From Chryseomicrobium sp. FSL W7-1435 (GTDB lineage Bacteria > Bacillota > Bacilli > Bacillales_A > Planococcaceae): a stretch of 64,000 nt of DNA. Shown piece after piece: positions 1 to 64,000 of this stretch. Made by a program: the position numbers and the translations under genes. How positions within the stretch are numbered: the stretch's first letter is position 1; every line of letters begins with the position of its first letter. Below the pieces are notes generated by a model. It was not told where the DNA came from and did not search any database. It saw nothing but the letters and a program-made list of their open reading frames with translations. The stretch spans positions 2,294,001 to 2,358,000 of the forward strand of contig NZ_CP151997.1 of the NCBI RefSeq assembly GCF_038595005.1. Direction: 5' to 3'.

Positions 1-112
1 CATGTCCTGCTAAAAATAAAGGGATTAATTTACTTTGAATGGGCATTTCTTGTTCAAAGTTTTCCTTTTCCCATTTGTCTTGCCAAATCGCGTCTAATTG
101 CTGAATTGTCAT
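1..112 (-). CDS. N-terminal part of an unidentified protein (cut by window edge)
   Basis: An ATG at 112-110 on the minus strand follows an AGAGGTG ribosome site. The frame stays open for 37 codons to the window edge, giving a peptide that starts MTIQQLDAIWQDKWEKEN. It is soluble, rich in charged residues and glutamine, with no signal peptide. I do not recognise the family from this fragment. It lies 74 nt downstream of the FbpB-like gene on the same strand, with a terminator between them, so it probably has its own promoter. Confidence 0.6.
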   Translation of the reverse strand, partial: MTIQQLDAIWQDKWEKENFEQEMPIQSKLIPLFLAGH

Positions 113-157
113 ACTAACACCTCTTCTTTTCTACTCTATAGTTTACCATAGGTGGAC

Positions 158-181
158 AAAAAAAAGCCCTCTCGGAAGAGG
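158..181 (-). terminator. Intrinsic terminator after the FbpB-like gene
   Basis: Read on the minus strand, CCTCT-TCCG-AGAGG is followed by GC and a run of eight T. It lies 6 nt beyond the stop codon of the small gene at 187-351. Confidence 0.8.
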
Positions 182-186
182 ACAAT

Positions 187-351
187 TCATGACGCCGTAT
201 CTTGACTGGCTGTATAAATTTTTTGCAATTCATAAAAAGACAATTCAAATAGTTGGCGTCCATCGACTTTAAAAATTCCTTGGTCGATTAAACGTTGTAA
301 AAGTTCATCACGTCGTAGTTCAGTCATTGAGTTTTTCTTGATGCTGTTCAC
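187..351 (-). CDS. FbpB-like small protein (Fur-regulated basic protein family)
   Basis: This 54-residue frame starts at a GTG (351-349) placed 8 nt after an AAGGGAG ribosome site; an in-frame ATG at 327 would give 46 residues but lacks a ribosome site. The core residues RRDELLQRLIDQGIFKVDGR followed by QLFELSFYELQ resemble the short 'LIxxGxYKxxGRQLYELTLSELE' signature I recall for the Fur-regulated basic protein FbpB family. In Bacillus subtilis, FbpA, FbpB and FbpC are small basic proteins of the iron-sparing response. This copy is not strikingly basic, and I see no clear Fur box upstream, so iron control is inferred from the family only. It is divergent from the HAD gene at 440. Confidence 0.72.
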   Translation of the reverse strand: MNSIKKNSMTELRRDELLQRLIDQGIFKVDGRQLFELSFYELQKIYTASQDTAS

Positions 352-439
352 ATGGAACACTCCCTTAAAAATAAATGCTCTTACCTATACCCCTGTTTAA
401 GGTACAATAAACCTAAACTTCCAATAAGAAGGTGTAGAG

Positions 440-1210
440 ATGAAAAAAGTACTGCTATTTGATTTGGATGACACGCTGCTTTGGGACAAACAAAGTGTTG
501 ATAAAGCTTTACTAAAAACATGCGTAGAACTCTATCCAGAAAACCCAGAAGCTCTTTTAGCGTCAGTAAGAAAAACAGCACCAGCGCTCTATTCAACGTA
601 CCCATTTTATGAGTTCACACAAAAAATTGGTATCAATCCTTTTGAAGGACTGTGGGGAACATTTCATGACGAAACGTTTAGTTTCCCAGTTATGCATGAG
701 TTTATAGGAGATTACCAGTTCAAAACATGGAACACATCGTTAAATTCTGTTGGCATTTTTGATGAACAAATGGCTCATGAGGCGGTGGAGAAATTCAAGA
801 ACCACAGACTGCACTCCCCTTATCTCTACGAATCGACTATTCAAGTGCTTGAAGAGCTTGCTCCTGCTTACCGTTTGGGACTTTTGACAAATGGCGCACC
901 TAGTCTGCAAAATACAAAGTTAACTTTGACTCCTGAGCTTAGACCTTACTTTGAACACATCGTCATATCAGGTGAAGTGGGAATAGGAAAACCAGATAGC
1001 GTTCCTTTCCAAGAACTCCTGAAGCGCATGCAAGTGACTTTTGAAGAAGCTGTTATGATTGGAGATAATCTAAAAACAGATATTCAGGGTGCCTATACGC
1101 TTGGCATGGAGTCAATTTGGATCAACCACCATCAAGTGGAAGGGCCAAATTCCGTTCAGCCCACTCATACAGTTTCCACCTTAGACGAGATAGTGAAAAT
1201 TTTACTGTAG
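440..1210 (+). CDS. HAD-family phosphatase, candidate phosphoserine phosphatase
   Basis: A 256-residue haloacid dehalogenase superfamily hydrolase with all four motifs: DLDDT (nucleophile Asp8, general acid Asp10), LLTNG, the Lys of GKPD, and IGDNLKTD. The helical cap between motifs I and II is typical of the YsaA/YjjG subgroup. It should hydrolyse a small phosphomonoester in the cytoplasm. It converges on an operon of a class V aminotransferase and serA across a shared terminator, so dephosphorylation of phosphoserine, the last step of serine synthesis, is an attractive inference. B. subtilis YsaA has been linked to that reaction. Pyrimidine nucleotidase or phosphoglycolate phosphatase activity remains possible. 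An AAGGTG ribosome site precedes the ATG. Confidence 0.85.
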   Translation: MKKVLLFDLDDTLLWDKQSVDKALLKTCVELYPENPEALLASVRKTAPALYSTYPFYEFTQKIGINPFEGLWGTFHDETFSFPVMHEFIGDYQFKTWNTSLNSVGIFDEQMAHEAVEKFKNHRLHSPYLYESTIQVLEELAPAYRLGLLTNGAPSLQNTKLTLTPELRPYFEHIVISGEVGIGKPDSVPFQELLKRMQVTFEEAVMIGDNLKTDIQGAYTLGMESIWINHHQVEGPNSVQPTHTVSTLDEIVKILL

Positions 1211-1225
1211 GCAGCTAGTTGAATT

Positions 1226-1281
1226 GAAATCCTAAAAGCCAGACAGTTGCCTGCTCAACTGTCTGGCATTAGGAATTTCAA
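1226..1281. terminator. Shared bidirectional terminator between the HAD gene and serA
   Basis: A long stem, GCCAGACAGTTG pairing with CAACTGTCTGGC, is extended by an outer GAAATCCTAA / TTAGGAATTTC pairing. It lies exactly between two converging stop codons (1210 and 1293). T-tracts are short on both sides. Confidence 0.75.
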
Positions 1282-1292
1282 GTTTTACTTAC

Positions 1293-2876
1293 CTACAATT
1301 CAATCGCAATAACATCCTCTATATCAGGCAGTGTCTTTAGCTTAGTCACACTGCCAGCCTTCACATGTTTATCCACTGTCAGCATCATAATCGCAGCACC
1401 ACCTCGTTCGGCTCGGCCCACTTGCATAGTCGCGATATTGATGCGCTCTTCTGCTAGAGACATACCCACTCGTCCAATGGCTCCAGGCTGATCCTTATGA
1501 CGAATGAATACAAGGTGCGCCTCAAGTGGTACATCCACAATAAAATCATCTACCCTCACAATTCGTGCGCCGAGACCATTCAATAACGTACCTGACACTT
1601 TACGTACTTCGACTTTTGTTAGAACTTCTACCGTAATTAAACTCGTAAATCCTTTAGATTGAGAAGTCTTTTGTTCAACTACAGTAATACCCAATCTGTC
1701 TGCAAAGAGCTTGGCGTTTACTTCATTGACTGACTCTCCAAGACGACTGCGCAAAAATCCTTTCAAAACATTCCGTGTAATCGGTGAAACATCGATATCT
1801 TGAAGTTCTCCTGAATAAACCACTCGGAATTCCTCAACCAAACCATTCGCTAGATCTTGAACAAAAGAACCAAGTTTTTCTCCTAAAAGCAAGTACGGTT
1901 CTACTTTCTTTAATACATCTTTTGGTACAGCGGATAAGTTCACAGGATTTTTTACTGCCTGTCCTGTGAAATAACGGACAACATCATCACAAACATCCAC
2001 CGCTACAACTTCTTGCGCCTCTACTGTACTTGCCCCTAAATGAGGTGTCGCAATGACTTGTGGCAGTGACAACAGTTTGTGATCTACGAAAGGCTCGATT
2101 TCGAATACATCGAGAGCAGCACCTGCTACTTTGCCACTTTGGATTGCATCATATAGAGCGTCCTCATCAATGATGCCACCACGAGCACAGTTGACTAACT
2201 GGACACCTGGCTTCATTTTTTCAAATGCCTCTTGGTTCAACAAGTGCTTCGTTTCTTTGACGAGAGGCGTATGGACCGTTATAAAATCTGCCACTTGAAT
2301 GACCTCATCCACCGTTCCCATAGTCACCCCTAACTTTTCAGCCTTCTCTACTGTTAAAAATGGATCATAGGCAACGACTTTCATTCGCTGACCTTTGGCT
2401 CGTTGAGCGACTTCTGCTCCGATTCGACCGAGCCCTATAACACCTAACGTCTTTCCTTTCAGCTCAACTCCAATAAATGATTTTCGGTCCCACTGACGAT
2501 TTTTCAGAGCATGAAAAGCTTGAGGAATATTTCGTGCAAGAGACATCAACATAGCAAGGGTATGCTCGGCAGCAGAGTTTGTATTTCCATCGGGTGCATT
2601 GACGACAAGCACTCCTTGTTCAGTAGCTGCTTGCAAATCGATATTATCGACACCCACTCCGGCCCTACCAATAATCTTCAAGCGAAGTGCTGCATGAATG
2701 ACAGCAGCATCAATCGTTGTTTGACTGCGAACGAGAAGTGCGTCGTAATCTGCTACCTTGTCTAGCAGTTCTTCTCTTGATAGATTGGTCAGAATGTCGA
2801 CTTGGCTTGATGGGTGGTCTCGAAGGGGTTGGAGTCCTTCCTCAGAAAGTGGATCACACACTAATACTTTAAACAT
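1293..2876 (-). CDS. serA: D-3-phosphoglycerate dehydrogenase
   Basis: Oxidises 3-phosphoglycerate to 3-phosphohydroxypyruvate with NAD+, the first step of serine synthesis. The 527 residues give the long form: substrate and Rossmann domains with GLGRIG at 148-153 and the catalytic triad Arg232, Glu261 and His279 (ARGG, EIEP, TPHLG contexts), then an allosteric substrate-binding domain and a C-terminal ACT domain (about 455-527) that usually mediates serine feedback. Its ATG overlaps the end of the upstream aminotransferase gene by 8 nt, and its GGAGGG ribosome site lies inside that gene, so the two are translationally coupled under one Ser T-box. Confidence 0.97.
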   Translation of the reverse strand: MFKVLVCDPLSEEGLQPLRDHPSSQVDILTNLSREELLDKVADYDALLVRSQTTIDAAVIHAALRLKIIGRAGVGVDNIDLQAATEQGVLVVNAPDGNTNSAAEHTLAMLMSLARNIPQAFHALKNRQWDRKSFIGVELKGKTLGVIGLGRIGAEVAQRAKGQRMKVVAYDPFLTVEKAEKLGVTMGTVDEVIQVADFITVHTPLVKETKHLLNQEAFEKMKPGVQLVNCARGGIIDEDALYDAIQSGKVAGAALDVFEIEPFVDHKLLSLPQVIATPHLGASTVEAQEVVAVDVCDDVVRYFTGQAVKNPVNLSAVPKDVLKKVEPYLLLGEKLGSFVQDLANGLVEEFRVVYSGELQDIDVSPITRNVLKGFLRSRLGESVNEVNAKLFADRLGITVVEQKTSQSKGFTSLITVEVLTKVEVRKVSGTLLNGLGARIVRVDDFIVDVPLEAHLVFIRHKDQPGAIGRVGMSLAEERINIATMQVGRAERGGAAIMMLTVDKHVKAGSVTKLKTLPDIEDVIAIEL

Positions 2877-4029
2877 GGACGTTCCCTCCTATAAGTGCTT
2901 TTTGTGCCGCTACTGTACCTTGCCCAGCTTCGAATACATGGCCTAAGTCAGTTAACACAACTTCTAATGCGCTAATTATAAGCAACACATCTGTTGCTGA
3001 ACAATAGCCCATGTGTCCGATTCGAAGTACGGTATCTTTTTGATGGCCTTGACCACCCGCAATTCGAATGCCAAATCTCTCACTCAATTGTTTTCGGACT
3101 TGTTTAGCTTCTATTCCTGGAGTGAGAAAGGCTGTGACAGTGGGTGATGCAAAGGCATCACCTGCCAATAATTCTAAGTTGAGGGCACGAAGAGCTGCCC
3201 GTGTCATATCGCGTAGTTGTAAATGTCGTTTAAAAACACTCTCTAGTGTTTCCTCTTTCATAAGTTGCATGACTTCCTGCAAGCCATAAAGTAGAGAAGT
3301 TGCAGGTGTAAAAGGAGTCGAAAATTCTTGTGCTGCCTTCTCGTACTTTAGAAGATCTAAATAGAATCGTGGCCGTGGGTTGGCGTTCATCTTCTGTCTT
3401 GCATCATCACTAAACGCAACGAACATCAATCCACCTGGCAACATAAATGCTTTTTGTGAACCTGTTACGACAACATCGAGTTTCCATTGATCCATCTCAA
3501 GCTCTACTCCTCCAATACAAGAAACCCCATCGACAATTACCAGTGCATTTGATTGGGAATGGATGAGTTCTGAAAGCTCAGCAATTGGATTTAAAACTGA
3601 AGTCGAAGTTTCGCAATACGTTATAAATACTGCAGCACTATCTGGATTTTCATGAAGCAGTTGTTCTAATTTTTTAGGATTTACAGGTTCTCCCCATACT
3701 TCTTCAAGAATAATGGTCTCAATTTGATAGCTTTTACAAATTGCAGCAAAGCGTTCTCCAAATGCACCCGTCACGCACACTATTACTTTGTCGCCAGGGG
3801 CTACTGTATTGACAACTGCTGCTTCGAGCCCTGACGTTCCACTTCCAGCAACAACTGATACCACTTGTTTTGTGCCAAAAATTTGCTGCATTCCTGGTTG
3901 AATTGATTTCAACAATTCGGCTGTTTCTGGATCACGATGCCCTATCATCGGCTGCTGCATCGCTCTCTGAACACTAGGCGGAATTGGTGTCGGTCCCGGA
4001 ATTCGTAAAATAGTTTGATTTTGTAGCAT
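2869..4029 (-). CDS. Class V aminotransferase, serine-pathway type
   Basis: A 386-residue PLP-dependent fold type I, class V aminotransferase of the alanine-glyoxylate / serine-pyruvate / purine-catabolism group. The Schiff-base lysine is Lys193 in TGSQKAF and the PLP-binding Asp is Asp167 in IVDGVS. N-terminal IPGPTPIPPSV is typical of this family. It is the first gene of a two-gene operon with serA behind a T-box whose specifier reads as Ser, and no classical serC is visible here. I infer that it supplies the phosphoserine aminotransferase step, making phosphoserine from phosphohydroxypyruvate and glutamate. Alanine-glyoxylate or ureidoglycine-glyoxylate transamination are alternatives. Confidence 0.88.
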   Translation of the reverse strand: MLQNQTILRIPGPTPIPPSVQRAMQQPMIGHRDPETAELLKSIQPGMQQIFGTKQVVSVVAGSGTSGLEAAVVNTVAPGDKVIVCVTGAFGERFAAICKSYQIETIILEEVWGEPVNPKKLEQLLHENPDSAAVFITYCETSTSVLNPIAELSELIHSQSNALVIVDGVSCIGGVELEMDQWKLDVVVTGSQKAFMLPGGLMFVAFSDDARQKMNANPRPRFYLDLLKYEKAAQEFSTPFTPATSLLYGLQEVMQLMKEETLESVFKRHLQLRDMTRAALRALNLELLAGDAFASPTVTAFLTPGIEAKQVRKQLSERFGIRIAGGQGHQKDTVLRIGHMGYCSATDVLLIISALEVVLTDLGHVFEAGQGTVAAQKALIGGNVHV

Positions 4030-4082
4030 GTACTCATCTCCTTGAACTCATGGTCAACTTCAGCTAGCTACCTTTACAATTG

Positions 4083-4338
4083 AAAAAAGCTCTTCACACC
4101 TTGTCCTCTGACAAGGGGCGAAGAGCTTTGCTCACGCGGTACCACCCTCATTTTACTGACTACACTCAGTCTCTTAATGAAAGAAGGTAACGACTTCCGT
4201 ACGGACAGACATTCCCGTCTGCCTATTCAAGAGTGGAATTGAAAAAGATGTGACTGATTTGCACCGACCATCAGCTCTCTTATACACATCATTTCTTCAA
4301 CATGGCTCTGTCTAAATAGTTGGCTGAATCTGAAGTTA
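4083..4338 (-). promoter_or_regulatory. T-box leader, serine specifier (UCC)
   Basis: On the minus strand the leader holds the T-box sequence GGGTGGTACCGCG (4149-4137), followed by a terminator stem AAAGCTCTTC / GAAGAGCTTTTTT (4129-4083). Upstream, Stem I includes AGAGAG, the distal loop GGTCGGTGCAAA and the specifier context AATTCCACTCTTGA. The triplet TCC at 4237-4235 followed by A fits a serine codon. Uncharged tRNA-Ser should stabilise the antiterminator and allow transcription of the aminotransferase-serA operon. Function comes from the T-box class; the specifier is my reading of the loop. Confidence 0.92.
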
Positions 4339-4343
4339 TTCTT

Positions 4344-4371
4344 AGTCTACCAACGAAAAAAATATTGTCAA
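4344..4371 (-). promoter_or_regulatory. SigA-type promoter of the T-box-aminotransferase-serA operon
   Basis: On the minus strand, TTGACA (4371-4366) and TAGACT (4349-4344) are separated by 16 nt. Transcription would start just before Stem I of the T-box. Confidence 0.75.
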
Positions 4372-4415
4372 TACATTCAGATAACTTGTAAACGCTATCA
4401 TTTAAAATTATTTTA

Positions 4416-4444
4416 TTGACTTCTAAAATCTCAAGTTGTACACT
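4416..4444 (+). promoter_or_regulatory. SigA-type promoter of the aspartokinase gene
   Basis: TTGACT (4416-4421), a 17-nt spacer, then TACACT (4439-4444). It sits about 50 nt before the start codon and back to back with the T-box promoter. Confidence 0.8.
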
Positions 4445-4494
4445 CATAACATTCATTTGTTTTTCTCAGAAGAACACAGATAGGAGGCCATGGC

Positions 4495-5850
4495 ATGATT
4501 GTTTGTAAATTTGGCGGCACTTCGATGGCAAGTGGCCATCAATTTCATAAAGTGAAACATGTCTTGGACCTTGACGATTCAAGAAAAATTGTTGTGGTCT
4601 CAGCCCCTGGCAAGCGATTCGCTAGTGATCAAAAGGTAACGGACTTATTAATTGAAGCATTCTATGAAGGACCTAGTTCCAAATCGGTTGCGCTCATCAT
4701 ACAACGGTTTGAGGAAATACGTGAGCAGCTCTCGCTTCCAGAAGAACTTGTTGAACAATTAACTAGCGAACTTCATCAACGATTGCTTGCTTCTCAAGGT
4801 GAATTATCTTCCCGACTAGATGCCGTAAAGGCTATTGGTGAAGAATTTAGTGCACGGTTTTTCGCGGCTTTTCTAAAGAGCTTAGGTAGAAAATCTCGTT
4901 TTGCGGATCCCGCTGAAATAGGCATCTACATGACAGCCAGTAATCAAAGAGCTCAGCTACTAGATGAGTCTTATGAAATGTTAAAGAAATTAAAAGACAC
5001 CCAAGAAATTGTTGTTGTGCCTGGGTTTTATGGATACACGAAAGATGGTGTTCTGCGCACGTTTGAACGCGGTGGATCAGATATTACAGGATCCATCCTT
5101 GCCGCAGCTGTTCAAGCAGACCTTTATGAAAATTTCACAGATGTCGATTTTGTCTATGCCGCGAACCCTAATATTATTGAAAGCCCTCAGCAAATTGAAG
5201 AAATCACCTACCGTGAAATGCGTGAACTTTCTTACGCCGGTTTCACCGTAATTCATGACGAGGCACTGATGCCTGTGTACCGAAAACAAATCCCTGTCGC
5301 CATCAAGAACACGAATAACCCAGACGCACCCGGAACGAAAATTGTAGCTTTTAGACCTTTGACAGACCAACCCGTCACAGGTTTAACTGCTGATCAAGGC
5401 TTTTCAATTCTTTATGTCAGCAAGTATTTAATGAATAGAGAACTTGGTTTTGGAAGAAAATTGTTGCAGATAATTGAGGAGGAGGGAATTTCTTATGAAC
5501 ACACTCCCTCTGGTTTGGATGATATCTCGGTCATTATTAGAAGTCACTATCTTGATTCTAAAAAAGAGCAACGCATTGTTTACCGTGTCCTACATGAATT
5601 GGGTGCAGAAGTTGCTTACTTCAAACATGGTCTTTCCATGATTGTATTAGTAGGAGAAGGCATGAGAAATTCTACAGGACTCGCAGCTAGAGCCACAGCA
5701 GCTATCTCGGATACAGGTGCAAATATTGAGATGATTAATCAAGGCTCTTCAGAAGTTAGCCTAGTGTTTGGCGTTTTAGAACAAGATCAAGTAAAAATTG
5801 TTCATGCCCTTTATGACGCCTTCTTTTCCCGTGTCAAGGTAAGAACTTGA
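4495..5850 (+). CDS. yclM: Aspartate kinase (aspartokinase III type)
   Basis: Phosphorylates aspartate, the entry step to lysine, diaminopimelate, threonine and methionine. The 451 residues begin with the kinase signature KFGGTS (5-10) and end with two ACT regulatory domains (roughly 310-451, including GANIEMINQGSSE). Length and the uninterrupted AK-ACT-ACT layout match B. subtilis aspartokinase III (YclM/ThrD) rather than the subunit-overlapping LysC of aspartokinase II. The start follows AGGAGG at 4482-4487; the nearer ATG at 4490 hits a stop after two codons. Monocistronic with its own promoter; no lysine riboswitch is visible in the short leader. Confidence 0.94.
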   Translation: MIVCKFGGTSMASGHQFHKVKHVLDLDDSRKIVVVSAPGKRFASDQKVTDLLIEAFYEGPSSKSVALIIQRFEEIREQLSLPEELVEQLTSELHQRLLASQGELSSRLDAVKAIGEEFSARFFAAFLKSLGRKSRFADPAEIGIYMTASNQRAQLLDESYEMLKKLKDTQEIVVVPGFYGYTKDGVLRTFERGGSDITGSILAAAVQADLYENFTDVDFVYAANPNIIESPQQIEEITYREMRELSYAGFTVIHDEALMPVYRKQIPVAIKNTNNPDAPGTKIVAFRPLTDQPVTGLTADQGFSILYVSKYLMNRELGFGRKLLQIIEEEGISYEHTPSGLDDISVIIRSHYLDSKKEQRIVYRVLHELGAEVAYFKHGLSMIVLVGEGMRNSTGLAARATAAISDTGANIEMINQGSSEVSLVFGVLEQDQVKIVHALYDAFFSRVKVRT

Positions 5851-6188
5851 CAGAGCATTTATACCATGTTAAGATAGTAAAGTTAAATGGTTAGACTATT
5901 GAGTTGAATCTGGCATTCTGCTCATGTTTTTTATGATGCTTATTCATACTGGCGCGGCTATAGGGCTGCAATGACGAAAAAGTAGGTAGGGTTTTCGTTG
6001 CTTAAGTTAGAAGACACCAGTAGAAGAAATTCCGCGGCAAAGTGAAGATTTCTTATATACATTCAATTTAATCGTTTTACCATACTAGAGGGACATGTCA
6101 AATTGACATGTCCCTCGTCTAATTTATTGCGTAATTTGTGCTCCCCTGCTATTGTAAATTTTATAGTTTGATGAAAAAGGTGAACACC
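5851..6188. other. Intergenic block without a convincing gene
   Basis: 338 nt between the aspartokinase stop and the YihY-type start. It holds a small stem ACGAAAA...TTTTCGT (about 5972-5996) around AGTAGGTAGGG and a GC-rich patch near 5950-5970. The perfect inverted repeat 6088-6116 is listed separately. A 16-codon frame starting ATGTTTTTTATGATG near 5926 has no ribosome site. I cannot match the block to a known RNA class. Confidence 0.5.
6088..6116. terminator. Perfect 14-bp inverted repeat, probable terminator
   Basis: GAGGGACATGTCAA, one A, then TTGACATGTCCCTC: perfect arms with a 1-nt centre, followed by GTCTAATTT. No gene ends immediately before it, so it may instead be a protein-binding palindrome upstream of the YihY-type gene. 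Confidence 0.55.
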
Positions 6189-7004
6189 ATGCTATTACAA
6201 TTAGATACGCTAAAAACAGCTCTTGGTCGTTTTTTCATAGAAAGATACTATGACCAAGCTGCTCAGACCGCTTATTATTTAATGCTGTCTATCTTTCCTT
6301 TCTTATTATTTGTTTTATCCTTACTGAATTTTTTGCCTATCAACTTAGATTCTTTATTGTTATTCATAGAACCCTACGCACCAGGAAATACGTATGGATT
6401 TATAGAAGACAATGTCCTTCGTATTGTAGAGGGAAATCAAGGTGGAGTACTTTCCATCAGTCTACTTTCAGCCTTTTGGCTAGCTAGTATGGCGGTTCAG
6501 TCTCTTGCAAGAAGCTTTGCAGCGGCTTATGAAAAGGAAACGGCTATTCCATTTTGGAGAACTCTCATGCATGATCTTGGTGTAACGGCTATTTTTATGA
6601 TCATGATCCCGGTCTCTTTATTTGTGCCATTAGTTGAAAAAGGCATTCTTTGGTTTGTTGCACAAGCAGGTGAATTAGAGACTTGGTCCTTCTGGATTGC
6701 CTTGTGGCCGGTAGTAAAATGGATCACAGGAAGTATTTTCTTATTTTTATTTTTCTTGTTCTTCTATTCCATATTGCCAAAAAAACGTTTAGCCATTCGC
6801 ACGATAATACCAGGAGCTCTCTTTACGACATTGTCTTGGCAGTTTATTTCTTGGTTTTACGGGCAAATCATAGGTTACGTCTCATATACAGAAATCTATG
6901 GTCAATTAGCCGGTATCATCATTTTAATGATTTGGCTTTATTTGTCGGCTACTGTGCTATTAATTGGCGGGTTGATAAACGCAACCACCTATCAAAAGAA
7001 GTAA
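6189..7004 (+). CDS. YihY/BrkB-family inner membrane protein
   Basis: A 271-residue multi-pass membrane protein with about six hydrophobic segments. It has the family's amphipathic N-terminus (FFIERYYDQAAQTAYYLMLS) and the late GALFTTLSWQ and YGQLAGIIILMIWLYLSATV segments. YihY/BrkB proteins (B. subtilis YfkH is similar in length) have no firmly established function, and the old annotation as ribonuclease BN is wrong. I start it at the ATG at 6189 because AAAAGGTG lies 6 nt upstream; an upstream in-frame ATG at 6138 has no ribosome site. Confidence 0.88.
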   Translation: MLLQLDTLKTALGRFFIERYYDQAAQTAYYLMLSIFPFLLFVLSLLNFLPINLDSLLLFIEPYAPGNTYGFIEDNVLRIVEGNQGGVLSISLLSAFWLASMAVQSLARSFAAAYEKETAIPFWRTLMHDLGVTAIFMIMIPVSLFVPLVEKGILWFVAQAGELETWSFWIALWPVVKWITGSIFLFLFFLFFYSILPKKRLAIRTIIPGALFTTLSWQFISWFYGQIIGYVSYTEIYGQLAGIIILMIWLYLSATVLLIGGLINATTYQKK

Positions 7005-7010
7005 ACAAAA

Positions 7011-7047
7011 GCGCTCACTCCAGAACACCGGAATGAGCGCATTTTTA
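7011..7047. terminator. Bidirectional terminator between the YihY-type and UPF0145 genes
   Basis: GCGCTCA-CTCC...GGA-ATGAGCGC with an A-rich tract before and ATTTTTATTT after, lying between converging genes. Confidence 0.85.
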
Positions 7048-7362
7048 TTTTTCAAATGTAACCGCAGTACCTGTCGCTATACACATCATCATACCATCAC
7101 GTAATGTTTCAAAATCCAAATCTACTGCAATGACAGCGTCTGCTCCCAACTGGCTAGCTTTCACTTTCATTTCTTCAATGGCGATTTGACGTCCTTCAGA
7201 GAGCTTATTTTCATAGGCTGAACTACGACCTCCTACGATATCTGTCACAGATGCAAATAAATCGCGAACGACATTTGCCCCCATGATGGCCTCTCCTGTA
7301 ACAATTCCGTGATACACTGCAATCTTTTTACCTTCAATGGTATTTGTGGTTGTGACTAACAT
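7045..7362 (-). CDS. UPF0145 / YbjQ-family protein
   Basis: A 105-residue protein with the family hallmarks: N-terminal TTTNTIEGKKI, a central GGRSSAYE, and the ending ADAVIAVDLDFETL then a small beta-sheet MMMCIATGTAVTFE. YbjQ/DUF74 proteins form small beta-rich oligomers, sometimes annotated as heavy-metal-binding; no function is established. Of two adjacent in-frame ATGs I choose the one at 7362, 7-8 nt after GGAGG; the one at 7368 would be only 2 nt from it. Single gene, convergent with the YihY-type gene. Confidence 0.9.
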   Translation of the reverse strand: MLVTTTNTIEGKKIAVYHGIVTGEAIMGANVVRDLFASVTDIVGGRSSAYENKLSEGRQIAIEEMKVKASQLGADAVIAVDLDFETLRDGMMMCIATGTAVTFEK

Positions 7363-7413
7363 AAACATTCCTCCTCTTCTCTACTCTCATACGAAAAAGC
7401 GAAAGAAAAAGTT

Positions 7414-7704
7414 TCACCGTTTTTGTTGGTCAAGATGAAATTCAGCAAAGGTAAGAAACGGGGAAGGATCTTCTTTCACGCGGTAGCTGAACATGCCTTG
7501 ATAGGTATGCAAGTAAAGAAGTCCTTCGCCACTAGAAAATGGTTTATACGAAATATCATAAACTTGATGCCAAGTATACTTTCGGATTGCACAACTGACA
7601 CCAATGTCTGTCACATGAAGAAAGTTTTCAGTCTCTTGATTGCGCTGCATTAAATAAAAATCAATTTCTCGGTGGACTTGATAGTAGGCAAGCTTGACAG
7701 TCAT
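7414..7704 (-). CDS. Conserved-looking hypothetical protein, 96 residues
   Basis: I do not recognise this protein. It has alternating beta-type segments (FYLMQRN, VSCAIRKYTWHQVYDI, LLYLHTYQGMFSYRV) and aromatic residues, no signal peptide and no membrane segment. The pattern could be a small PH-like or beta-sandwich fold, a guess from residue spacing only. Its ATG overlaps the stop of the upstream FAD oxidoreductase by 4 nt (ATGA), so the two are translationally coupled. Confidence 0.7.
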   Translation of the reverse strand: MTVKLAYYQVHREIDFYLMQRNQETENFLHVTDIGVSCAIRKYTWHQVYDISYKPFSSGEGLLYLHTYQGMFSYRVKEDPSPFLTFAEFHLDQQKR

Positions 7705-8741
7705 TCTTCACGCTCCTTCCAGCTGAAGTCTTTAAGAGATAAAGTAGTTGGCTTTTGGGAAAGCCAGGCACTGATTTCTTTTCCTAGAATTGGTGCTGCC
7801 GTCAATCCCGACGAGCCTAATCCATTTACAACCACAAATGATTCGGTGACTTGCTGAACTACCGGCAGAAAATGCGGTGTGTAAGGACGCAGTCCCACAG
7901 ACATATGCAAATTCATGAGCTGTTGATTCGGAAAATACATCTTAGCTAGCTCTAGTAATTCTGCTTTTGCTTCTTCAGTAGGTTGATCATCAAAAGATGT
8001 GGTATCTTCATGTGTCGTGCCAATGGCAAACTTACCTCCTCCAAATGACACGATGTAATGCGTTTTCAACCCCATCACAACCGGAAAAACTTTTTCAGAA
8101 TCAATCGTGAAATGCAAAAGTTGTGCTTTTTGATGAGAAATGGGCACTGCTTGTTGGTGCTCGTTCCCCCAAGCGCCTGCACTATACACAGTAAAATCTA
8201 CGGATTTACTAGGAGCAGCGGATGAAACCTGCCATTTTCCGCCAAGTTTTTCAATAGCGACTCGTAACGCCTGCACTAAATTTGTTCCACTGACCATCCC
8301 TGCACCTGTAAGGTATAAAGAAGGATAATCAGTAGTCAACATAGGAAAGAGCTCCTGTTGCTGATCAGGCTTTAAGTACATCAACTCCCCCATTTCAGGA
8401 GCGTCTTGCTGTTTATCTAAAATTCGCTTATACGCTTTTGGGAGCACTTCTTGATCTTTAAAGAAGAGAATAGCTCCTGTCTTTAAGTAGCCAGTTTCAT
8501 GACCCGATAGTGCTTCTAGCTCTTTTATAAAATCCGGATAATAAGCAGCACCCGTGCGAACTAATTGATACCACGTTTTATTTCGACGTTGCGAGACCCA
8601 AGGGGATATAATACCTGCTGAGACAGTTGTCGCCTGTCCCGCATCTTGTCGATCAAATACGGTGACATCATGCCCATCCTTCAGCAAATGATACGCTATG
8701 GACGCGCCAGCGATGCCTCCTCCAATCACATGAATCTGCAT
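7701..8741 (-). CDS. FAD-dependent oxidoreductase (DAO / glycine oxidase-like family)
   Basis: 346 residues beginning with a dinucleotide-binding fold: GGGIAGASIAYHLL (8-21) then DVTVFDRQ. The central region carries the DAO-family second half, including GTTHEDTTSFDD (about 240-250), and the protein ends with GLGSSGLTAAPILG, the C-terminal FAD-contacting segment. The family includes glycine oxidase, sarcosine oxidase and D-amino acid dehydrogenases. It probably oxidises a small amine, but the substrate cannot be read from sequence. GGAGGG precedes the ATG. Lead gene of a two-gene operon with the 96-residue protein. Confidence 0.87.
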   Translation of the reverse strand: MQIHVIGGGIAGASIAYHLLKDGHDVTVFDRQDAGQATTVSAGIISPWVSQRRNKTWYQLVRTGAAYYPDFIKELEALSGHETGYLKTGAILFFKDQEVLPKAYKRILDKQQDAPEMGELMYLKPDQQQELFPMLTTDYPSLYLTGAGMVSGTNLVQALRVAIEKLGGKWQVSSAAPSKSVDFTVYSAGAWGNEHQQAVPISHQKAQLLHFTIDSEKVFPVVMGLKTHYIVSFGGGKFAIGTTHEDTTSFDDQPTEEAKAELLELAKMYFPNQQLMNLHMSVGLRPYTPHFLPVVQQVTESFVVVNGLGSSGLTAAPILGKEISAWLSQKPTTLSLKDFSWKEREE

Positions 8742-8864
8742 ACTATCCCTCCTGCTGTTTAGTATAAAGTAATTAGTAGCTGAAAAAAACTTTCCGGCCT
8801 TTGTCTAAACCTTCTGTCAGGGGGAATAGGAGAATAGAATTCGTATTTGAAATGAGGGACTACT

Positions 8865-9701
8865 ATGAAATGGCAAGGGCGTGCGCGTAGTACAAATGTG
8901 GATGACCGAAGAGCAATGGGTGGTAAAGGAATTGCCGGCATTGGCGGTGGACTGGGACTAATTATTGCTATTATTTTTGCATTTATGAGTGGGGACCCTG
9001 GTGTGGTTCTAGATCAAATAGGTGGCGGACAAGCGGCAGCACCTGCCCAGACAACAGCACAAGATGATGAGGCAGCAGAATTTGTCTCTGTAGTGCTTGC
9101 TGACACAGAACGTATTTGGACACAGATTTTCGAAGAGAATGGCTTGGAATACACGGAACCTACGCTAGTTTTGTACACAGGTAGTGTGGAGTCAGCTTGT
9201 GGGGCTGCGGGTGCTTCAGTCGGACCTTTTTATTGTCCCGCTGATTATAAATTGTATATCGATTTAAGTTTTTATACCGAATTAACCACTAAATATAATG
9301 CCCCAGGAGATTTTGCCATGGCGTATGTAGTGGCGCATGAAGTGGGTCACCACGTTCAAACTTTACTAGGAACTACCGAAAAAGTAATGCCACTTCGCCA
9401 ACGTTTATCGGAAGAAGAGTTTAATAAATATTTAGTTCGATTTGAATTACAAGCAGATTATTTTTCAGGTGTCTGGGCGCACCATGCTGAAGGTCTTGGC
9501 TATTTAGAAGATGGCGACATCGAAGAGGCACTAGCAGCCGCTAGCGCAGTTGGAGATGACACGTTACAAAAACGTGCACAAGGTTATGTAGTGGAAGAAA
9601 GTTTTACACACGGCACATCTGAACAACGAAAAGCCTGGTTCTATAAAGGCTATGAGAACGGAACGATCCAAGGTGGCGACACATTCAACAGTGGGCCATA
9701 A
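8865..9701 (+). CDS. Neutral zinc metallopeptidase, YpfJ family
   Basis: 278 residues: a basic N-terminus, one membrane segment (about 22-41), an Ala/Gln-rich linker (52-68), then a metalloprotease domain. The zinc motif HEVGH is at 158-162, with a probable third ligand in the following ELQADYFSGVWAHH segment. It also has the family's SACGAA...FYCPAD cysteine pair (112, 124), likely a disulfide if the domain is outside the membrane. The substrate is unknown; most members are annotated only as putative neutral zinc metallopeptidases. GAGGGA precedes the ATG. It is divergent from the FAD oxidoreductase. Confidence 0.9.
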   Translation: MKWQGRARSTNVDDRRAMGGKGIAGIGGGLGLIIAIIFAFMSGDPGVVLDQIGGGQAAAPAQTTAQDDEAAEFVSVVLADTERIWTQIFEENGLEYTEPTLVLYTGSVESACGAAGASVGPFYCPADYKLYIDLSFYTELTTKYNAPGDFAMAYVVAHEVGHHVQTLLGTTEKVMPLRQRLSEEEFNKYLVRFELQADYFSGVWAHHAEGLGYLEDGDIEEALAAASAVGDDTLQKRAQGYVVEESFTHGTSEQRKAWFYKGYENGTIQGGDTFNSGP

Positions 9702-9705
9702 TTAT

Positions 9706-9907
9706 TAGATGTGGAGGACGTCACTCTAGAAACTCCGAGAAAATCAGGCGTGCCAAGTGAGGCGCTCTTGGCCTCGGTTGGTGCGACTGATTTTGGAGCG
9801 TGTTTCTGACGTTCGCAACTCGATTCCACGTAGATGTGGAGGACGTCACTCTAGAAACTCCGAGAAAATCAGTAGATTCGCTGGAATTCAGAGAACCTAC
9901 TGATTTT
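9706..9907. repeat. Two copies of a 42-bp direct repeat, each opening an AAAATCAG...CTGATTTT hairpin
   Basis: The 42 bases at 9706-9747 recur exactly at 9831-9872 (start TAGATGTGGAGGACG, end GAGAAAATCAG). After copy 1 the closing arm CTGATTTT is at 9787-9794, and outer parts also pair (GTCA...AGAAAC with GTTTCTGAC near 9802-9810). After copy 2 the hairpin closes at 9900-9907 as AGAGAACCTACTGATTTT. The block follows the metallopeptidase stop directly and belongs to the dispersed hairpin family seen at 10.9, 12.1 and 16.8 kb. Confidence 0.85.
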
Positions 9908-9941
9908 AATTTTGTTCCAGACACTTTTTATTCCCACTGAT

Positions 9942-9970
9942 TTGACTTTCGACTACAATGAGGAATAACT
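9942..9970 (+). promoter_or_regulatory. Possible promoter of dapF
   Basis: TTGACT (9942-9947), 17 nt, then ATAACT (9965-9970), about 25 nt before the TTG start. The -10 is weak and the leader would be very short. Confidence 0.35.
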
Positions 9971-9994
9971 AGTTATAGAAATGAGGGACACATC

Positions 9995-10846
9995 TTGGAG
10001 CTACAATTCACAAAAATGCAAGGTGCCGGAAATGACTATATTTACATTAACGGTTTTGACTACAGTCTTGATGCCAAGCAAGCTGAACTGTTGGCCATTC
10101 AATTGGCAGACCGTCATTTTGGCATTGGTGGGGACGGACTTGTGATAATTGACCCTGCCCCTCAAGCCGATGCACGGATGCGTATGTACAATGCAGACGG
10201 CAGTGAAGGCCGTATGTGTGGTAACGCTATTCGTTGCGTCGCTAAATACATTTATGACCACCAACTCACTCAAAATGAAACAGTGCTTATCGACACACTA
10301 AGTGGCATAAAAACGATTGATCTCTCTATCAAACAAGGTAAAGTCACTCATGCCACTGTAGATATGGGGCCAGCCAATTATTCGCTTCCAGCAATCCCTG
10401 TCCTCAGTGAAGAAGCTACATGGATTAACCATCCCTACACTACTTCATTAGGGATTTTCAATTTAACAGCTGTCAGCATGGGCAACCCCCATATCGTAAC
10501 GTTCATGAAAGATATTGCCTCTCTTGACCTCCCAAAAATCGGTCCTGTTTTTGAGCTGGATCCAATTTTTCCGGAACGAATTAATACAGAGTTTGTAGTG
10601 GTGCATTCGCCTACAGAAATTTCAATGCGTGTTTGGGAACGGGGTTCAGGTGAAACGTTAGCATGTGGAACTGGGGCTTGTGCAGCAGTAGCGGCTTCTA
10701 TAAAAAATGGTTTCTGCCCGTCAAATACATGGATTACTGTTCATTTACTTGGAGGAGATTTGGCTATTTATTACTCCGATGAAACGGTTTACATGCATGG
10801 TGAAGCAGTTGAAGTGTTTAAAGGTATAGTTGATGTAGCGATTTAG
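9995..10846 (+). CDS. dapF: Diaminopimelate epimerase
   Basis: Interconverts LL- and meso-diaminopimelate for lysine and peptidoglycan synthesis. 283 residues with both catalytic cysteines in their classic settings: Cys75 in EGRMCGNAIRC and Cys224 in ETLACGTGACA; the N-terminus carries TKMQGAGNDY. The start codon is TTG, supported by GAGGGA 6 nt upstream; no in-frame ATG before residue 8 would keep the conserved N-terminus. Single gene between hairpin repeats, away from other lysine genes apart from the aspartokinase 4 kb upstream. Confidence 0.97.
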   Translation: MELQFTKMQGAGNDYIYINGFDYSLDAKQAELLAIQLADRHFGIGGDGLVIIDPAPQADARMRMYNADGSEGRMCGNAIRCVAKYIYDHQLTQNETVLIDTLSGIKTIDLSIKQGKVTHATVDMGPANYSLPAIPVLSEEATWINHPYTTSLGIFNLTAVSMGNPHIVTFMKDIASLDLPKIGPVFELDPIFPERINTEFVVVHSPTEISMRVWERGSGETLACGTGACAAVAASIKNGFCPSNTWITVHLLGGDLAIYYSDETVYMHGEAVEVFKGIVDVAI

Positions 10847-10864
10847 CTAATAATAGATTTAGAG

Positions 10865-10982
10865 AAAAAGAGGTTAGAACATAATTAAAAATCAGCAAGT
10901 TCTCTAAGGTGAATTTCAGAGAATTTGCTGATTTTAATTTACTTTGAGTTCTAATACTATATTTTTGTCCCAATCTCTTTTT
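10865..10982. repeat. Hairpin repeat element, acting as terminator between dapF and the luciferase-like gene
   Basis: Outer arms AAAAAGAGGTTAGAACA (10865-10881) and its near complement at 10966-10982 enclose an inner stem AAAATCAGCAAGTTCTCT / AGAGAATTTGCTGATTTT (10887-10935). The outer arm resembles the 'AAAAAGAGGCTGGGACA' intergenic repeats I recall from staphylococci and other Bacillales. It lies between converging stop codons. Confidence 0.8.
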
Positions 10983-11005
10983 GTTAACTATTGTTGGACT
11001 AGACT

Positions 11006-12001
11006 TTATTTTGATGCACGCATGGCGATTTCCATGGATTTTAAACGTTTTTGTACATCGTATATAGGTGTGCTGACCATGACTTCTTGCACTCGTGTTT
11101 TTTCAACAAAAGCTTGAAGTTGTTCACGAACGGTTGCTTCTGAACCCACAATTCGAGCGCTTACTGTGCGTTCAACCATCATTTGTTCTGACATGGACCA
11201 ATCCAGTTCCTCCATTGCAACAGGTGGGCGCATTTTATGTTTATGGCCACGAATGATGCTTAGAAATTGTTGAATCAATGTGGTGCTCAGTCCTTCTGCC
11301 TCTTCGTCTGTTTCGGCAGCGACAATGTTCACAGCTGCCATTGCATACGGTTCTTGTAAATAAGAAGACGGACGGAAGTTGCGATGGTACAATTCTAGCG
11401 CTTGCATCAATTGGTCTGGTGCAAAATGACTCGCAAAAGCAAACGGCAAGCCCAGTTGTGCTGCAAGTCGAGCACTATAGGTGCTTGACCCTAAGAGCCA
11501 TACCGGTACATTTGCATCTGCTCCAGGGACTGCCATGACTGCAGGCAAACGCTCTTCATCTACAGGACTCATATAGTGAAGAAGTTCATTCACTAGCTCT
11601 GGAAAATCATCTGCTCCTTGGTGATCTCTTCTTAAAGCGCGAGCTGTCATCATATCTGTTCCTGGTGCACGACCAAGTCCAAGATCGATTCTCCCAGGAT
11701 ACATGGCATCCAATGTACCGAACTGTTCGGCAATAATATAAGGCGCATGATTAGGAAGCATAATACCGCCAGCACCAACGCGAATTGTTGAAGTGTGTCC
11801 AGCTAAGTAGCCAATAAGCACGGAGGTTGCTGAACTAGCTACCCCTTGCATGTTATGATGTTCAGCCACCCAGTAGCGATGATAGCCTAATTTTTCAGCT
11901 TGTTGAACAAGCTGTTTACTTTGTTGAAAGCTGTCTGTAGGTGTTTCGTTGATACGTACAGAAGCTAAATCGAGAAATGATAGTTTTGTCACGTGAGTCA
12001 C
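11006..12001 (-). CDS. Luciferase-like flavin-dependent oxidoreductase
   Basis: 331 residues of the LLM class (bacterial luciferase-like TIM barrel), in the single-subunit YwcH/YceB/YhbW-type group: [10 protein letters not shown] at the N-terminus, YWVAEHHN (about 42-49), [17 protein letters not shown] and [11 protein letters not shown]. Such proteins use reduced flavin supplied by a separate reductase; the substrate is unknown. The start is a GTG at 12001, 6 nt after AGGA; a second GTG three codons on is possible. Single gene. Confidence 0.9.
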
Positions 12002-12071
12002 GACCTTTCCTTATCTAGTCTAGTCTCATTTCTGTAAACTTCAAAATAAAATGCTTACGCTACAAAAATAA

Positions 12072-12117
12072 AACCAGTAGGTTCTCTATCTTGCTCTTCA
12101 GAGAATCTACTGATTTA
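12072..12117. repeat. Hairpin repeat, copy of the AAAATCAG family
   Basis: Arms AACCAGTAGGTTCTCT and AGAGAATCTACTGATTT around a 12-nt loop, in the gap between the persulfide operon and the luciferase-like gene. Two mismatches in the stem show divergence from other copies. Confidence 0.75.
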
Positions 12118-12121
12118 TTTG

Positions 12122-12240
12122 TATTGAGCTCCGCTCCGGGGCTGCGTTCCGTGGGCGCGTCGTGAGTCTCCTCGTCGCATACGCTCTTGATCCCACTGGA
12201 GTCAGCCCCTCCACTCCAATCAATTTCTTTACCAATAAAG
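12122..12240. repeat. Degenerate GC-rich Bacillales intergenic repeat
   Basis: On the minus strand this reads ATTGATTGGAGTGGAGG...GACTCCAGTGGGA...GCGACGAGGAGACTCACG...GGAACGCAGCCCCGGAGCGG. That succession matches, from memory, a dispersed intergenic repeat common in Bacillaceae and Planococcaceae genomes. Its base composition is clearly GC-richer than its surroundings. It is apparently non-coding; the open frame across it is not a gene. Confidence 0.65.
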
Positions 12241-12276
12241 TTGGCTAAGTATATCCTAGTCATAGTCTCCGGACTG

Positions 12277-12630
12277 TTATCCGTTCCACTGGCTCATACC
12301 GCCACGGACGTTTGTCACATTGGTAAAACCTGCTTGTTTTAAAACCTGGCAAGCACGAGAACTGCGCATACCGGATTGACAGATGACAACAGTTTCTTTG
12401 TCTTTATCCAGTTTCGTGAGTTGATTTTGTAAAGTGTTCAAAGGCATATTGGTAAATTGTGAAATATGATGACCTTTATATTCTGCAGGTGTTCTCACAT
12501 CTATAAATTGTTTAGATTTATCATTTAGACTATTTTTTAAATCAAGCGTATTGATGGATTTCACGTTTTTACTCCCCATCATTCTCCAAGCAATAAATCC
12601 GATTATTGCAGCAATAACTAACCATTCCAT
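12277..12630 (-). CDS. Membrane-anchored single-domain rhodanese
   Basis: 117 residues: an N-terminal membrane segment (3-17) then one rhodanese domain with CH2A-type DVRTPAEY (44-51) and the active-site loop CQSGMRS with catalytic Cys84. It should carry a persulfide sulfur and transfer it to an acceptor such as a thiol or sulfite. Last gene of the cstB-glutaredoxin-cstR-rhodanese operon, 13 nt after cstR, which supports a role in persulfide handling. Confidence 0.92.
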   Translation of the reverse strand: MEWLVIAAIIGFIAWRMMGSKNVKSINTLDLKNSLNDKSKQFIDVRTPAEYKGHHISQFTNMPLNTLQNQLTKLDKDKETVVICQSGMRSSRACQVLKQAGFTNVTNVRGGMSQWNG

Positions 12631-12643
12631 CTGTTCATTTCCC

Positions 12644-12907
12644 CTATCTACTCTTTATTAATAAAGTCACTGCATCTTGAACAAGCTTGTCCACGTCTTG
12701 TGCGCCGTTTTGCACACTTTCACGTACACACATTTCAAGATTAGCGCTGACCACCACACCGACGGTTTTATCTAATGCAGACTTCACAGCAGATAGCTGT
12801 GTCACAATATCACTGCACTCTCTTCCTTCTTCCATCATGCGTAGTACGCTTGCAAGCTGACCTTCCGCTCTTCGTAAACGGTTTTTCATGTCGTTTGGGT
12901 ATTCCAT
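12644..12907 (-). CDS. cstR: CstR-type persulfide-sensing repressor (CsoR family)
   Basis: 87 residues of the all-helical CsoR/RcnR family (DUF156): N-terminal MKNRLRRAEGQL, then GRECSDIV. Cysteines fall at 31 and 60, the pair used by Staphylococcus aureus CstR to form di- and trisulfide links. The copper-ligand His of CsoR is replaced (Asn56), so copper sensing is unlikely. It probably represses its own operon through a site over the cstB promoter. Third gene of the operon, 14 nt after the glutaredoxin gene. Confidence 0.9.
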   Translation of the reverse strand: MEYPNDMKNRLRRAEGQLASVLRMMEEGRECSDIVTQLSAVKSALDKTVGVVVSANLEMCVRESVQNGAQDVDKLVQDAVTLLIKSR

Positions 12908-12921
12908 CTTATTCGCCTTCT

Positions 12922-13158
12922 TTACTTAGCAAGTAGTTCTAGGACACGATTTGGATCAAAGCCGAGAACCCACTCACCATTTACATGTGTTTGGGGAACT
13001 CCCATTTGTCCGGTAGTGTCTACTAATCGTTGTGCAGCAATGGGATCTTTTTGTACATCAATCGCTGTATACGCAATCGCTTGTTGGTCTAAGAAATTTT
13101 TCATCATATCACAATAGGGACATGTCGTTGTTGTATAAACAGTTACTTGGTTTTGCAT
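12922..13158 (-). CDS. Glutaredoxin-like protein
   Basis: 78 residues with the redox motif CPYC (14-17 context TTTCPYCDMM), the cis-Pro loop GVPQTHVNG and the C-terminal GFDPNRVLELL. A small thioredoxin-fold reductant of the glutaredoxin/NrdH size class. Placed between cstB and cstR, it probably reduces mixed disulfides or persulfides formed during sulfide detoxification. I do not recall a glutaredoxin in the S. aureus cst operon, so this looks like a variant. Confidence 0.92.
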   Translation of the reverse strand: MQNQVTVYTTTTCPYCDMMKNFLDQQAIAYTAIDVQKDPIAAQRLVDTTGQMGVPQTHVNGEWVLGFDPNRVLELLAK

Positions 13159-13175
13159 AGTTTTCTCATCCTTTA

Positions 13176-14570
13176 CTAATTCGTTTTTTCACGCAAGTAT
13201 GCGCCGTACCCACCGGCCATATGTTTTACCGTTTCATAGCCACGTGCCTTTAAAACACTTGAAGCAATAGCAGATCGTGCGCCTCCTTGGCAATAAACAA
13301 GAAGTGTTTTATTTTTTGGTACATCCGTTTTTCGAAGTTTCCCTAAGAAGTGGTGGTGCGCTTGTTCAAGATGTCCATCTGACCACTCGACATCGTTACG
13401 AACGTCTATCACATACGTATCCTCATGCTTGACTTGCTCAACAAACTCTTGGACAGTTAATGTTTCATACGCATCGTGTTGACTCCATTCTGCAACGACT
13501 GAAATTGGTGCATAGCCAATTACTAGGTCAAAATGGATAGATTGAAGTGACTCGATGATGTCTTCCTTGTCGTACGGCTCACCGATAATGACAAGGTCTT
13601 CATCATAGTTTGCTAGCCAGCCGACCCAGTTCGTGAATGATTTATTGTAAGGAATATTGATAGAGCCTGGAATCAGTGTCTTTTCAGCAATAGTTGCTGG
13701 ACGTGTATCAATGACGAGAGTATTGTCATTATCCATTGCTTGATTAACGTCTTCTGCAGAAAAATCAGGAACACGTGATGTGTCTTTCAATACTGTAGGC
13801 CCTACTTTGTTTACTTTTTTCATTTCTGCAAAATAGACAGGTGCTTCTGGTTGATCTTTTAGCAACTCATCAACAAATGCTTGTTCATCATTAATCTGCA
13901 TAGCCCAGTTGAATTGTTTCTCGTACCCCACTGTCGAAGAAGGAACAGCCCCAAGAGATTTTCCACAAGCTGAACCGGCGCCATGAGCAGGCCAGACCAT
14001 CATGTAGTCATGTAACTCTTTAAACCGCTGCACTGAACGGAACATATCTCGTGCACCACTGTCTGCCGTCCCCTCAGCTCCTGCAGCTTTCTCAAGTAGA
14101 TCTGGTCGACCTACGTCCCCTACAAATACAAAATCTCCTGTGAAAATTCCCATTGGAGTGGTCGCACCGCCTCCACGGTCTGTCAGTACAAATGAGATAC
14201 TTTCTGGTGTGTGTCCCGGCGTATGCATCACTTTGAAATCAATATTCCCGATGGAAAATGTGGAACCCTCCTTTACAAATTCAACTTCTAGGCCTTCTGT
14301 GTAGCCGTATTTCCAATTCTCATCACCTTCATCAGAAAGATACAATTTGACACCGTATTGTTCCGCCAACTGACGTGAACCTGAAACAAAATCTGCGTGA
14401 ATATGTGTCTCGGTAGCTGCTGAAATATGCAGCCCCTCTTTTTTAGCGGCTTCAACCACTTCGTCCACATGACGTGCAGGATCAATCACAAGTGCTTGAC
14501 CTGTTCGTTGACATCCCACTAAATACGTATATTGAGCTAACTTTTCATCAAAGTAAGAACGAAATAACAT
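13176..14570 (-). CDS. cstB: Persulfide dioxygenase-rhodanese fusion CstB
   Basis: 464 residues. An N-terminal metallo-beta-lactamase domain (about 1-240) has THIHADFVSG (His56, His58, Asp60), HTPGH (His116, His120) and FTGDFVFVGDVGRPDL, the iron site of persulfide dioxygenases. A middle inactive rhodanese (about 265-360) lacks a catalytic Cys, and a C-terminal active rhodanese has Cys427 in VYCQGGARS. This three-part layout matches S. aureus CstB, which oxidises persulfides and yields thiosulfate. First gene of its operon; GGAGGG precedes the ATG. Confidence 0.95.
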   Translation of the reverse strand: MLFRSYFDEKLAQYTYLVGCQRTGQALVIDPARHVDEVVEAAKKEGLHISAATETHIHADFVSGSRQLAEQYGVKLYLSDEGDENWKYGYTEGLEVEFVKEGSTFSIGNIDFKVMHTPGHTPESISFVLTDRGGGATTPMGIFTGDFVFVGDVGRPDLLEKAAGAEGTADSGARDMFRSVQRFKELHDYMMVWPAHGAGSACGKSLGAVPSSTVGYEKQFNWAMQINDEQAFVDELLKDQPEAPVYFAEMKKVNKVGPTVLKDTSRVPDFSAEDVNQAMDNDNTLVIDTRPATIAEKTLIPGSINIPYNKSFTNWVGWLANYDEDLVIIGEPYDKEDIIESLQSIHFDLVIGYAPISVVAEWSQHDAYETLTVQEFVEQVKHEDTYVIDVRNDVEWSDGHLEQAHHHFLGKLRKTDVPKNKTLLVYCQGGARSAIASSVLKARGYETVKHMAGGYGAYLREKTN

Positions 14571-14616
14571 GTAGAAATCCCTCCATTAAGTAGCGTAATT
14601 TATTTGTAACTAAAAT

Positions 14617-14645
14617 ATACTATAGGGGGTATTATAATTCAACAA
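14617..14645 (-). promoter_or_regulatory. cst operon promoter with overlapping CstR-type operator
   Basis: On the minus strand TTGTTG (14645-14640), a 17-nt spacer and TAGTAT (14622-14617) form a promoter. The spacer and -10 are covered by ATACCCCCTATAGTAT (14632-14617), an ATAC...GTAT palindrome around a C-tract, the kind of operator bound by CsoR/CstR repressors. This position would give direct repression by the encoded CstR. Confidence 0.75.
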
Positions 14646-14693
14646 GTTTGTTTGGTAGTATTTTATACTTAACTAATGGAACTAAACATTTTA

Positions 14694-14722
14694 TTGACGT
14701 GTTACGCAGCCTGCTGTACAAT
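14694..14722 (+). promoter_or_regulatory. SigA-type promoter of queT
   Basis: TTGACG (14694-14699), 17 nt, TACAAT (14717-14722). Transcription would begin around 14729, right at the riboswitch. Confidence 0.85.
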
Positions 14723-14730
14723 CGAATCTT

Positions 14731-14775
14731 GTGAATTCATGGTTCGAGATCCTCCCACACAAAAAAACTAAGGAG
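14731..14775 (+). promoter_or_regulatory. preQ1-I riboswitch overlapping the queT ribosome site
   Basis: GGTTCGAG...CC...ACAAAAAAACTAAGGAG matches the class I preQ1 aptamer: a short hairpin, an A-rich tail and CTAAGG that carries the ribosome site (AAGGAG, 14770-14775). The outer helix would be GTG-TGG (14731-14733, 14740-14742) pairing with CCACAC (14755-14760), with AATTCA bulged between. Binding of preQ1 should hide the ribosome site, a translational switch. The bulge is unusual; the downstream gene strongly supports the call. Confidence 0.75.
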
Positions 14776-14784
14776 TTTTGAGAA

Positions 14785-15270
14785 ATGAAAATGAAAACAT
14801 TAACCGTCAATGCTATTATCGCTGCTCTCTATGTAACGGTGTCATTGGCCCTCCCGATGCTTTCATACGGGAATATTCAGTTTCGTATAGCTGAAATGTT
14901 TAATCACTTGATTGTCTTTAATAAGCGGTACTTCTTTGGAATCGTAGCAGGAGTGTTCATCACGAACTTATTCTCTCCCCTGGGTATTTACGATTTGACG
15001 TTTGGAGTTGCACATTCTATTATTTCATTAACTATTGTGCTACTAATAATTCCTCGCTTAAAGACAGATACGCAAAAGATGATCGCCAACACTATCGTCT
15101 TTACATTTACAACGTTCATTATTGCCTATGAGTTATTACTAGTTCTTAATCTCCCGTTCTATCTTACGTGGCTGACAGTAGCTGCTGGTGAATTAGTAGT
15201 ACTATTAGTCGGTATTCCTATCTTTAAAAAATTAAACGAGCGTTTAGATTTTGCTAAGTTAGTTGAGTAG
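14785..15270 (+). CDS. queT: QueT-family queuosine precursor transporter (ECF S component)
   Basis: 161 residues, very hydrophobic with about five to six membrane segments. The typical QueT features are ALPMLSYGNIQFRIAEM near the N-terminus and FSPLGIYDLTFGVAHS in the middle. It is the substrate-binding membrane subunit that takes up a queuosine precursor (preQ0/preQ1 type) with the shared ECF ATPase module encoded elsewhere. Control by the preceding preQ1 riboswitch fits this role. The ATG lies 9 nt after AGGAG. Monocistronic. Confidence 0.93.
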   Translation: MKMKTLTVNAIIAALYVTVSLALPMLSYGNIQFRIAEMFNHLIVFNKRYFFGIVAGVFITNLFSPLGIYDLTFGVAHSIISLTIVLLIIPRLKTDTQKMIANTIVFTFTTFIIAYELLLVLNLPFYLTWLTVAAGELVVLLVGIPIFKKLNERLDFAKLVE

Positions 15271-15298
15271 CGTGTACACTCTGTGTGCACGTTTTTTT
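15271..15298 (+). terminator. Intrinsic terminator of queT
   Basis: CGTGTACAC-TCT-GTGTGCACG followed by seven T, starting at the base after the stop codon. Confidence 0.9.
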
Positions 15299-15366
15299 AT
15301 TGCCTAGGATGGGTATCTGTGATAAGAAAGTACTATACATATTGATTAGGAAAGAGGAATGACAGA

Positions 15367-16815
15367 ATGGACAAATTCAAGCGGTGGTCGAAACGAAAAA
15401 GAGTTGTTTTCCTCTTACTTGCTGCAACAGTAGTTTTATATGCAGGTATGATTTTGTGGCATACGTTTAAACCTTTACCGGAAGGCGTCTCATTTGCAGG
15501 TGATTTGCAACCAATTTCCTCGCTTGATATGGTAACTGATTTAACTTATGCCACTGATAAAGAAGGAGAAAATCGCCAAACAGAAAATGAAATATTTGAT
15601 TCTATCTATGCCATGATTAATGAAGCAGAAGAATTTGTGGTAGTTGATTTTTTCTTAGTAGATGGATTTTATGAAGAAGATGAAGGTTTTCCCGCAATAG
15701 CAGAGGAGCTTTCAGAAACACTCGCGACAAAAAAACAACAAAATCCAGACATGCCCGTCATCTTTATTACGGATCCTTTGAACAAAGGATACGGCTCATA
15801 TGAAAATGAGTGGTTTAAAAAAATGCGAGATGCTGATGTAGAAATTGTTTACACGGACCTAGATCCTCTCCGAGATTCTACACCAATCTACTCTGGTATT
15901 TATCGCTCATTCTTCCAATGGTTTGATTTAGGTGGAGAAGGTTGGATTCCAAATGCTATGGCAAGCGAAGCACCAAAAATGACAATAGCCTCTTACCTAA
16001 CGCTACTCAATGTTAAAGCCAATCACCGAAAACTAGTAATTACAGAAAAACAAGGACTGGTATCCTCGGCAAACCCTCATGACGCCAGTGGGCTTCATGG
16101 CAATATTGCTTTGCAGTTTACAAGTACACCTTTATTAAATGACATGTTGGAAGCAGAAGAAGCGGTTTCTCTGTTCTCTGGAGGCCCTAAACTTCCTAGA
16201 GTTCAAGAGACGGACGAAGAGGCAGTGTACGAAGGGCAATTTTTGACTGAGAAGAAAATTCTCGATGCTCTTTTGACGGACATCGCAGCCACTGAGGAAG
16301 GTGATTCTATCGACTTGATGATGTTCTTCATCGCAAAACGAGATATAGTCACTGCCTTAATAGACGCGGCAAATCGTGGAGTCGACGTACGAATGATTTT
16401 AGACCCTAATGAAAATTCATTTGGTCGTCAAAAGTCTGGCCTTCCTAATCGACCAGTTGTGCAAGAGATGGTGGAAGACACGGATGGAAAGTTAGAAGTA
16501 CGCTGGTACAATACCGTTGTTGGGCAGTACCATACAAAAGCTATTCATATCAAAACAGACCGCTCTGTCATTTCTAGTGGTGCAGCCAACTACACAGAAC
16601 GTACTCTGGACAATTATAATTTAGAAGCCAACTTGCGAGTAATCGCAACTTCAGATAGCGAACTGACCGCAGATTTCAATTCTTACTTTGAACGACTGTG
16701 GAACAATGAAGACGCAGAATTTACTGTAGATGTTGAAGAGTATCAAGACAGTTTCACTTGGTGGCAACGCTGGATCTACTCCTTCCAAAAACTCATAAAA
16801 GTTACTACTTACTAA
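15367..16815 (+). CDS. Phospholipase D-like protein, cardiolipin synthase relative
   Basis: 482 residues: a basic N-terminus, one membrane segment (about 14-30), then two phospholipase D repeats. The first has NHRKLVITE (near 220), the second YHTKAIHIK (near 392) followed by SSGAANYTERTLDNYNLEA. Both HxK pairs are present, but the Asp expected seven residues after each His is Glu in repeat 1 and Lys in repeat 2 (a TD follows two residues on). Related to secreted-side PLD proteins such as B. subtilis YwjE/YwiE in the broad sense. Phosphatidyl transfer is possible but not certain. Single gene. Confidence 0.85.
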   Translation: MDKFKRWSKRKRVVFLLLAATVVLYAGMILWHTFKPLPEGVSFAGDLQPISSLDMVTDLTYATDKEGENRQTENEIFDSIYAMINEAEEFVVVDFFLVDGFYEEDEGFPAIAEELSETLATKKQQNPDMPVIFITDPLNKGYGSYENEWFKKMRDADVEIVYTDLDPLRDSTPIYSGIYRSFFQWFDLGGEGWIPNAMASEAPKMTIASYLTLLNVKANHRKLVITEKQGLVSSANPHDASGLHGNIALQFTSTPLLNDMLEAEEAVSLFSGGPKLPRVQETDEEAVYEGQFLTEKKILDALLTDIAATEEGDSIDLMMFFIAKRDIVTALIDAANRGVDVRMILDPNENSFGRQKSGLPNRPVVQEMVEDTDGKLEVRWYNTVVGQYHTKAIHIKTDRSVISSGAANYTERTLDNYNLEANLRVIATSDSELTADFNSYFERLWNNEDAEFTVDVEEYQDSFTWWQRWIYSFQKLIKVTTY

Positions 16816-16836
16816 GAATAAGCAAAGTTTAACGCA

Positions 16837-16884
16837 AAAATCAGTTGGTTCTCTAGAATTCACCCTAGAGTACCAACTGATTTT
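16837..16884. repeat. Hairpin repeat of the AAAATCAG family, shared terminator
   Basis: AAAATCAGTTGGTTCTCTA / TAGAGTACCAACTGATTTT around a short loop, between the converging PLD-like and nos genes. Paired changes relative to other copies (TTGGT with ACCAA) keep the stem intact. Confidence 0.82.
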
Positions 16885-16903
16885 ATTTGTGTTGCTGTTT
16901 CTT

Positions 16904-17956
16904 TCAATAAGGATTTTTTTGATAGAAAAAGTTCGGCGACTTTGTCTCATTTGAATAGGGCTTATGAAATACATGTGTGGCAGCTGGCGACATTGGTGGA
17001 ATCAACCAACTCCACATGCCCGTCACTTCACGGCCATTCTTCTGTTCTTGCTGCTCAAACTGTTTAAATTGAACCGCGGCCGTATGATGATCTACAATAC
17101 TGACGCCCTGTTCTTTAAATGAATGTAAGACAGCAAGATTCAACTCTACTAATGCTCGATCTTTCCATAAGCTAGAAGCCGATTTTTGATTTAGTTGATA
17201 GAGCTCAGCTACTTGTGGCAGCTGATTGTAACGGTCGACATCTGCTAAATTTCGAGCGCCAATTTCTGTACCCATATACCAGCCATTGAACGGGGCAGCA
17301 GGAAATTCAATCCCCCCAATTTCTAGCTTCATCGATGAAATAATCGGCACTGCATACCATTTAAGATGGAGATGCTCGAACTCTGGCTTCTCAGGATGCG
17401 AGATAGCTACCTCTAGCACGTGCTCTTTAGGTATTTCAAACCATTCAGGTTTTTCATCTCCTATCTGAATGACTAAGGGAAGGATGTCAAAACGTGTTCC
17501 CGCGCCAACCCACCCTAACTCTTCACAAATTTTCGTGAATGCGATCGAGTCAGAATCACCGATAACCTCTCCATCCTTTTCGTACCCTGCGTATCGAAGT
17601 AACTGGTGGTTCCAGATACGAACTGACGGATGAAAAACAGATAGTGTCGGTTTAATCTTGCCTTGATTGGTCGCAAAAATAATGTGATGAATCAACGCAT
17701 CTCGAATGTCCTGTACATCATGTAAAGAACGGTAATCATGGACAGTCATCGTTTGCCAAAATAGGCGACCAATACATTTATTACTATTGCGCCAAGCAAG
17801 TTTAGCACCATACTCGAGTTCCTCCAAAGTCAATGTATAGGTTCCCGTTCTAGCAATCTCATCATTTATTTCCGTCCAGCGCTCGCTATAATACTGTTCG
17901 TTTTTTTGAAGTTCAAAACAATAGGTAGTTAAAAATTCTTTTGCAGCTTGTATCAT
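16904..17956 (-). CDS. nos: Bacterial nitric oxide synthase (oxygenase domain)
   Basis: Makes nitric oxide and citrulline from arginine. 350 residues of the heme oxygenase domain alone, with no reductase domain, as in Bacillus and Staphylococcus (about 360). The heme thiolate is Cys61 in [13 protein letters not shown], and the arginine-site region includes [19 protein letters not shown] set the start at the ATG at 17956, 7 nt after GGAGG; an upstream ATG would add 23 residues without a ribosome site. In Gram-positives NO from this enzyme protects against oxidative stress and some antibiotics. It stands alone between a GGDEF gene and the PLD-like gene. Confidence 0.97.
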
Positions 17957-18052
17957 TGGATCAACCTCCACATTGTTAATAGTACTGTGCAGAGCGTCGG
18001 AAAAGCAAAAGATGACTTCTAACAAGGCGTTGAACTATGACAAGATTATGGC

Positions 18053-18077
18053 AAAAAAAGAAGCCTAATAGGCTCCT
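18053..18077 (-). terminator. Terminator of the GGDEF gene
   Basis: On the minus strand, GGAGCCTATTAGGCTTC followed by T7; the stem overlaps the stop codon. Confidence 0.75.
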
Positions 18078-19660
18078 TCATAATCCAGTACGATCTGATT
18101 GCGTCCATTCTGTTTGGCTTGATAAAGCAGCTGATCAATTTGATGATAAATTTCTTGAAATTGGTTTTTCACATCAGCTTTGGTGAGTAAGCCTCCCCCA
18201 CTTATCGTTAAGTAGTGTGCATCTTCAGATGGGGCATAGGTGAGATGCAGTGCTTCAATTTCAGTTCGAACCGAGTTCACGATTGTCTCACATTGCTCTA
18301 AATTCTGGGCAGGAACAATGAGAAGGAATTCTTCTCCACCCATCCGCGCTACACAAAATTCCTCAGATTGTGTTTGAAGGGCTTTCAATAGTGCTTGAGC
18401 AACTTGGTACAGAGCCTCATCTCCAGCCACGTGACCGTGATTGTCATTATAGGATTTGAAGTAATCAATGTCTAAAAGAACGACAAGGTGTTGAGCATCT
18501 TGCAATGAGCGCATGCAATCAAATAATCCTTTTCGGTTATAGACTTTGGTCAGTTCATCTTTATAGATTTCTTCACTTAACTCTAGGTTAGATTGTTTCA
18601 ATTGAGTGAATAGCGATTTTTGATGATCAATCTCATATGTGAGTTGTTCATTTAATGTCGATAATTTATGCAAATCATTGCTGTAATTGAGTTCTACACG
18701 AAGTAACTGTAACTTATTGCGCATGATAGAGGATTCCTTTGCCTGCTCTGTCTGATGATACAATTTGTAATAGCGCAGTGCAGTGGAAAAATTTTGTTTC
18801 GTTTCGTAGTAGCGAGAAAGTCTTTCATAAATTTTTTTCAATAGATGATTTGCATCAATAGATAGCGCGATTTGTTTAGCCTCTTCTAGCAACTCTTCAT
18901 AACTTTTCTCGTACAGTTCTAACAACTCGGCTAAGTTAATGAGAATCTCTGCCATATACAAACGGTTTCCGTCTGGATGAATATGCTGAAAAGCTAAATG
19001 GAATTGCTCTTCCGCTTTACTAATTTCGCCTTTTTTTAAATACAGAGCCCCAATTTTATTTTCAACGTCCGCTAGAGCGGAACGATCGGATTGTGTGAGC
19101 AACAGTTCTCTACTTTGTTTTAAATACCTATACCCTTGATCAAAGTCATTTTGATGGATAAACAACTGCCCTAAATTTTCTAAAATGATAGCCTGGAAAT
19201 AAGGTTCTTGTGACTCTAAAGCATATGTCAGCGCAGCATGATAGTGTAAAGATGCCTGCTCAAATTCCTCTGTCTCTCGATACACTTCACCAATATTGTT
19301 TTCGATGCGACAAAGTGTAGGTATGGCCTTTATCTCTTCTGCTAGTAATTTTGCTTTATAGAAATAGCGCATTGATTTATCGTAGAACCCATTGTAAAAG
19401 TAAACAACACCAATTAAGTTGGAGGATTTGGCCACGCCCTCTGAATCACTCACTTTTAAATAAAATCGTTCCGCCTGATAAGCATTGTCCAGGCATCGAT
19501 CCATTTTCGTCAAATAGCGATATCCAAGCGCAATCCAATAATGGAGCTCAGCCTGTTCATTGTCGTCCAGCTGTTCAGAGAGAAGCTGCTGTGCTTCATC
19601 GATTACTTGTTGCGGATATTGCGCAATTTGAGTTTTCCACTGTGTAGCAAATGCATGCAC
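18065..19660 (-). CDS. TPR-GGDEF protein, probable diguanylate cyclase
   Basis: 531 residues. The first 320 or so are tetratricopeptide-like helical repeats (for example NLIGVVYFYNGFYDKSMRYF, NNIGEVYRETEEFEQA, ENLGQLFIHQNDFDQG), followed by a coiled coil (about 325-365) and a GGDEF domain with active-site GGEEF at 441-445 and GHVAGDEAL upstream. It should make cyclic di-GMP from two GTP in the cytoplasm, with the TPR part as sensor or dimerisation platform. No RxxD inhibitory site precedes the motif. The start is GTG at 19660, 7 nt after GGGGG. Single gene. Confidence 0.9.
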   Translation of the reverse strand: MHAFATQWKTQIAQYPQQVIDEAQQLLSEQLDDNEQAELHYWIALGYRYLTKMDRCLDNAYQAERFYLKVSDSEGVAKSSNLIGVVYFYNGFYDKSMRYFYKAKLLAEEIKAIPTLCRIENNIGEVYRETEEFEQASLHYHAALTYALESQEPYFQAIILENLGQLFIHQNDFDQGYRYLKQSRELLLTQSDRSALADVENKIGALYLKKGEISKAEEQFHLAFQHIHPDGNRLYMAEILINLAELLELYEKSYEELLEEAKQIALSIDANHLLKKIYERLSRYYETKQNFSTALRYYKLYHQTEQAKESSIMRNKLQLLRVELNYSNDLHKLSTLNEQLTYEIDHQKSLFTQLKQSNLELSEEIYKDELTKVYNRKGLFDCMRSLQDAQHLVVLLDIDYFKSYNDNHGHVAGDEALYQVAQALLKALQTQSEEFCVARMGGEEFLLIVPAQNLEQCETIVNSVRTEIEALHLTYAPSEDAHYLTISGGGLLTKADVKNQFQEIYHQIDQLLYQAKQNGRNQIVLDYEGAY

Positions 19661-19722
19661 ATGACTTCCCCCTTCCCCTTTATTTGATTGTATTGAATCT
19701 TTTACAAAAGGTAAATCCTTTT

Positions 19723-19752
19723 CAAAAAAAATAACTGCGAAATACGCAGTTA
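19723..19752 (-). terminator. Terminator of the selO-SDR operon
   Basis: AACTGCG-TATTT-CGCAGTT then T8 on the minus strand, directly after the SDR stop codon. Confidence 0.88.
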
Positions 19753-20490
19753 CTTTAGTGAATAGCCACCATCGACCACCAAATCTGTTCCATTGATATA
19801 ACTTGCTTCTGATGAAGCTAAAAATAATACGGCTGGCGCAATCTCGTCTGGCTTTGCATAGCGGCCTCGTGGGTGATGAGAAGAATTTTCATCAAATGCT
19901 CTTTGACTACCATAAGCACGAACAGCCAGGTCAGTTTCAGTAGGTCCAGGTGAAATACTGTTAATTCGGATTCCTTCAGAAGCATGACGCAATGCTGCAC
20001 TTTTGGTCATCGCTATCACAGCGGCCTTTGTTCCACTGTAGGCAGGTAACATAGGATTGATTTTAGCGCCTCCAAGTATAGCTGCATTGTTGATGATGAC
20101 TCCTGTCTTCTGTTTACTCATCACTTGCAGAGTGTTTTGCATGTAGAGGAAGATAGCTGTTTGGTTAACGGCAATCAATTCATGCCATTTATCCAGTTTT
20201 ACACGAGACAGTGGACCAGTCGCAACAGATAACACGCCTGCGTTATTGAACAAGATGTCAATGCGCTCTTCTTGCTTGAGAACTTCTTTGAAAAACGCGT
20301 CGATTTGTTCAGGCTCATGATTGTCGACCGCAATGAAATGTGCGTTGTCCGATTCGACTTGCGCCGCTTTTTCTTCACTTCGACCGCTAAAATAGACAAC
20401 GGCTCCTTCTTTTACAAACTGTTTGACTACCTCTGCACCGATTCCTGATGTGCCACCATTTACAACTACTACTTTGTCTGAAAATCTCAT
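19750..20490 (-). CDS. Short-chain dehydrogenase/reductase with altered active site
   Basis: 246 residues of a classical SDR: cofactor loop GGTSGIGAEV near the N-terminus, NNAGVLS, and YSGTK holding the catalytic Tyr and Lys. The conserved Ser normally found in 'NISS' is absent; here the segment reads INNAAILGG, with Ala in its place. Activity may be weakened or rely on another residue. I use the ATG at 20490, which has AGGAG 8 nt upstream; a longer frame runs into selO. It follows selO by 20 nt and is probably co-transcribed. Substrate unknown. Confidence 0.87.
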   Translation of the reverse strand: MRFSDKVVVVNGGTSGIGAEVVKQFVKEGAVVYFSGRSEEKAAQVESDNAHFIAVDNHEPEQIDAFFKEVLKQEERIDILFNNAGVLSVATGPLSRVKLDKWHELIAVNQTAIFLYMQNTLQVMSKQKTGVIINNAAILGGAKINPMLPAYSGTKAAVIAMTKSAALRHASEGIRINSISPGPTETDLAVRAYGSQRAFDENSSHHPRGRYAKPDEIAPAVLFLASSEASYINGTDLVVDGGYSLK

Positions 20491-20510
20491 CGTCTTATCT
20501 CCTCTCAAAG

Positions 20511-21920
20511 TTAAGTCCCGCAATAGGTAACGAAATCTCGCCCTGTTTCAGGTGGGCGTTGATCAAAATCAAGTTGAGCCGGTGAATACGTATAGGGCTT
20601 TTCTAGATGCTCTAGTAGAGTGATGACTTTTTCCATCGAGCCTGTTTCCGCTTCGTCAAGTGCTTGCTGGACGAGATGATTTCTGGGAATTATGACCGGA
20701 TTGGATGCTTCCATCATGTGTTGGTGCTGCGACGTTCTTGTTCCCATACTTTGTTCAAAGCGTTCCAACCAGCTTTGCACTTCGGTATGACCGAAGAAAT
20801 CATGAGAATAATCTTGTAGTGTGAGTGCTCGGAATGTATCAGTGTAATCTGCTTTGTGTGTTTGCATTAGCTGCAAAAAGTCCGATGCAAGTTTTGTATT
20901 TTCAGTAGTTTGGGTTAAGCCAAACTTTCGGCAAAGTCCTTCATTGTACGCTTGTTCGAATAATTTTGGATAGCTATCGAGAATAGCTTGAGCTCGTTCG
21001 ACTGCTTGTTCCTGGTTATCACTAAGTAACGGAAGTAAGCTTTCTGCAAAACGCGCTAGATTCCAGCCGGCAATCCCAGGTTGGTTTCCATACGCATAGC
21101 GACCTTGTTGATCGATTGAGCTAAAGACTGTAGCCGGGTCATAGTTGTCTAAAAATGCACACGGCCCGTAATCAATCGTTTCCCCACTAAGTGCCATGTT
21201 GTCAGTGTTCATCACACCATGGACAAACCCAATGAGCTGCCACTGTGCAATGAGTGTCGCCTGTCTTTGAATCACTTCCTGTAACAGCGACTCATAAGGT
21301 TTTTCGTTTTCCGGAATAAAGAGGTGTTCAATTGTGTAATCTGCCAACGCACGAAGCTCTTCTATGCTTCCAAACTGCGCAGCATATTGAAACGTCCCTA
21401 CACGAATATGGCTTTTGGCAATACGCGTCAATACCGCTCCAGGTTTCACGGTTTCCCGTTGAATACCTTCACCAGAGTAGATGACTGCAAGACTTCGGGT
21501 CGTCGGAATCCCTAGATGATGCATGGCTTCACTTATGATATATTCCCGTAGCATCGGTCCAAGGGCTGCCCGACCGTCCCCACCTCGAGAAAACGGTGTT
21601 CTCCCTGATCCTTTTAACTGGATATCATATGTCGAATCGTTTTTTGCTTTTAGTTCCCCTAATAAAATAGCCCGACCATCGCCTAACATCGTGAAGTTAG
21701 CAAATTGATGACCGGCATAGGCTTGTGCGATTGGCTGGCTGCTCTCAAACGTCTCGTTGCCGGCTAGGAACTTTGTGTAATTTGTCGGTGTATCAGAAAA
21801 ACCGAGCTCTTCAGCTACGGACTCGTTCCAGATAATAAGTTGCGGTTCTGCAACAGGTGTGGGAAGAATTTCTTTATAGAATGTAGCGGGAAGTGTTAAA
21901 TAGCTTTGTGTAAAGTGCAT
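20511..21920 (-). CDS. selO: SelO/YdiU-family protein adenylyltransferase
   Basis: 469 residues of the SelO pseudokinase family, which transfers AMP to Ser, Thr or Tyr of target proteins. Visible family marks are AYAGHQFANFTMLGDGRAILLGE, KGSGRTPFSRGGDGRAALGPM, HGVMNTDNMALSGETIDYGPCAFLD and the C-terminal YCGT, whose Cys matches the place of selenocysteine in animal SelO. AAGGAAG precedes the ATG. First gene of a two-gene unit with the SDR. Targets in redox homeostasis are known from E. coli, not for this organism. Confidence 0.95.
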   Translation of the reverse strand: MHFTQSYLTLPATFYKEILPTPVAEPQLIIWNESVAEELGFSDTPTNYTKFLAGNETFESSQPIAQAYAGHQFANFTMLGDGRAILLGELKAKNDSTYDIQLKGSGRTPFSRGGDGRAALGPMLREYIISEAMHHLGIPTTRSLAVIYSGEGIQRETVKPGAVLTRIAKSHIRVGTFQYAAQFGSIEELRALADYTIEHLFIPENEKPYESLLQEVIQRQATLIAQWQLIGFVHGVMNTDNMALSGETIDYGPCAFLDNYDPATVFSSIDQQGRYAYGNQPGIAGWNLARFAESLLPLLSDNQEQAVERAQAILDSYPKLFEQAYNEGLCRKFGLTQTTENTKLASDFLQLMQTHKADYTDTFRALTLQDYSHDFFGHTEVQSWLERFEQSMGTRTSQHQHMMEASNPVIIPRNHLVQQALDEAETGSMEKVITLLEHLEKPYTYSPAQLDFDQRPPETGRDFVTYCGT

Positions 21921-21986
21921 TAAGAATCTTCCTTTCGTGTTAAAACATTGTACAAACAGTATACGATTTAGGGGAGAGAAATACGA

Positions 21987-22182
21987 ATTATGCGACTTCT
22001 TAGTTTTTGATGTGGAATGCTTCAGGAAACAAGCAGACTTTGTGCCCCTAACATGCTACTTTGTGACTCGAGCGAGCTATTTTGTGCCCCTTAAACTCCG
22101 CTTTGTGCCCCCAGTAATTTTATGGAAACTAATTCTATGGCATAATTCTTGGGATATAAAAATTCCTATTATGCGACTTCTT
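21987..22182. repeat. 21-bp tandem array A, bounded by 15-bp direct repeats
   Basis: Between the divergent selO and ytoQ genes, four units of exactly 21 bp (22033-22053, 22054-22074, 22075-22095, 22096-22116) share YTTTGTGCCCC or YTTTGTGACTC and run into TTTTATGGAAACTAATTC (22119-22136). The whole is flanked by identical ATTATGCGACTTCTT at 21987-22001 and 22168-22182, like a target-site duplication. The frames open across it show only 7-residue periodicity and no ribosome site, so I treat it as non-coding. Confidence 0.85.
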
Positions 22183-22235
22183 TTCACTATTTAGTTAGAC
22201 TAAAGAAGACAAGAACTGAAGGAGGAGTTGGAGAA

Positions 22236-22676
22236 ATGGAACTTATAGTGTATTTAGCGGGACAGATTCATGACGATTGGCGTGATGAAGTAAAAACGAA
22301 AGCACAGGAGAGAAACCTTGCTATCACGTTTGTTTCTCCTCAAACGAATCATGCCCGATCAGATGCTGTTGGGGAAGATATTTTAGGTAAGCAGCCAAGC
22401 GCCTATTATAAAGACGATGCCGCTTCGAGTATTAACAATTTGCGGACTCAAGTCCTGATGAACAAAGCAGATGTTTGTATCGCATTATTTGGCGAATCCT
22501 ATAAACAGTGGAATACAGCAATGGATGCCACTTTGGCTATTTCGCTAGGCAAGCCTACAATCATAGTTCGTCCTGAATCATTGATCCACCCTCTCAAAGA
22601 AATATCGAATAAAGCCAATGTAACAGTAGAAACAGTCGACCAAGCTGTCGAAGTACTTGCGTATATTTTTGAATAA
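22236..22676 (+). CDS. ytoQ: YtoQ-family protein
   Basis: 146 residues starting MELIVYLAGQIHDDWR and containing NKADVCIALFGE and AISLGKPTIIVRPESLIHPL. This is the conserved YtoQ family, which looks like a small nucleoside 2-deoxyribosyltransferase-like Rossmann fold; no function is established. The ATG at 22236 is 8 nt after AAGGAGGAG. An in-frame extension to 22149 would run into the repeat flank and has no ribosome site. Single gene, with array A upstream in what should be its promoter region. Confidence 0.85.
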   Translation: MELIVYLAGQIHDDWRDEVKTKAQERNLAITFVSPQTNHARSDAVGEDILGKQPSAYYKDDAASSINNLRTQVLMNKADVCIALFGESYKQWNTAMDATLAISLGKPTIIVRPESLIHPLKEISNKANVTVETVDQAVEVLAYIFE

Positions 22677-22680
22677 AAAG

Positions 22681-22717
22681 AAACCAGCATTTCTCATCAA
22701 GAGAAAACGCTGGTTTT
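22681..22717. terminator. Shared terminator between ytoQ and dus
   Basis: AAACCAGC-ATTTCTC...GAGAAAA-CGCTGGTTT between converging genes, with A-rich and T-rich flanks. Confidence 0.85.
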
Positions 22718-22720
22718 AGT

Positions 22721-23686
22721 TTATTCAGGAAGCTCAAAATTCTCAAGAATTTGACGCACTTCAGCTGTAGACTTCGTGTTCATCAGTTGGTTGCGTAACT
22801 CCCCTGCACCTCGGAAGCCTTTTACATAAATCTTAAAGAAGCGGTGTAAACCCGTAATCGATCGGGGCACTTCTTCGGCAAAGTGATCCTGCAAATCGAG
22901 CTGATACTTTAGCAAGTCCAGATACTCTTCGCTAGTATGTTCGCGCGGCTCTTTTTCGAATGCGAATGGATTCTTAAAAATCCCGCGTCCAATCATCACG
23001 CCATCGATGCCATACTTTTCAGTGAGCTCAAGACCTTTTGCACGGTCTGGTATATCGCCATTGATCGTCAGCATGGTGTTTGGTGCAATCTCGTCACGCA
23101 ATGCTTTAATTTCCGGAATGAGCTCCCAATGGGCATCTGCTTGACTCATTTCTTTACGCGTGCGCAAATGAATCGAGAGGTTGGCGATATCTTGCTTCAA
23201 GATGTGAGCAAGCCATTCTTTCCATTCGTCTAGCTCGGAAAATCCAAGACGTGTTTTGACACTCACCGGTATACCGCCAGCTTTTGCAGCTTGAATTAAT
23301 TCTGCAGCAGTTTCAGGTCGCAGGATCAATCCACTACCTTTTCCGCGTGAAGCTACGTTTGGAACGGGACACCCCATGTTAAGATCTATACCTTTAAAGC
23401 CCATTTCAGCCATTCCAATACTCATTTGACGGAAATACTCTGGGTTGTCTCCCCAAATATGTGCGACCATCGGCTGTTCATCTTCTGTAAAGGTAAGTCG
23501 TCCACGTACACTTTGAATCCCGTCTGGATGACAATAGCTATCCGAGTTCGTAAATTCCGTAAAAAACACATCAGGTCGTCCGGCTTTTGCTACTACTTTG
23601 CGAAACACCACATCTGTTACATCTTCCATTGGTGCTAGCACGAAAAAGGGACGCGGCAAGTCCTGCCAAAAATTTTCTTTCAACAT
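22721..23686 (-). CDS. dus: tRNA-dihydrouridine synthase
   Basis: Reduces uridine in tRNA D-loops using FMN and NADPH. 321 residues: TIM barrel with APMEDVTD at 18-25, catalytic Cys106 in [15 protein letters not shown], and INGDI then [16 protein letters not shown], followed by a C-terminal helical RNA-binding part. This is one of the Dus-like paralogues of Bacillales; which positions it modifies cannot be read. AGGAGG precedes the ATG. Thirty-five nt downstream of rlmCD, probably the same transcription unit. Confidence 0.95.
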
Positions 23687-23721
23687 TTCAGAAATCCTCC
23701 TACAAAGTTAAAACGTTTCAG

Positions 23722-25074
23722 TTAAATCGTTAAATAAGTCACGCACTCCACATGAGTTGTATGTGGAAACATATCGACAGGTTGCACTTCATGAACTGTG
23801 TATCCACCATCTTCGAGAAGGCGTAGGTCACGGGCAAGTGTTGCCGGGTTACAAGATACATAGACAATACGGCGTGGTTTATGTTCAATCAGCGTATCAA
23901 TCAACTTGCCATCCAGACCTTTTCTCGGGGGATCCACCACCACAACATCCGGAAGCTTTCCATCCTCGTACCATTTTGTGATGACGTCTTCTGCAGCTCC
24001 TACTTCAAACTCTGCATTCGTAAAGCCGTTCAATTCTGCATTGCGACGTGCATCTTCCACTGCTTGAGGAACGATTTCCACCCCTAGAACTTGTTTAGCT
24101 TGTTGAGCAAGGAATAACGAAATTGTTCCAATGCCACAGAACGCATCCATCACCGTTTCCGTTCCTGTAAGCCCTGCTGCTTCTAAAGCTTTTTGATAAA
24201 GAACGTTCGTCTGTATCGGGTTGATTTGATAAAAAGAGCGAGCAGAGATTTCAAACTGAATAGCGCCAATAGAATCTACGATATGTGATTTTCCCCAGTG
24301 CACAAACGTCTCTTCTCCAAAAATAACATTGGTTCGTGTTGGGTTGATATTCTGTACAATTGATACAGTAGAAGGCTCTAATTGACGAATAAACTGAATC
24401 ACTTTCTCCGGTTGTGTTAGTTTTCGGGATTTCGTCACCAAGACGACCATTGTCTCTCCGCTTGTCTGCCCTTTGCGTACAACTAAATGACGAAGCTGAC
24501 CACGGCCTGTCTTTTCATCATAAGGTTCTAGTCCTAACTCGAGTGCACGTTCCTTCAAAGCAAGCATCAAGCGATCTGCTTCTTCACTTTGGATTAAGCA
24601 TGTCGGAGTGTCTGCTATATCATGAGATCCACTCTTATAAAACCCTGCGACTACTCGCCCGTCCTCTGTTCCAAAAGGAATTTGAGATTTGTTACGGTAG
24701 CGCCAAGGATTATCCATCCCCATAACGGGAAGTACAGTCGTATGGACTTTGCCGATGCGTTCCATAGCACTCCGAACCTGCTTTTCTTTTACCATGAGCT
24801 GACCTTCATAACTCAGATGCTGAAGCTGACAACCACCACAGGTATCAAATACCGGACATGGCGCAGCTACACGGAAAGGCGAAGCTTGCTCGATTTCAAT
24901 CAGTTTAGCAAATCCATATTTTTTTAATGCCTTTACTACATGTACTTCTACTTTTTCATCCGGTAATGCGCCTTTAATAAATATAGGGTAGCCATCGACT
25001 TTTGCGACGCCCTGGCCATCATGTGTTAAATCTTCTACAAAAACCGTCAAACGGTCATTTTTCTTTACAGTCAT
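23722..25074 (-). CDS. rlmCD: 23S rRNA (uracil-C5) methyltransferase RlmCD-type
   Basis: 450 residues: N-terminal TRAM domain (about 5-60), iron-sulfur cysteines in CPVFDTCGGCQLQHL, then a SAM-dependent methyltransferase with DAFCGIGTISLFLA, VVVDPPRKGL and the catalytic Cys in VSCNPATLARDL. In B. subtilis the single enzyme RlmCD (YefA) makes both m5U747 and m5U1939; that double role is inferred here. It precedes dus. No strong ribosome site is visible (GGGG about 10 nt upstream). Confidence 0.95.
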   Translation of the reverse strand: MTVKKNDRLTVFVEDLTHDGQGVAKVDGYPIFIKGALPDEKVEVHVVKALKKYGFAKLIEIEQASPFRVAAPCPVFDTCGGCQLQHLSYEGQLMVKEKQVRSAMERIGKVHTTVLPVMGMDNPWRYRNKSQIPFGTEDGRVVAGFYKSGSHDIADTPTCLIQSEEADRLMLALKERALELGLEPYDEKTGRGQLRHLVVRKGQTSGETMVVLVTKSRKLTQPEKVIQFIRQLEPSTVSIVQNINPTRTNVIFGEETFVHWGKSHIVDSIGAIQFEISARSFYQINPIQTNVLYQKALEAAGLTGTETVMDAFCGIGTISLFLAQQAKQVLGVEIVPQAVEDARRNAELNGFTNAEFEVGAAEDVITKWYEDGKLPDVVVVDPPRKGLDGKLIDTLIEHKPRRIVYVSCNPATLARDLRLLEDGGYTVHEVQPVDMFPHTTHVECVTYLTI

Positions 25075-25120
25075 TCTTTAAACCCCGTTCTTTTTTGCAT
25101 GATTTCTTCATTATAGCATG

Positions 25121-25144
25121 AAAAAACTCCTGCCGCGGCAGGAG
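25121..25144 (-). terminator. Terminator of the cydABS operon
   Basis: CTCCTGCC-GC-GGCAGGAG followed by T6 on the minus strand, shortly after the cydS stop. Confidence 0.9.
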
Positions 25145-25150
25145 CTGATT

Positions 25151-25258
25151 CTACTTTTCTTTTCGAATGATTCCGTCTTTAGGCGCCCACCAGAAGACCG
25201 CTGCGATGGCACCAAACAGTACAATGAACGGAGCGTAAAAGATAAAAAAGTTTGTCAT
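25151..25258 (-). CDS. cydS: CydS-like small subunit of cytochrome bd oxidase
   Basis: A 35-residue single-span membrane peptide, MTNFFIFYAPFIVLFGAIAA then VFWWAPKDG. AGGAGG lies 8 nt before its ATG, and it begins 12 nt after cydB with the operon terminator just behind it. CydS of Geobacillus thermodenitrificans, seen in the bd oxidase structure, is a similarly short helix with a comparable YAP-V-...-AFW pattern as I remember it. It is thought to stabilise the heme-bearing CydA. It is easily missed because of its size. Confidence 0.85.
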   Translation of the reverse strand: MTNFFIFYAPFIVLFGAIAAVFWWAPKDGIIRKEK

Positions 25259-25270
25259 GATGATATCCTC

Positions 25271-26299
25271 CTAAGCGTGATTGTCTTCTTTTTTGCCAGC
25301 GACATAATCTTTGTTGAATAAGAATAGGCGCAGGAGCAAGTACAGTGACGGTAATAACAAACATAGTCCTGCAATGAACGCAATGATCAGTGCAATCGCC
25401 ATCGTTTCATTTGTAAACCCATCATAAATCGTTAAATACGGATACAACAAGTACGGTCTGTGCGACCAGCCGTATGCGAAAAAGGCGATAAAGAACTGCC
25501 CGACGAGCAACAAGAAAGCCCACCCGTAATTTCGTTTTGTCCACAATAGATACACCGTTCCGAAGAACAGTAATCCAGAAATCAAGAATGCCCACCAGAC
25601 ATCCAAGATATTCGCGTAATGCTCTGGGTTATGTGCACGAAGTTCTACAATGATTCCTGTTGCTGTAATCATCGTCGGCAATGCCCAGATCAATGCGTAT
25701 TTACGTAGTAACTTCGTAGCACCAGCGTCCCCTGCTTTACTTGCGTACCATGTTAAAAACACAGCCGAAATATAAAGTGTGGCGGCAATGGCTAATACAA
25801 CGATACTCCATGTTAACGGACTCAAGAACAGGCGGCTATAATCAAGTACCGGTTGGCCATCCACCATATCGATGAATCCACCTTCAGAAATCGTTAATAC
25901 AACGGAAAGCGACGCAGGGATTAAAATCCCCGCTGCCCCGTACATAAACGAGTAGCCTTTGTGCCCGCGTGAACCGTATGTCTCAAACGCATAGTACGAT
26001 CCCCGTATCGCGAGCAAGATGATAGCAATACTCGCTGGAACAAGAAGTGTTGTTCCGTAATAAAAGGCGGTCTTCGGGAAGAACCCGATGATTCCTACGA
26101 AGAAAAATACGAGGAATACGTTCGTAACTTCCCAAACGGGCGACAAATACCTTTGAATAATATTCGTTAAAATATGTTGGCGATTGGTCAGCAAACTATA
26201 GGCGTTGAAGAACCCCGCGCCAAAGTCGATAGACCCAACGATGACATATCCAAATAGGAAGAACCAAAGGACCGTGATCCCTATGATTTCTAATGTCAT
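25271..26299 (-). CDS. cydB: Cytochrome bd ubiquinol/menaquinol oxidase subunit II
   Basis: 342 residues with about eight to nine membrane segments; N-terminus ITVLWFFLFGYVIVGSIDFG with the conserved GSIDFGAG. Partner of CydA in the cytochrome bd quinol oxidase, which reduces oxygen to water with high affinity in the cytoplasmic membrane. Its ATG overlaps the cydA stop by 4 nt (ATGA). CydB is the architectural subunit without heme ligands. Confidence 0.96.
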   Translation of the reverse strand: MTLEIIGITVLWFFLFGYVIVGSIDFGAGFFNAYSLLTNRQHILTNIIQRYLSPVWEVTNVFLVFFFVGIIGFFPKTAFYYGTTLLVPASIAIILLAIRGSYYAFETYGSRGHKGYSFMYGAAGILIPASLSVVLTISEGGFIDMVDGQPVLDYSRLFLSPLTWSIVVLAIAATLYISAVFLTWYASKAGDAGATKLLRKYALIWALPTMITATGIIVELRAHNPEHYANILDVWWAFLISGLLFFGTVYLLWTKRNYGWAFLLLVGQFFIAFFAYGWSHRPYLLYPYLTIYDGFTNETMAIALIIAFIAGLCLLLPSLYLLLRLFLFNKDYVAGKKEDNHA

Positions 26300-27645
26300 T
26301 TCGTATCACCTTCCAATCGCTCTTGATCTAGTTTGTCTAGCTCTTTTTCAACTGGATTGTTACGGAACATTCTGCGCAAGACGACGACAGAACCAATTCC
26401 TAAAATCAAGTACAAGATTGCAAATGCGACGACCATGATATCCACACTTCCATTGGATGTTGCACCTTGTTCAACAGTCATGATTTGATACAAAATCCAC
26501 GGTTGTCGGCCGACTTCGGTCATCCACCAACCTGCTTGAATCGCAATCATGGAAAGTGGTCCACCTGCCACGATCAACCAGAGAATAAAGCGCGAGTTCG
26601 CAAATTTCCATTTACGCCATTTCGCGACAACATAAAAGGCTGATAACATCACCATGAACATTCCGATTGTAATCATGATGTTAAAGAAGTAGTGGATATA
26701 GAGCGGTGGTATCTCATCCTCTGGGAATTGATCTAGTCCAATCACTTCTGCATTGGGATCATTGTGTGCAAGAATACTTAATGCGAATGGAATCTCAATC
26801 GCATATTTCACTTCTTCTCCGTCTAAAATACCGTAAAGAATAAGTGGCGCAGCTTCAGATGTTTCAAAATGCCATTCAGCAGCCGCTAATTTTTCCGGCT
26901 GGTACTCAGCAAGGTATTTACCTGAGAAGTCTCCAATGATTGCAGTGGCTATGGAGAACACAAGTCCAACTTTGACCATTAAGTACACAGCTTTTTTATG
27001 ATAAATATGGTTCGAGCCTTTTAACAATCGGAAAGCCCCGATTGATGCTAGTACGAAAGCGCTCGTCATCAAGGCGGTCGAGACAACGTGCGCCACTTTC
27101 GTCGGCATGGCCGGATTAAACATTGCAAGGAGTGGACTGATGTTGACCAGTTCACCGTCGACCATGTCAAAACCTTGTGGTGCGTTCATAAAAGCGTTCA
27201 CCATTGTGATGAATACTGCAGACATCGCGGCACCAAACGCAACTGGAACAAGTAACAATAGGTGTTTCTTTTGGTTTTCAAAACGGTCCCACGTATACAA
27301 ATAGATTCCTAAGAAAATTGCTTCAAAGAAGAAAGCAAATGTTTCTAAAAACAGTGGCAGGGCAATCACTTGGCCGGCAAGCTCCATAAAGTTTGGCCAA
27401 AGTAGTGACAACTGGAGTCCGATGGCGGTCCCCGTTACAACTCCGACAGCTACTGTGATTACGAACCCTCGTGCCCAGCGACGGGCAAGTAAAATATAGT
27501 GTTCGTCGTTTTTCTTGATTCCCACGTATTGTGCCAGCATGATCATCAGTGGCACCCCTACACCGATTGTGGCGTAGATAATATGGAACGAGAGTGTCAT
27601 TTCTGTAAGTAGCCGACTAAAAAATACAGCTTCTTCATTTCCCAT
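26296..27645 (-). CDS. cydA: Cytochrome bd quinol oxidase subunit I
   Basis: 449 residues with about nine membrane segments. The N-terminal heme-ligand His sits in TLSFHIIYATIGVG, and WMTEVGRQPWILYQIMT carries the conserved GRQPW motif. The Q-loop between helices is short, as in Gram-positive bd oxidases. I start at the ATG at 27645, 6 nt after GAGGTG; a GTG nine bases upstream overlaps that ribosome site. First gene of cydABS. No cydCD assembly genes are in the window, and I see no clear Rex site upstream. Confidence 0.96.
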   Translation of the reverse strand: MGNEEAVFFSRLLTEMTLSFHIIYATIGVGVPLMIMLAQYVGIKKNDEHYILLARRWARGFVITVAVGVVTGTAIGLQLSLLWPNFMELAGQVIALPLFLETFAFFFEAIFLGIYLYTWDRFENQKKHLLLLVPVAFGAAMSAVFITMVNAFMNAPQGFDMVDGELVNISPLLAMFNPAMPTKVAHVVSTALMTSAFVLASIGAFRLLKGSNHIYHKKAVYLMVKVGLVFSIATAIIGDFSGKYLAEYQPEKLAAAEWHFETSEAAPLILYGILDGEEVKYAIEIPFALSILAHNDPNAEVIGLDQFPEDEIPPLYIHYFFNIMITIGMFMVMLSAFYVVAKWRKWKFANSRFILWLIVAGGPLSMIAIQAGWWMTEVGRQPWILYQIMTVEQGATSNGSVDIMVVAFAILYLILGIGSVVVLRRMFRNNPVEKELDKLDQERLEGDTK

Positions 27646-27829
27646 TTCGTTCACCTCATATAGAGTATTGGCTAACGGTCATTCAACGAGCTTCATGCCT
27701 TTATTCTACCCTAGTTGAAGGGGTTTAATCTAATCAGCCGAACTTGTTTTCAGGCAAGTTGTTACAAGGTTATGACGGTATGAGAATAGCTCGAAAATTA
27801 CGAACTACAGGGGGGATTTTGATAAGGAT

Positions 27830-27934
27830 TTAGTTCCGCGGGCATTGAACTAAATTCCGAGGGCATTGAACCGAGTTTCGCGGGCACTGAACCAAATTTC
27901 GCGGGCTCTGAACCGAGTTCCGAGGGCTCTGAAC
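27830..27934. repeat. 21-bp tandem array between cydA and dgkB
   Basis: Five units of exactly 21 bp (27830-27850 through 27914-27934), each ending GGGCWYTGAAC on the plus strand and starting with TTAGTTCCGC-like sequence. Read on the minus strand the last unit runs into GGAACTAAATCC, similar to the GGAAACTAATTC end of other arrays. The surrounding 27646-28001 gap holds the cydA upstream region and the dgkB terminator, and no gene. Confidence 0.85.
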
Positions 27935-27963
27935 TTGAAATTACCAGAATCGGTCATAAACAA

Positions 27964-27996
27964 ACTAGCTACTCCAAAATCTTTAGAGTAGCTAGT
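27964..27996 (-). terminator. Hairpin upstream of dgkB stop, possible terminator
   Basis: ACTAGCTACTC and GAGTAGCTAGT pair around an 11-nt loop, just past the dgkB stop. On the minus strand it is followed only by TTGTTTATG, so termination is plausible but weak. Confidence 0.6.
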
Positions 27997-28001
27997 CAGT
28001 A

Positions 28002-28922
28002 TCAGTCCCGCTTCACGTGATCCTGTTCCGGTAATAGATCGACGGGCGCCATAATTTCAATGTGGCGTGCCCAGTTCTCAAAAACGGCAGGTAACGTTCC
28101 ACCGTATTCTCCGTCTAGATTCAATGAAACTGTTTCTTCCGACATCACACGAATCTTAGAAGCTTTGCGGTAAATGACATGAGGATCGTTTAAATGCTCT
28201 CCTCGAATCGCAAGAGTGGCCAACCGAATAAATTCTGCCATATTGACCTTTTTCAAAATTAATAGGGTAAACTGGCCATCGTTGATGCTGGCATCTGGCG
28301 CAAGTTTTTCAAAACCACCAACGGAATTGGTAAGGCCAATCAAGAACATCATCGCCTCTTCTTCAAAGACTTCATCATCAAATTCAATGCGAAGTTTTGT
28401 TGCTCGAATGGACGGCAACATTTCAATCCCTTTTAAGTAGTAAGCTAGTTGACCAAGCACTGTTTTTAAGCGACTAGGTACTTCATACGTGAGTTCCGTG
28501 ATTCGTCCCCCACCTGCAATATTGATAAAGAATGTATCATTGACTCGACCGACATCGACAGGGACCGATTGACCACCTGTAATGATTTTCACAGCCTGTT
28601 GAATATCTCGTGGGATATGTAGGGCACGAGCAAAATCATTTGTCGTTCCCATTGGAATTAAACCAAGCTTTGGACGTTCGTCATAAAGACTGACCCCCGC
28701 CACTACTTCATTTAATGTTCCATCTCCACCTGCTGCAATGATGAGATCAAACCCATTTTCAACTGCCCGTTTCGCTGCCTCAGTGGCATCTCCAGCACCA
28801 GTTGTGGCATGGCAGGATGTTTCATAGCCAGCCACTTCCATCGCCTCTAAAACTTCAGGAAGATGACGCTTGAACAGCTCTCGTCCAGATGTAGGGTTGT
28901 AAATAATTCGTGCACGTTGCAT
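28002..28922 (-). CDS. dgkB: Diacylglycerol kinase (DgkB type)
   Basis: 306 residues of the soluble diacylglycerol/lipid kinase family: RIIYNPTSG at the N-terminus and the ATP-site motif AAGGDGTLNEVVAG (about 63-76). Phosphorylates diacylglycerol released in lipoteichoic acid synthesis, returning it to phosphatidic acid. Equivalent to B. subtilis DgkB (YerQ), which also lies downstream of gatCAB. A separate thioredoxin-like gene lies between them here. Confidence 0.94.
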   Translation of the reverse strand: MQRARIIYNPTSGRELFKRHLPEVLEAMEVAGYETSCHATTGAGDATEAAKRAVENGFDLIIAAGGDGTLNEVVAGVSLYDERPKLGLIPMGTTNDFARALHIPRDIQQAVKIITGGQSVPVDVGRVNDTFFINIAGGGRITELTYEVPSRLKTVLGQLAYYLKGIEMLPSIRATKLRIEFDDEVFEEEAMMFLIGLTNSVGGFEKLAPDASINDGQFTLLILKKVNMAEFIRLATLAIRGEHLNDPHVIYRKASKIRVMSEETVSLNLDGEYGGTLPAVFENWARHIEIMAPVDLLPEQDHVKRD

Positions 28923-28991
28923 TTGAAGAACCTTCTTTCTTCACAAATCTTTCTCACTGCCTATAGACAGTATAATACTTCTAGAGGTTCC

Positions 28992-29555
28992 TTATGAAGT
29001 CAATTTTGTGAACCATGCTTCTCGAATACTACTATAAGTGGCCAAATGGAAGTCTGTATTAGTTTCAAGTTGTGTTGTCAGTTCAGCAAAGATAGCTCGC
29101 TGCGCTTCATCAAACCCTTCACTACCCGCTTCTGGGAGCTTTGCTTTTTCTCCCATTACATAGTCTTGCACAAGATCTGCTCGAGGGCCCCATGTTGCTA
29201 AAACTGTACCCGATTCGTCAAGTAGCAAATATTTAGGAATTGAGCGACCGCCGTTCGTTAAGTAGCGATCGATTAACTCTGTATCCGCATCACGTAATAC
29301 TACGCGGACTTCCACATTTGCAGCTTCCGTGATTTTACGCAAAATCGCATTGTTCATCATCGCATCCCCACACCAATCTTCCGTGATGCCTAAAATGTGA
29401 ACGTTTGCTTGTGCTAATCGTGTAATGAACTCGTCATCAGCTGGTACTGTAAAATTCTCATACACATGAAAAGACTCTTGTTTTTTAGTAGTCATTTCAT
29501 CCATATAAACTGCCAGTGGACGGCCTTCTTCAAAATACTGTTGTTCTGTTTTCAT
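28992..29555 (-). CDS. Thioredoxin-like fold protein with a single active-site cysteine
   Basis: 187 residues resembling the 'thioredoxin family protein' (Thioredoxin_9) group. The active-site region reads ITEDWCGDAMMNNAIL, with one Cys followed by Gly-Asp instead of CxxC, and the cis-Pro loop is RSIPKYLLL. A classical dithiol-disulfide reaction is unlikely; a monothiol or binding role is possible. The start at 29555 follows AAGGAGGGG. A longer frame to 29597 lacks a ribosome site and would overlap the gatB terminator. Confidence 0.82.
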   Translation of the reverse strand: MKTEQQYFEEGRPLAVYMDEMTTKKQESFHVYENFTVPADDEFITRLAQANVHILGITEDWCGDAMMNNAILRKITEAANVEVRVVLRDADTELIDRYLTNGGRSIPKYLLLDESGTVLATWGPRADLVQDYVMGEKAKLPEAGSEGFDEAQRAIFAELTTQLETNTDFHLATYSSIREAWFTKLTS

Positions 29556-29602
29556 TAAAAACCCCTCCTTAATTAGTAGCATAGCATGAATTCCCAAAAT
29601 AA

Positions 29603-29627
29603 GGCTCGTCCTAAGTAAGGACGAGCC
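29603..29627 (-). terminator. Terminator of the gatCAB operon
   Basis: GGCTCGTCCT-TACTT-AGGACGAGCC followed by TTATTTTG on the minus strand, directly after the gatB stop. Confidence 0.82.
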
Positions 29628-29633
29628 GGGTTG

Positions 29634-31064
29634 TTAGCGTTTTTGAATTTCTTCGTTCAATAATTTGTTGACCATTGGTGGGTTGGCCTGACCTTTTGTC
29701 GCTTTCATGATCTGACCGACCAAGAAGCCTATTGCACGGTCTTTCCCGTTTTTAAAGTCTTCAATCGATTGCGGGTTGGCATCAAGTGTTTGCGTCACAA
29801 TCTCACGCAATGCACCTTCGTCTGAAATCTGCACAAAGCCTTTTGCTTTAACGACTTCTTCTGCTGTACCACCATTCTCGACAAGTTCTTTAAATACTTT
29901 TTTGGCAATTTTCGAGCTGATTGTACCATCTTCAATCAGTTTGACCATTCCTGCAAGACCTGTTGGTGTCAGTTTTGTATCTTTTAATTCTTTTTGCTCA
30001 GAGTTCAAGTAAGCAGAAACATCACCCATCAACCAGTTGGTAGAGAGCTTCGTGTCTGCTCCAAGAGAAGTTGTCTCTTCAAAGAAATCAGACATTTCTT
30101 TTGTCAGGGTCATGACGCGAGCATCATACTCAGTAAGTCCAAGCTCATTCACATAGCGCGCTTTACGAGCGTCCGGTAATTCCGGTAGCTCTGCACGTAC
30201 GCGTGTCATCCATTCTTCATCGATGACAATCTTGACAAGATCCGGCTCTGGGAAGTAACGGTAATCATCCGCACCTTCTTTGACACGCATCAACAATGTG
30301 TTTCCTGTTGACTCGTCGTAACGACGTGTCTCTTGTAGAATTTCTCCACCACTTTTTAATACTTCTGCTTGGCGAATTTGTTCGTGCTCAAGACCTTTTT
30401 TCACGTAGTTGAACGAGTTCAAGTTTTTCAATTCAGCTTTTGTGCCGAATTTCTCTTGGCCATAAGGACGTAAGGAAATGTTTGCATCACAACGTAGTGA
30501 GCCCTCTTCCATCTTACAATCTGAAACGCCTGTAAATTGAATAATAGACTTTAATTTTTCAAGATACGCATAGGCTTCTTCAGGTGTACGAATATCCGGT
30601 TCCGAAACGATTTCAACTAGTGGTGTCCCTTGACGATTAAAGTCAACAAGGGAATAGCCCTTATCTGTGTGAGAAAGTTTCCCCGCATCTTCTTCTAAAT
30701 GAAGTCGTGTGATCCCGATACGTTTTGTTTTGCCGTCCACTTCAATTTCAATCCAACCGTTTTCTCCAATTGGTTTATCAAATTGCGAGATTTGGTAAGC
30801 TTTTGGATTATCCGGATAGAAGTAGTTTTTACGGTCAAACTTAGTAACCGGTGCAATGTCCATGTTAAGAGCCATGGCTGCACGCATTCCCCACTCCACA
30901 GCTGTCTTATTAACAACTGGAAGAACTCCTGGGTACCCTAGGTCAATTACATGTGTGTTTGTGTTCGGCTCTGCACCAAAGTGTGCTGGAGATGGCGAGA
31001 ACATTTTTGATTCTGTTTTTAGTTCAACGTGGACTTCAAGTCCAATGATTGTTTCAAAGTTCAT
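29634..31064 (-). CDS. gatB: Asp/Glu-tRNA amidotransferase subunit B
   Basis: 476 residues: N-terminal [12 protein letters not shown], the kinase-like cradle with [20 protein letters not shown] and LHLEEDAGK, and a C-terminal YqeY-like tail ([13 protein letters not shown]). Binds tRNA and activates misacylated Glu-tRNA(Gln) or Asp-tRNA(Asn), which GatA then amidates. Its start codon overlaps the gatA stop by one base (TAATG), so translation is coupled. Confidence 0.98.
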
Positions 31065-32530
31065 TATGCATTAACCTCCCATAAAGCCGGAGTCTGTTTG
31101 TGAAATTCGGTTGCTGACTCATAGGCAGATGCCACTTGATAAATTGTAGACTCATCAAAGTGCTTACCGATAATTTGAAGACCCAGTGGTAAACCTTCTG
31201 CAAAACCACATGGTATAGAAATGCCCGGTACGCCTGCCAGGTTGACTGGAATCGTTAAAATATCGTTGGCATACATCGTTAATGGATCATCGACTTTTTC
31301 GCCCACTTTAAAAGCAGGTGTTGGAGTAGTCGGCCCTACGATGACATCATAGTTTTCAAATACGTTTTCAAAGTCTTGCTTGATCAACGTACGCACTTTT
31401 TGCGCTTTCAAGTAGTAAGCGTCGTATGAACCAGCACTTAACGAGTAAGTTCCCAGCATAATACGGCGTTTAACTTCATCGCCAAAACCTTGTGCACGTG
31501 TCATTTTGTATAACTCTAATAAGTTCTTCGCTTCTTCAGCTCGGTAACCGTAACGAATGCCGTCAAAACGAGCTAAGTTAGACGAAGCTTCTGATGAAGA
31601 TAGCAAGTAGTAAGTAGCAAGCGCGTACTCAGAGTGTGGAAGAGAGACTTCTTCCCAGACAGCCCCTTGAGCTTCTAATACTTTTAATGCTTCAAGTACA
31701 GATGCACGAACTTCTTCACTAACGCCTTCTCCCATGTATTCTTTAGGAACACCGATACGTAAACCTTGGATAGATTTACCGACGGCTTCTGAGAATTTAG
31801 GAACCTCTACATTGGCAGATGTCGAGTCCATTTCGTCAAAACCTGAAATAGCCTCTAGTAGAAGTGCATTGTCTTCTACTGTGCGTGTAATAGGTCCAAT
31901 TTGATCAAGAGATGACGCAAATGCGATAAGACCAAAACGAGAGACACGACCGTATGTAGGTTTCATACCTACTACGCCACAGAAAGCGGCAGGTTGACGG
32001 ATAGAACCACCTGTATCAGAACCAAGTGTGAACGGTACTTCTCCTGCTGCAACAGCAGCTGCTGAACCACCTGATGAACCACCAGGTACATGCGCTATAT
32101 TCCAAGGGTTCTTCGTTTTTTTATAGGCTGAGTTCTCATTAGAAGAACCCATAGCAAATTCGTCCATGTTGATTTTTCCGACAGTGATCATACCAGCAGC
32201 ACGTAATTTACGAACGACTGTTGCATCGTAGATTGGATTGAAGCCTTGAAGGATTTTACTAGCAGCAGTCGTTTCAATACCGGCTGTTACGATGTTATCC
32301 TTTACTCCAATAGGCATCCCGAAAAGGGGGCCACGCTCTTCACTAGCTACTTGGTCCATCTCATCAGCTTGTGTCAGAGCTTGTTCTTTATTTAAGGCAA
32401 GAAACGCTTGAACATCTGCGTCTACTGCATCAATACGTGTGAATGCTTCTTCTGTTACTTGACGAACAGAAAGTTCTTTTGCCGCAATCTTTTCTTGCAG
32501 CTGTTTTGCTGTGTGCGTAAAATAAGACAT
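31064..32530 (-). CDS. gatA: Asp/Glu-tRNA amidotransferase subunit A
   Basis: 488 residues of the amidase signature family. Catalytic Lys lies in GVKDNI, and the Ser-cisSer-Lys motif spans [15 protein letters not shown] and [17 protein letters not shown]. Hydrolyses glutamine and channels ammonia to GatB. Fourteen nt downstream of gatC in the gatCAB order typical of Bacillales. Confidence 0.98.
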
Positions 32531-32544
32531 TTCAGTCCGCCTCT

Positions 32545-32835
32545 CTATTCCATAATGGCAGGAACTTTCACTTGGCCTGCTTCGTGTTCTTTTACATTTT
32601 TCATCATAATTTCGCGGTCCAGTCCTGCTACAGACTTGTCTTCGCGTAAAACGTTTTCTAGTGGAAGTACATGTGTAGTTGGTTCCACATTTGTTGTGTC
32701 CAACTCATTCAACTTGTCAGCAAATTGAACAATTTTCGCAAGTTGTTCTGTAAAATGCTCCACTTCTTCTTCAGTAATGGCTAAACGTGCCAAATGCGCG
32801 ACGTGACGCACTTCTTCTTTTGTGATTGTTGCCAC
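32545..32835 (-). CDS. gatC: Asp/Glu-tRNA amidotransferase subunit C
   Basis: 96 residues; small helical chain that ties GatA to GatB, with [16 protein letters not shown] near the N-terminus and [12 protein letters not shown] later. I start at the GTG (32835) lying 8 nt after GGAGG; upstream frame codons overlap the ribosome site itself. First gene of gatCAB. Confidence 0.95.
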
Positions 32836-32908
32836 TATGGACACCTCCAATTAATTCAATCATACAGCCCATCATATCATTTTCTGCTTTACTTGAACAG
32901 AGTACCCT

Positions 32909-34030
32909 TTACTCGTAAATATGAACAAACGGTGTTTCTTGGTTAGCCTCACGCTTGATGAGCGCTTGTTCCCCTTCGATTGACGTAATGTTGATCTCAA
33001 CCGGCAAGTCCGTAACAAAGTGCGTATTGATCAACCCGGAAACATATTGAGTAAATCCAATGATTTCAGCCTTCCCAAAAAACTGAATCGGTATATCAAT
33101 CGTTAACTTCTGTAAAAAATCATCTTTGTAGAAGCCATTCCCTATAACGCTAGTGTAATTCGGGAAATACGTTTCGACGTCTTGCTTAAAATTCCGGAAT
33201 GCCGTATCTGTATCGCGGAATTGTTCACTTGAATCAGAAGTCGGGAACGTCACAAAACGCTCATTGATGGCAGACCAATCACCGATTTCATTGCCGCTAT
33301 CAGAAACGCCATAACTAAAGTAGGTTCCTGGTACGATAGCGTTTCGGCTATTTTGCTTGAACAACCCAATCGTGATCGGAATTTCTTCTAATCCAGGCAT
33401 CGCTCGCATGCGCGTCACGATTTCTTGCGCAATACGACGGCCGTTTTCTGTGATCTGAGTATCTGAAAGTTGTTGTTCAAATACCGGTCCGTAATCTACT
33501 TCGGTGTAGTAATAGATGGAATTAAGCGCGAGCCCAATCGAGATTCCCGCGAGCTTCATCGTGTTTTCATCTAACACTAAGTAGTTTTGTTCGACGATAT
33601 GGGATAGATAAACTGGCGCTTGTTGCGCTTTTTCACGACCAGTCAGTCCTTGATCATCTGGATTCAGCCCTTGCTCTGTCTGGTTGCTACGAGCTAGCCA
33701 AGAGCTGATCGTTGTACGGTCCAAATATTGTCCTTCTTGAAAGAAGAACTGATCGGTAGGGAATTCGTTTTGCGACAAGCGCATCAGTCCTTTTTCCACT
33801 TCGACAATGTCATATTTGGTAGCCATATTTGAAACGACCAGACCACGGCTCTTACTTTCAGCATACGGTAAAATTGTGGAGTAATAGTTATCATCAAGTC
33901 GCACGGAAGGTAGGACAACCGTACGCGCTTCAGATTCTTCAGGGTCTTGGACTACTTCTGTTTCTGAATTAGGTGTACAAGCAGACAGCAGTATCATCGA
34001 TGCCGCTAACCACCCTAATTGTTTCTTCAT
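32909..34030 (-). CDS. camS: CamS-family sex pheromone lipoprotein
   Basis: 373 residues with a lipoprotein signal (MKKQLGWLAASMILLSAC, lipid Cys18). The mature part matches the CamS family (B. subtilis YerH): GLNPDDQGLTGREKAQ, LSHIVEQNYL and GTYFSYGVSD. In staphylococci and enterococci the signal peptides of such lipoproteins are processed into sex-pheromone peptides; the protein's own role is not settled. It lies 15 nt after ligA, and the ligA-camS-gatC order is conserved in Bacillales. Confidence 0.93.
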   Translation of the reverse strand: MKKQLGWLAASMILLSACTPNSETEVVQDPEESEARTVVLPSVRLDDNYYSTILPYAESKSRGLVVSNMATKYDIVEVEKGLMRLSQNEFPTDQFFFQEGQYLDRTTISSWLARSNQTEQGLNPDDQGLTGREKAQQAPVYLSHIVEQNYLVLDENTMKLAGISIGLALNSIYYYTEVDYGPVFEQQLSDTQITENGRRIAQEIVTRMRAMPGLEEIPITIGLFKQNSRNAIVPGTYFSYGVSDSGNEIGDWSAINERFVTFPTSDSSEQFRDTDTAFRNFKQDVETYFPNYTSVIGNGFYKDDFLQKLTIDIPIQFFGKAEIIGFTQYVSGLINTHFVTDLPVEINITSIEGEQALIKREANQETPFVHIYE

Positions 34031-34045
34031 CTTTGTTCTTCCTTC

Positions 34046-36049
<2,004 letters not shown>

Positions 36050-36058
36050 CTATTCCTC

Positions 36059-38290
36059 CTACTGTTTTTCAATCGGTGCAAACTTAGCAAGCAAGCGCTT
36101 GATACCTGTGGGTTTTGGGAAAGCAATATCGAGTTCTCGATTCTCCCCTTCACCTCGTACGCTGACAACTGTGCCGACACCCCATTTTTTATGAACGGCT
36201 TTATCACCAATTGTCCAGACCATTTTATCTCCGCCTGATTCTGTATAGACGGGATGGCTTGGCGCCACTTTGCGGGGTTTGATATAGCGATTGCCTGACA
36301 CAGAGGCATGGACTTGGCTAGCGCGCTCTCCCCCTACTGGTTCAATCACATCAGCTGAAATTTCACCAATAAAACGAGACGGCTGGTTCATGCTAGAACG
36401 ACCAAAGATCATTCGCATTTGCGCACAGCTCAGGTAGAGACGTTGCTCGGCACGAGTCAAGCCTACGTAAGCCAGTCTTCGTTCCTCTTCCATTTCATCG
36501 TCGTCGCCAATCGAGCGGCTATGTGGGAAGATGTTTTCTTCCATTCCAATCAAGAAGACTACCGGAAACTCAAGGCCTTTCGCTGCATGTAACGTCATTA
36601 ATGTCACGGTACCTTGGTCTTCATTCGGTACTTGATCCAGTGCATCAATATCGGAAATCAGGGCAAGGTCAGTCAAGAAAGAAACTAACGTCTTGTCTTC
36701 ACTGCGCTCTTCGAATGCCTTTGTAACTGTTACAAATTCTCCGATATTCTCTAGTCGACTTTCTGACTCAATGCTGTTTTCGCGTTGTAGCATCTCTTTA
36801 TAACCTGTACGATCGATGACTTCCTGAACAATCTCACTCACAGATAAATATTCCTGCATAGCTGTCAATTGATCAATCAGTGTAAAGAATTCGGAAACAG
36901 ATTTTAATGCTCGTCCTGTCATACCTGGAATCAAAGTAGCATTTTCAAGCGCTTCAAGTACTGTCATATCATGCATCAATGCATACGTGACGATTCGTTC
37001 AAACGATGTTGCGCCAATGTTTCGCTTCGGTTCGTTAATAATTCGTGCAAGTGAAATATCGTCATCATTGTTCGCAATTAAACGTAAGTACGCGAGCAAA
37101 TCTTTAATCTCTTTTCGGTCATAGAACTTTGTCCCGCCAACGATTTTGTAGTTCATGTTGGATTTGACCAGCGTTTCCTCCATCGCACGAGACTGCGCGT
37201 TTGTACGATAAAGAACGGCAAAGTCTTTGTAGTGAAGGCCATCGTCTTGCATCAACTGTTGAATCTTCCCTACTACAAATTGTGCTTCTTCTTGTTCATT
37301 GTAAGCACGATACAGTTGAACTTTTTCACCTTCTGAATTATCGGTTCTCAATACTTTTGGATAACGACTCTTGTTATTGCCAATGATTTCATTGGCAGCT
37401 TGTAAAATTCGTTTTGTCGAGCGATAGTTTTGCTCGAGCATAATCACCTTGGCATTCGGGTAATCTTTTTCAAAGGATAAAATATTGCCGATGTCTGCTC
37501 CGCGCCAGCGATAGATCGATTGATCCGAGTCACCGACCACACAAATGTTGTGAAACTTTTCAGCGAGCATCTCGACGAGCTGGTACTGGGCTTTGTTAGT
37601 ATCTTGGTATTCATCCACATGAATATAGTGAAATTTATTTTGATAGAATTCCAGTACTTCTGGAACACGTGAGAACAAATCAATTGTTCGCATAATCAAA
37701 TCATCAAAATCCATCGATTGATTCTTCTTCAAACGACGTTCATACGAGGTATAGACCTGCCCTGCAATCTTTTCATAAGGATTCATTGGATTCATTTCTG
37801 CTAGAAAATCAGAGGCCGACTTTAACTGATTTTTTGCACTGCTAATAATGCCTAAAAGAGCGCGTGGTTCATATTTTTTTGAATCTATATTCTCTTGCTT
37901 TAAAATGGCTTTGATAACGCTCAATTGATCGGTGCTATCTAAAATTGAAAAGTTTTTTGCGTAACCAATTCGGTCCGCATCTCGACGTAAGATACGAACG
38001 CACATGGAGTGAAACGTTGATACCCACATCTGGTCTCCAAAACCTTCTCCGAGGATTCCGTCAATTCGATTTCTCATTTCTTTTGCCGCTTTATTAGTAA
38101 ACGTAATCGCCAAAATTTTTGAAGGATATACTTGTTTTTCGACAATAAGATAGGCAATGCGGTGAGTCAACACACGCGTCTTTCCCGAGCCTGCTCCAGC
38201 CATAATGAGTAAAGGTCCTTCTGTATGTTTAACGGCTTCTTCCTGTTTAGGATTCATGCCTTGCAATAATTGATTTGAAATACTCTTCAT
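36059..38290 (-). CDS. pcrA: ATP-dependent DNA helicase PcrA
   Basis: 743 residues of the UvrD/Rep superfamily 1A: Q motif and Walker A (AGAGSGKTR, about 32-40), Walker B region [29 protein letters not shown] and the late [18 protein letters not shown] and [11 protein letters not shown]. The C-terminal Tudor-like segment ([19 protein letters not shown]) contacts RNA polymerase in homologues. Acts in repair, rolling-circle replication and clearing of protein roadblocks. Overlaps the pcrB stop by 4 nt. Confidence 0.98.
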
Positions 38291-38982
38291 AGTTCCTCCT
38301 TCACTGCTTTGACCGTAGCCAGTGCCTGTTTTAAATTTGTGTAAAGGCTATTGCCGACGATGATAGTATCAGCGTAGAGGGCCATTTGTCGGGCTTGCTC
38401 CGGCGTTTCAATTCCACCACCATAAAATAATCGCGTAGTTGACAGCACTTGTTTGCTAGCTTTCACTATCTGTGGATCACCAAACATGCCACTGTACTCT
38501 AGATAAAATATTGGCAGGCGGAACAAGTTTTCCGCGAGCCTTGCATAGGCCACGACCTCATCAGTAGATAATGAAGTTTCAGCTTCTGTCAGGTGGGCCA
38601 CTTTCGCATCTGGATTTAAGATGCAATATCCCTCCACAAATACTTCATCCCAGTTCATAAAGTCACCATGTGTGACTAGGGCTTGGTGGTGAAGGTCTTT
38701 TACCCATTGTGTGTGCGGGCTATTAAGTACCGAGGGAATCAAATAATAGTCGAAACCTGGTGTAATCATATCGAGGGTGGAAAGTTCGAGGCAAACCGGA
38801 AGAGCAAATCGGCGGATTTTCATCAGTAGTTCAAGAACATCGTCCAGTTCAATGTTGTCTGAACCGCCAACGATGAGAGCATCTGTACCTGATTCACAAA
38901 TTTGTTCCAGTTGTTCATCTGTTAAAGACTTTGCCGGATCTAGTTTAAATACGTGTTTCCACTCGTGAAAATCTGTGAGCAT
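38287..38982 (-). CDS. pcrB: Heptaprenylglyceryl phosphate synthase
   Basis: 231 residues of the PcrB/GGGPS TIM-barrel family: HVFKLDP at the N-terminus, [23 protein letters not shown], and the phosphate loop [11 protein letters not shown]. In Bacillales it joins heptaprenyl diphosphate to glycerol-1-phosphate. First gene of pcrB-pcrA-ligA-camS; AAGGTG precedes the ATG. Confidence 0.96.
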
Positions 38983-39010
38983 GTAGGCACCTTCTTCAGT
39001 TAGACATGCC

Positions 39011-39037
39011 GAAATCGACCCACTACGGGTCGATTTC
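39011..39037. repeat. 11-bp perfect palindrome just upstream of pcrB
   Basis: GAAATCGACCC and GGGTCGATTTC around a 5-nt centre, ending 29 nt before the pcrB start codon. No T-tract follows on the minus strand, so it looks like an operator or leader stem rather than a terminator. Confidence 0.7.
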
Positions 39038-39069
39038 TCGTCTGGTTAGTTATGTAGTGTCAGTATACC

Positions 39070-39104
39070 AAAAAAACAGGTCACCCTAAAGGGAAACCTG
39101 TTTG
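39070..39104 (-). terminator. Terminator of yerB-yerC
   Basis: AAACAGGTTTCCC-TTTA-GGGTGACCTGTTTTTTT on the minus strand, immediately after yerC. A TATACT (39068-39063 on the minus strand) directly behind could be the -10 of the pcrB promoter. Confidence 0.85.
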
Positions 39105-39107
39105 CAT

Positions 39108-39440
39108 TTAGGAGCGGCGACCTTTTGTCGTAGGCTTAAATGATGGCTCATCTGGATACAATCTGCCTAACATTTCATCATACGTGTCGTTGCCGTAATC
39201 AAAGCATCTGCGCACGCGAGAGATAGTGGCTGTGCTTGCTCCTGTTTGATCTTTGATTGTTTCATACGTTTTTTGAAGACGCAGAAGATGGGCTACTTCA
39301 AACCGCTGTGCAAGCGATTGAATTTCACTGATTGTACATAAGTCGTCAAAAAATGCGTAGCACTCATCGATGTTCTTCAGTTCTAAAACAGCTTTAAACA
39401 GTTGCTCAGTTTGATGACCTTTAATTTTTTCTACTTGCAT
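39108..39440 (-). CDS. yerC: TrpR-like DNA-binding protein, YerC/YecD family
   Basis: 110 residues of the TrpR/YerC-YecD family: helices LFKAVLELKNIDECYAFFDD then the helix-turn-helix TYETIKDQTGASTATISRVR. A small cytoplasmic transcription regulator; the regulon is not known to me, though B. subtilis YerC has been proposed to affect nucleotide-pool genes. Its setting beside yerB and purine genes is the same as in B. subtilis. It follows yerB by 13 nt. Confidence 0.93.
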   Translation of the reverse strand: MQVEKIKGHQTEQLFKAVLELKNIDECYAFFDDLCTISEIQSLAQRFEVAHLLRLQKTYETIKDQTGASTATISRVRRCFDYGNDTYDEMLGRLYPDEPSFKPTTKGRRS

Positions 39441-39453
39441 CGAATCACTTCCT

Positions 39454-40485
39454 TTAGTCGGTATACGTTACCATTTGATCAAATCCACGGGCTGTAGGAA
39501 TTAGATGAATCCAGGTTTGCCCAGGTGCAAGCTCCATTTCAGTAGAACCCGTATAAAGTCGCATCAGTCCATTATCTGATTGCCACGTAGTTTGTTGCAT
39601 TGTACCATTTCTAACGAGCCAGGCATTGCCGCCAGCTTCAAGATCAAGCGCTTGCCTTCCCTCGGCATCAATTGTCTGATGAGGCACTTCTAAAATAATG
39701 ACGTTAGACAACTTCAGACTGTCACCTGTTTCTGCATCTTGTGTCTCTTGTCCACCTGAAATTCGTGTATAAAAGTCTGTCTCTTCATCAAACGAGTATG
39801 TGCTACTAAAGTTTTCATCCGTACTATACCGTACAGTAAGTTCTTTCACAACTTCTCCAGATACCGGTTGTTCAGAAAACGTATAGCGTGGCATTTGACT
39901 GGAAGCAAGTGTCATGGTGGCATTTACAGCTTCTGCAGCCGCCAAGATGTTCTCCCCACTGCTATAAGAGTTATGAGGTGCTTTTCGATCCGACGAACGC
40001 TGGAAATACGATCCATCATATTGCATTCCATTGACATGGTCAATTTCGCCCCGGTCGAGCATTGCTTTGGCATCTGGACTATAACCATGAGCCACAAAAA
40101 ATGCCGAGTAGCCGTTTGCTAGATCAATGAAATAATCTCTAGCACTTCGGATAGGTCCAACACGTCCTGGCATCTCGCTTTCGTATACAGCAAGCAGACG
40201 TGTTATGTTTCCTTCAGCTAAAAGTTCTACAATGATATCTGCTTGCGAAAGACCTGATTGGGGTCTGGCTAGCGGATGATTATTGATTGCTACTACAACT
40301 GGCCTAGCAGTTAATTCTTGAGAAGCGGGTTCACCAGAAAGTGGCGTCGTGAAATTTAGCGACTCTCCTTCAGTTTCCTCTTCTACTTCATGAATAATAG
40401 GCTCGTCTGTTGCGGTCTCTTCTTTGTCTATACAACCTGCTAACAGAACAAGTGAACACAGAACACTAATTCCCCATTTTTTCAC
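39454..40485 (-). CDS. yerB: DUF3048 lipoprotein YerB
   Basis: 343 residues with a lipoprotein signal (MKKWGISVLCSLVLLAGC, lipid Cys18), an acidic linker (20-45), and the DUF3048 region including RPVVVAINNHPLARPQSGL, GRVGPIRSARDYF and ELAPGQTWIHLIP. Surface-anchored protein of unknown function conserved in Bacillales. Twelve nt downstream of yerA and in line with yerC, suggesting one transcript. Confidence 0.93.
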   Translation of the reverse strand: MKKWGISVLCSLVLLAGCIDKEETATDEPIIHEVEEETEGESLNFTTPLSGEPASQELTARPVVVAINNHPLARPQSGLSQADIIVELLAEGNITRLLAVYESEMPGRVGPIRSARDYFIDLANGYSAFFVAHGYSPDAKAMLDRGEIDHVNGMQYDGSYFQRSSDRKAPHNSYSSGENILAAAEAVNATMTLASSQMPRYTFSEQPVSGEVVKELTVRYSTDENFSSTYSFDEETDFYTRISGGQETQDAETGDSLKLSNVIILEVPHQTIDAEGRQALDLEAGGNAWLVRNGTMQQTTWQSDNGLMRLYTGSTEMELAPGQTWIHLIPTARGFDQMVTYTD

Positions 40486-40497
40486 TTCGTCTCCCCC

Positions 40498-42228
40498 TTA
40501 TCGCATAACCGATGGAAACAGCACTTGTTTCTTCAAGACATCCACAATTCCTCGTTGCGTAATCCGAACGTAAGGCAAATGAGTCGCTTGTAAAAATAGC
40601 AATGTATAAATCGCGTCTCCATGACGGAAACCATGATTGGCAAGGTGAAGTTTGAGCTCTTTTTCTTTCTCGATAAGTTGTTCTAGAGGCAACGTGGATA
40701 AGCCTCCGCCAATTGGCAAGTCAATTTTGGCAGTAATCTCGCCGTCTTGACTGATAGCAATTCCACCTCTGGACTGCTGGATGGATTCATAAGCTCGTTT
40801 CATTTCTTGCTTATCTTTCCCGATTAACAGAATATCTCCCATATTGGAGTAGGACGACGCAAACCCTTGAAGAGTTGTGGCGAATCCTTTTAATAAAGTG
40901 TTCACTTTCCATTTTCCATTGCGGTCAATGAGCACTAAAAAGCTTTCATCGTGATCCTCAGCTAATCGCCCGTGAGTGGTATCGACACTAATGCGGTAAG
41001 GTTTAATAATGACATCGTTGACCATCTCTAAACCAAACGGCATCGAGAATTGAAAATCTGTGTCAGCAAGCTCTATCGTTAAATCCCCACGATCAAACAT
41101 TGAGAAATCTGTACCACTGAACGTTGTGACGCGTTCTCCGTCGCGCTTAATCCAAACACCTTTTGATAACACGCTTATTGGGGTAGGTGACGTTTCATCT
41201 GACAAAAAGTTCAGTGACGCCAGGCGACCTGTTGCGATAACTCCGTGCAAGTTGGATAAGTTGTAATATTTAGCAGGATTGAAAGTCGCCATTAAGTAGG
41301 CGTCCACTGGGTCCACTCCTGCATCAAGTGCAACTTGGATACATTTATCCATGACCCCATCTTGATGGAAACCAGGCGTACTACCATCCGTCGTCATCAT
41401 CAAGTGATCAAAGATCTTCCAGCCTTTATTGACGATTTCTTTGAGTAGGTCTGGCAGGTCTGGTCGAATCGATGAATAACGAAGGGTTACGGCATAGCCA
41501 TGCAAAATGCGTTTTTCTACTTCATCGATGGTCATAGCTTCATGGTCACCATCCGTGCCAAGTAAACGCATCTTTGTTAGTGTACGCTCAGAAGCACCAG
41601 GAAAATGCCCTTCAATTTTCATGCCATTGGCTTTTGCTTGCTGCATCCAATACAACATCTGATCATCGCCATTTAACAACCTTGGCCAACCGGTTAATTC
41701 CCCACCCATTATGACATCAGGACGCTCAATCCATTCTGTGATGGCTTTAGTCGAGAAAAGTTCTTCTTCATATTCAAGTTCCGTCTGAGAATCAAATCTC
41801 GCCCACCAGTAAAACGAAAACGGTAGCTCACGTAGCTTGTCCATAAATGAAAACGCTTTCTGATTTTCCATCGTCAAAAATAAAGGCAAGTTGTCACTTA
41901 CCAACATGGTCGTCCCAGTTTGCGCTGCAAAGTCCGCAAAAGTTTCTGGGTTGTATAATTGGAATGGATGGCTATGTGCCTCGATGTAGCCAGGAACAAT
42001 CTTTTGGTTAGAGGCATCGACAATTTCGGTGCCTTCCATCGTAGCGGGCAATTCTTTTCCAGCATAGACGATACGGTCTTTAACGATCCAAATGTTTCCC
42101 GTCACCCAGGTTTTTAAATGACTGTGTAAGTAGGTAGCATTTTGAATCAAAATATCTGGAGCACTCTTCCCGTTCACCACTTCTAGTTGATGCCGGATCT
42201 CTTCTATTTTCCAAATCGGGTATTGCAT
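40498..42228 (-). CDS. yerA: Adenine deaminase-family amidohydrolase (YerA type)
   Basis: 576 residues of the adenine deaminase branch of the amidohydrolase superfamily: metal-binding EAHSHP (in GYIEAHSHPFQ), GELTGWPRLLN, KIEGHFPGA and the late glycine-rich GGIAISQDG and IGGGLSTLPLEQL. Expected reaction is adenine to hypoxanthine with Fe or Mn in the active site. B. subtilis YerA is a paralogue of AdeC whose activity is less certain, so adenine as substrate is inferred. It follows the purine operon after a 301-nt gap holding repeat array C. Confidence 0.88.
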   Translation of the reverse strand: MQYPIWKIEEIRHQLEVVNGKSAPDILIQNATYLHSHLKTWVTGNIWIVKDRIVYAGKELPATMEGTEIVDASNQKIVPGYIEAHSHPFQLYNPETFADFAAQTGTTMLVSDNLPLFLTMENQKAFSFMDKLRELPFSFYWWARFDSQTELEYEEELFSTKAITEWIERPDVIMGGELTGWPRLLNGDDQMLYWMQQAKANGMKIEGHFPGASERTLTKMRLLGTDGDHEAMTIDEVEKRILHGYAVTLRYSSIRPDLPDLLKEIVNKGWKIFDHLMMTTDGSTPGFHQDGVMDKCIQVALDAGVDPVDAYLMATFNPAKYYNLSNLHGVIATGRLASLNFLSDETSPTPISVLSKGVWIKRDGERVTTFSGTDFSMFDRGDLTIELADTDFQFSMPFGLEMVNDVIIKPYRISVDTTHGRLAEDHDESFLVLIDRNGKWKVNTLLKGFATTLQGFASSYSNMGDILLIGKDKQEMKRAYESIQQSRGGIAISQDGEITAKIDLPIGGGLSTLPLEQLIEKEKELKLHLANHGFRHGDAIYTLLFLQATHLPYVRITQRGIVDVLKKQVLFPSVMR

Positions 42229-42370
42229 ATGGAAACACCCTCTCTTTAGACAATTCTTTTCCAGTGTAGCATAACACTTTAGTAAAGTGAAGCGTGAAAG
42301 TGACAGATTTTGTTTCAGTTTGTGGGGTTTTCAGAGAAGTGTGAGGGAGGAATGATGGACTGTTGTCTTT

Positions 42371-42491
42371 GAATTGGTTTCCATAATATGACTTGACTCA
42401 AACGGGAGTTTTGTGGGCACAAAAAGCCCCGCTCGAGTCACAAAGCCGTTACCCCAGGGCATAAAGAAGGCCGCTCAGGGCACAAACCCTT
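42371..42491 (-). repeat. 21-bp tandem array C between purD and yerA
   Basis: On the minus strand five 21-bp units run from 42491 down to 42387 (TTTGTGCCCTGAGC, TTTATGCCCTGGGG, TTTGTGACTCGAGC, TTTTGTGCCCACAA, TTTGAGTCAAGTCA cores), ending at TTATGGAAACCAATTC (42386-42371). One unit shares CTTTGTGACTCGAGCG exactly with array A 20 kb away in the opposite orientation. The rest of the 42229-42529 gap holds no gene. Confidence 0.85.
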
Positions 42492-42529
42492 AGCGACCTA
42501 AGATCTTACTAGAACGGTGTTCTACACAT

Positions 42530-43783
42530 CTAACTAAACGTACGCCACCCAATATCCTTGCGGTAAAAACAAGAAGGCCAGGCAACCGAGTCAAGTGTGG
42601 CATAGACTTTTGTCGCTGCTTCTTTCGGCGTCTCGGCAGCTGCCGAAACGAGAATCAGCCTACCTCCTGCCCCGCGGTATCGCTCTTGTTGCAAGACAGT
42701 ACCTGCGTGGAATACTTGCACGCCCTCTAATTTGTGAAGCTCTGGCAGCAACTGCCCCTTCACCGGTACTTCTGGATAGCCTTCTGCTGCAACGACTACT
42801 CCAAGATGGTGTAAATCGTCCCACTCTGCAGTCGGCTCTTGCCCCTCCAGTAAATCGATGAGCAACTTGCCAAAGTCAGATTGAAGCTTTGGCAACACCA
42901 CTTGAGTTTCCGGATCGCCAAAACGCGTGTTGAACTCAATCACTTTCGGGCCCTCTGAAGTGGCAATGAGTCCTGCATAGAGCACGCCCGTAAACGGTCT
43001 GCCTTCCGCATCCATCGCCTCAACAGTTTTGTGAACAATGGTTTCAAGTGCTTGCTCTGTTAACCCTTTCGGCAAATGTGGCACTGGACAATAAGCGCCC
43101 ATTCCTCCCGTGTTCGGTCCCTTATCCCCATCGTAAGCACGTTTATGGTCTTGTGCAATCGGCATTGGAACGATATGACCGCCGTGCACGAAGGCGAGAA
43201 GAGAAAATTCTTCTCCCTCTAAAAACTCTTCAATGACAATTCGTGAAGACGCGTCGCCAAAGCGTTGTCCATCTAACATGGAGATGATAGCTTGTTGCGC
43301 TTCTTGTTCCGTCATTGCCACGACCACACCTTTACCTGCTGCAAGACCATCTGCTTTGATGACAATCGGGGCACCGTGCTTTTTCACATAAGCAAGAGCG
43401 GGCTCCACCTGATCAAACACTTCATAGAATGCTGTGGGAATGCCGTAACGGTCCATCACATCTTTTGCGTACGCCTTGCTTCCCTCAAGTTCCGCAGCCG
43501 CTTGCGTCGGTCCAAAAATCGTCAACCCTTCCGCTTGGAAGTAATCCACAATGCCTTCAGACAACGGTTGCTCAGGTCCGACGAACGTCAACGTAATCTT
43601 TTCACGGCGAACGACTTCAGCGATTGCCTGGAAGTCCAGTTGTGAGATGGCGATGCATGTTGCCTCGTCTTTCATGCCGTCATTTCCTGGAATGGCAAAG
43701 ACTTCGGTTACACTGGGTGACTTTTTAAACTGGCGGACGATGGCGTGTTCACGACCGCCACTTCCAATCACAAGTACTTTCAT
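42530..43783 (-). CDS. purD: Phosphoribosylamine-glycine ligase
   Basis: 417 residues of the ATP-grasp family: VLVIGSGGREHAI at the N-terminus, KADGLAAGKGVVVA, HKRAYDGDKGPNTGGMGAY and EFNTRFGDPETQ. Makes GAR from phosphoribosylamine, glycine and ATP, step 2 of purine synthesis. Last gene of the operon, 11 nt after purH. A small stem TAGAAC...GTTCTA (42511-42525) follows, but no strong terminator is visible. Confidence 0.98.
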   Translation of the reverse strand: MKVLVIGSGGREHAIVRQFKKSPSVTEVFAIPGNDGMKDEATCIAISQLDFQAIAEVVRREKITLTFVGPEQPLSEGIVDYFQAEGLTIFGPTQAAAELEGSKAYAKDVMDRYGIPTAFYEVFDQVEPALAYVKKHGAPIVIKADGLAAGKGVVVAMTEQEAQQAIISMLDGQRFGDASSRIVIEEFLEGEEFSLLAFVHGGHIVPMPIAQDHKRAYDGDKGPNTGGMGAYCPVPHLPKGLTEQALETIVHKTVEAMDAEGRPFTGVLYAGLIATSEGPKVIEFNTRFGDPETQVVLPKLQSDFGKLLIDLLEGQEPTAEWDDLHHLGVVVAAEGYPEVPVKGQLLPELHKLEGVQVFHAGTVLQQERYRGAGGRLILVSAAAETPKEAATKVYATLDSVAWPSCFYRKDIGWRTFS

Positions 43784-43794
43784 TGGATTTCCTC

Positions 43795-45327
43795 CTAGTG
43801 TTTGAAGTGACGAATTCCTGTAAAGACCATCGCAATGCCGAGTTCGTTTGCTTTATCGATGGAGTCTTGGTCTTTGACTGATCCGCCTGGTTGAATAATC
43901 GCAGTGATACCAGCTGCTGCTGCTGTTTCTACTGAATCAGACATCGGGAAGAAGGCATCTGAAGCAAGGGCTGCTCCACGCGCTTTGTCACCTGCTTGTT
44001 CTAGGGCAATCTTCGCTGCACCGACGCGGTTCATTTGTCCTGCACCGACACCAAGCGTCATCTGTGAATCAGCAACAACAATAGCATTCGATTTCACATG
44101 TTTCACGACATTCCAACCGAGTTCAAGCGCTTCCCACTCTTCATCTGTTGGCACGCGGTCTGTCACCACTTCAACATTGGCATGCGCAAGAGACGCTGTA
44201 TCTGGAGACTGTACAAGCAGTCCACCTTCAATCGATACCACATTGAACGCTTCTTGTGAGCCGTCTTCAAATGGAATCGTTAATAAACGAATATTTTTCT
44301 TTGCCGTCAGCATTGCTAGGGCTTGTTCAGAGAACGAAGGGGCAATAATAATTTCTAAGAAAATCCCACCAAGCACTTTCGCTGTTGCTGCATCCACTTC
44401 ACGGTTGAGCGCGATGATGCCGCCGAAAATACTAGTCTCGTCGGACTCATAGGCTTTTTGGAAAGCTTCTGCAATCGTCTGTCCAACCCCAACACCACAT
44501 GGATTCATATGCTTTACGGCAACGGCTGCAGGCTGCTCAAATTCTTTGACAAGCTGAATGGCTGCATTGGCATCTTGGATGTTGTTGTAAGAAAGTTCTT
44601 TGCCGTGTAGCTGAGTGGCAGCTGCAATCGAAAAAGCTGACCCCATCGTGTTCTGGTAGAATGCGGCAAGCTGATGCGGGTTTTCCCCGTAGCGTAAATC
44701 TTGCTTCTTCTCATACGTCAATGTCAGTGATTCCGGGAACTCGTCGCCCGCCATATCACTTAAGTAGGCGGCAATCCAAGCATCGTATGCTGCTGTATGA
44801 CGGAATACTTTTGCAGCCAGTCGCTGACGCGTCGCAAGTTTTGTCTCTCCTGACGTATGAAGTTCTTCCAACACAACTGCGTAATCTGCAGGATCCGTGA
44901 CCACTGTGACGTACTGATGATTTTTCGCAGATGCACGCAACATGCTTGGACCACCGATATCAATATTTTCAATCGCAAGTTCTGGAGTTACATCTGGACG
45001 CTGAATGGTCGATTGAAACGGATACAAATTGACACAGACCATTTGAATAGGTTGAATCGCATGCTCTTCCAGCTGTGCGAGGTGAGCAGGATCATCGTGC
45101 TTCGACAATAACCCCCCATGAATTTTAGGGTGCAGCGTTTTGACACGCCCTTCTAAAATTTCTGGGAAACCTGTGATCTCTCCAACAGCAGTCACGGGGA
45201 TGCCCGCCTCTTGAAGAGCCGCTTTAGTGCCTCCAGTAGATAGCAGTTCATACCCAAGTTCTACTAATTGTTGTGCGAAGTACACGATGCCCACTTTGTC
45301 GGACACACTGAGTAATGCTCGTTTCAT
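43795..45327 (-). CDS. purH: Bifunctional AICAR transformylase / IMP cyclohydrolase
   Basis: 510 residues: N-terminal cyclohydrolase ([33 protein letters not shown]) and C-terminal transformylase ([32 protein letters not shown]). Catalyses the last two steps to IMP. Start codon overlaps purN by 4 nt. Confidence 0.98.
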
Positions 45328-45899
45328 TTTATTCTCTCCTCATTCCATAACTGGTCTAGTGCTTCTTTATATAGTTCATGTTCTGCTGCATGAATGAATG
45401 TTTCGGTCTGCTCTCTCGTACCTTGAACTTCCACCGCACGCTGCGCTAAAATCGGTCCCGTATCCATCCCTGCGTCCACTAAATGTACTGTTACACCTGT
45501 AATCTGTACACCATACGCAAGCGCTTGACCGATTGCATCTTTCCCCGGAAATGCGGGAAGAAGCGAAGGGTGAATATTGACAATTTTATTCGGAAACGCG
45601 CTAAGCAAAATTGGCCCAATGAGACGCATATATCCTGCAAGTACTAAAAAGTCTACCTGCCAAATCCTAAGCTGGTCAAGAACCGCTTGCTCATAATCTG
45701 CTTTCGATGCATACGCTTTTGGTGACAACTGAGCAGCCGGAACTCCCCATTTCTTAGCGCGTTCCAGTACATACGCATCTTCCTTATCGCTGAACACGCC
45801 GACAATTTCTCCGCGCAATTGACCTTCTACCGTCGCTTGGTAGAGAGCCTCCGCGTTCGAACCGCTGCCCGACGCAAAAATGGCAAAACGAATCGTCAT
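45324..45899 (-). CDS. purN: Phosphoribosylglycinamide formyltransferase
   Basis: 191 residues: [31 protein letters not shown] (catalytic His and Asn region) and [16 protein letters not shown]. Transfers formyl from 10-formyl-THF to GAR. I begin it at the ATG at 45899, one base past the purM stop and 8 nt after GGGAG; a longer frame would overlap purM. Confidence 0.97.
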
Positions 45900-45900
45900 C

Positions 45901-46947
45901 TTAGAGACTCCCATCCTGATCGCCAGTAAAGGCAACTCCTGCCGTCTGTGTAACAGTTCCAATCACATACGCTGTTTCTCCCGCTTCGTGTAAAGCTTTG
46001 AGTGCTCGCTCTTGATCTTTCTCGTCCACTGCGACAACAAATCCGATTCCCATATTAAATACACCGTAAAGATCACGGTCCTCTAAAGACCCAAGTTCTT
46101 TTAAATGCGAGAAAATTTCTGGAACTGGCCAGTTACCTAGCACAATAGAAACACCAAGAGATTCCGGCAACATGCGTGGCAAGTTTTCAAAGAAACCGCC
46201 TCCAGTTACATGCGCCATACCTTTAATTGAAACAACCTGTTTGAGTGCTGCAATTTGTTTTGCATAAATACGTGTTGGGGCAAGTAGCACATCTGCATAA
46301 GTATCGTCTGAAAATGGTACAGCATCGGAGAGCTTCACATCATGTTGCGAGAAGAGAATATGACGTACTAAAGAATAGCCATTAGAATGAATGCCGCTTG
46401 AAGGTAAGCCGATCAACACTTGACCAGCTGCGATGTTCTCACCCGTAATGACATCCACTTTTTCACAAGCGCCTACTGCAAAACCGGCTAAGTCATATTC
46501 GTCTTCTTCGTAAAGTCCTGGCATCTCAGCCGTTTCGCCACCAATAAGTGCGGCTCCTGCTTCCACACAGCCATCTGCTACACCTTTGACAATCTGCTCG
46601 ATTTTTTCAGGAACAGCTTTGCCGAGTGCTACGTAATCAAGGAAAAACAAAGGCTCTGCTCCTTGTGCGACGATATCATTGACACACATCGCTACACAGT
46701 CAATACCAATCGTATCGTGGCGATCTGCCATGAAGGCAAGTTTTAATTTGGTACCCACACCATCTGTCCCTGAAATCAACACGGGTTGTTTCAAGTTCAG
46801 CGAAGACAAATCAAATTGACCACCAAATCCACCAAATGTTCCTTGAACGCCTAACCGGCTTGTGCGCTCGACGTGACTTTTCATGCGGTTGACAGCTTCA
46901 TACCCTGCCTCTATATTAACTCCCGCCTGTTCATATGCTTTTGACAT
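45901..46947 (-). CDS. purM: Phosphoribosylformylglycinamidine cyclo-ligase (AIR synthetase)
   Basis: 348 residues: [41 protein letters not shown] and [14 protein letters not shown]. Closes FGAM to AIR using ATP. Eleven nt downstream of purF. Confidence 0.98.
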
Positions 46948-46958
46948 GTAACGGCCTC

Positions 46959-48380
46959 CTAGCGCACCAATTCTTTTTCATGCGGTAATTTTGTATCCGA
47001 GTAGATCGACGTTGGGTATTCGCCCGTAAAGCAAGCGAGACACTGGCCACAATTTTTCGTTTCTGGTGAACGCCCAATTGACTGCAGCAACCCTTCCACT
47101 GATAAGAACGATAAGGAATCTGCTCCTATGATCGCACACATCTCGTCCAGCGTATGATTCGCAGCAATCAGCTCTGAATCTGAACTGATATCAATTCCAT
47201 AGAAACATGGATTTTTCAGAGGGGGAGAACTAATGACGACATGCACTTCACTAGCGCCTGCTTCTTTTAACATGTTCACGATACGGCGAGAGGTCGTTCC
47301 TCGAACGATTGAGTCATCGACCATCACGACTCGTTTGCCTTGGACCACTTGACGCACTGGTGACAGTTTCATTTTCACGCCGCGCTCACGAAGTTCTTGC
47401 GAAGGCTGAATGAAAGTTCTTCCTACGTAGCGATTTTTGATCAGTCCCATTTCATAAGGAATGCCCGATTGCTCCGAGAACCCGATGGCTGCTGAAATAC
47501 TAGAATCTGGTACACCCGTCACGATATCGGCTTCTAGTTGAATTTCTTTTGCTAGCTGAATGCCTAAACGTTTGCGAGCAGAATGAATGTTGATTCCGTC
47601 AATATCGGAATCTGGTCGTGAAAAGTAGATATATTCCATAGAGCAGATAGCTCTTCCGCGTTCTTCAGTATAAAACGACGAGCGAACGCCTTTATCATCA
47701 ATAATTAACATTTCACCTGGCTCGACTGAACGGATGACTTCTGCACCAATCAAATCGAATGCACTGGTTTCTGAAGCGACGACAAAACCGCCATTCAAAC
47801 GACCCAGTGATAAGGGACGCATCCCGTTTGGATCTTGCGCGACCATTAAAAAGTCTTCCGTCAAAATCAAGAAAGCAAAGGCCCCTTTCAAAAGACGAAG
47901 GGCTTGTTTGGCACGTTCTTCAAACGATTGGAGATGACTGCGTTTGATTAAATGAGCCAACACTTCCGTATCAGAGGTTGTTTGAAAAATGCTTCCTTGG
48001 CGTTCAAGGCTACGTTTTAAGTCAGTCGCGTTGACGATGTTTCCGTTGTGGGCAATGGCAAGTGAACCTGTCGTTGAGTTGAATAACAATGGCTGAACAT
48101 TTGCTAGACCTGAACCACCAGCTGTTGCATAACGCACATGGGAGATTGCGGCTTTCCCTTGTAAGGCTTTCAGCTTGGTTTCATCGAATACATCATTGAC
48201 TAGGCCTTCTCCACGAACCGCGCGCAAAAATTCACCGTCTGTTGCAACAATACCGGCGCCTTCTTGGCCGCGGTGCTGAAGTGCGTGAAGCCCGTAATAG
48301 CACATGGGTGCAGGATCAGTATGACCCCACACTCCAAATACGCCACATTCTTCATTTAGTCCTCTGAGTTCAGTAAACAT
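46959..48380 (-). CDS. purF: Amidophosphoribosyltransferase
   Basis: 473 residues: 11-residue propeptide [11 protein letters not shown] then the nucleophile Cys12 (CGVFG), Ntn glutaminase domain with [10 protein letters not shown], and a PRTase domain with [15 protein letters not shown]-terminal cysteines CGQCLACF fit the iron-sulfur-containing Bacillus type. First committed step of purine synthesis. I use the ATG at 48380 (7 nt after AAGGAG); the gene overlaps the end of purL by 25 nt. Confidence 0.98.
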
Positions 48381-50584
48381 GGAATAGCTCCTTTCCAGGC
48401 AGCGAATAGCTCTGCTACCGGCAACTGGATCCACTTCTCGCCAGTTGTTGAATGGATGACAAAGTCCGTGTCAGTAGTGATTGTGCCCACAGCGCGAGCT
48501 TCTGGCATAGCGATTTCAAAGTCCGTGACATGTTCTTCTGCGACGGTTATTACAAAGCGAGATTGCGATTCACTAAATAAAGCAGTGACGGCAGAACCAT
48601 CTAGCGTAACTTCTAAACCATACTCTGTACCGAACACGACTTCAGCTAACGCAACCGCCATGCCGCCTTCTGATACATCATGAGCAGAAGCAACAAGACC
48701 TGACTGAATGGCAGTCAATAGCTGCTGTTGACGACGTGCTTCTATATCTAAGTCAATGGCTGGTGCTTTTCCGGAAATCGTTCCGTTCACCATTTTTTGC
48801 AATTCTGAACCACCAAACTCAGTCAATGTCTCTCCAATGACGTAGACCTTATCGCCTGCATGTTTGGCTTGCTGAGTCGTCACATGCGCGAGGTCTTGGA
48901 TAAGACCGACCATACCGATTGTTGGCGTAGGATAAACAGCTGTCCCACTGCGTTCGTTATAGAGAGAAACATTTCCACCAATGACTGGTGCATCTAGCGC
49001 AAGACAAGCGGCAGAAATACCGTCTGCTGACTGATCAAGCTGCCAGAAAATCTCTGGATTCTCCGGATTTCCGAAGTTCAGGCAATCTGTGATTGCAAGA
49101 GGTTTTCCTCCAGAACAGACAATATTACGTGCTGCTTCTGCTACAGCAATTTTGCCTCCTGTGACCGGATCGAGATAAATGTAGCGAGAGTTACAATCTG
49201 TCGTCATTGCAAGCGCTTTGTTTGTGCCACGAACACGGACTACTGCAGCATCTGACCCTGGCGTAACAACGGTCGAAGTTCGTACTTGATAGTCATATTG
49301 ATCATAGACCCATTCTTTAGAAGCAATGGTTGGTTGAGCGACTAACGCCGTCAACGTCTCTTGAACATCTGACACTTGTGGCTCTACGTTCTCAGTTGCT
49401 TGGAATTCTCGGAAGTAGGCTGGCTCTTGTTTTGGTTTGTTATAGACAGGTGCTTCTTCGGCTAATGCATCAGCAGGAACTTCTGCAACGACTTCCCCGT
49501 GATGGATCAGACGCAGCATCTTGTCATCTGTTACTTGGCCAACCGCGACACAATCTAAATCGTATTTCTCAAAAATCTCAACAATTTCTTGTTCGCGTCC
49601 TTTTTTGACAACAAGCAACATGCGTTCTTGTGATTCCGACAGCATCATTTCGTAAGCTGTCATGTGAGTTTCACGTTGTGGCACACGATCCAAATGCATC
49701 TCAATGCCAAATCCAGCTTTAGAAGCCATCTCGGCAGAAGACGATGTCAATCCGGCAGCTCCCATATCTTGTATACCAACTAAAGCATCTGATTTGATCA
49801 CTTCTAAACAAGCTTCCAGTAAAAGCTTTTCCATGAAAGGGTCCCCAACTTGAACAGCAGGACGCTTCTTCTCAGACTCTTCATTTAATTCTTCTGAAGC
49901 AAATGTAGCTCCGTGAATACCATCTCGGCCCGTTTTAGCACCTGCGTAAAGCACTGTATTGCCAACACCTGCTGCAATTCCACGCTGAATATCTTCATGA
50001 TTGATCAGACCAACTGCCATAGCGTTAACAAGTGGATTTCCTTCGTAACAAGGATCAAACTGGATTTCTCCACCCACTGTCGGAATACCGATACAGTTTC
50101 CGTAACCGGCAATACCCGCCACTACTTCTTCGAACAAGTATTTCACGCGAGGTGTCTCAAGCTCCCCGAAACGAAGGGAATTCAACAAAGCGATTGGACG
50201 TGCTCCCATTGAAAACACATCGCGGATAATACCTCCAACACCGGTTGCGGCTCCTTGATAAGGCTCGATAGCAGAAGGGTGATTGTGCGATTCCATTTTG
50301 AATACGACCGCTTGCCCGTCCCCGATATCAACGATTCCTGCGCCTTCTCCTGGCCCTTGTAACACTTGAGGTCCAGTTGTTGGGAATTTGCGCAACACCG
50401 GTTTTGAATTTTTATACGAACAGTGCTCAGACCACATGACAGAGAAAAGGCCAGTTTCCGTGTAGTTCGGCGTACGACCTAAAATAGATGTTGCCAGTTC
50501 AAACTCTTCATCTGACATCCCCATTTGGGCGTAAAGCTTCATTTCTTTTACTTGTTCAGTTGTTGGTTCAAGCATGACTGACAT
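48356..50584 (-). CDS. purL: FGAM synthetase, large subunit
   Basis: 742 residues of the small-PurL type that works with PurQ and Pur[12 protein letters not shown] near residue 50, [36 protein letters not shown], and a second half with [12 protein letters not shown] and [16 protein letters not shown]. Makes FGAM from FGAR. Starts within the last 17 nt of purQ. Confidence 0.98.
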
Positions 50585-51254
50585 GGGATTCCCTCCACTG
50601 TTTCAGAATTGACCGGAATAATGGTAGACCATCTGTGCCGCCCATGATATCGTGCACGGCACGTTCTGGGTGAGGCATCATACCAAGCACATTGCCTTGT
50701 TCATTGATAATGCCTGCGATGTTCGAAATGGACCCGTTTGGACCATCTCCTGTATAGCGAAAGACGATTTGATTGTTAGCAGCCAGTTGCTGCGCTGTCT
50801 CTTCATCACAGAAATAATTGCCTTCCCCGTGTGCGATGGGGATTTGAATCTTCTGCCCTTGCGTATAGTCAGCCGTAAATAGCGTGTCGTTGTTAACGAC
50901 TTCTAACTCTACTGTACGGCAAATGAATTTTAAGTTTTTGTTGCGAAGAAGTGCGCCTGGCAGTAACCGTGCTTCTGTTAATACTTGAAAGCCATTGCAA
51001 ACGCCTAATACGGGTTTACCGGCTGCTGCTGCTTTTTTCACTTCGATCATGATGTTTGAAAACTGGGCAATCGCCCCACAGCGTAGATAATCGCCATAAG
51101 AGAAGCCACCTGGCAATAAAATTGCGTCATAGCCACTGAGATCCGCTTTGTCATGCCAAACGTACTCAACCTCTTGGCCGAGTTCATCTTGAATCGCATG
51201 ATACATATCGATATCACAGTTGGAACCAGGAAACTGGATCACAGCAAATTTCAT
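50568..51254 (-). CDS. purQ: FGAM synthetase, glutaminase subunit
   Basis: 228 residues, class I glutamine amidotransferase: [22 protein letters not shown], catalytic Cys in VLGVCNGFQ, and late HGEGNY and MMPHPERA. Supplies ammonia to PurL. Overlaps purS by 4 nt. Confidence 0.98.
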
Positions 51255-51505
51255 TGCGAGATCGCCTCCTCAATTTCATAGCGGTAATCCTCAATAACCG
51301 TGTTAGTCAATAGACGTTCACACATTTCCTTGATCACCGTATCCAAGTCACGTGTGCCTTCTTCAATCTGAAGTTCTAAGAACTTTCCGATACGAACATC
51401 TTGTACTTCTTTGTAATCCATTGCGTGAAGCGCACCTTTTACAGCCGAACCTTGTGGATCTAAAACACTTTCACGTAACGTGACATAGACATTGACTTTT
51501 TTCAT
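51251..51505 (-). CDS. purS: FGAM synthetase subunit PurS
   Basis: 84 residues: [20 protein letters not shown] and a C-terminal helix-strand ending [19 protein letters not shown]. Scaffold that brings PurQ and PurL together. Overlaps purC by 4 nt. Confidence 0.98.
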
Positions 51506-52218
51506 TGAGAATTGCCTCCTAATCGAGAAAGAATTATGGCATAGCCATCTGTGAGATTACCTAAGTTTTGTCTAAAAACATCTTTATCTAATTTTTGTTT
51601 AGTTTCTGTATCCCATAACCGGCAAGTGTCCGGCGAGATTTCATCTGCAAGTAAAATGTCCCCTGAAGCGGTGCGACCAAATTCTACTTTAAAATCTACC
51701 AATGTTACTCCAATGGTTTGGAAGATTTCTTGGAGTGCCTGGTTGATTTTTCGTGCAAGGTGTTCTAGTTTCAATTTTTCATCTTCCGATACAAGTTCCA
51801 GCAAGGCTATATGGGCATCTGTTAAAAGAGGATCGCCTAATGCATCATCTTTATAGTAAAACTCTACTAACGGCTGTTTGAGAACGTGCCCCTCATCAAA
51901 TCCTAGACGCTTGGCAAGACTACCCGCAGCAATGTTGCGCACAACTACTTCTAACGGAATGATGTCTACTTTTTTAACAAGTTGCTCTGTTTCAGAGAGT
52001 TGTTCAATAAAGTGAGACGGGATTCCTTTTGTATGAAGCTGTTCAAAAAGAACGGCAGTGATTTGATTGTTTAAACGTGCCTTGCCGTCAATTTCTTCTT
52101 TCTTCTCCCCGTTGAATGCAGTTGCGCTGTTTTTATAGTGCACATAAAGAACTTCTGGATCTTCTGTCAAAAATAATTGTTTTGCTTTACCTTCATAAAC
52201 TAGAGCACCCTTTTGCAC
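51502..52218 (-). CDS. purC: SAICAR synthetase
   Basis: 238 residues: YEGKAKQLF at the N-terminus, NSATAFNGEKKEEIDGKA, PLEVVVRNIAAGSLAKRLG and LVDFKVEFGR then LADEISPDTCRLWD. Joins aspartate to CAIR. Eleven nt downstream of purB. Confidence 0.98.
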   Translation of the reverse strand: MQKGALVYEGKAKQLFLTEDPEVLYVHYKNSATAFNGEKKEEIDGKARLNNQITAVLFEQLHTKGIPSHFIEQLSETEQLVKKVDIIPLEVVVRNIAAGSLAKRLGFDEGHVLKQPLVEFYYKDDALGDPLLTDAHIALLELVSEDEKLKLEHLARKINQALQEIFQTIGVTLVDFKVEFGRTASGDILLADEISPDTCRLWDTETKQKLDKDVFRQNLGNLTDGYAIILSRLGGNSQ

Positions 52219-52229
52219 GAAAAAACCTC

Positions 52230-53528
52230 CTAGTTGGTTAAGCCGACACGTTCAAAGATCGCATCTACTTGTTGAATGTGATAGTTGTAATCGAAACAGT
52301 CTTCAATTTCTGCAGCCGATAACTTTTCTGCAATGGTTGGGTTGGCTTCCACAAGCGGCTTAAAGTGTGACTGTGTCTCCCACGCCTCCATAGCGAGTGG
52401 TTGGACCGTATCATACGCAGCTTCGCGTGACATTCCTTTGTCGATCAAAGCAAGCAACACACGCTGTGAGTAAATTAACCCTAATGTTGAATCCATGTTG
52501 CGTTTCATGTTTTCTGGGAACACGGTCAAGTTTTTCACGATGTTACCAAAACGGTTCAACATGTAGTTTAATGTGATCGTAGCATCTGGTAAGATCACAC
52601 GTTCAGCTGATGAGTGTGAAATATCGCGTTCATGCCAAAGTGCAACGTTTTCCATTGCCGTCACCATATGACCTCGAAGCAGTCTTGCAAGACCTGTCAT
52701 GTTTTCAGACCCAATTGGATTGCGTTTATGCGGCATTGCAGACGATCCTTTTTGACCTTTTGCGAAAAACTCTTCTACTTCACGCGTCTCTGATTTTTGC
52801 AAACCACGAATCTCTGTTGCAAACTTTTCAATTGAAGCGCCAATCAAAGCAAGTGTGCTGATGTACTGAGCATGACGATCGCGTTGTAGCGTCTGCGTAG
52901 AGATTGGTGCTGCTGCTAAACCAAGGTTGTCACAAACATATTTTTCAACGAATGGATCGATATTTGCATACGTTCCCACAGCGCCAGAAAGTTTACCTGT
53001 CTCGATAACTTTTGCGGCTGCTTCGAAGCGCTCCAGATTACGTTTCATTTCTTCACGCCATAACGCAAGCTTAAGGCCGAACGTCGTTGGTTCTGCATGA
53101 ACACCATGCGTACGTCCCATCATCACTGTATTTTTGTGTTCTTTTGCTTTAACCGCTAAAATTTCAATGAAGTTTTCGATATCACGACGCAACAGGACGT
53201 TCGCTTGTTTAATTAGGTACGAAAGGGCTGTGTCAACAACATCCGTAGACGTCAAACCGTAATGCACCCATTTCTTTTCATCCCCTAAGGTTTCTGACAC
53301 TGCACGCGTGAAAGCTACTACATCATGACGTGTCTCTTCTTCAATCTCCAAAATACGGTCTACTGAAAATGTCGCATTCTCGCGAAGTACTTTCACATCT
53401 TCTTTTGGAATATCGCCAAGTTCTGCCCAAGCTTCGCACGCCAAGATTTCTACTTCAAGCCAAGCTTCATATTTATTTTGTTCTGTCCAAATCGCACCCA
53501 TTTCAGGTCGTGTGTAGCGTTCAATCAT
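52230..53528 (-). CDS. purB: Adenylosuccinate lyase
   Basis: 432 residues of the fumarase/aspartase superfamily with signature [16 protein letters not shown] (Ser loop) and TSTDVVDTA and [14 protein letters not shown]. Works twice: SAICAR to AICAR and adenylosuccinate to AMP. Thirteen nt downstream of purK. Confidence 0.98.
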
Positions 53529-53541
53529 TTGTAAATTCCTC

Positions 53542-54660
53542 CTAGGACCAAATCGCGGTCTCTTCTAATTCGAATAAGGTACGGTCTATATCATCAGTCA
53601 TAATCGTGATATGGCCCATCTTTCGATCGTGTTTTGCTTCCGTTTTCCCGTAAAGATGTACTGACCAATCGGGATGTTTCGTTAATTGGTTGGCTGCTGG
53701 TGCAACATGTTGTCCTAATAAGTTCACCATTATAGAAGATTCCCATAGTCTCGGCTTGCGCAATGGCCATCCGCAAATAGCACGGATATGCTGTTGAAAC
53801 TGAGAGACATTACACGCTTCAATTGAGTAGTGACCCGAGTTATGTGGGCGAGGCGCCAATTCATTAATCACCAATTCGTCTCCCACTACAAACATTTCTA
53901 CAGCCAGTGTGCCCACTAAGTTTAGATGGTCTGCAATGGCTTTTGCTGCTTGCTCTGCTTTCTTTTCAATGCCATGCGTGACTCGAGCTGGAACGATGCT
54001 TTGATGCAAAATGTGATTGACATGAATATTTTCAGCGAGTGGCAGGATATAACACTCACCTGCTGCGTTTCGGTGAATGATCGTAGAGATTTCCTTTGAA
54101 AATGGAATGACTTGTTCAAGAACACATGGTGCCTTTTCAATCAATGCTGCCGCTTCCTTTAAATCATTTGCCGACTCGATTTTTAGTTGCCCTTTTCCGT
54201 CGTACCCGCCACGAGCTGTTTTTAAGATGGCTGGATAACCAATCTTATTGACTTGTTCAGCTAAGTTTTCACTGGACTCAATAATGACAAATGGTGCAAC
54301 CGGTACTCCCGCCTGTTGCAATTCCATTTTCTCAAGTCTACGGTCTTGTGTGATGCGAATCAGCTCAGCTCCTTGTGGGACATAAGCATATTCCATCACT
54401 TTTCTAAGACCTTGATAATCAATATTTTCAAATTCATAAGTAATGACATCACTAACTTCCGCTAGTTCAGCAAGTGCTTGTTGGTCATCGTAAGAAGCGA
54501 CAATTCGTACATCCGCTACTTGTCCACATGGAGAATCCATTGCTGGGTCGAGCACCGCAATCCGAAATCCTGCTTCTTTTGCAGCGATTGCCATCATACG
54601 GCCCAATTGACCGCCACCGATGATGCCGATAGTTTGCCCTGGGTAAATCACCTTCGTCAT
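53542..54660 (-). CDS. purK: N5-carboxyaminoimidazole ribonucleotide synthase
   Basis: 372 residues, ATP-grasp: [39 protein letters not shown] and [17 protein letters not shown]. Makes N5-CAIR from AIR, bicarbonate and ATP. Overlaps purE by 4 nt. Confidence 0.98.
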
Positions 54661-55145
54661 AGCAAGTCACCTGAGCTTTCTTCAACAGCTTGTCGCGTTG
54701 CTTCTCGTCTTGCTTCCAACTTTTCTGCTACAGCTTGATCTGTCATGCCAAGCATTTGTGCAGCAAGTAAGCCAGCGTTGGTAGCACCGGCTTTGCCGAT
54801 TGCTACAGTAGCTACTGGCACACCACCAGGCATTTGAACGATTGATAGTAAGGAATCAAGACCATTCAACGCTTTGGACTGAACAGGTACTCCAATAACC
54901 GGAAGGGTCGTTTTAGCTGCTACCATCCCTGGTAAGTGTGCAGCCCCTCCTGCTCCAGCGATGATTACTTGAATTCCGCGACCACGAGCATTTTGTGCAT
55001 ATTCGAACATTTTATCTGGAGTGCGGTGAGCAGAAACGACTTGTTTCTCATACGCTATATTCAGCTCTTCTAAGACTTCACATGCATGCCGCATGGTTTC
55101 CCAATCACTTGTACTGCCCATGATAACGCCAACTAGTGTTGTCAT
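54657..55145 (-). CDS. purE: N5-CAIR mutase
   Basis: 162 residues: [24 protein letters not shown] and [16 protein letters not shown]. Converts N5-CAIR to CAIR. I begin at the ATG at 55145, 9 nt after AAGGCGG; a longer frame adds seven residues without a ribosome site. First structural gene of the 12-gene operon, behind the riboswitch. Confidence 0.97.
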
Positions 55146-55180
55146 ATTAACTAACCGCCTTTTCATACGTCATTGTGATA

Positions 55181-55241
55181 AAAACAAAAATTCCCCAAAT
55201 AATCTGCTTCGGACATACGCACGAAAGCAGACTATTTGAGG
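55181..55241 (-). terminator. Riboswitch-controlled terminator before purE
   Basis: CCTCAAATAGTCTGCTT pairs with AAGCAGATTATTTGGGG, then AATTTTTGTTTTT on the minus strand. It lies downstream of the aptamer and would be favoured when purine is bound. Confidence 0.92.
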
Positions 55242-55312
55242 AATCCATGAGGAGCTACGCATTTACCCATTCGTAAACACACCTTTCCTGCCGAAACATC
55301 AAAAGTCGCTTT

Positions 55313-55382
55313 CCCGCATAGTCCTGTCATTTACGGTGACATGGTAGAGACACTTAAGCCAATTCTTAAGCATATATGTGGG
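55313..55382 (-). promoter_or_regulatory. Purine riboswitch aptamer, guanine class
   Basis: On the minus strand the three-way junction core reads GTCTCTACC...CCGTAAA...GGACTATG, with P1 formed by CCCACATA (from 55382) and TATGCGGG (to 55313). The pyrimidine that pairs with the ligand is C in GACTATG, which specifies guanine or hypoxanthine rather than adenine. Together with the terminator downstream it should switch the pur operon off when guanine is ample. Confidence 0.95.
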
Positions 55383-55404
55383 AACTATTCATCAATCTAT
55401 CGCT

Positions 55405-55433
55405 AGTTTAGCAGGCTATTTGGCGAACGTCAA
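55405..55433 (-). promoter_or_regulatory. SigA-type promoter of the pur operon
   Basis: TTGACG (55433-55428), 17 nt, TAAACT (55410-55405) on the minus strand, placing the start about 15-20 nt before the aptamer. Confidence 0.82.
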
Positions 55434-55437
55434 GCCA

Positions 55438-55450
55438 ATAACCGAACATT
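55438..55450 (+). promoter_or_regulatory. PurBox (PurR operator)
   Basis: ATAACCGAACATT fits the AWWWCCGAACWWT PurBox consensus at every position and lies just upstream of the -35. A second CGAAC core (55424-55428) overlaps the -35, but its flanks do not fit. PRPP-responsive repression by a Bacillus-type PurR is inferred. Confidence 0.82.
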
Positions 55451-55466
55451 AAATTTTTCTGACAAT

Positions 55467-55655
55467 TCATCGTTCGTCTTTTGCTTCAATGACACAAAAC
55501 TCGATTTGTTGTCGCACAGGGACGGGCTCTCCCTTTACTTCTTCAAATACAGGCACTTCTCGCCTACCGACGATCTGATAGCCTTGTTGCTGCAATCGAT
55601 CATAAGCAGCTGCCACGGTTTCTTGCTCATTTACGGCTACCCACTGTTTTTTCAT
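55467..55655 (-). CDS. yebG: NETI-motif protein YebG
   Basis: 62 residues: WVAVNEQETVAAAYDRLQQQ resembles the NETI-motif region, followed by QIVGRREVPVFEEV and a basic-acidic tail. B. subtilis yebG, a NETI-motif protein of unknown function, also lies directly upstream of purE. A GAGGTGG ribosome site precedes the ATG, and TATACT at 55681-55676 on the minus strand may be its -10. Confidence 0.82.
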   Translation of the reverse strand: MKKQWVAVNEQETVAAAYDRLQQQGYQIVGRREVPVFEEVKGEPVPVRQQIEFCVIEAKDER

Positions 55656-55676
55656 ACTACCACCTCACTTGTCGAG

Positions 55677-55885
55677 TATACCAAAATTGCTTGAACGGTG
55701 CGTTGACTAAACGAACTCAAGATTAGTTTCCATAAAATGACTTCGGGTCTAGAAACAAGAGTACTTGCACTAGAAATGAAGTTACTTGTCTTACAAATCT
55801 TCGCTAATGACCTAGAAATCGAGTTACTTGCTCCAGAACGCTCGCTCAGCCAAAACGAACAGCGTCCTCCCCTTCTATACCAAAA
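55677..55885. repeat. 21-bp tandem array B, bounded by 10-bp direct repeats
   Basis: Five units of exactly 21 bp (55739-55759 through 55823-55843), most containing CTAGAAA and ACTTG on the plus strand. On the minus strand they lead into ATTTTATGGAAACTAATC (55738-55721). TATACCAAAA flanks the block at 55677-55686 and 55876-55885, the latter fused to the terminator of the transporter operon. Confidence 0.85.
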
Positions 55886-55910
55886 AAGCCCCACCCAGAG
55901 GGCGAGGCTT
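55882..55910 (-). terminator. Terminator of the peptide-transporter operon
   Basis: AAGCCTCGCCC-TCTG-GGTGGGGCTT followed by TTTTGG on the minus strand, directly behind the last gene of the operon. Confidence 0.85.
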
Positions 55911-55916
55911 TGAAAC

Positions 55917-56930
55917 TTAGTAATTTGGTTGCATAGCGCCAGCAGTAATTTCTTCCATGTAATGACACGCCGCTTCATGACCCTCTTTCATCAACTCAGA
56001 AGTGCGTAGCTTTGGCTCTTCTGAACGACACTTGTCAGTTGCAAACGGGCAACGCGTATGGAACCGGCAGCCGGTTGGTGGATCGATTGGAGATGGCACA
56101 TCACCTTTTAATACAATGCGTTCTTTCTTCTTATCTGGGTCTGGAACCGGGATAGCTGAAAGCAATGCTTTTGTATACGGGTGTTGTGGGTTTTCAAACA
56201 AGCTGTTCTTGTCCGCAATTTCTACAATTTTCCCCAGATACATAACGATAATTCGGTCTGAGATGTGACGAACTACACCTAAATCATGAGAAATGAACAG
56301 ATACGTCAAGTTGAATTCTTCTTGAAGATCTTCAAGTAAGTTAAGTACTTGTGCTTGAATGGATACATCAAGAGCGGAAACAGCTTCATCACAAATGATC
56401 AGTTTTGGATTAACAGAAAGCGCACGGGCGATGCCAATTCGCTGTCGTTGTCCACCGGAAAACTCATGTGGGAAACGATCGGCTTGATAAGGAAGCAATC
56501 CTACTGTTTCGAGAAGTTCTTCAATACGTGCACGACGTTGATTAGCCGGAAGAACATTTTGAATCTCCATTGCCTCATTTAATACAGACGCTACAGTCTG
56601 ACGAGGATTAATTGATGCATAAGGATCTTGGAAAATGATCTGCAAATCTTTACGGTAGTCACGCATTTGACGCTTGCTGATGTCAGCTAAGTTAACTCCC
56701 TGGAACTCTACTTTACCTTCTGTAGGTTCTTCGAGTCTTAAGATCGAACGGCCAGTTGTCGACTTCCCACAACCTGACTCTCCTACAATACTAACCGTTT
56801 CACCTTCATAAATCGTAAAGCTAATATCATCGACTGCTTTAACATGATTGACAGTACGGCCTAAAAATCCGCCTTTAATTGGAAAGTATTGTTTCAATCC
56901 TTCAACCTTTAGCAATTCTTGTTTCGCCAT
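55917..56930 (-). CDS. Oligopeptide/dipeptide ABC transporter ATPase (OppF/DppF type)
   Basis: 337 residues: Walker [11 protein letters not shown]-loop [13 protein letters not shown], signature [15 protein letters not shown] and Walker [13 protein letters not shown], with the C-terminal oligopeptide-transporter extension ([17 protein letters not shown]). One of two ATPases energising peptide uptake. Overlaps the upstream ATPase gene by 29 nt. Confidence 0.95.
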
Positions 56931-57933
56931 AAAGCGTTACCTCCTTCTCGCCTGTCCATTCATCTGAATAGATCCAGCAACGGATTTGGTTTCCAGCTTC
57001 ATCTTCTACTAGCTCTGGCAGTTTTGCGCGACAAAGGTCCGTCGCCGCGGGACAGCGTGGTGCAAAACGGCAACCCGTTGGCATTTCGTGAGGACTTGGT
57101 ACATTTCCTTTGATAGGAACCAGTTTCTCTTGGTCAATGTCATGACGTGGTAATGAGTTTAACAATCCAATTGAATAGGGATGTTTCGGATTTTTGAACA
57201 ACGAGCGAATGTCTGAGTATTCGACAACTTGGCCAGCATACATAACTGCAACATAATCACATGTTTCTGCAACAACACCCAAGTCATGAGTAATGAAAAT
57301 AACGGACATACCTAAACGTTCCTGCAGTTCTTTAATAAGTTCTAAGATTTGTGCTTGAATTGTTACATCAAGTGCCGTTGTCGGCTCATCTGCAATCAAA
57401 ATTTCAGGGTCACAAGCTAAAGACATGGCAATCATGACACGCTGACGCATACCACCTGATAATTCAAACGGGTACGCTTTGACACGTTTATCTGGTGAAG
57501 GAATCCCTACTAGCTTTAACAATTCGACAGAGCGAACCATTGCTTGCTTTTTGTTCATTCCTTGGTGAGCGATCAAACTCTCACTAATCTGCTGACCTAC
57601 TGTATAAACTGGGTTCAATGATGTCATAGGCTCTTGGAAAATCATTGAAATTTCATTTCCACGAAGCTCCCGCATCCGCTTTTCAGTGGCTTTTACGAGG
57701 TCTTCTCCTTTATAGCGAACTTCTCCACCTTTGATTTTCCCGTTTTCTGCAAGCAAACGAAGAATGGTTAAGGACGTAATACTTTTACCTGATCCAGACT
57801 CCCCTACAATACCGATTGTCTTTCCTTTTGGAACATCGAAGCTCACGCCATCTACAGCGCGCACTTCACCTCTATCCGTAGAGAAGGACGTCTGCAGGTT
57901 TCTCACTTCAAGTACATTATCTTTTGAAATCAA
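56902..57933 (-). CDS. Oligopeptide/dipeptide ABC transporter ATPase (OppD/DppD type)
   Basis: 343 residues: GESGSGKS, FQEPMTSLNPVYTVG, LSGGMRQRVMIAMSL, ILIADEPTTALD and the cysteine-containing tail CRFAPRCPAATDLC. The start is TTG, 9 nt after AGGAG. Acts with the OppF-type subunit under the two permeases. Confidence 0.95.
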   Translation of the reverse strand: MISKDNVLEVRNLQTSFSTDRGEVRAVDGVSFDVPKGKTIGIVGESGSGKSITSLTILRLLAENGKIKGGEVRYKGEDLVKATEKRMRELRGNEISMIFQEPMTSLNPVYTVGQQISESLIAHQGMNKKQAMVRSVELLKLVGIPSPDKRVKAYPFELSGGMRQRVMIAMSLACDPEILIADEPTTALDVTIQAQILELIKELQERLGMSVIFITHDLGVVAETCDYVAVMYAGQVVEYSDIRSLFKNPKHPYSIGLLNSLPRHDIDQEKLVPIKGNVPSPHEMPTGCRFAPRCPAATDLCRAKLPELVEDEAGNQIRCWIYSDEWTGEKEVTLYGETRIAKG

Positions 57934-57949
57934 GTCAAGACACTCCTTC

Positions 57950-58897
57950 CTAGTTTAAATCAATACGTTTATTTAAGTAGCGATATGAAATATCAACAAG
58001 TAAGTTTACAACTACAAATACTACAGAGATAACAAGTACTGTCCCTTGTACAACAGGGAAGTCACGGGTACGAATTGCATCAATTGTCAAACGTCCCATA
58101 CCATTGATAGCAAAAATAGTTTCCGTTAATACGGCTCCACCAAGGAAGCCACCAAATTCTAGTCCAACAACCGTGACTACTGGAATCAATGCATTTTTAA
58201 GAGCATGACGATAAACGACAATACGCTCCGTTAATCCTTTAGCACGCGCTGTACGGATATAATCTTGGCCGATTACTTCAAGCATAGAAGAACGAGTCAT
58301 TCGGGCAATGATGGCTGCACCACCAGTACCAAGTGTTATAACAGGAAGAACAATCTGTCTCCAGTCATCTCCCCAACCAGAAGGCCTCATCTTCAAGAAC
58401 TCTAATGATTCTGGCATCCAGTTTCCAATAGCAAACCACTGTATTAGAAGCAGTCCAAACCAGAAGTTTGGCATTGAAAGACCAAATAGCGCAATGATCA
58501 TCACGGTCACATCGGTTAAGGTGTAGTGCCGCACTGCAGAAATAATCCCAGCAATCAATCCTAAGAATACTGCAACAATGGTAGAATAAAAGGCCAGTTC
58601 GAAGGTCACCCAGAACTTGGTCGAAATTTCATCCATTACTGGTCGTCCTGAACGAATCGAAGAACCCAAATCACCTTGTAAAGCATTTCCTAGAAATGTT
58701 CCGTATTGAACAGGTAACGATTCGTTTAATCCAAGTCGCTCACGGATGTTATCAACAGTTTGTTCTGACGCTCCTTCACCAGCAATTATTTTCGCTGGGT
58801 CACCAGGTACGAGGTGCATTAACGAGAATACTAATATCGTTACCCCGAGTAACACTGGAATGGTCTGAAGAAGTCTTCGGATAATATATTTAGTCAA
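57950..58897 (-). CDS. Oligopeptide/dipeptide ABC transporter permease (OppB/DppB type)
   Basis: 315 residues with about six membrane segments: RRLLQTIPVLLGVTILVFSL, MHLVPGDPA, and the EAA loop DYIRTARAKGLTE. Forms the membrane channel with the OppC-type permease. It is second in the operon, 12 nt after the OppC-type gene. Confidence 0.95.
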   Translation of the reverse strand: MTKYIIRRLLQTIPVLLGVTILVFSLMHLVPGDPAKIIAGEGASEQTVDNIRERLGLNESLPVQYGTFLGNALQGDLGSSIRSGRPVMDEISTKFWVTFELAFYSTIVAVFLGLIAGIISAVRHYTLTDVTVMIIALFGLSMPNFWFGLLLIQWFAIGNWMPESLEFLKMRPSGWGDDWRQIVLPVITLGTGGAAIIARMTRSSMLEVIGQDYIRTARAKGLTERIVVYRHALKNALIPVVTVVGLEFGGFLGGAVLTETIFAINGMGRLTIDAIRTRDFPVVQGTVLVISVVFVVVNLLVDISYRYLNKRIDLN

Positions 58898-58909
58898 CGT
58901 TAGTCACCC

Positions 58910-59815
58910 CTATTTTTTCATTTTTGGATCTAATGCGTCACGAACTCCATCGCCAAAGATGTTGAACGCAAGTACAACTAGCACAATCATAATTCCTGGG
59001 AATAATGCAACATGACCAGCCTCATACATATATTGACGACCTTCATTTAGCATCGCACCCCACTCCGGAGCTGGTGGCTGTGCACCAAGGCCAAGAAACG
59101 CTAATCCAGCACCTGTTAAGATGGCTGTTGCAATACGTAAAGATGCTTGCACAATAATCGGTGACATAACATTCGGTAAAATATGTTTAAAGATAATTCG
59201 AAAATCTGATGCACCGAGTGCTCGAACCGCATCAATGTATTCAAGCTTTCGGACGGATAAAGTTGAACCACGAACAATACGCGCGAATGCTGGAACAGAG
59301 AAAATACCAACAGCAATAATTACGTTCGTCAAACTTCCTCCAAGTACTGCTACGATAGCAAGCGCTAACAAAATCCCTGGGAATGCTAAAAGAACATCCA
59401 TCAAACGCATAATTAGCGTATCAATCATACCGCCGTAATAGCCAGACACGATACCAAGGATAACCCCGATAACACCACCGACTAATACAGATAAGAATCC
59501 TACATATAATGTAAGTTTCATTCCAAAGACGATTCGCGTGAAGATATCACGCCCAAAACTATCTGTTCCAAACCAGTGTTCAGCAGAAGGACCTTGCAGC
59601 TTATTTGCAACGCTCGTTCTGTTTGGTTCCATGTCCGTAAATGTTGAAATGATCCAAGGACCGACAAAGGCCATGACAATGAAAAATAGAATCATGATGC
59701 CACCAATAAGAGCCGCTCTGTTTTTGGCAAGTCGACGCCAAAATTGTTTGAAGCTCTCTAGTTGCGGATTCACCTTTTTGGCTGTCACAGGATGATTCAC
59801 TGTTTCCTCACTCAT
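58910..59815 (-). CDS. Oligopeptide/dipeptide ABC transporter permease (OppC/DppC type)
   Basis: 301 residues: N-terminal cytoplasmic part ending QFWRRLAKNRAAL, about six membrane segments, FGTDSFGRDIFTRI and the EAA loop EYIDAVRALGASD. First gene of a C-B-D-F operon, which differs from the usual B-C-D-F order. The binding protein is encoded divergently. AAAGGGTG precedes the ATG. Confidence 0.95.
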   Translation of the reverse strand: MSEETVNHPVTAKKVNPQLESFKQFWRRLAKNRAALIGGIMILFFIVMAFVGPWIISTFTDMEPNRTSVANKLQGPSAEHWFGTDSFGRDIFTRIVFGMKLTLYVGFLSVLVGGVIGVILGIVSGYYGGMIDTLIMRLMDVLLAFPGILLALAIVAVLGGSLTNVIIAVGIFSVPAFARIVRGSTLSVRKLEYIDAVRALGASDFRIIFKHILPNVMSPIIVQASLRIATAILTGAGLAFLGLGAQPPAPEWGAMLNEGRQYMYEAGHVALFPGIMIVLVVLAFNIFGDGVRDALDPKMKK

Positions 59816-60143
59816 GAAGTTAACACCCTTTCTTATTTAACTATTCTGTCAAAAACGTAGACTAGCTTATTTTACAAGATTCACGCTTATATGACTAGTT
59901 TAGATTTATTGAAAAAAACTACATTACTTTATTATCAGAATAAACAGAACAAAATATTATTATATTAGAGAAAGCTTATTTTAACATGAAAGCGCATACA
60001 ACACTCTATAATTGATATATCAATATAATTTTCTACAGAAATATATGTCTTATACTGGTAACCAAATCATAAAAATATTATTTTTTTCTTTTTTGTAGAT
60101 CTATTAATCCACCTTCTTTATCTACTAAATGGAAATATTTACC

Positions 60144-60172
60144 TTGTACCACAATGTATAGTATGGTATATT
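60144..60172 (+). promoter_or_regulatory. Promoter of the peptide-binding protein gene
   Basis: TTGTAC (60144-60149), 17 nt, TATATT (60167-60172), giving a leader of about 57 nt. Confidence 0.75.
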
Positions 60173-60175
60173 ATT

Positions 60176-60208
60176 TTTTGAATATTATGTTCACTCTAAT
60201 ATTCAAAA
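60176..60208 (+). promoter_or_regulatory. 11-bp inverted repeat at the transcription start of the binding-protein gene
   Basis: TTTTGAATATT and AATATTCAAAA are perfect arms around 11 nt, starting 4 nt after the -10. It could be a repressor operator or a stem in the mRNA 5' end. It does not fit the CodY consensus I know. Confidence 0.65.
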
Positions 60209-60236
60209 CATTTAATGTATAGGGGGCAATTCACGT

Positions 60237-61868
60237 ATGGCTATTAACAAAAAGTCACTTTTGTTCCTTCTGCTGACGCTTATGCTTGCACTAGTTCTTG
60301 CAGCTTGCGCAGGTGGTAGTGATAACGAAAACACTACTGAAGATCCAGCAGAAGAAACAGAAGGCACAGAAGGTACTGAAAATGCTGGAGCAGAAGGCGG
60401 CGACTTAATCCTTGCTGTATTATCAGATGCTTCTTCACTTGATCCTGCTGGTTCAAATGATGTTCCATCTTCAGTCGTTCAGGCAAACATCTATGAGACA
60501 CTAGTTAACCGTGATGAAAACAATGAAATCGTACCAGGTCTTGCTGAGTCTTGGGAGCAAGTTGATGAAACAACTTGGTCATTCAAATTACGTGAAGGCG
60601 TAATGTTCCACGATGGCGAAGAATTCAATGCTGAAGTTGTGAAAGCAAACTTGGATCGTATCCTTGATCCTGCTGTAGCTTCTCCACGTCTCTTCCTATT
60701 TGAAATGATTACAAATGTTGAAGTTGTTGGTGATTACGAAGTAAACATCACTACTGAGTACCCATTTGCACCATTACTTGCTCACCTTTCACACAACGGT
60801 GGCGGTATGGTATCTCCAGCTTCTATTGAAGCAGATTACGAAGCATTAAATGGTGGTTCTGATCCAGGTTCTGTTATCTCACAAGAACCAGTTGGAACTG
60901 GATTCTTCAAATTTGATTCTTGGACTCCAGGTTCAGAAATCAAACTTGTAAAGAACGAAGAATATTGGGGTGAAGACGGCGCGAAAGTAGATTCAGTTAC
61001 ATTCCGCGTTGTTCCAGATTCACAAGTACGTGCTGCTGATCTTGAAACTGGTAACGTACACATCATCGATCCAGTTCAACCAAACGAAGTTGAACGTATC
61101 AACAATTCTGGCGTAGCATCTGTAAACCAAAAAGCTTCTTCAAGCTTAGCTTACCTTGGTTTCAACACAGAAAAAGCACCATTTGACAACCCATTAGTTC
61201 GTCAAGCAATCTCTAAAGCTATCGACCGTGAGTCTATCATCAGCGGTATCTACGATAACTACGGAATTCCAGCAATCGGACCTTTAGCACCTGGTATCTT
61301 CGGATACACTGAAGACATCGATGTTGTAGAATACAACATGGACGAAGCTCGTGCTCTTCTTGAAGAAGCGGGTATGGCTGATGGTTTCGAAACAACAATT
61401 TGGACAAACGATAACCCACAACGTCAAGCAATCGCAATTTTAGTTCAAGAAGCATTAGCTGAATTGAACATCACTGTTGAAATTGAAGTTATGGAATTCG
61501 GTACGTACCTAGAGAAAACTGCTGCTGGTGAGCACGATATGTTCATCCTAGGTTGGTCTAACCCAACTGGTGACGCTGACTACGGTATGTATGCATTGTT
61601 CCACTCTTCACAAAAAGGTAACCCAGGTAACCGTTCATTCTACGAAAACCCAGAAGTAGACGCATTACTTGATCAAGGTCGCCAAGAAGCAGATCCAGCC
61701 GCTCGTGAAGCAATCTATGCAGAAGCTGCTCAGTTATTAACTGATGACGCTCCAATGGCATTCTTACTTCACACTGAGTACTTGACTGGTGTCGCTGACA
61801 ACGTACAAGGATTCGATATCGGCACTGACGGTATCTACCAATTACGTAATGTAACAATCAACGAATAA
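60237..61868 (+). CDS. Peptide-binding lipoprotein of the ABC transporter (OppA/DppA type)
   Basis: 543 residues: lipoprotein signal with LAAC and lipid Cys24, a Glu/Thr-rich acidic linker (about 28-52), then the extracytoplasmic solute-binding family 5 fold: GLAESWEQVDETTWSFKLRE, VMFHDGEEF, AYLGFNTEKAPFDNPLVRQA and AIYAEAAQLLTDDAP. Codon use is strongly biased (GGT, GTA, CGT, AAC), as in highly expressed genes and unlike its neighbours. It delivers peptides to the divergently encoded permease. Confidence 0.95.
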   Translation: MAINKKSLLFLLLTLMLALVLAACAGGSDNENTTEDPAEETEGTEGTENAGAEGGDLILAVLSDASSLDPAGSNDVPSSVVQANIYETLVNRDENNEIVPGLAESWEQVDETTWSFKLREGVMFHDGEEFNAEVVKANLDRILDPAVASPRLFLFEMITNVEVVGDYEVNITTEYPFAPLLAHLSHNGGGMVSPASIEADYEALNGGSDPGSVISQEPVGTGFFKFDSWTPGSEIKLVKNEEYWGEDGAKVDSVTFRVVPDSQVRAADLETGNVHIIDPVQPNEVERINNSGVASVNQKASSSLAYLGFNTEKAPFDNPLVRQAISKAIDRESIISGIYDNYGIPAIGPLAPGIFGYTEDIDVVEYNMDEARALLEEAGMADGFETTIWTNDNPQRQAIAILVQEALAELNITVEIEVMEFGTYLEKTAAGEHDMFILGWSNPTGDADYGMYALFHSSQKGNPGNRSFYENPEVDALLDQGRQEADPAAREAIYAEAAQLLTDDAPMAFLLHTEYLTGVADNVQGFDIGTDGIYQLRNVTINE

Positions 61869-61881
61869 TCTAGTTACTAGA

Positions 61882-61917
61882 AAACCTCTTTCCACTTCAG
61901 TGGAGAGAGGTTTTTTT
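61882..61917 (+). terminator. Terminator of the peptide-binding protein gene
   Basis: AAACCTCTTTCCAC-TTCA-GTGGAGAGAGGTTTTTTT. Confidence 0.95.
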
Positions 61918-61946
61918 GTGCGGATCCAGGGGGTGCGACTTGGGTT

Positions 61947-62060
61947 GATTGTGACGTTAAGTTTGCTGATTGTGACGTTGATTGCGCTTATTCTGACGTT
62001 AACTCGCTCCATTATGACGTTAGCGTTCCTCACTCTTACATTGCTGATATTATGTAAACT
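61947..62060 (+). repeat. 21-bp tandem array after the binding-protein gene
   Basis: Five 21-bp units (61947-61967 through 62031-62051), four with TGACGTT and the fifth with TTACATT, lead into TTATGTAAACTATAG, a diverged form of the TTATGGAAACTAAT motif. Lies just past the strong terminator. Confidence 0.85.
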
Positions 62061-62130
62061 ATAGTTGCAGTTTTTATAGTTCAGAGTGTGTTTTAAAAAA
62101 CCAAATCTATGTTACGACGCTTATACAAAA

Positions 62131-62204
62131 GAGCAAATTAAGAACGAAGAAGACTTGGGCCTCCCTATTCGAGCGGCCCGAGCGCGATTCTTCTTAGTTT
62201 GCTC
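62131..62204. repeat. Long imperfect hairpin
   Basis: GAGCAAATTAAGAA and TTCTTAGTTTGCTC pair as outer arms, with an inner GGGCC/GGCCC pairing. About 74 nt, in the gap between the transporter and rRNA genes. No T-tract or coding sequence is associated. Confidence 0.6.
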
Positions 62205-62261
62205 TCTCACAATCGTTTCCAGCTGTATCAGGCGTGTTGAAGTGCTTCATTTTAGTTGATG

Positions 62262-62588
62262 CCCAAGCCCTTGCTAGAAAGAGCTCTTGGACACTCCAGG
62301 GCTTTCTAGGAAGGACTTTGTACTTTTCAGCACTCACAAGTCAGTGCTTATTTTAAACACGCTTGAGTGGCTGTCCAGACAGAGTAAGTCCTAGCTTTGG
62401 GTTGCACAGGGGTGATGTTGACAGAACTACGGTAGCGTTTCGATGAGTAATTGAAGAGTTTCGGCGATTATGTCGAAGGTTTTGCCGATTGTGTCGAGAG
62501 TTTCGACCTCTATTTTCTGCGTTTCACACGATGCTGCTATTATGGAAACCAATTTGTGTCAGGTCGACCCTAGAGCTGCCCAAGCCCT
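62262..62588 (+). repeat. Composite element D: hairpin plus 21-bp array
   Basis: Opens with CCCAAGCCCT and a stem CCTTGCTAGAAAG / CTTTCTAGGAAGG. After about 110 nt it continues as five 21-bp units (62434-62538) mostly built on GTTTCG and ending at TTATGGAAACCAATT (62540-62554). A second CCCAAGCCCT at 62579-62588 marks its end and the start of element E. Confidence 0.8.
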
Positions 62589-62827
62589 TGCTAGAAAGAG
62601 CTCTTGAACACTCAAGGGCTTGCTAGGAAGGGCTTTGTGATTGTCAGTACTCACAGACAACTCTGCGGTAGCGTTTCGACGACTAATTGAAGAGTTTCGG
62701 CGATAGTGTCGGGGGTTTTGTCGATTGTGTCGGGAGTTTCGCCCCCTATTTTACGCGTTTCACCCGATACTCTTGTTATGGAAACTAAATCGCCGCTCTC
62801 TACCGGAAGATTCCCAACCCAAGCCCT
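62579..62827 (+). repeat. Composite element E: near-duplicate of D with an internal deletion
   Basis: Same hairpin (CCCTTGCTAG...CTAGGAAGGG) and five 21-bp units (62670-62774) with GTTTCG cores, ending at TTATGGAAACTAAAT (62776-62790). CCCAAGCCCT recurs at 62818-62827. Compared with D, most of the stretch between hairpin and array is missing. Confidence 0.8.
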
Positions 62828-62855
62828 ACCCGTCTCAAAAGATCTCTCTGAACGC

Positions 62856-62884
62856 AAAAAAAAGCCACCCCTGACGGGATGACC
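62856..62884 (-). terminator. Terminator of the rRNA operon
   Basis: On the minus strand GGTCATCCC-GTCA-GGGGTGGC then T8, 12 nt beyond the 5S gene. Confidence 0.85.
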
Positions 62885-62895
62885 TTCTTGTGTGT

Positions 62896-63011
62896 GCCCA
62901 GCGACGTCCTACTCTCACAGGGGGAGACCCCCAACTACCATCGGCGCTGAAGAGCTTAACTTCCGTGTTCGGTATGGGAACGGGTGTGACCTCTTCGCCA
63001 TCATCACTAGA
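62896..63011 (-). rRNA. rrf: 5S ribosomal RNA
   Basis: On the minus strand the segment holds GAAGAGGTCACACCCGTTCC, CCGAACACGGAAGTTAAGCT and CAGCGCCGATGGTAGT in the 5S order, with the terminal helix CTAG/CTGG. Length about 116 nt; ends are set by that helix. Last gene of an rRNA operon that reads leftward. Confidence 0.97.
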
Positions 63012-63058
63012 CCTTGAGCCTGTTCGCTCAAAACTGGATAGAACTTCATTGATTTTTT

Positions 63059-64000
<942 letters not shown>

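Follow-up and report, generated by a model that had tools for sequence, protein, structure and literature searches.

In Chryseomicrobium sp. FSL W7-1435, the shared upstream region of selO and ytoQ carries two identical 15-mers on either side of a short array of 21-bp units, which raises the question of whether an element was inserted there with duplication of its target site. We analysed the window, a stretch of 64,000 nt corresponding to C1:2294001–2358000 of the 2.71-Mb genome (G000), together with three further genomes of the genus (G001, G002 and G003). Exact copies of ATTATGCGACTTCTT were detected in the window at 21987–22001 and 22168–22182 (both on the + strand), representing the left and right copies of the proposed target-site duplication, and the next best matches to this 15-mer differed at 3 positions. 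The initial annotation had reported the 15-mer from these two places and nowhere else, and this was borne out genome-wide: with up to 1 mismatch, they were the only 2 sites in the whole genome. With up to 2 mismatches, 12 sites were detected, compared with 14 for a reversed control pattern. These counts indicate that ATTATGCGACTTCTT is not a common site, so that a common regulatory site, one of the two conditions named in the annotation as contrary to its proposal, is excluded for the G000 genome. The placement in the shared upstream region was also correct, based on the ORF starts of selO at 21920 (− strand) and ytoQ at 22236 (+ strand). A 34-nt extension of the repeat (26/34 matching) was rejected, being not significant once extension is allowed (P ~0.08), and a promoter role of the 15-mer was set aside, with 2 consensus matches in 21850–22300 against a shuffle mean of 1.0.

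The 166-nt insert between the two copies (22002–22167) consists of a 37-nt left piece, four 21-nt units, a cap and a 32-nt tail, all described here on the + strand. The four units and the cap motif agree with the earlier description, while the end pieces, given there as 31 and approximately 34 nt, were revised to 37 and 32 nt. The left module, AGTTTTTGATGTGGAATGCTTCAGGAAACAAGCAGAC (22002–22038), resembles the left end TTTAGATGTGGA of E125, an element of approximately 125 bp that starts with TTTAGATGTGGA, ends near AACTCGATT, is often found in tandem and constitutes a second dispersed family. Copies of E125 are located in the window at 9707 and 9832, and also at L086, L094, L099 and other loci; its left end also precedes many arrays. 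The left module is followed by four 21-bp units of type A (TTTGTGCCCC...; 22039–22119), the last of which merges into the cap motif TTATGGAAACTAATTC (22120–22135), common to arrays of several unit types. No further copy of the element tail (22136–22167) was found, either in the stretches fetched by then or in the genus search with 21900–22300. The 15-mer is followed by AGTTTTTGATGTGG, and TTAGTTTTTGATGTGGA matched at 16/17 positions in several G001 loci and one G002 locus, including E125-type left ends at L193 and L203. No inverted repeat of at least 12 nt was reported in 21700–22500, the RNA fold of 21987–22182 was no better than that of shuffles on either strand (z of 1.50 and 0.77), and Rfam gave no match at the selO–ytoQ locus at the gathering score. 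Elsewhere in the window, Rfam matches included a BsrC sRNA (5924–6011) and a purine riboswitch (55299–55399). A coding role was dropped, as the 85-aa ORF that crosses the array passes through the repeat units.

The search with 21900–22300 over the four genomes of the genus showed that the array belongs to a dispersed family. Allowing up to 2 mismatches, we identified 49 cap sites in G000, 71 in G001, 9 in G002 and 13 in G003, compared with 2 to 5 for the reversed pattern, and a simple ORF call placed 44 of the 49 in G000 beyond any ORF of 100 aa or longer. Across the taxonomic family, 2 of 121 genomes contained exact caps, while paired type-A units were present in 7 of the 121, representing 3 of 19 genera; type-A unit pairs with 21-nt spacing were noted in two other genera at L215 (G059) and at L213 and L214 (G013 and G071). 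One and the same cap closes arrays of very different 21-nt units: type A (GTGCCC), type B (GACGTTA), type C (AACGACC), type D (TTCGACAT), type E (ACAAGTA), type F (GTGTCG) and others. According to our own motif rules, 34 of the 49 G000 caps fall into six unit types and 15 into none, and eight unit types share one cap across G000 and G001. In 381,937 bases of our own sequence, which are mostly stretches picked for caps and hence repeat-rich, we counted 31 arrays with lag 21; no other lag between 10 and 36 gave more than 2 arrays, and lag 23 gave none. Five units were found in 48 of the 62 capped arrays of at least three units (by a simple rule; G000 and part of G001), compared with four in the selO–ytoQ array. 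Three more 21-bp arrays, two of them alike, adjoin the 5S/23S rRNA genes at 61917–62779 of the window. A dus-like gene follows ytoQ in the window, and in G001 another type-A array directly adjoins this dus-like gene (L023; G001:C23:17015–17087). Beside selO of Lysinibacillus antri, we detected 21-bp arrays with the units GTCCCATAA and CGCACGTAA (L139, 2766–2868 and 5770–5900), indicating that the 21-bp design is not confined to this genus.

Flanking repeats were compared across the family. For the 49 capped G000 copies, the longest match between left and right flanks was 15 nt at the selO–ytoQ copy, 14 nt at one copy, which adjoins a duplicate array, and 6–10 nt at the other 47. Matches of at least 9 nt were found for 10 of the 49 copies, against 79 of 720 mismatched pairs. 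With tighter flanks and arrays of at least three units from both species, matches of at least 10 nt were found for 6 of 62 arrays, against 2.3% of mismatched pairs, several of these six being other known repeats. The capped-array family is thus not generally marked by direct repeats, and most copies lack one. For E125 copies, of which only 6 met the filter, direct repeats were not above background. Two long matches were not counted as duplications, namely, the 15-mer ATTCGAAGTCGAAAC around L025 of G001, which looks like an E125 right end, and a 16-mer at L029, which is part of a duplicated terminator. Our first view from the flank test of the 49 copies, that duplications are not a trait of the family, was changed by a 10-base BLAST overlap at 55.7 kb of the window.

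At this position, the BLAST pieces from both G002 and G003 overlap by 10 bases. The window carries here a sister copy of the element, a 189-bp insert on the − strand (55687–55875) with a type-E array and the cap at 55720–55735, flanked by the 10-bp duplication TATACCAAAA at 55677–55686 and 55876–55885 (both on the + strand). In G002 and G003, a single TATACCAAAA was found and the insert is absent; in G001, the site holds an insert with the same cap and other units, one side of the duplication having decayed. A second case was detected at genome position 285,347, where a 216-bp type-A array is bracketed by the 8-bp ATTAAAAA, and G001 has one copy of ATTAAAAA and no insert, the flanks of the two genomes being identical at 611/615 positions on the left and 360/402 on the right. 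These pairs of filled and empty sites at 55.7 kb and 285,347 indicate that members of the capped-array family insert and can duplicate their target. The left ends by the repeats look related, with GAGTGGAATTTTCAG and GAAGGGGAGGACGC directly adjacent and GATGTGGAATGCTTCAG 7 nt inside at the selO–ytoQ copy, and the distance from repeat to array end (by our array-end rule) was 32/32 nt at the selO–ytoQ copy, compared with 33/33 nt for the copy at 55.7 kb. Visual inspection of the ends of the 166-, 189- and 216-bp inserts revealed no terminal inverted repeats, and the duplications differ in length (15, 10 and 8 bp, respectively).

Snippets of flanking genes were taken from 24 further array sites, and 18 of these were compared with 49 orthologous stretches, 40 of 43–55 first-look candidates per genome being scored in the orthologous-site search; left aside were L085, L090 and L095 (no match), L079 (weak match), L088 (which holds a repeat) and L103. 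For several of these 18 sites, the comparison was one-sided or could not be read. G000 carries array H, a 21-bp array of another unit type (GGGCACTGAAC), at 27.8 kb of the window (27810–27960); G001, G002 and G003 lack it, with no readable duplication at the filled/short junction against these three relatives. At 387,411, G001 is without 184 bp, the left end being kept and no duplication present, and this absence resembles a deletion. No duplication was found at the filled/short junctions at 1,192,653 (G001) and 1,362,773 (G002 and G003), and other short orthologous gaps were too diverged to be read or had hairpins of their own.

At the selO–ytoQ site, no empty allele was detected in G001, G002 or G003, and the empty site with one 15-mer that the initial annotation had proposed to look for in close relatives was not found among the four genomes of the genus. 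In G001, the flank is shared up to GAAATACGAATTAT and is followed by other DNA of approximately 200 bp; portions of this DNA are found again at L190, L224 and L069 (69–85% identity). The YtoQ match in G001 covers residues 1–50 of 146 only (G001:C24:21312–21461, L004), and no YtoQ match was found in G002 or G003. In these two genomes, the shared flank runs into ATTTTGTGATTTTTATATTTAGATGTGG, with one base different in G003, and TTTAGATGTGG is located at the corresponding place beside selO, its GATGTGG end being separated from the shared GAAATACGAATT flank by almost as many bases as in G000. This GATGTGG end may be old and common to the three genomes; alternatively, two inserts may have landed only a few bases apart in the short free stretch beside the promoter.

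If the GATGTGG end is old and shared, this speaks against a fresh duplication, and a duplication that old should not be identical at 15/15 positions. It is conceivable that a GATGTGG end already lay beside selO in the common ancestor, that the array arrived or was exchanged later and that the right 15-mer is a copy of the left one made in a local replication or repair event rather than by transposition. The presence of TTTAGATGTGG at the same place beside selO in G002 and G003 fits such a history, as do the extra E125-like units by which G002 and G003 differ at the selO site and the differences in unit type at orthologous sites described below. However, the plain duplications and empty alleles at the two sister inserts argue against it, and an independent landing within some 25 nt of free DNA would not be very unlikely. 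The left 15-mer differs at several positions from its counterparts in G002 and G003, while the two 15-mers of G000 are identical, and perfect identity despite this divergence of the left copy would favour a recent event. Alignment scores were 10 and 11 for the orthologous sites and 9 and 10 for the sister inserts (shuffles: median 7, 95% point 9, maximum 14), and do not separate descent from paralogy. We consider local copying beside an older composite to be the main rival reading, at a rather low probability.

The 15-mer might instead be a shared binding site, with one copy serving as an operator for selO and the other for ytoQ, and its two copies lie 67–81 nt upstream of the selO start codon and 54–68 nt upstream of the ytoQ start codon; however, no third site was found in the genome with up to 1 mismatch and the selO flanks of G001–G003 do not conserve ATTATGCGACTTCTT, making this explanation highly improbable. 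Least probable of all is a chance match of two 15-mers: 64 kb were scanned, so some long matches are expected, and the window contains other 14-mers at similar spacing and the left module has a 15-nt exact match, with no evident relation, at L082, but the selO–ytoQ match brackets one element and is at least 5 nt longer than in 47 of the 48 other capped copies. For comparison, exact repeats of at least 14 nt with a spacing of 30–250 nt gave 63 rows in the 381,937 bases, many of them within repeat elements. By our own estimate, unrelated flanks of 220 and 130 nt would share a 15-nt match by chance at <1e-4 per copy.

The reading that we favour, with a probability of roughly 0.6, is that a MITE-like capped-array element was recently inserted here and duplicated 15 bp of its target. 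The 166 bp at 22002–22167 would then represent a single member of a family of short, non-coding mobile elements, composed of an E125 left end of the TTTAGATGTGGA type, usually five 21-bp units, the fixed cap and a short tail. The insertion would have occurred in this lineage, in a stretch of some 25 nt that separates the selO promoter region from the ytoQ leader and appears to be unconstrained, and the duplicated target would be seen as the 15-bp direct repeat. By analogy with the two sister copies, the selO–ytoQ copy probably arose by the same kind of event; the elements would be moved by an enzyme encoded elsewhere, and the duplication length appears to vary among copies. The inserted element with target-site duplication proposed in the initial annotation is partly supported, by the two sister copies with empty sites and a like layout, although no empty site was found at selO–ytoQ in the three other genomes.

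Among candidate mobilizing enzymes, Y1 transposase matches were detected in all four genomes, including two Y1_Tnp matches each in G000 and G001, and a reverse transcriptase gave one match in G000. None of the eight loci fetched (one Y1 locus per genome and four reverse-transcriptase loci) contained a 21-bp array. REP elements are palindromes. The capped arrays resemble REP elements with RAYT (Y1) transposases in being dispersed intergenic repeats in a genome with two Y1_Tnp matches, but the four Y1_Tnp loci fetched out of six (one per genome) showed neither a 21-bp array nor GATGTGGA. Single matches to short motifs, such as GATGTGGA at L275:937 and ACTCGATT at L268:484 and L272:2639, formed no visible element, and no parent transposon with the same ends was seen in the stretches looked at.

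As in bacterial MITEs, the elements are short (inserts of 166, 189 and 216 bp), non-coding, mostly intergenic and present in tens of copies (G000, 49 caps; G001, 71); target duplications with empty alleles were seen at two sites and not at others. Unlike in bacterial MITEs, no inverted ends were seen, no parent transposon was found in the stretches looked at and the duplications differ, at 8, 10 and 15 bp. The ends of Tn7 contain several transposase sites of about 22 bp in a row, similar to the row of 21-bp units found here, but Tn7 duplicates 5 bp and carries genes, in contrast to the duplications of 8, 10 and 15 bp and the non-coding nature of the present element. The closest description found is that of BrickBuilt, a MITE of Porphyromonas gingivalis that is short, intergenic and present in many copies. 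Its tandem repeat, built from one 23-nt unit, is preceded by a leader and followed by a tail, and its short terminal inverted repeats resemble those of the IS5 family (PMC4596501). The capped arrays share with BrickBuilt the short, intergenic, multi-copy form with a tandem repeat, but differ in the 21-nt length of their units, the lack of visible terminal inverted repeats, the eight unit types with one cap and the host; the two are similar in outline and not the same family. Among the matches listed from the PubMed Central literature, no description of capped 21-bp arrays was found, which does not prove its absence.

Finally, we compared 34 G001 array loci with the fetched G000 stretches, of which 12 gave no match, 5 were one-sided or at an edge and 3 were repeats of sites already counted. 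At the remaining 14 orthologous sites, a capped array was found in both genomes. Judged by eye, the unit type differed between the genomes at 9 of the 14 sites (for example, L189/L082 and L193/L089). It was the same at the other 5, all of type A, where some arrays had no more than one or two units. In the alignment of L189 with L082, identity was 52/58 on the left and 48/58 in the tail (gaps ignored), compared with 42/98 ungapped positions in the array. Both arrays are likely to stem from one insertion only where the flanks adjacent to the array align. The array may be an exchangeable cassette, in which the left end and the cap stay at the site and the whole set of 21-bp units is replaced by, or converted to, another type; we regard this as unlikely, and the differences in unit type are a lead rather than a proven exchange.

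If the insertion reading is true, the 15-bp repeat is the transposition footprint of an element family without a description found in the literature, which joins features of minisatellites and mobile elements, with varied target duplications and no obvious ends, and whose repeat unit differs at the same sites between sister species. The pair of filled and empty sites with the 611/615 identical flank makes mobility directly testable. Should the cassette reading be true, the different unit types might each have a matching DNA-binding partner, or recognition of the array might be the object of an arms race.
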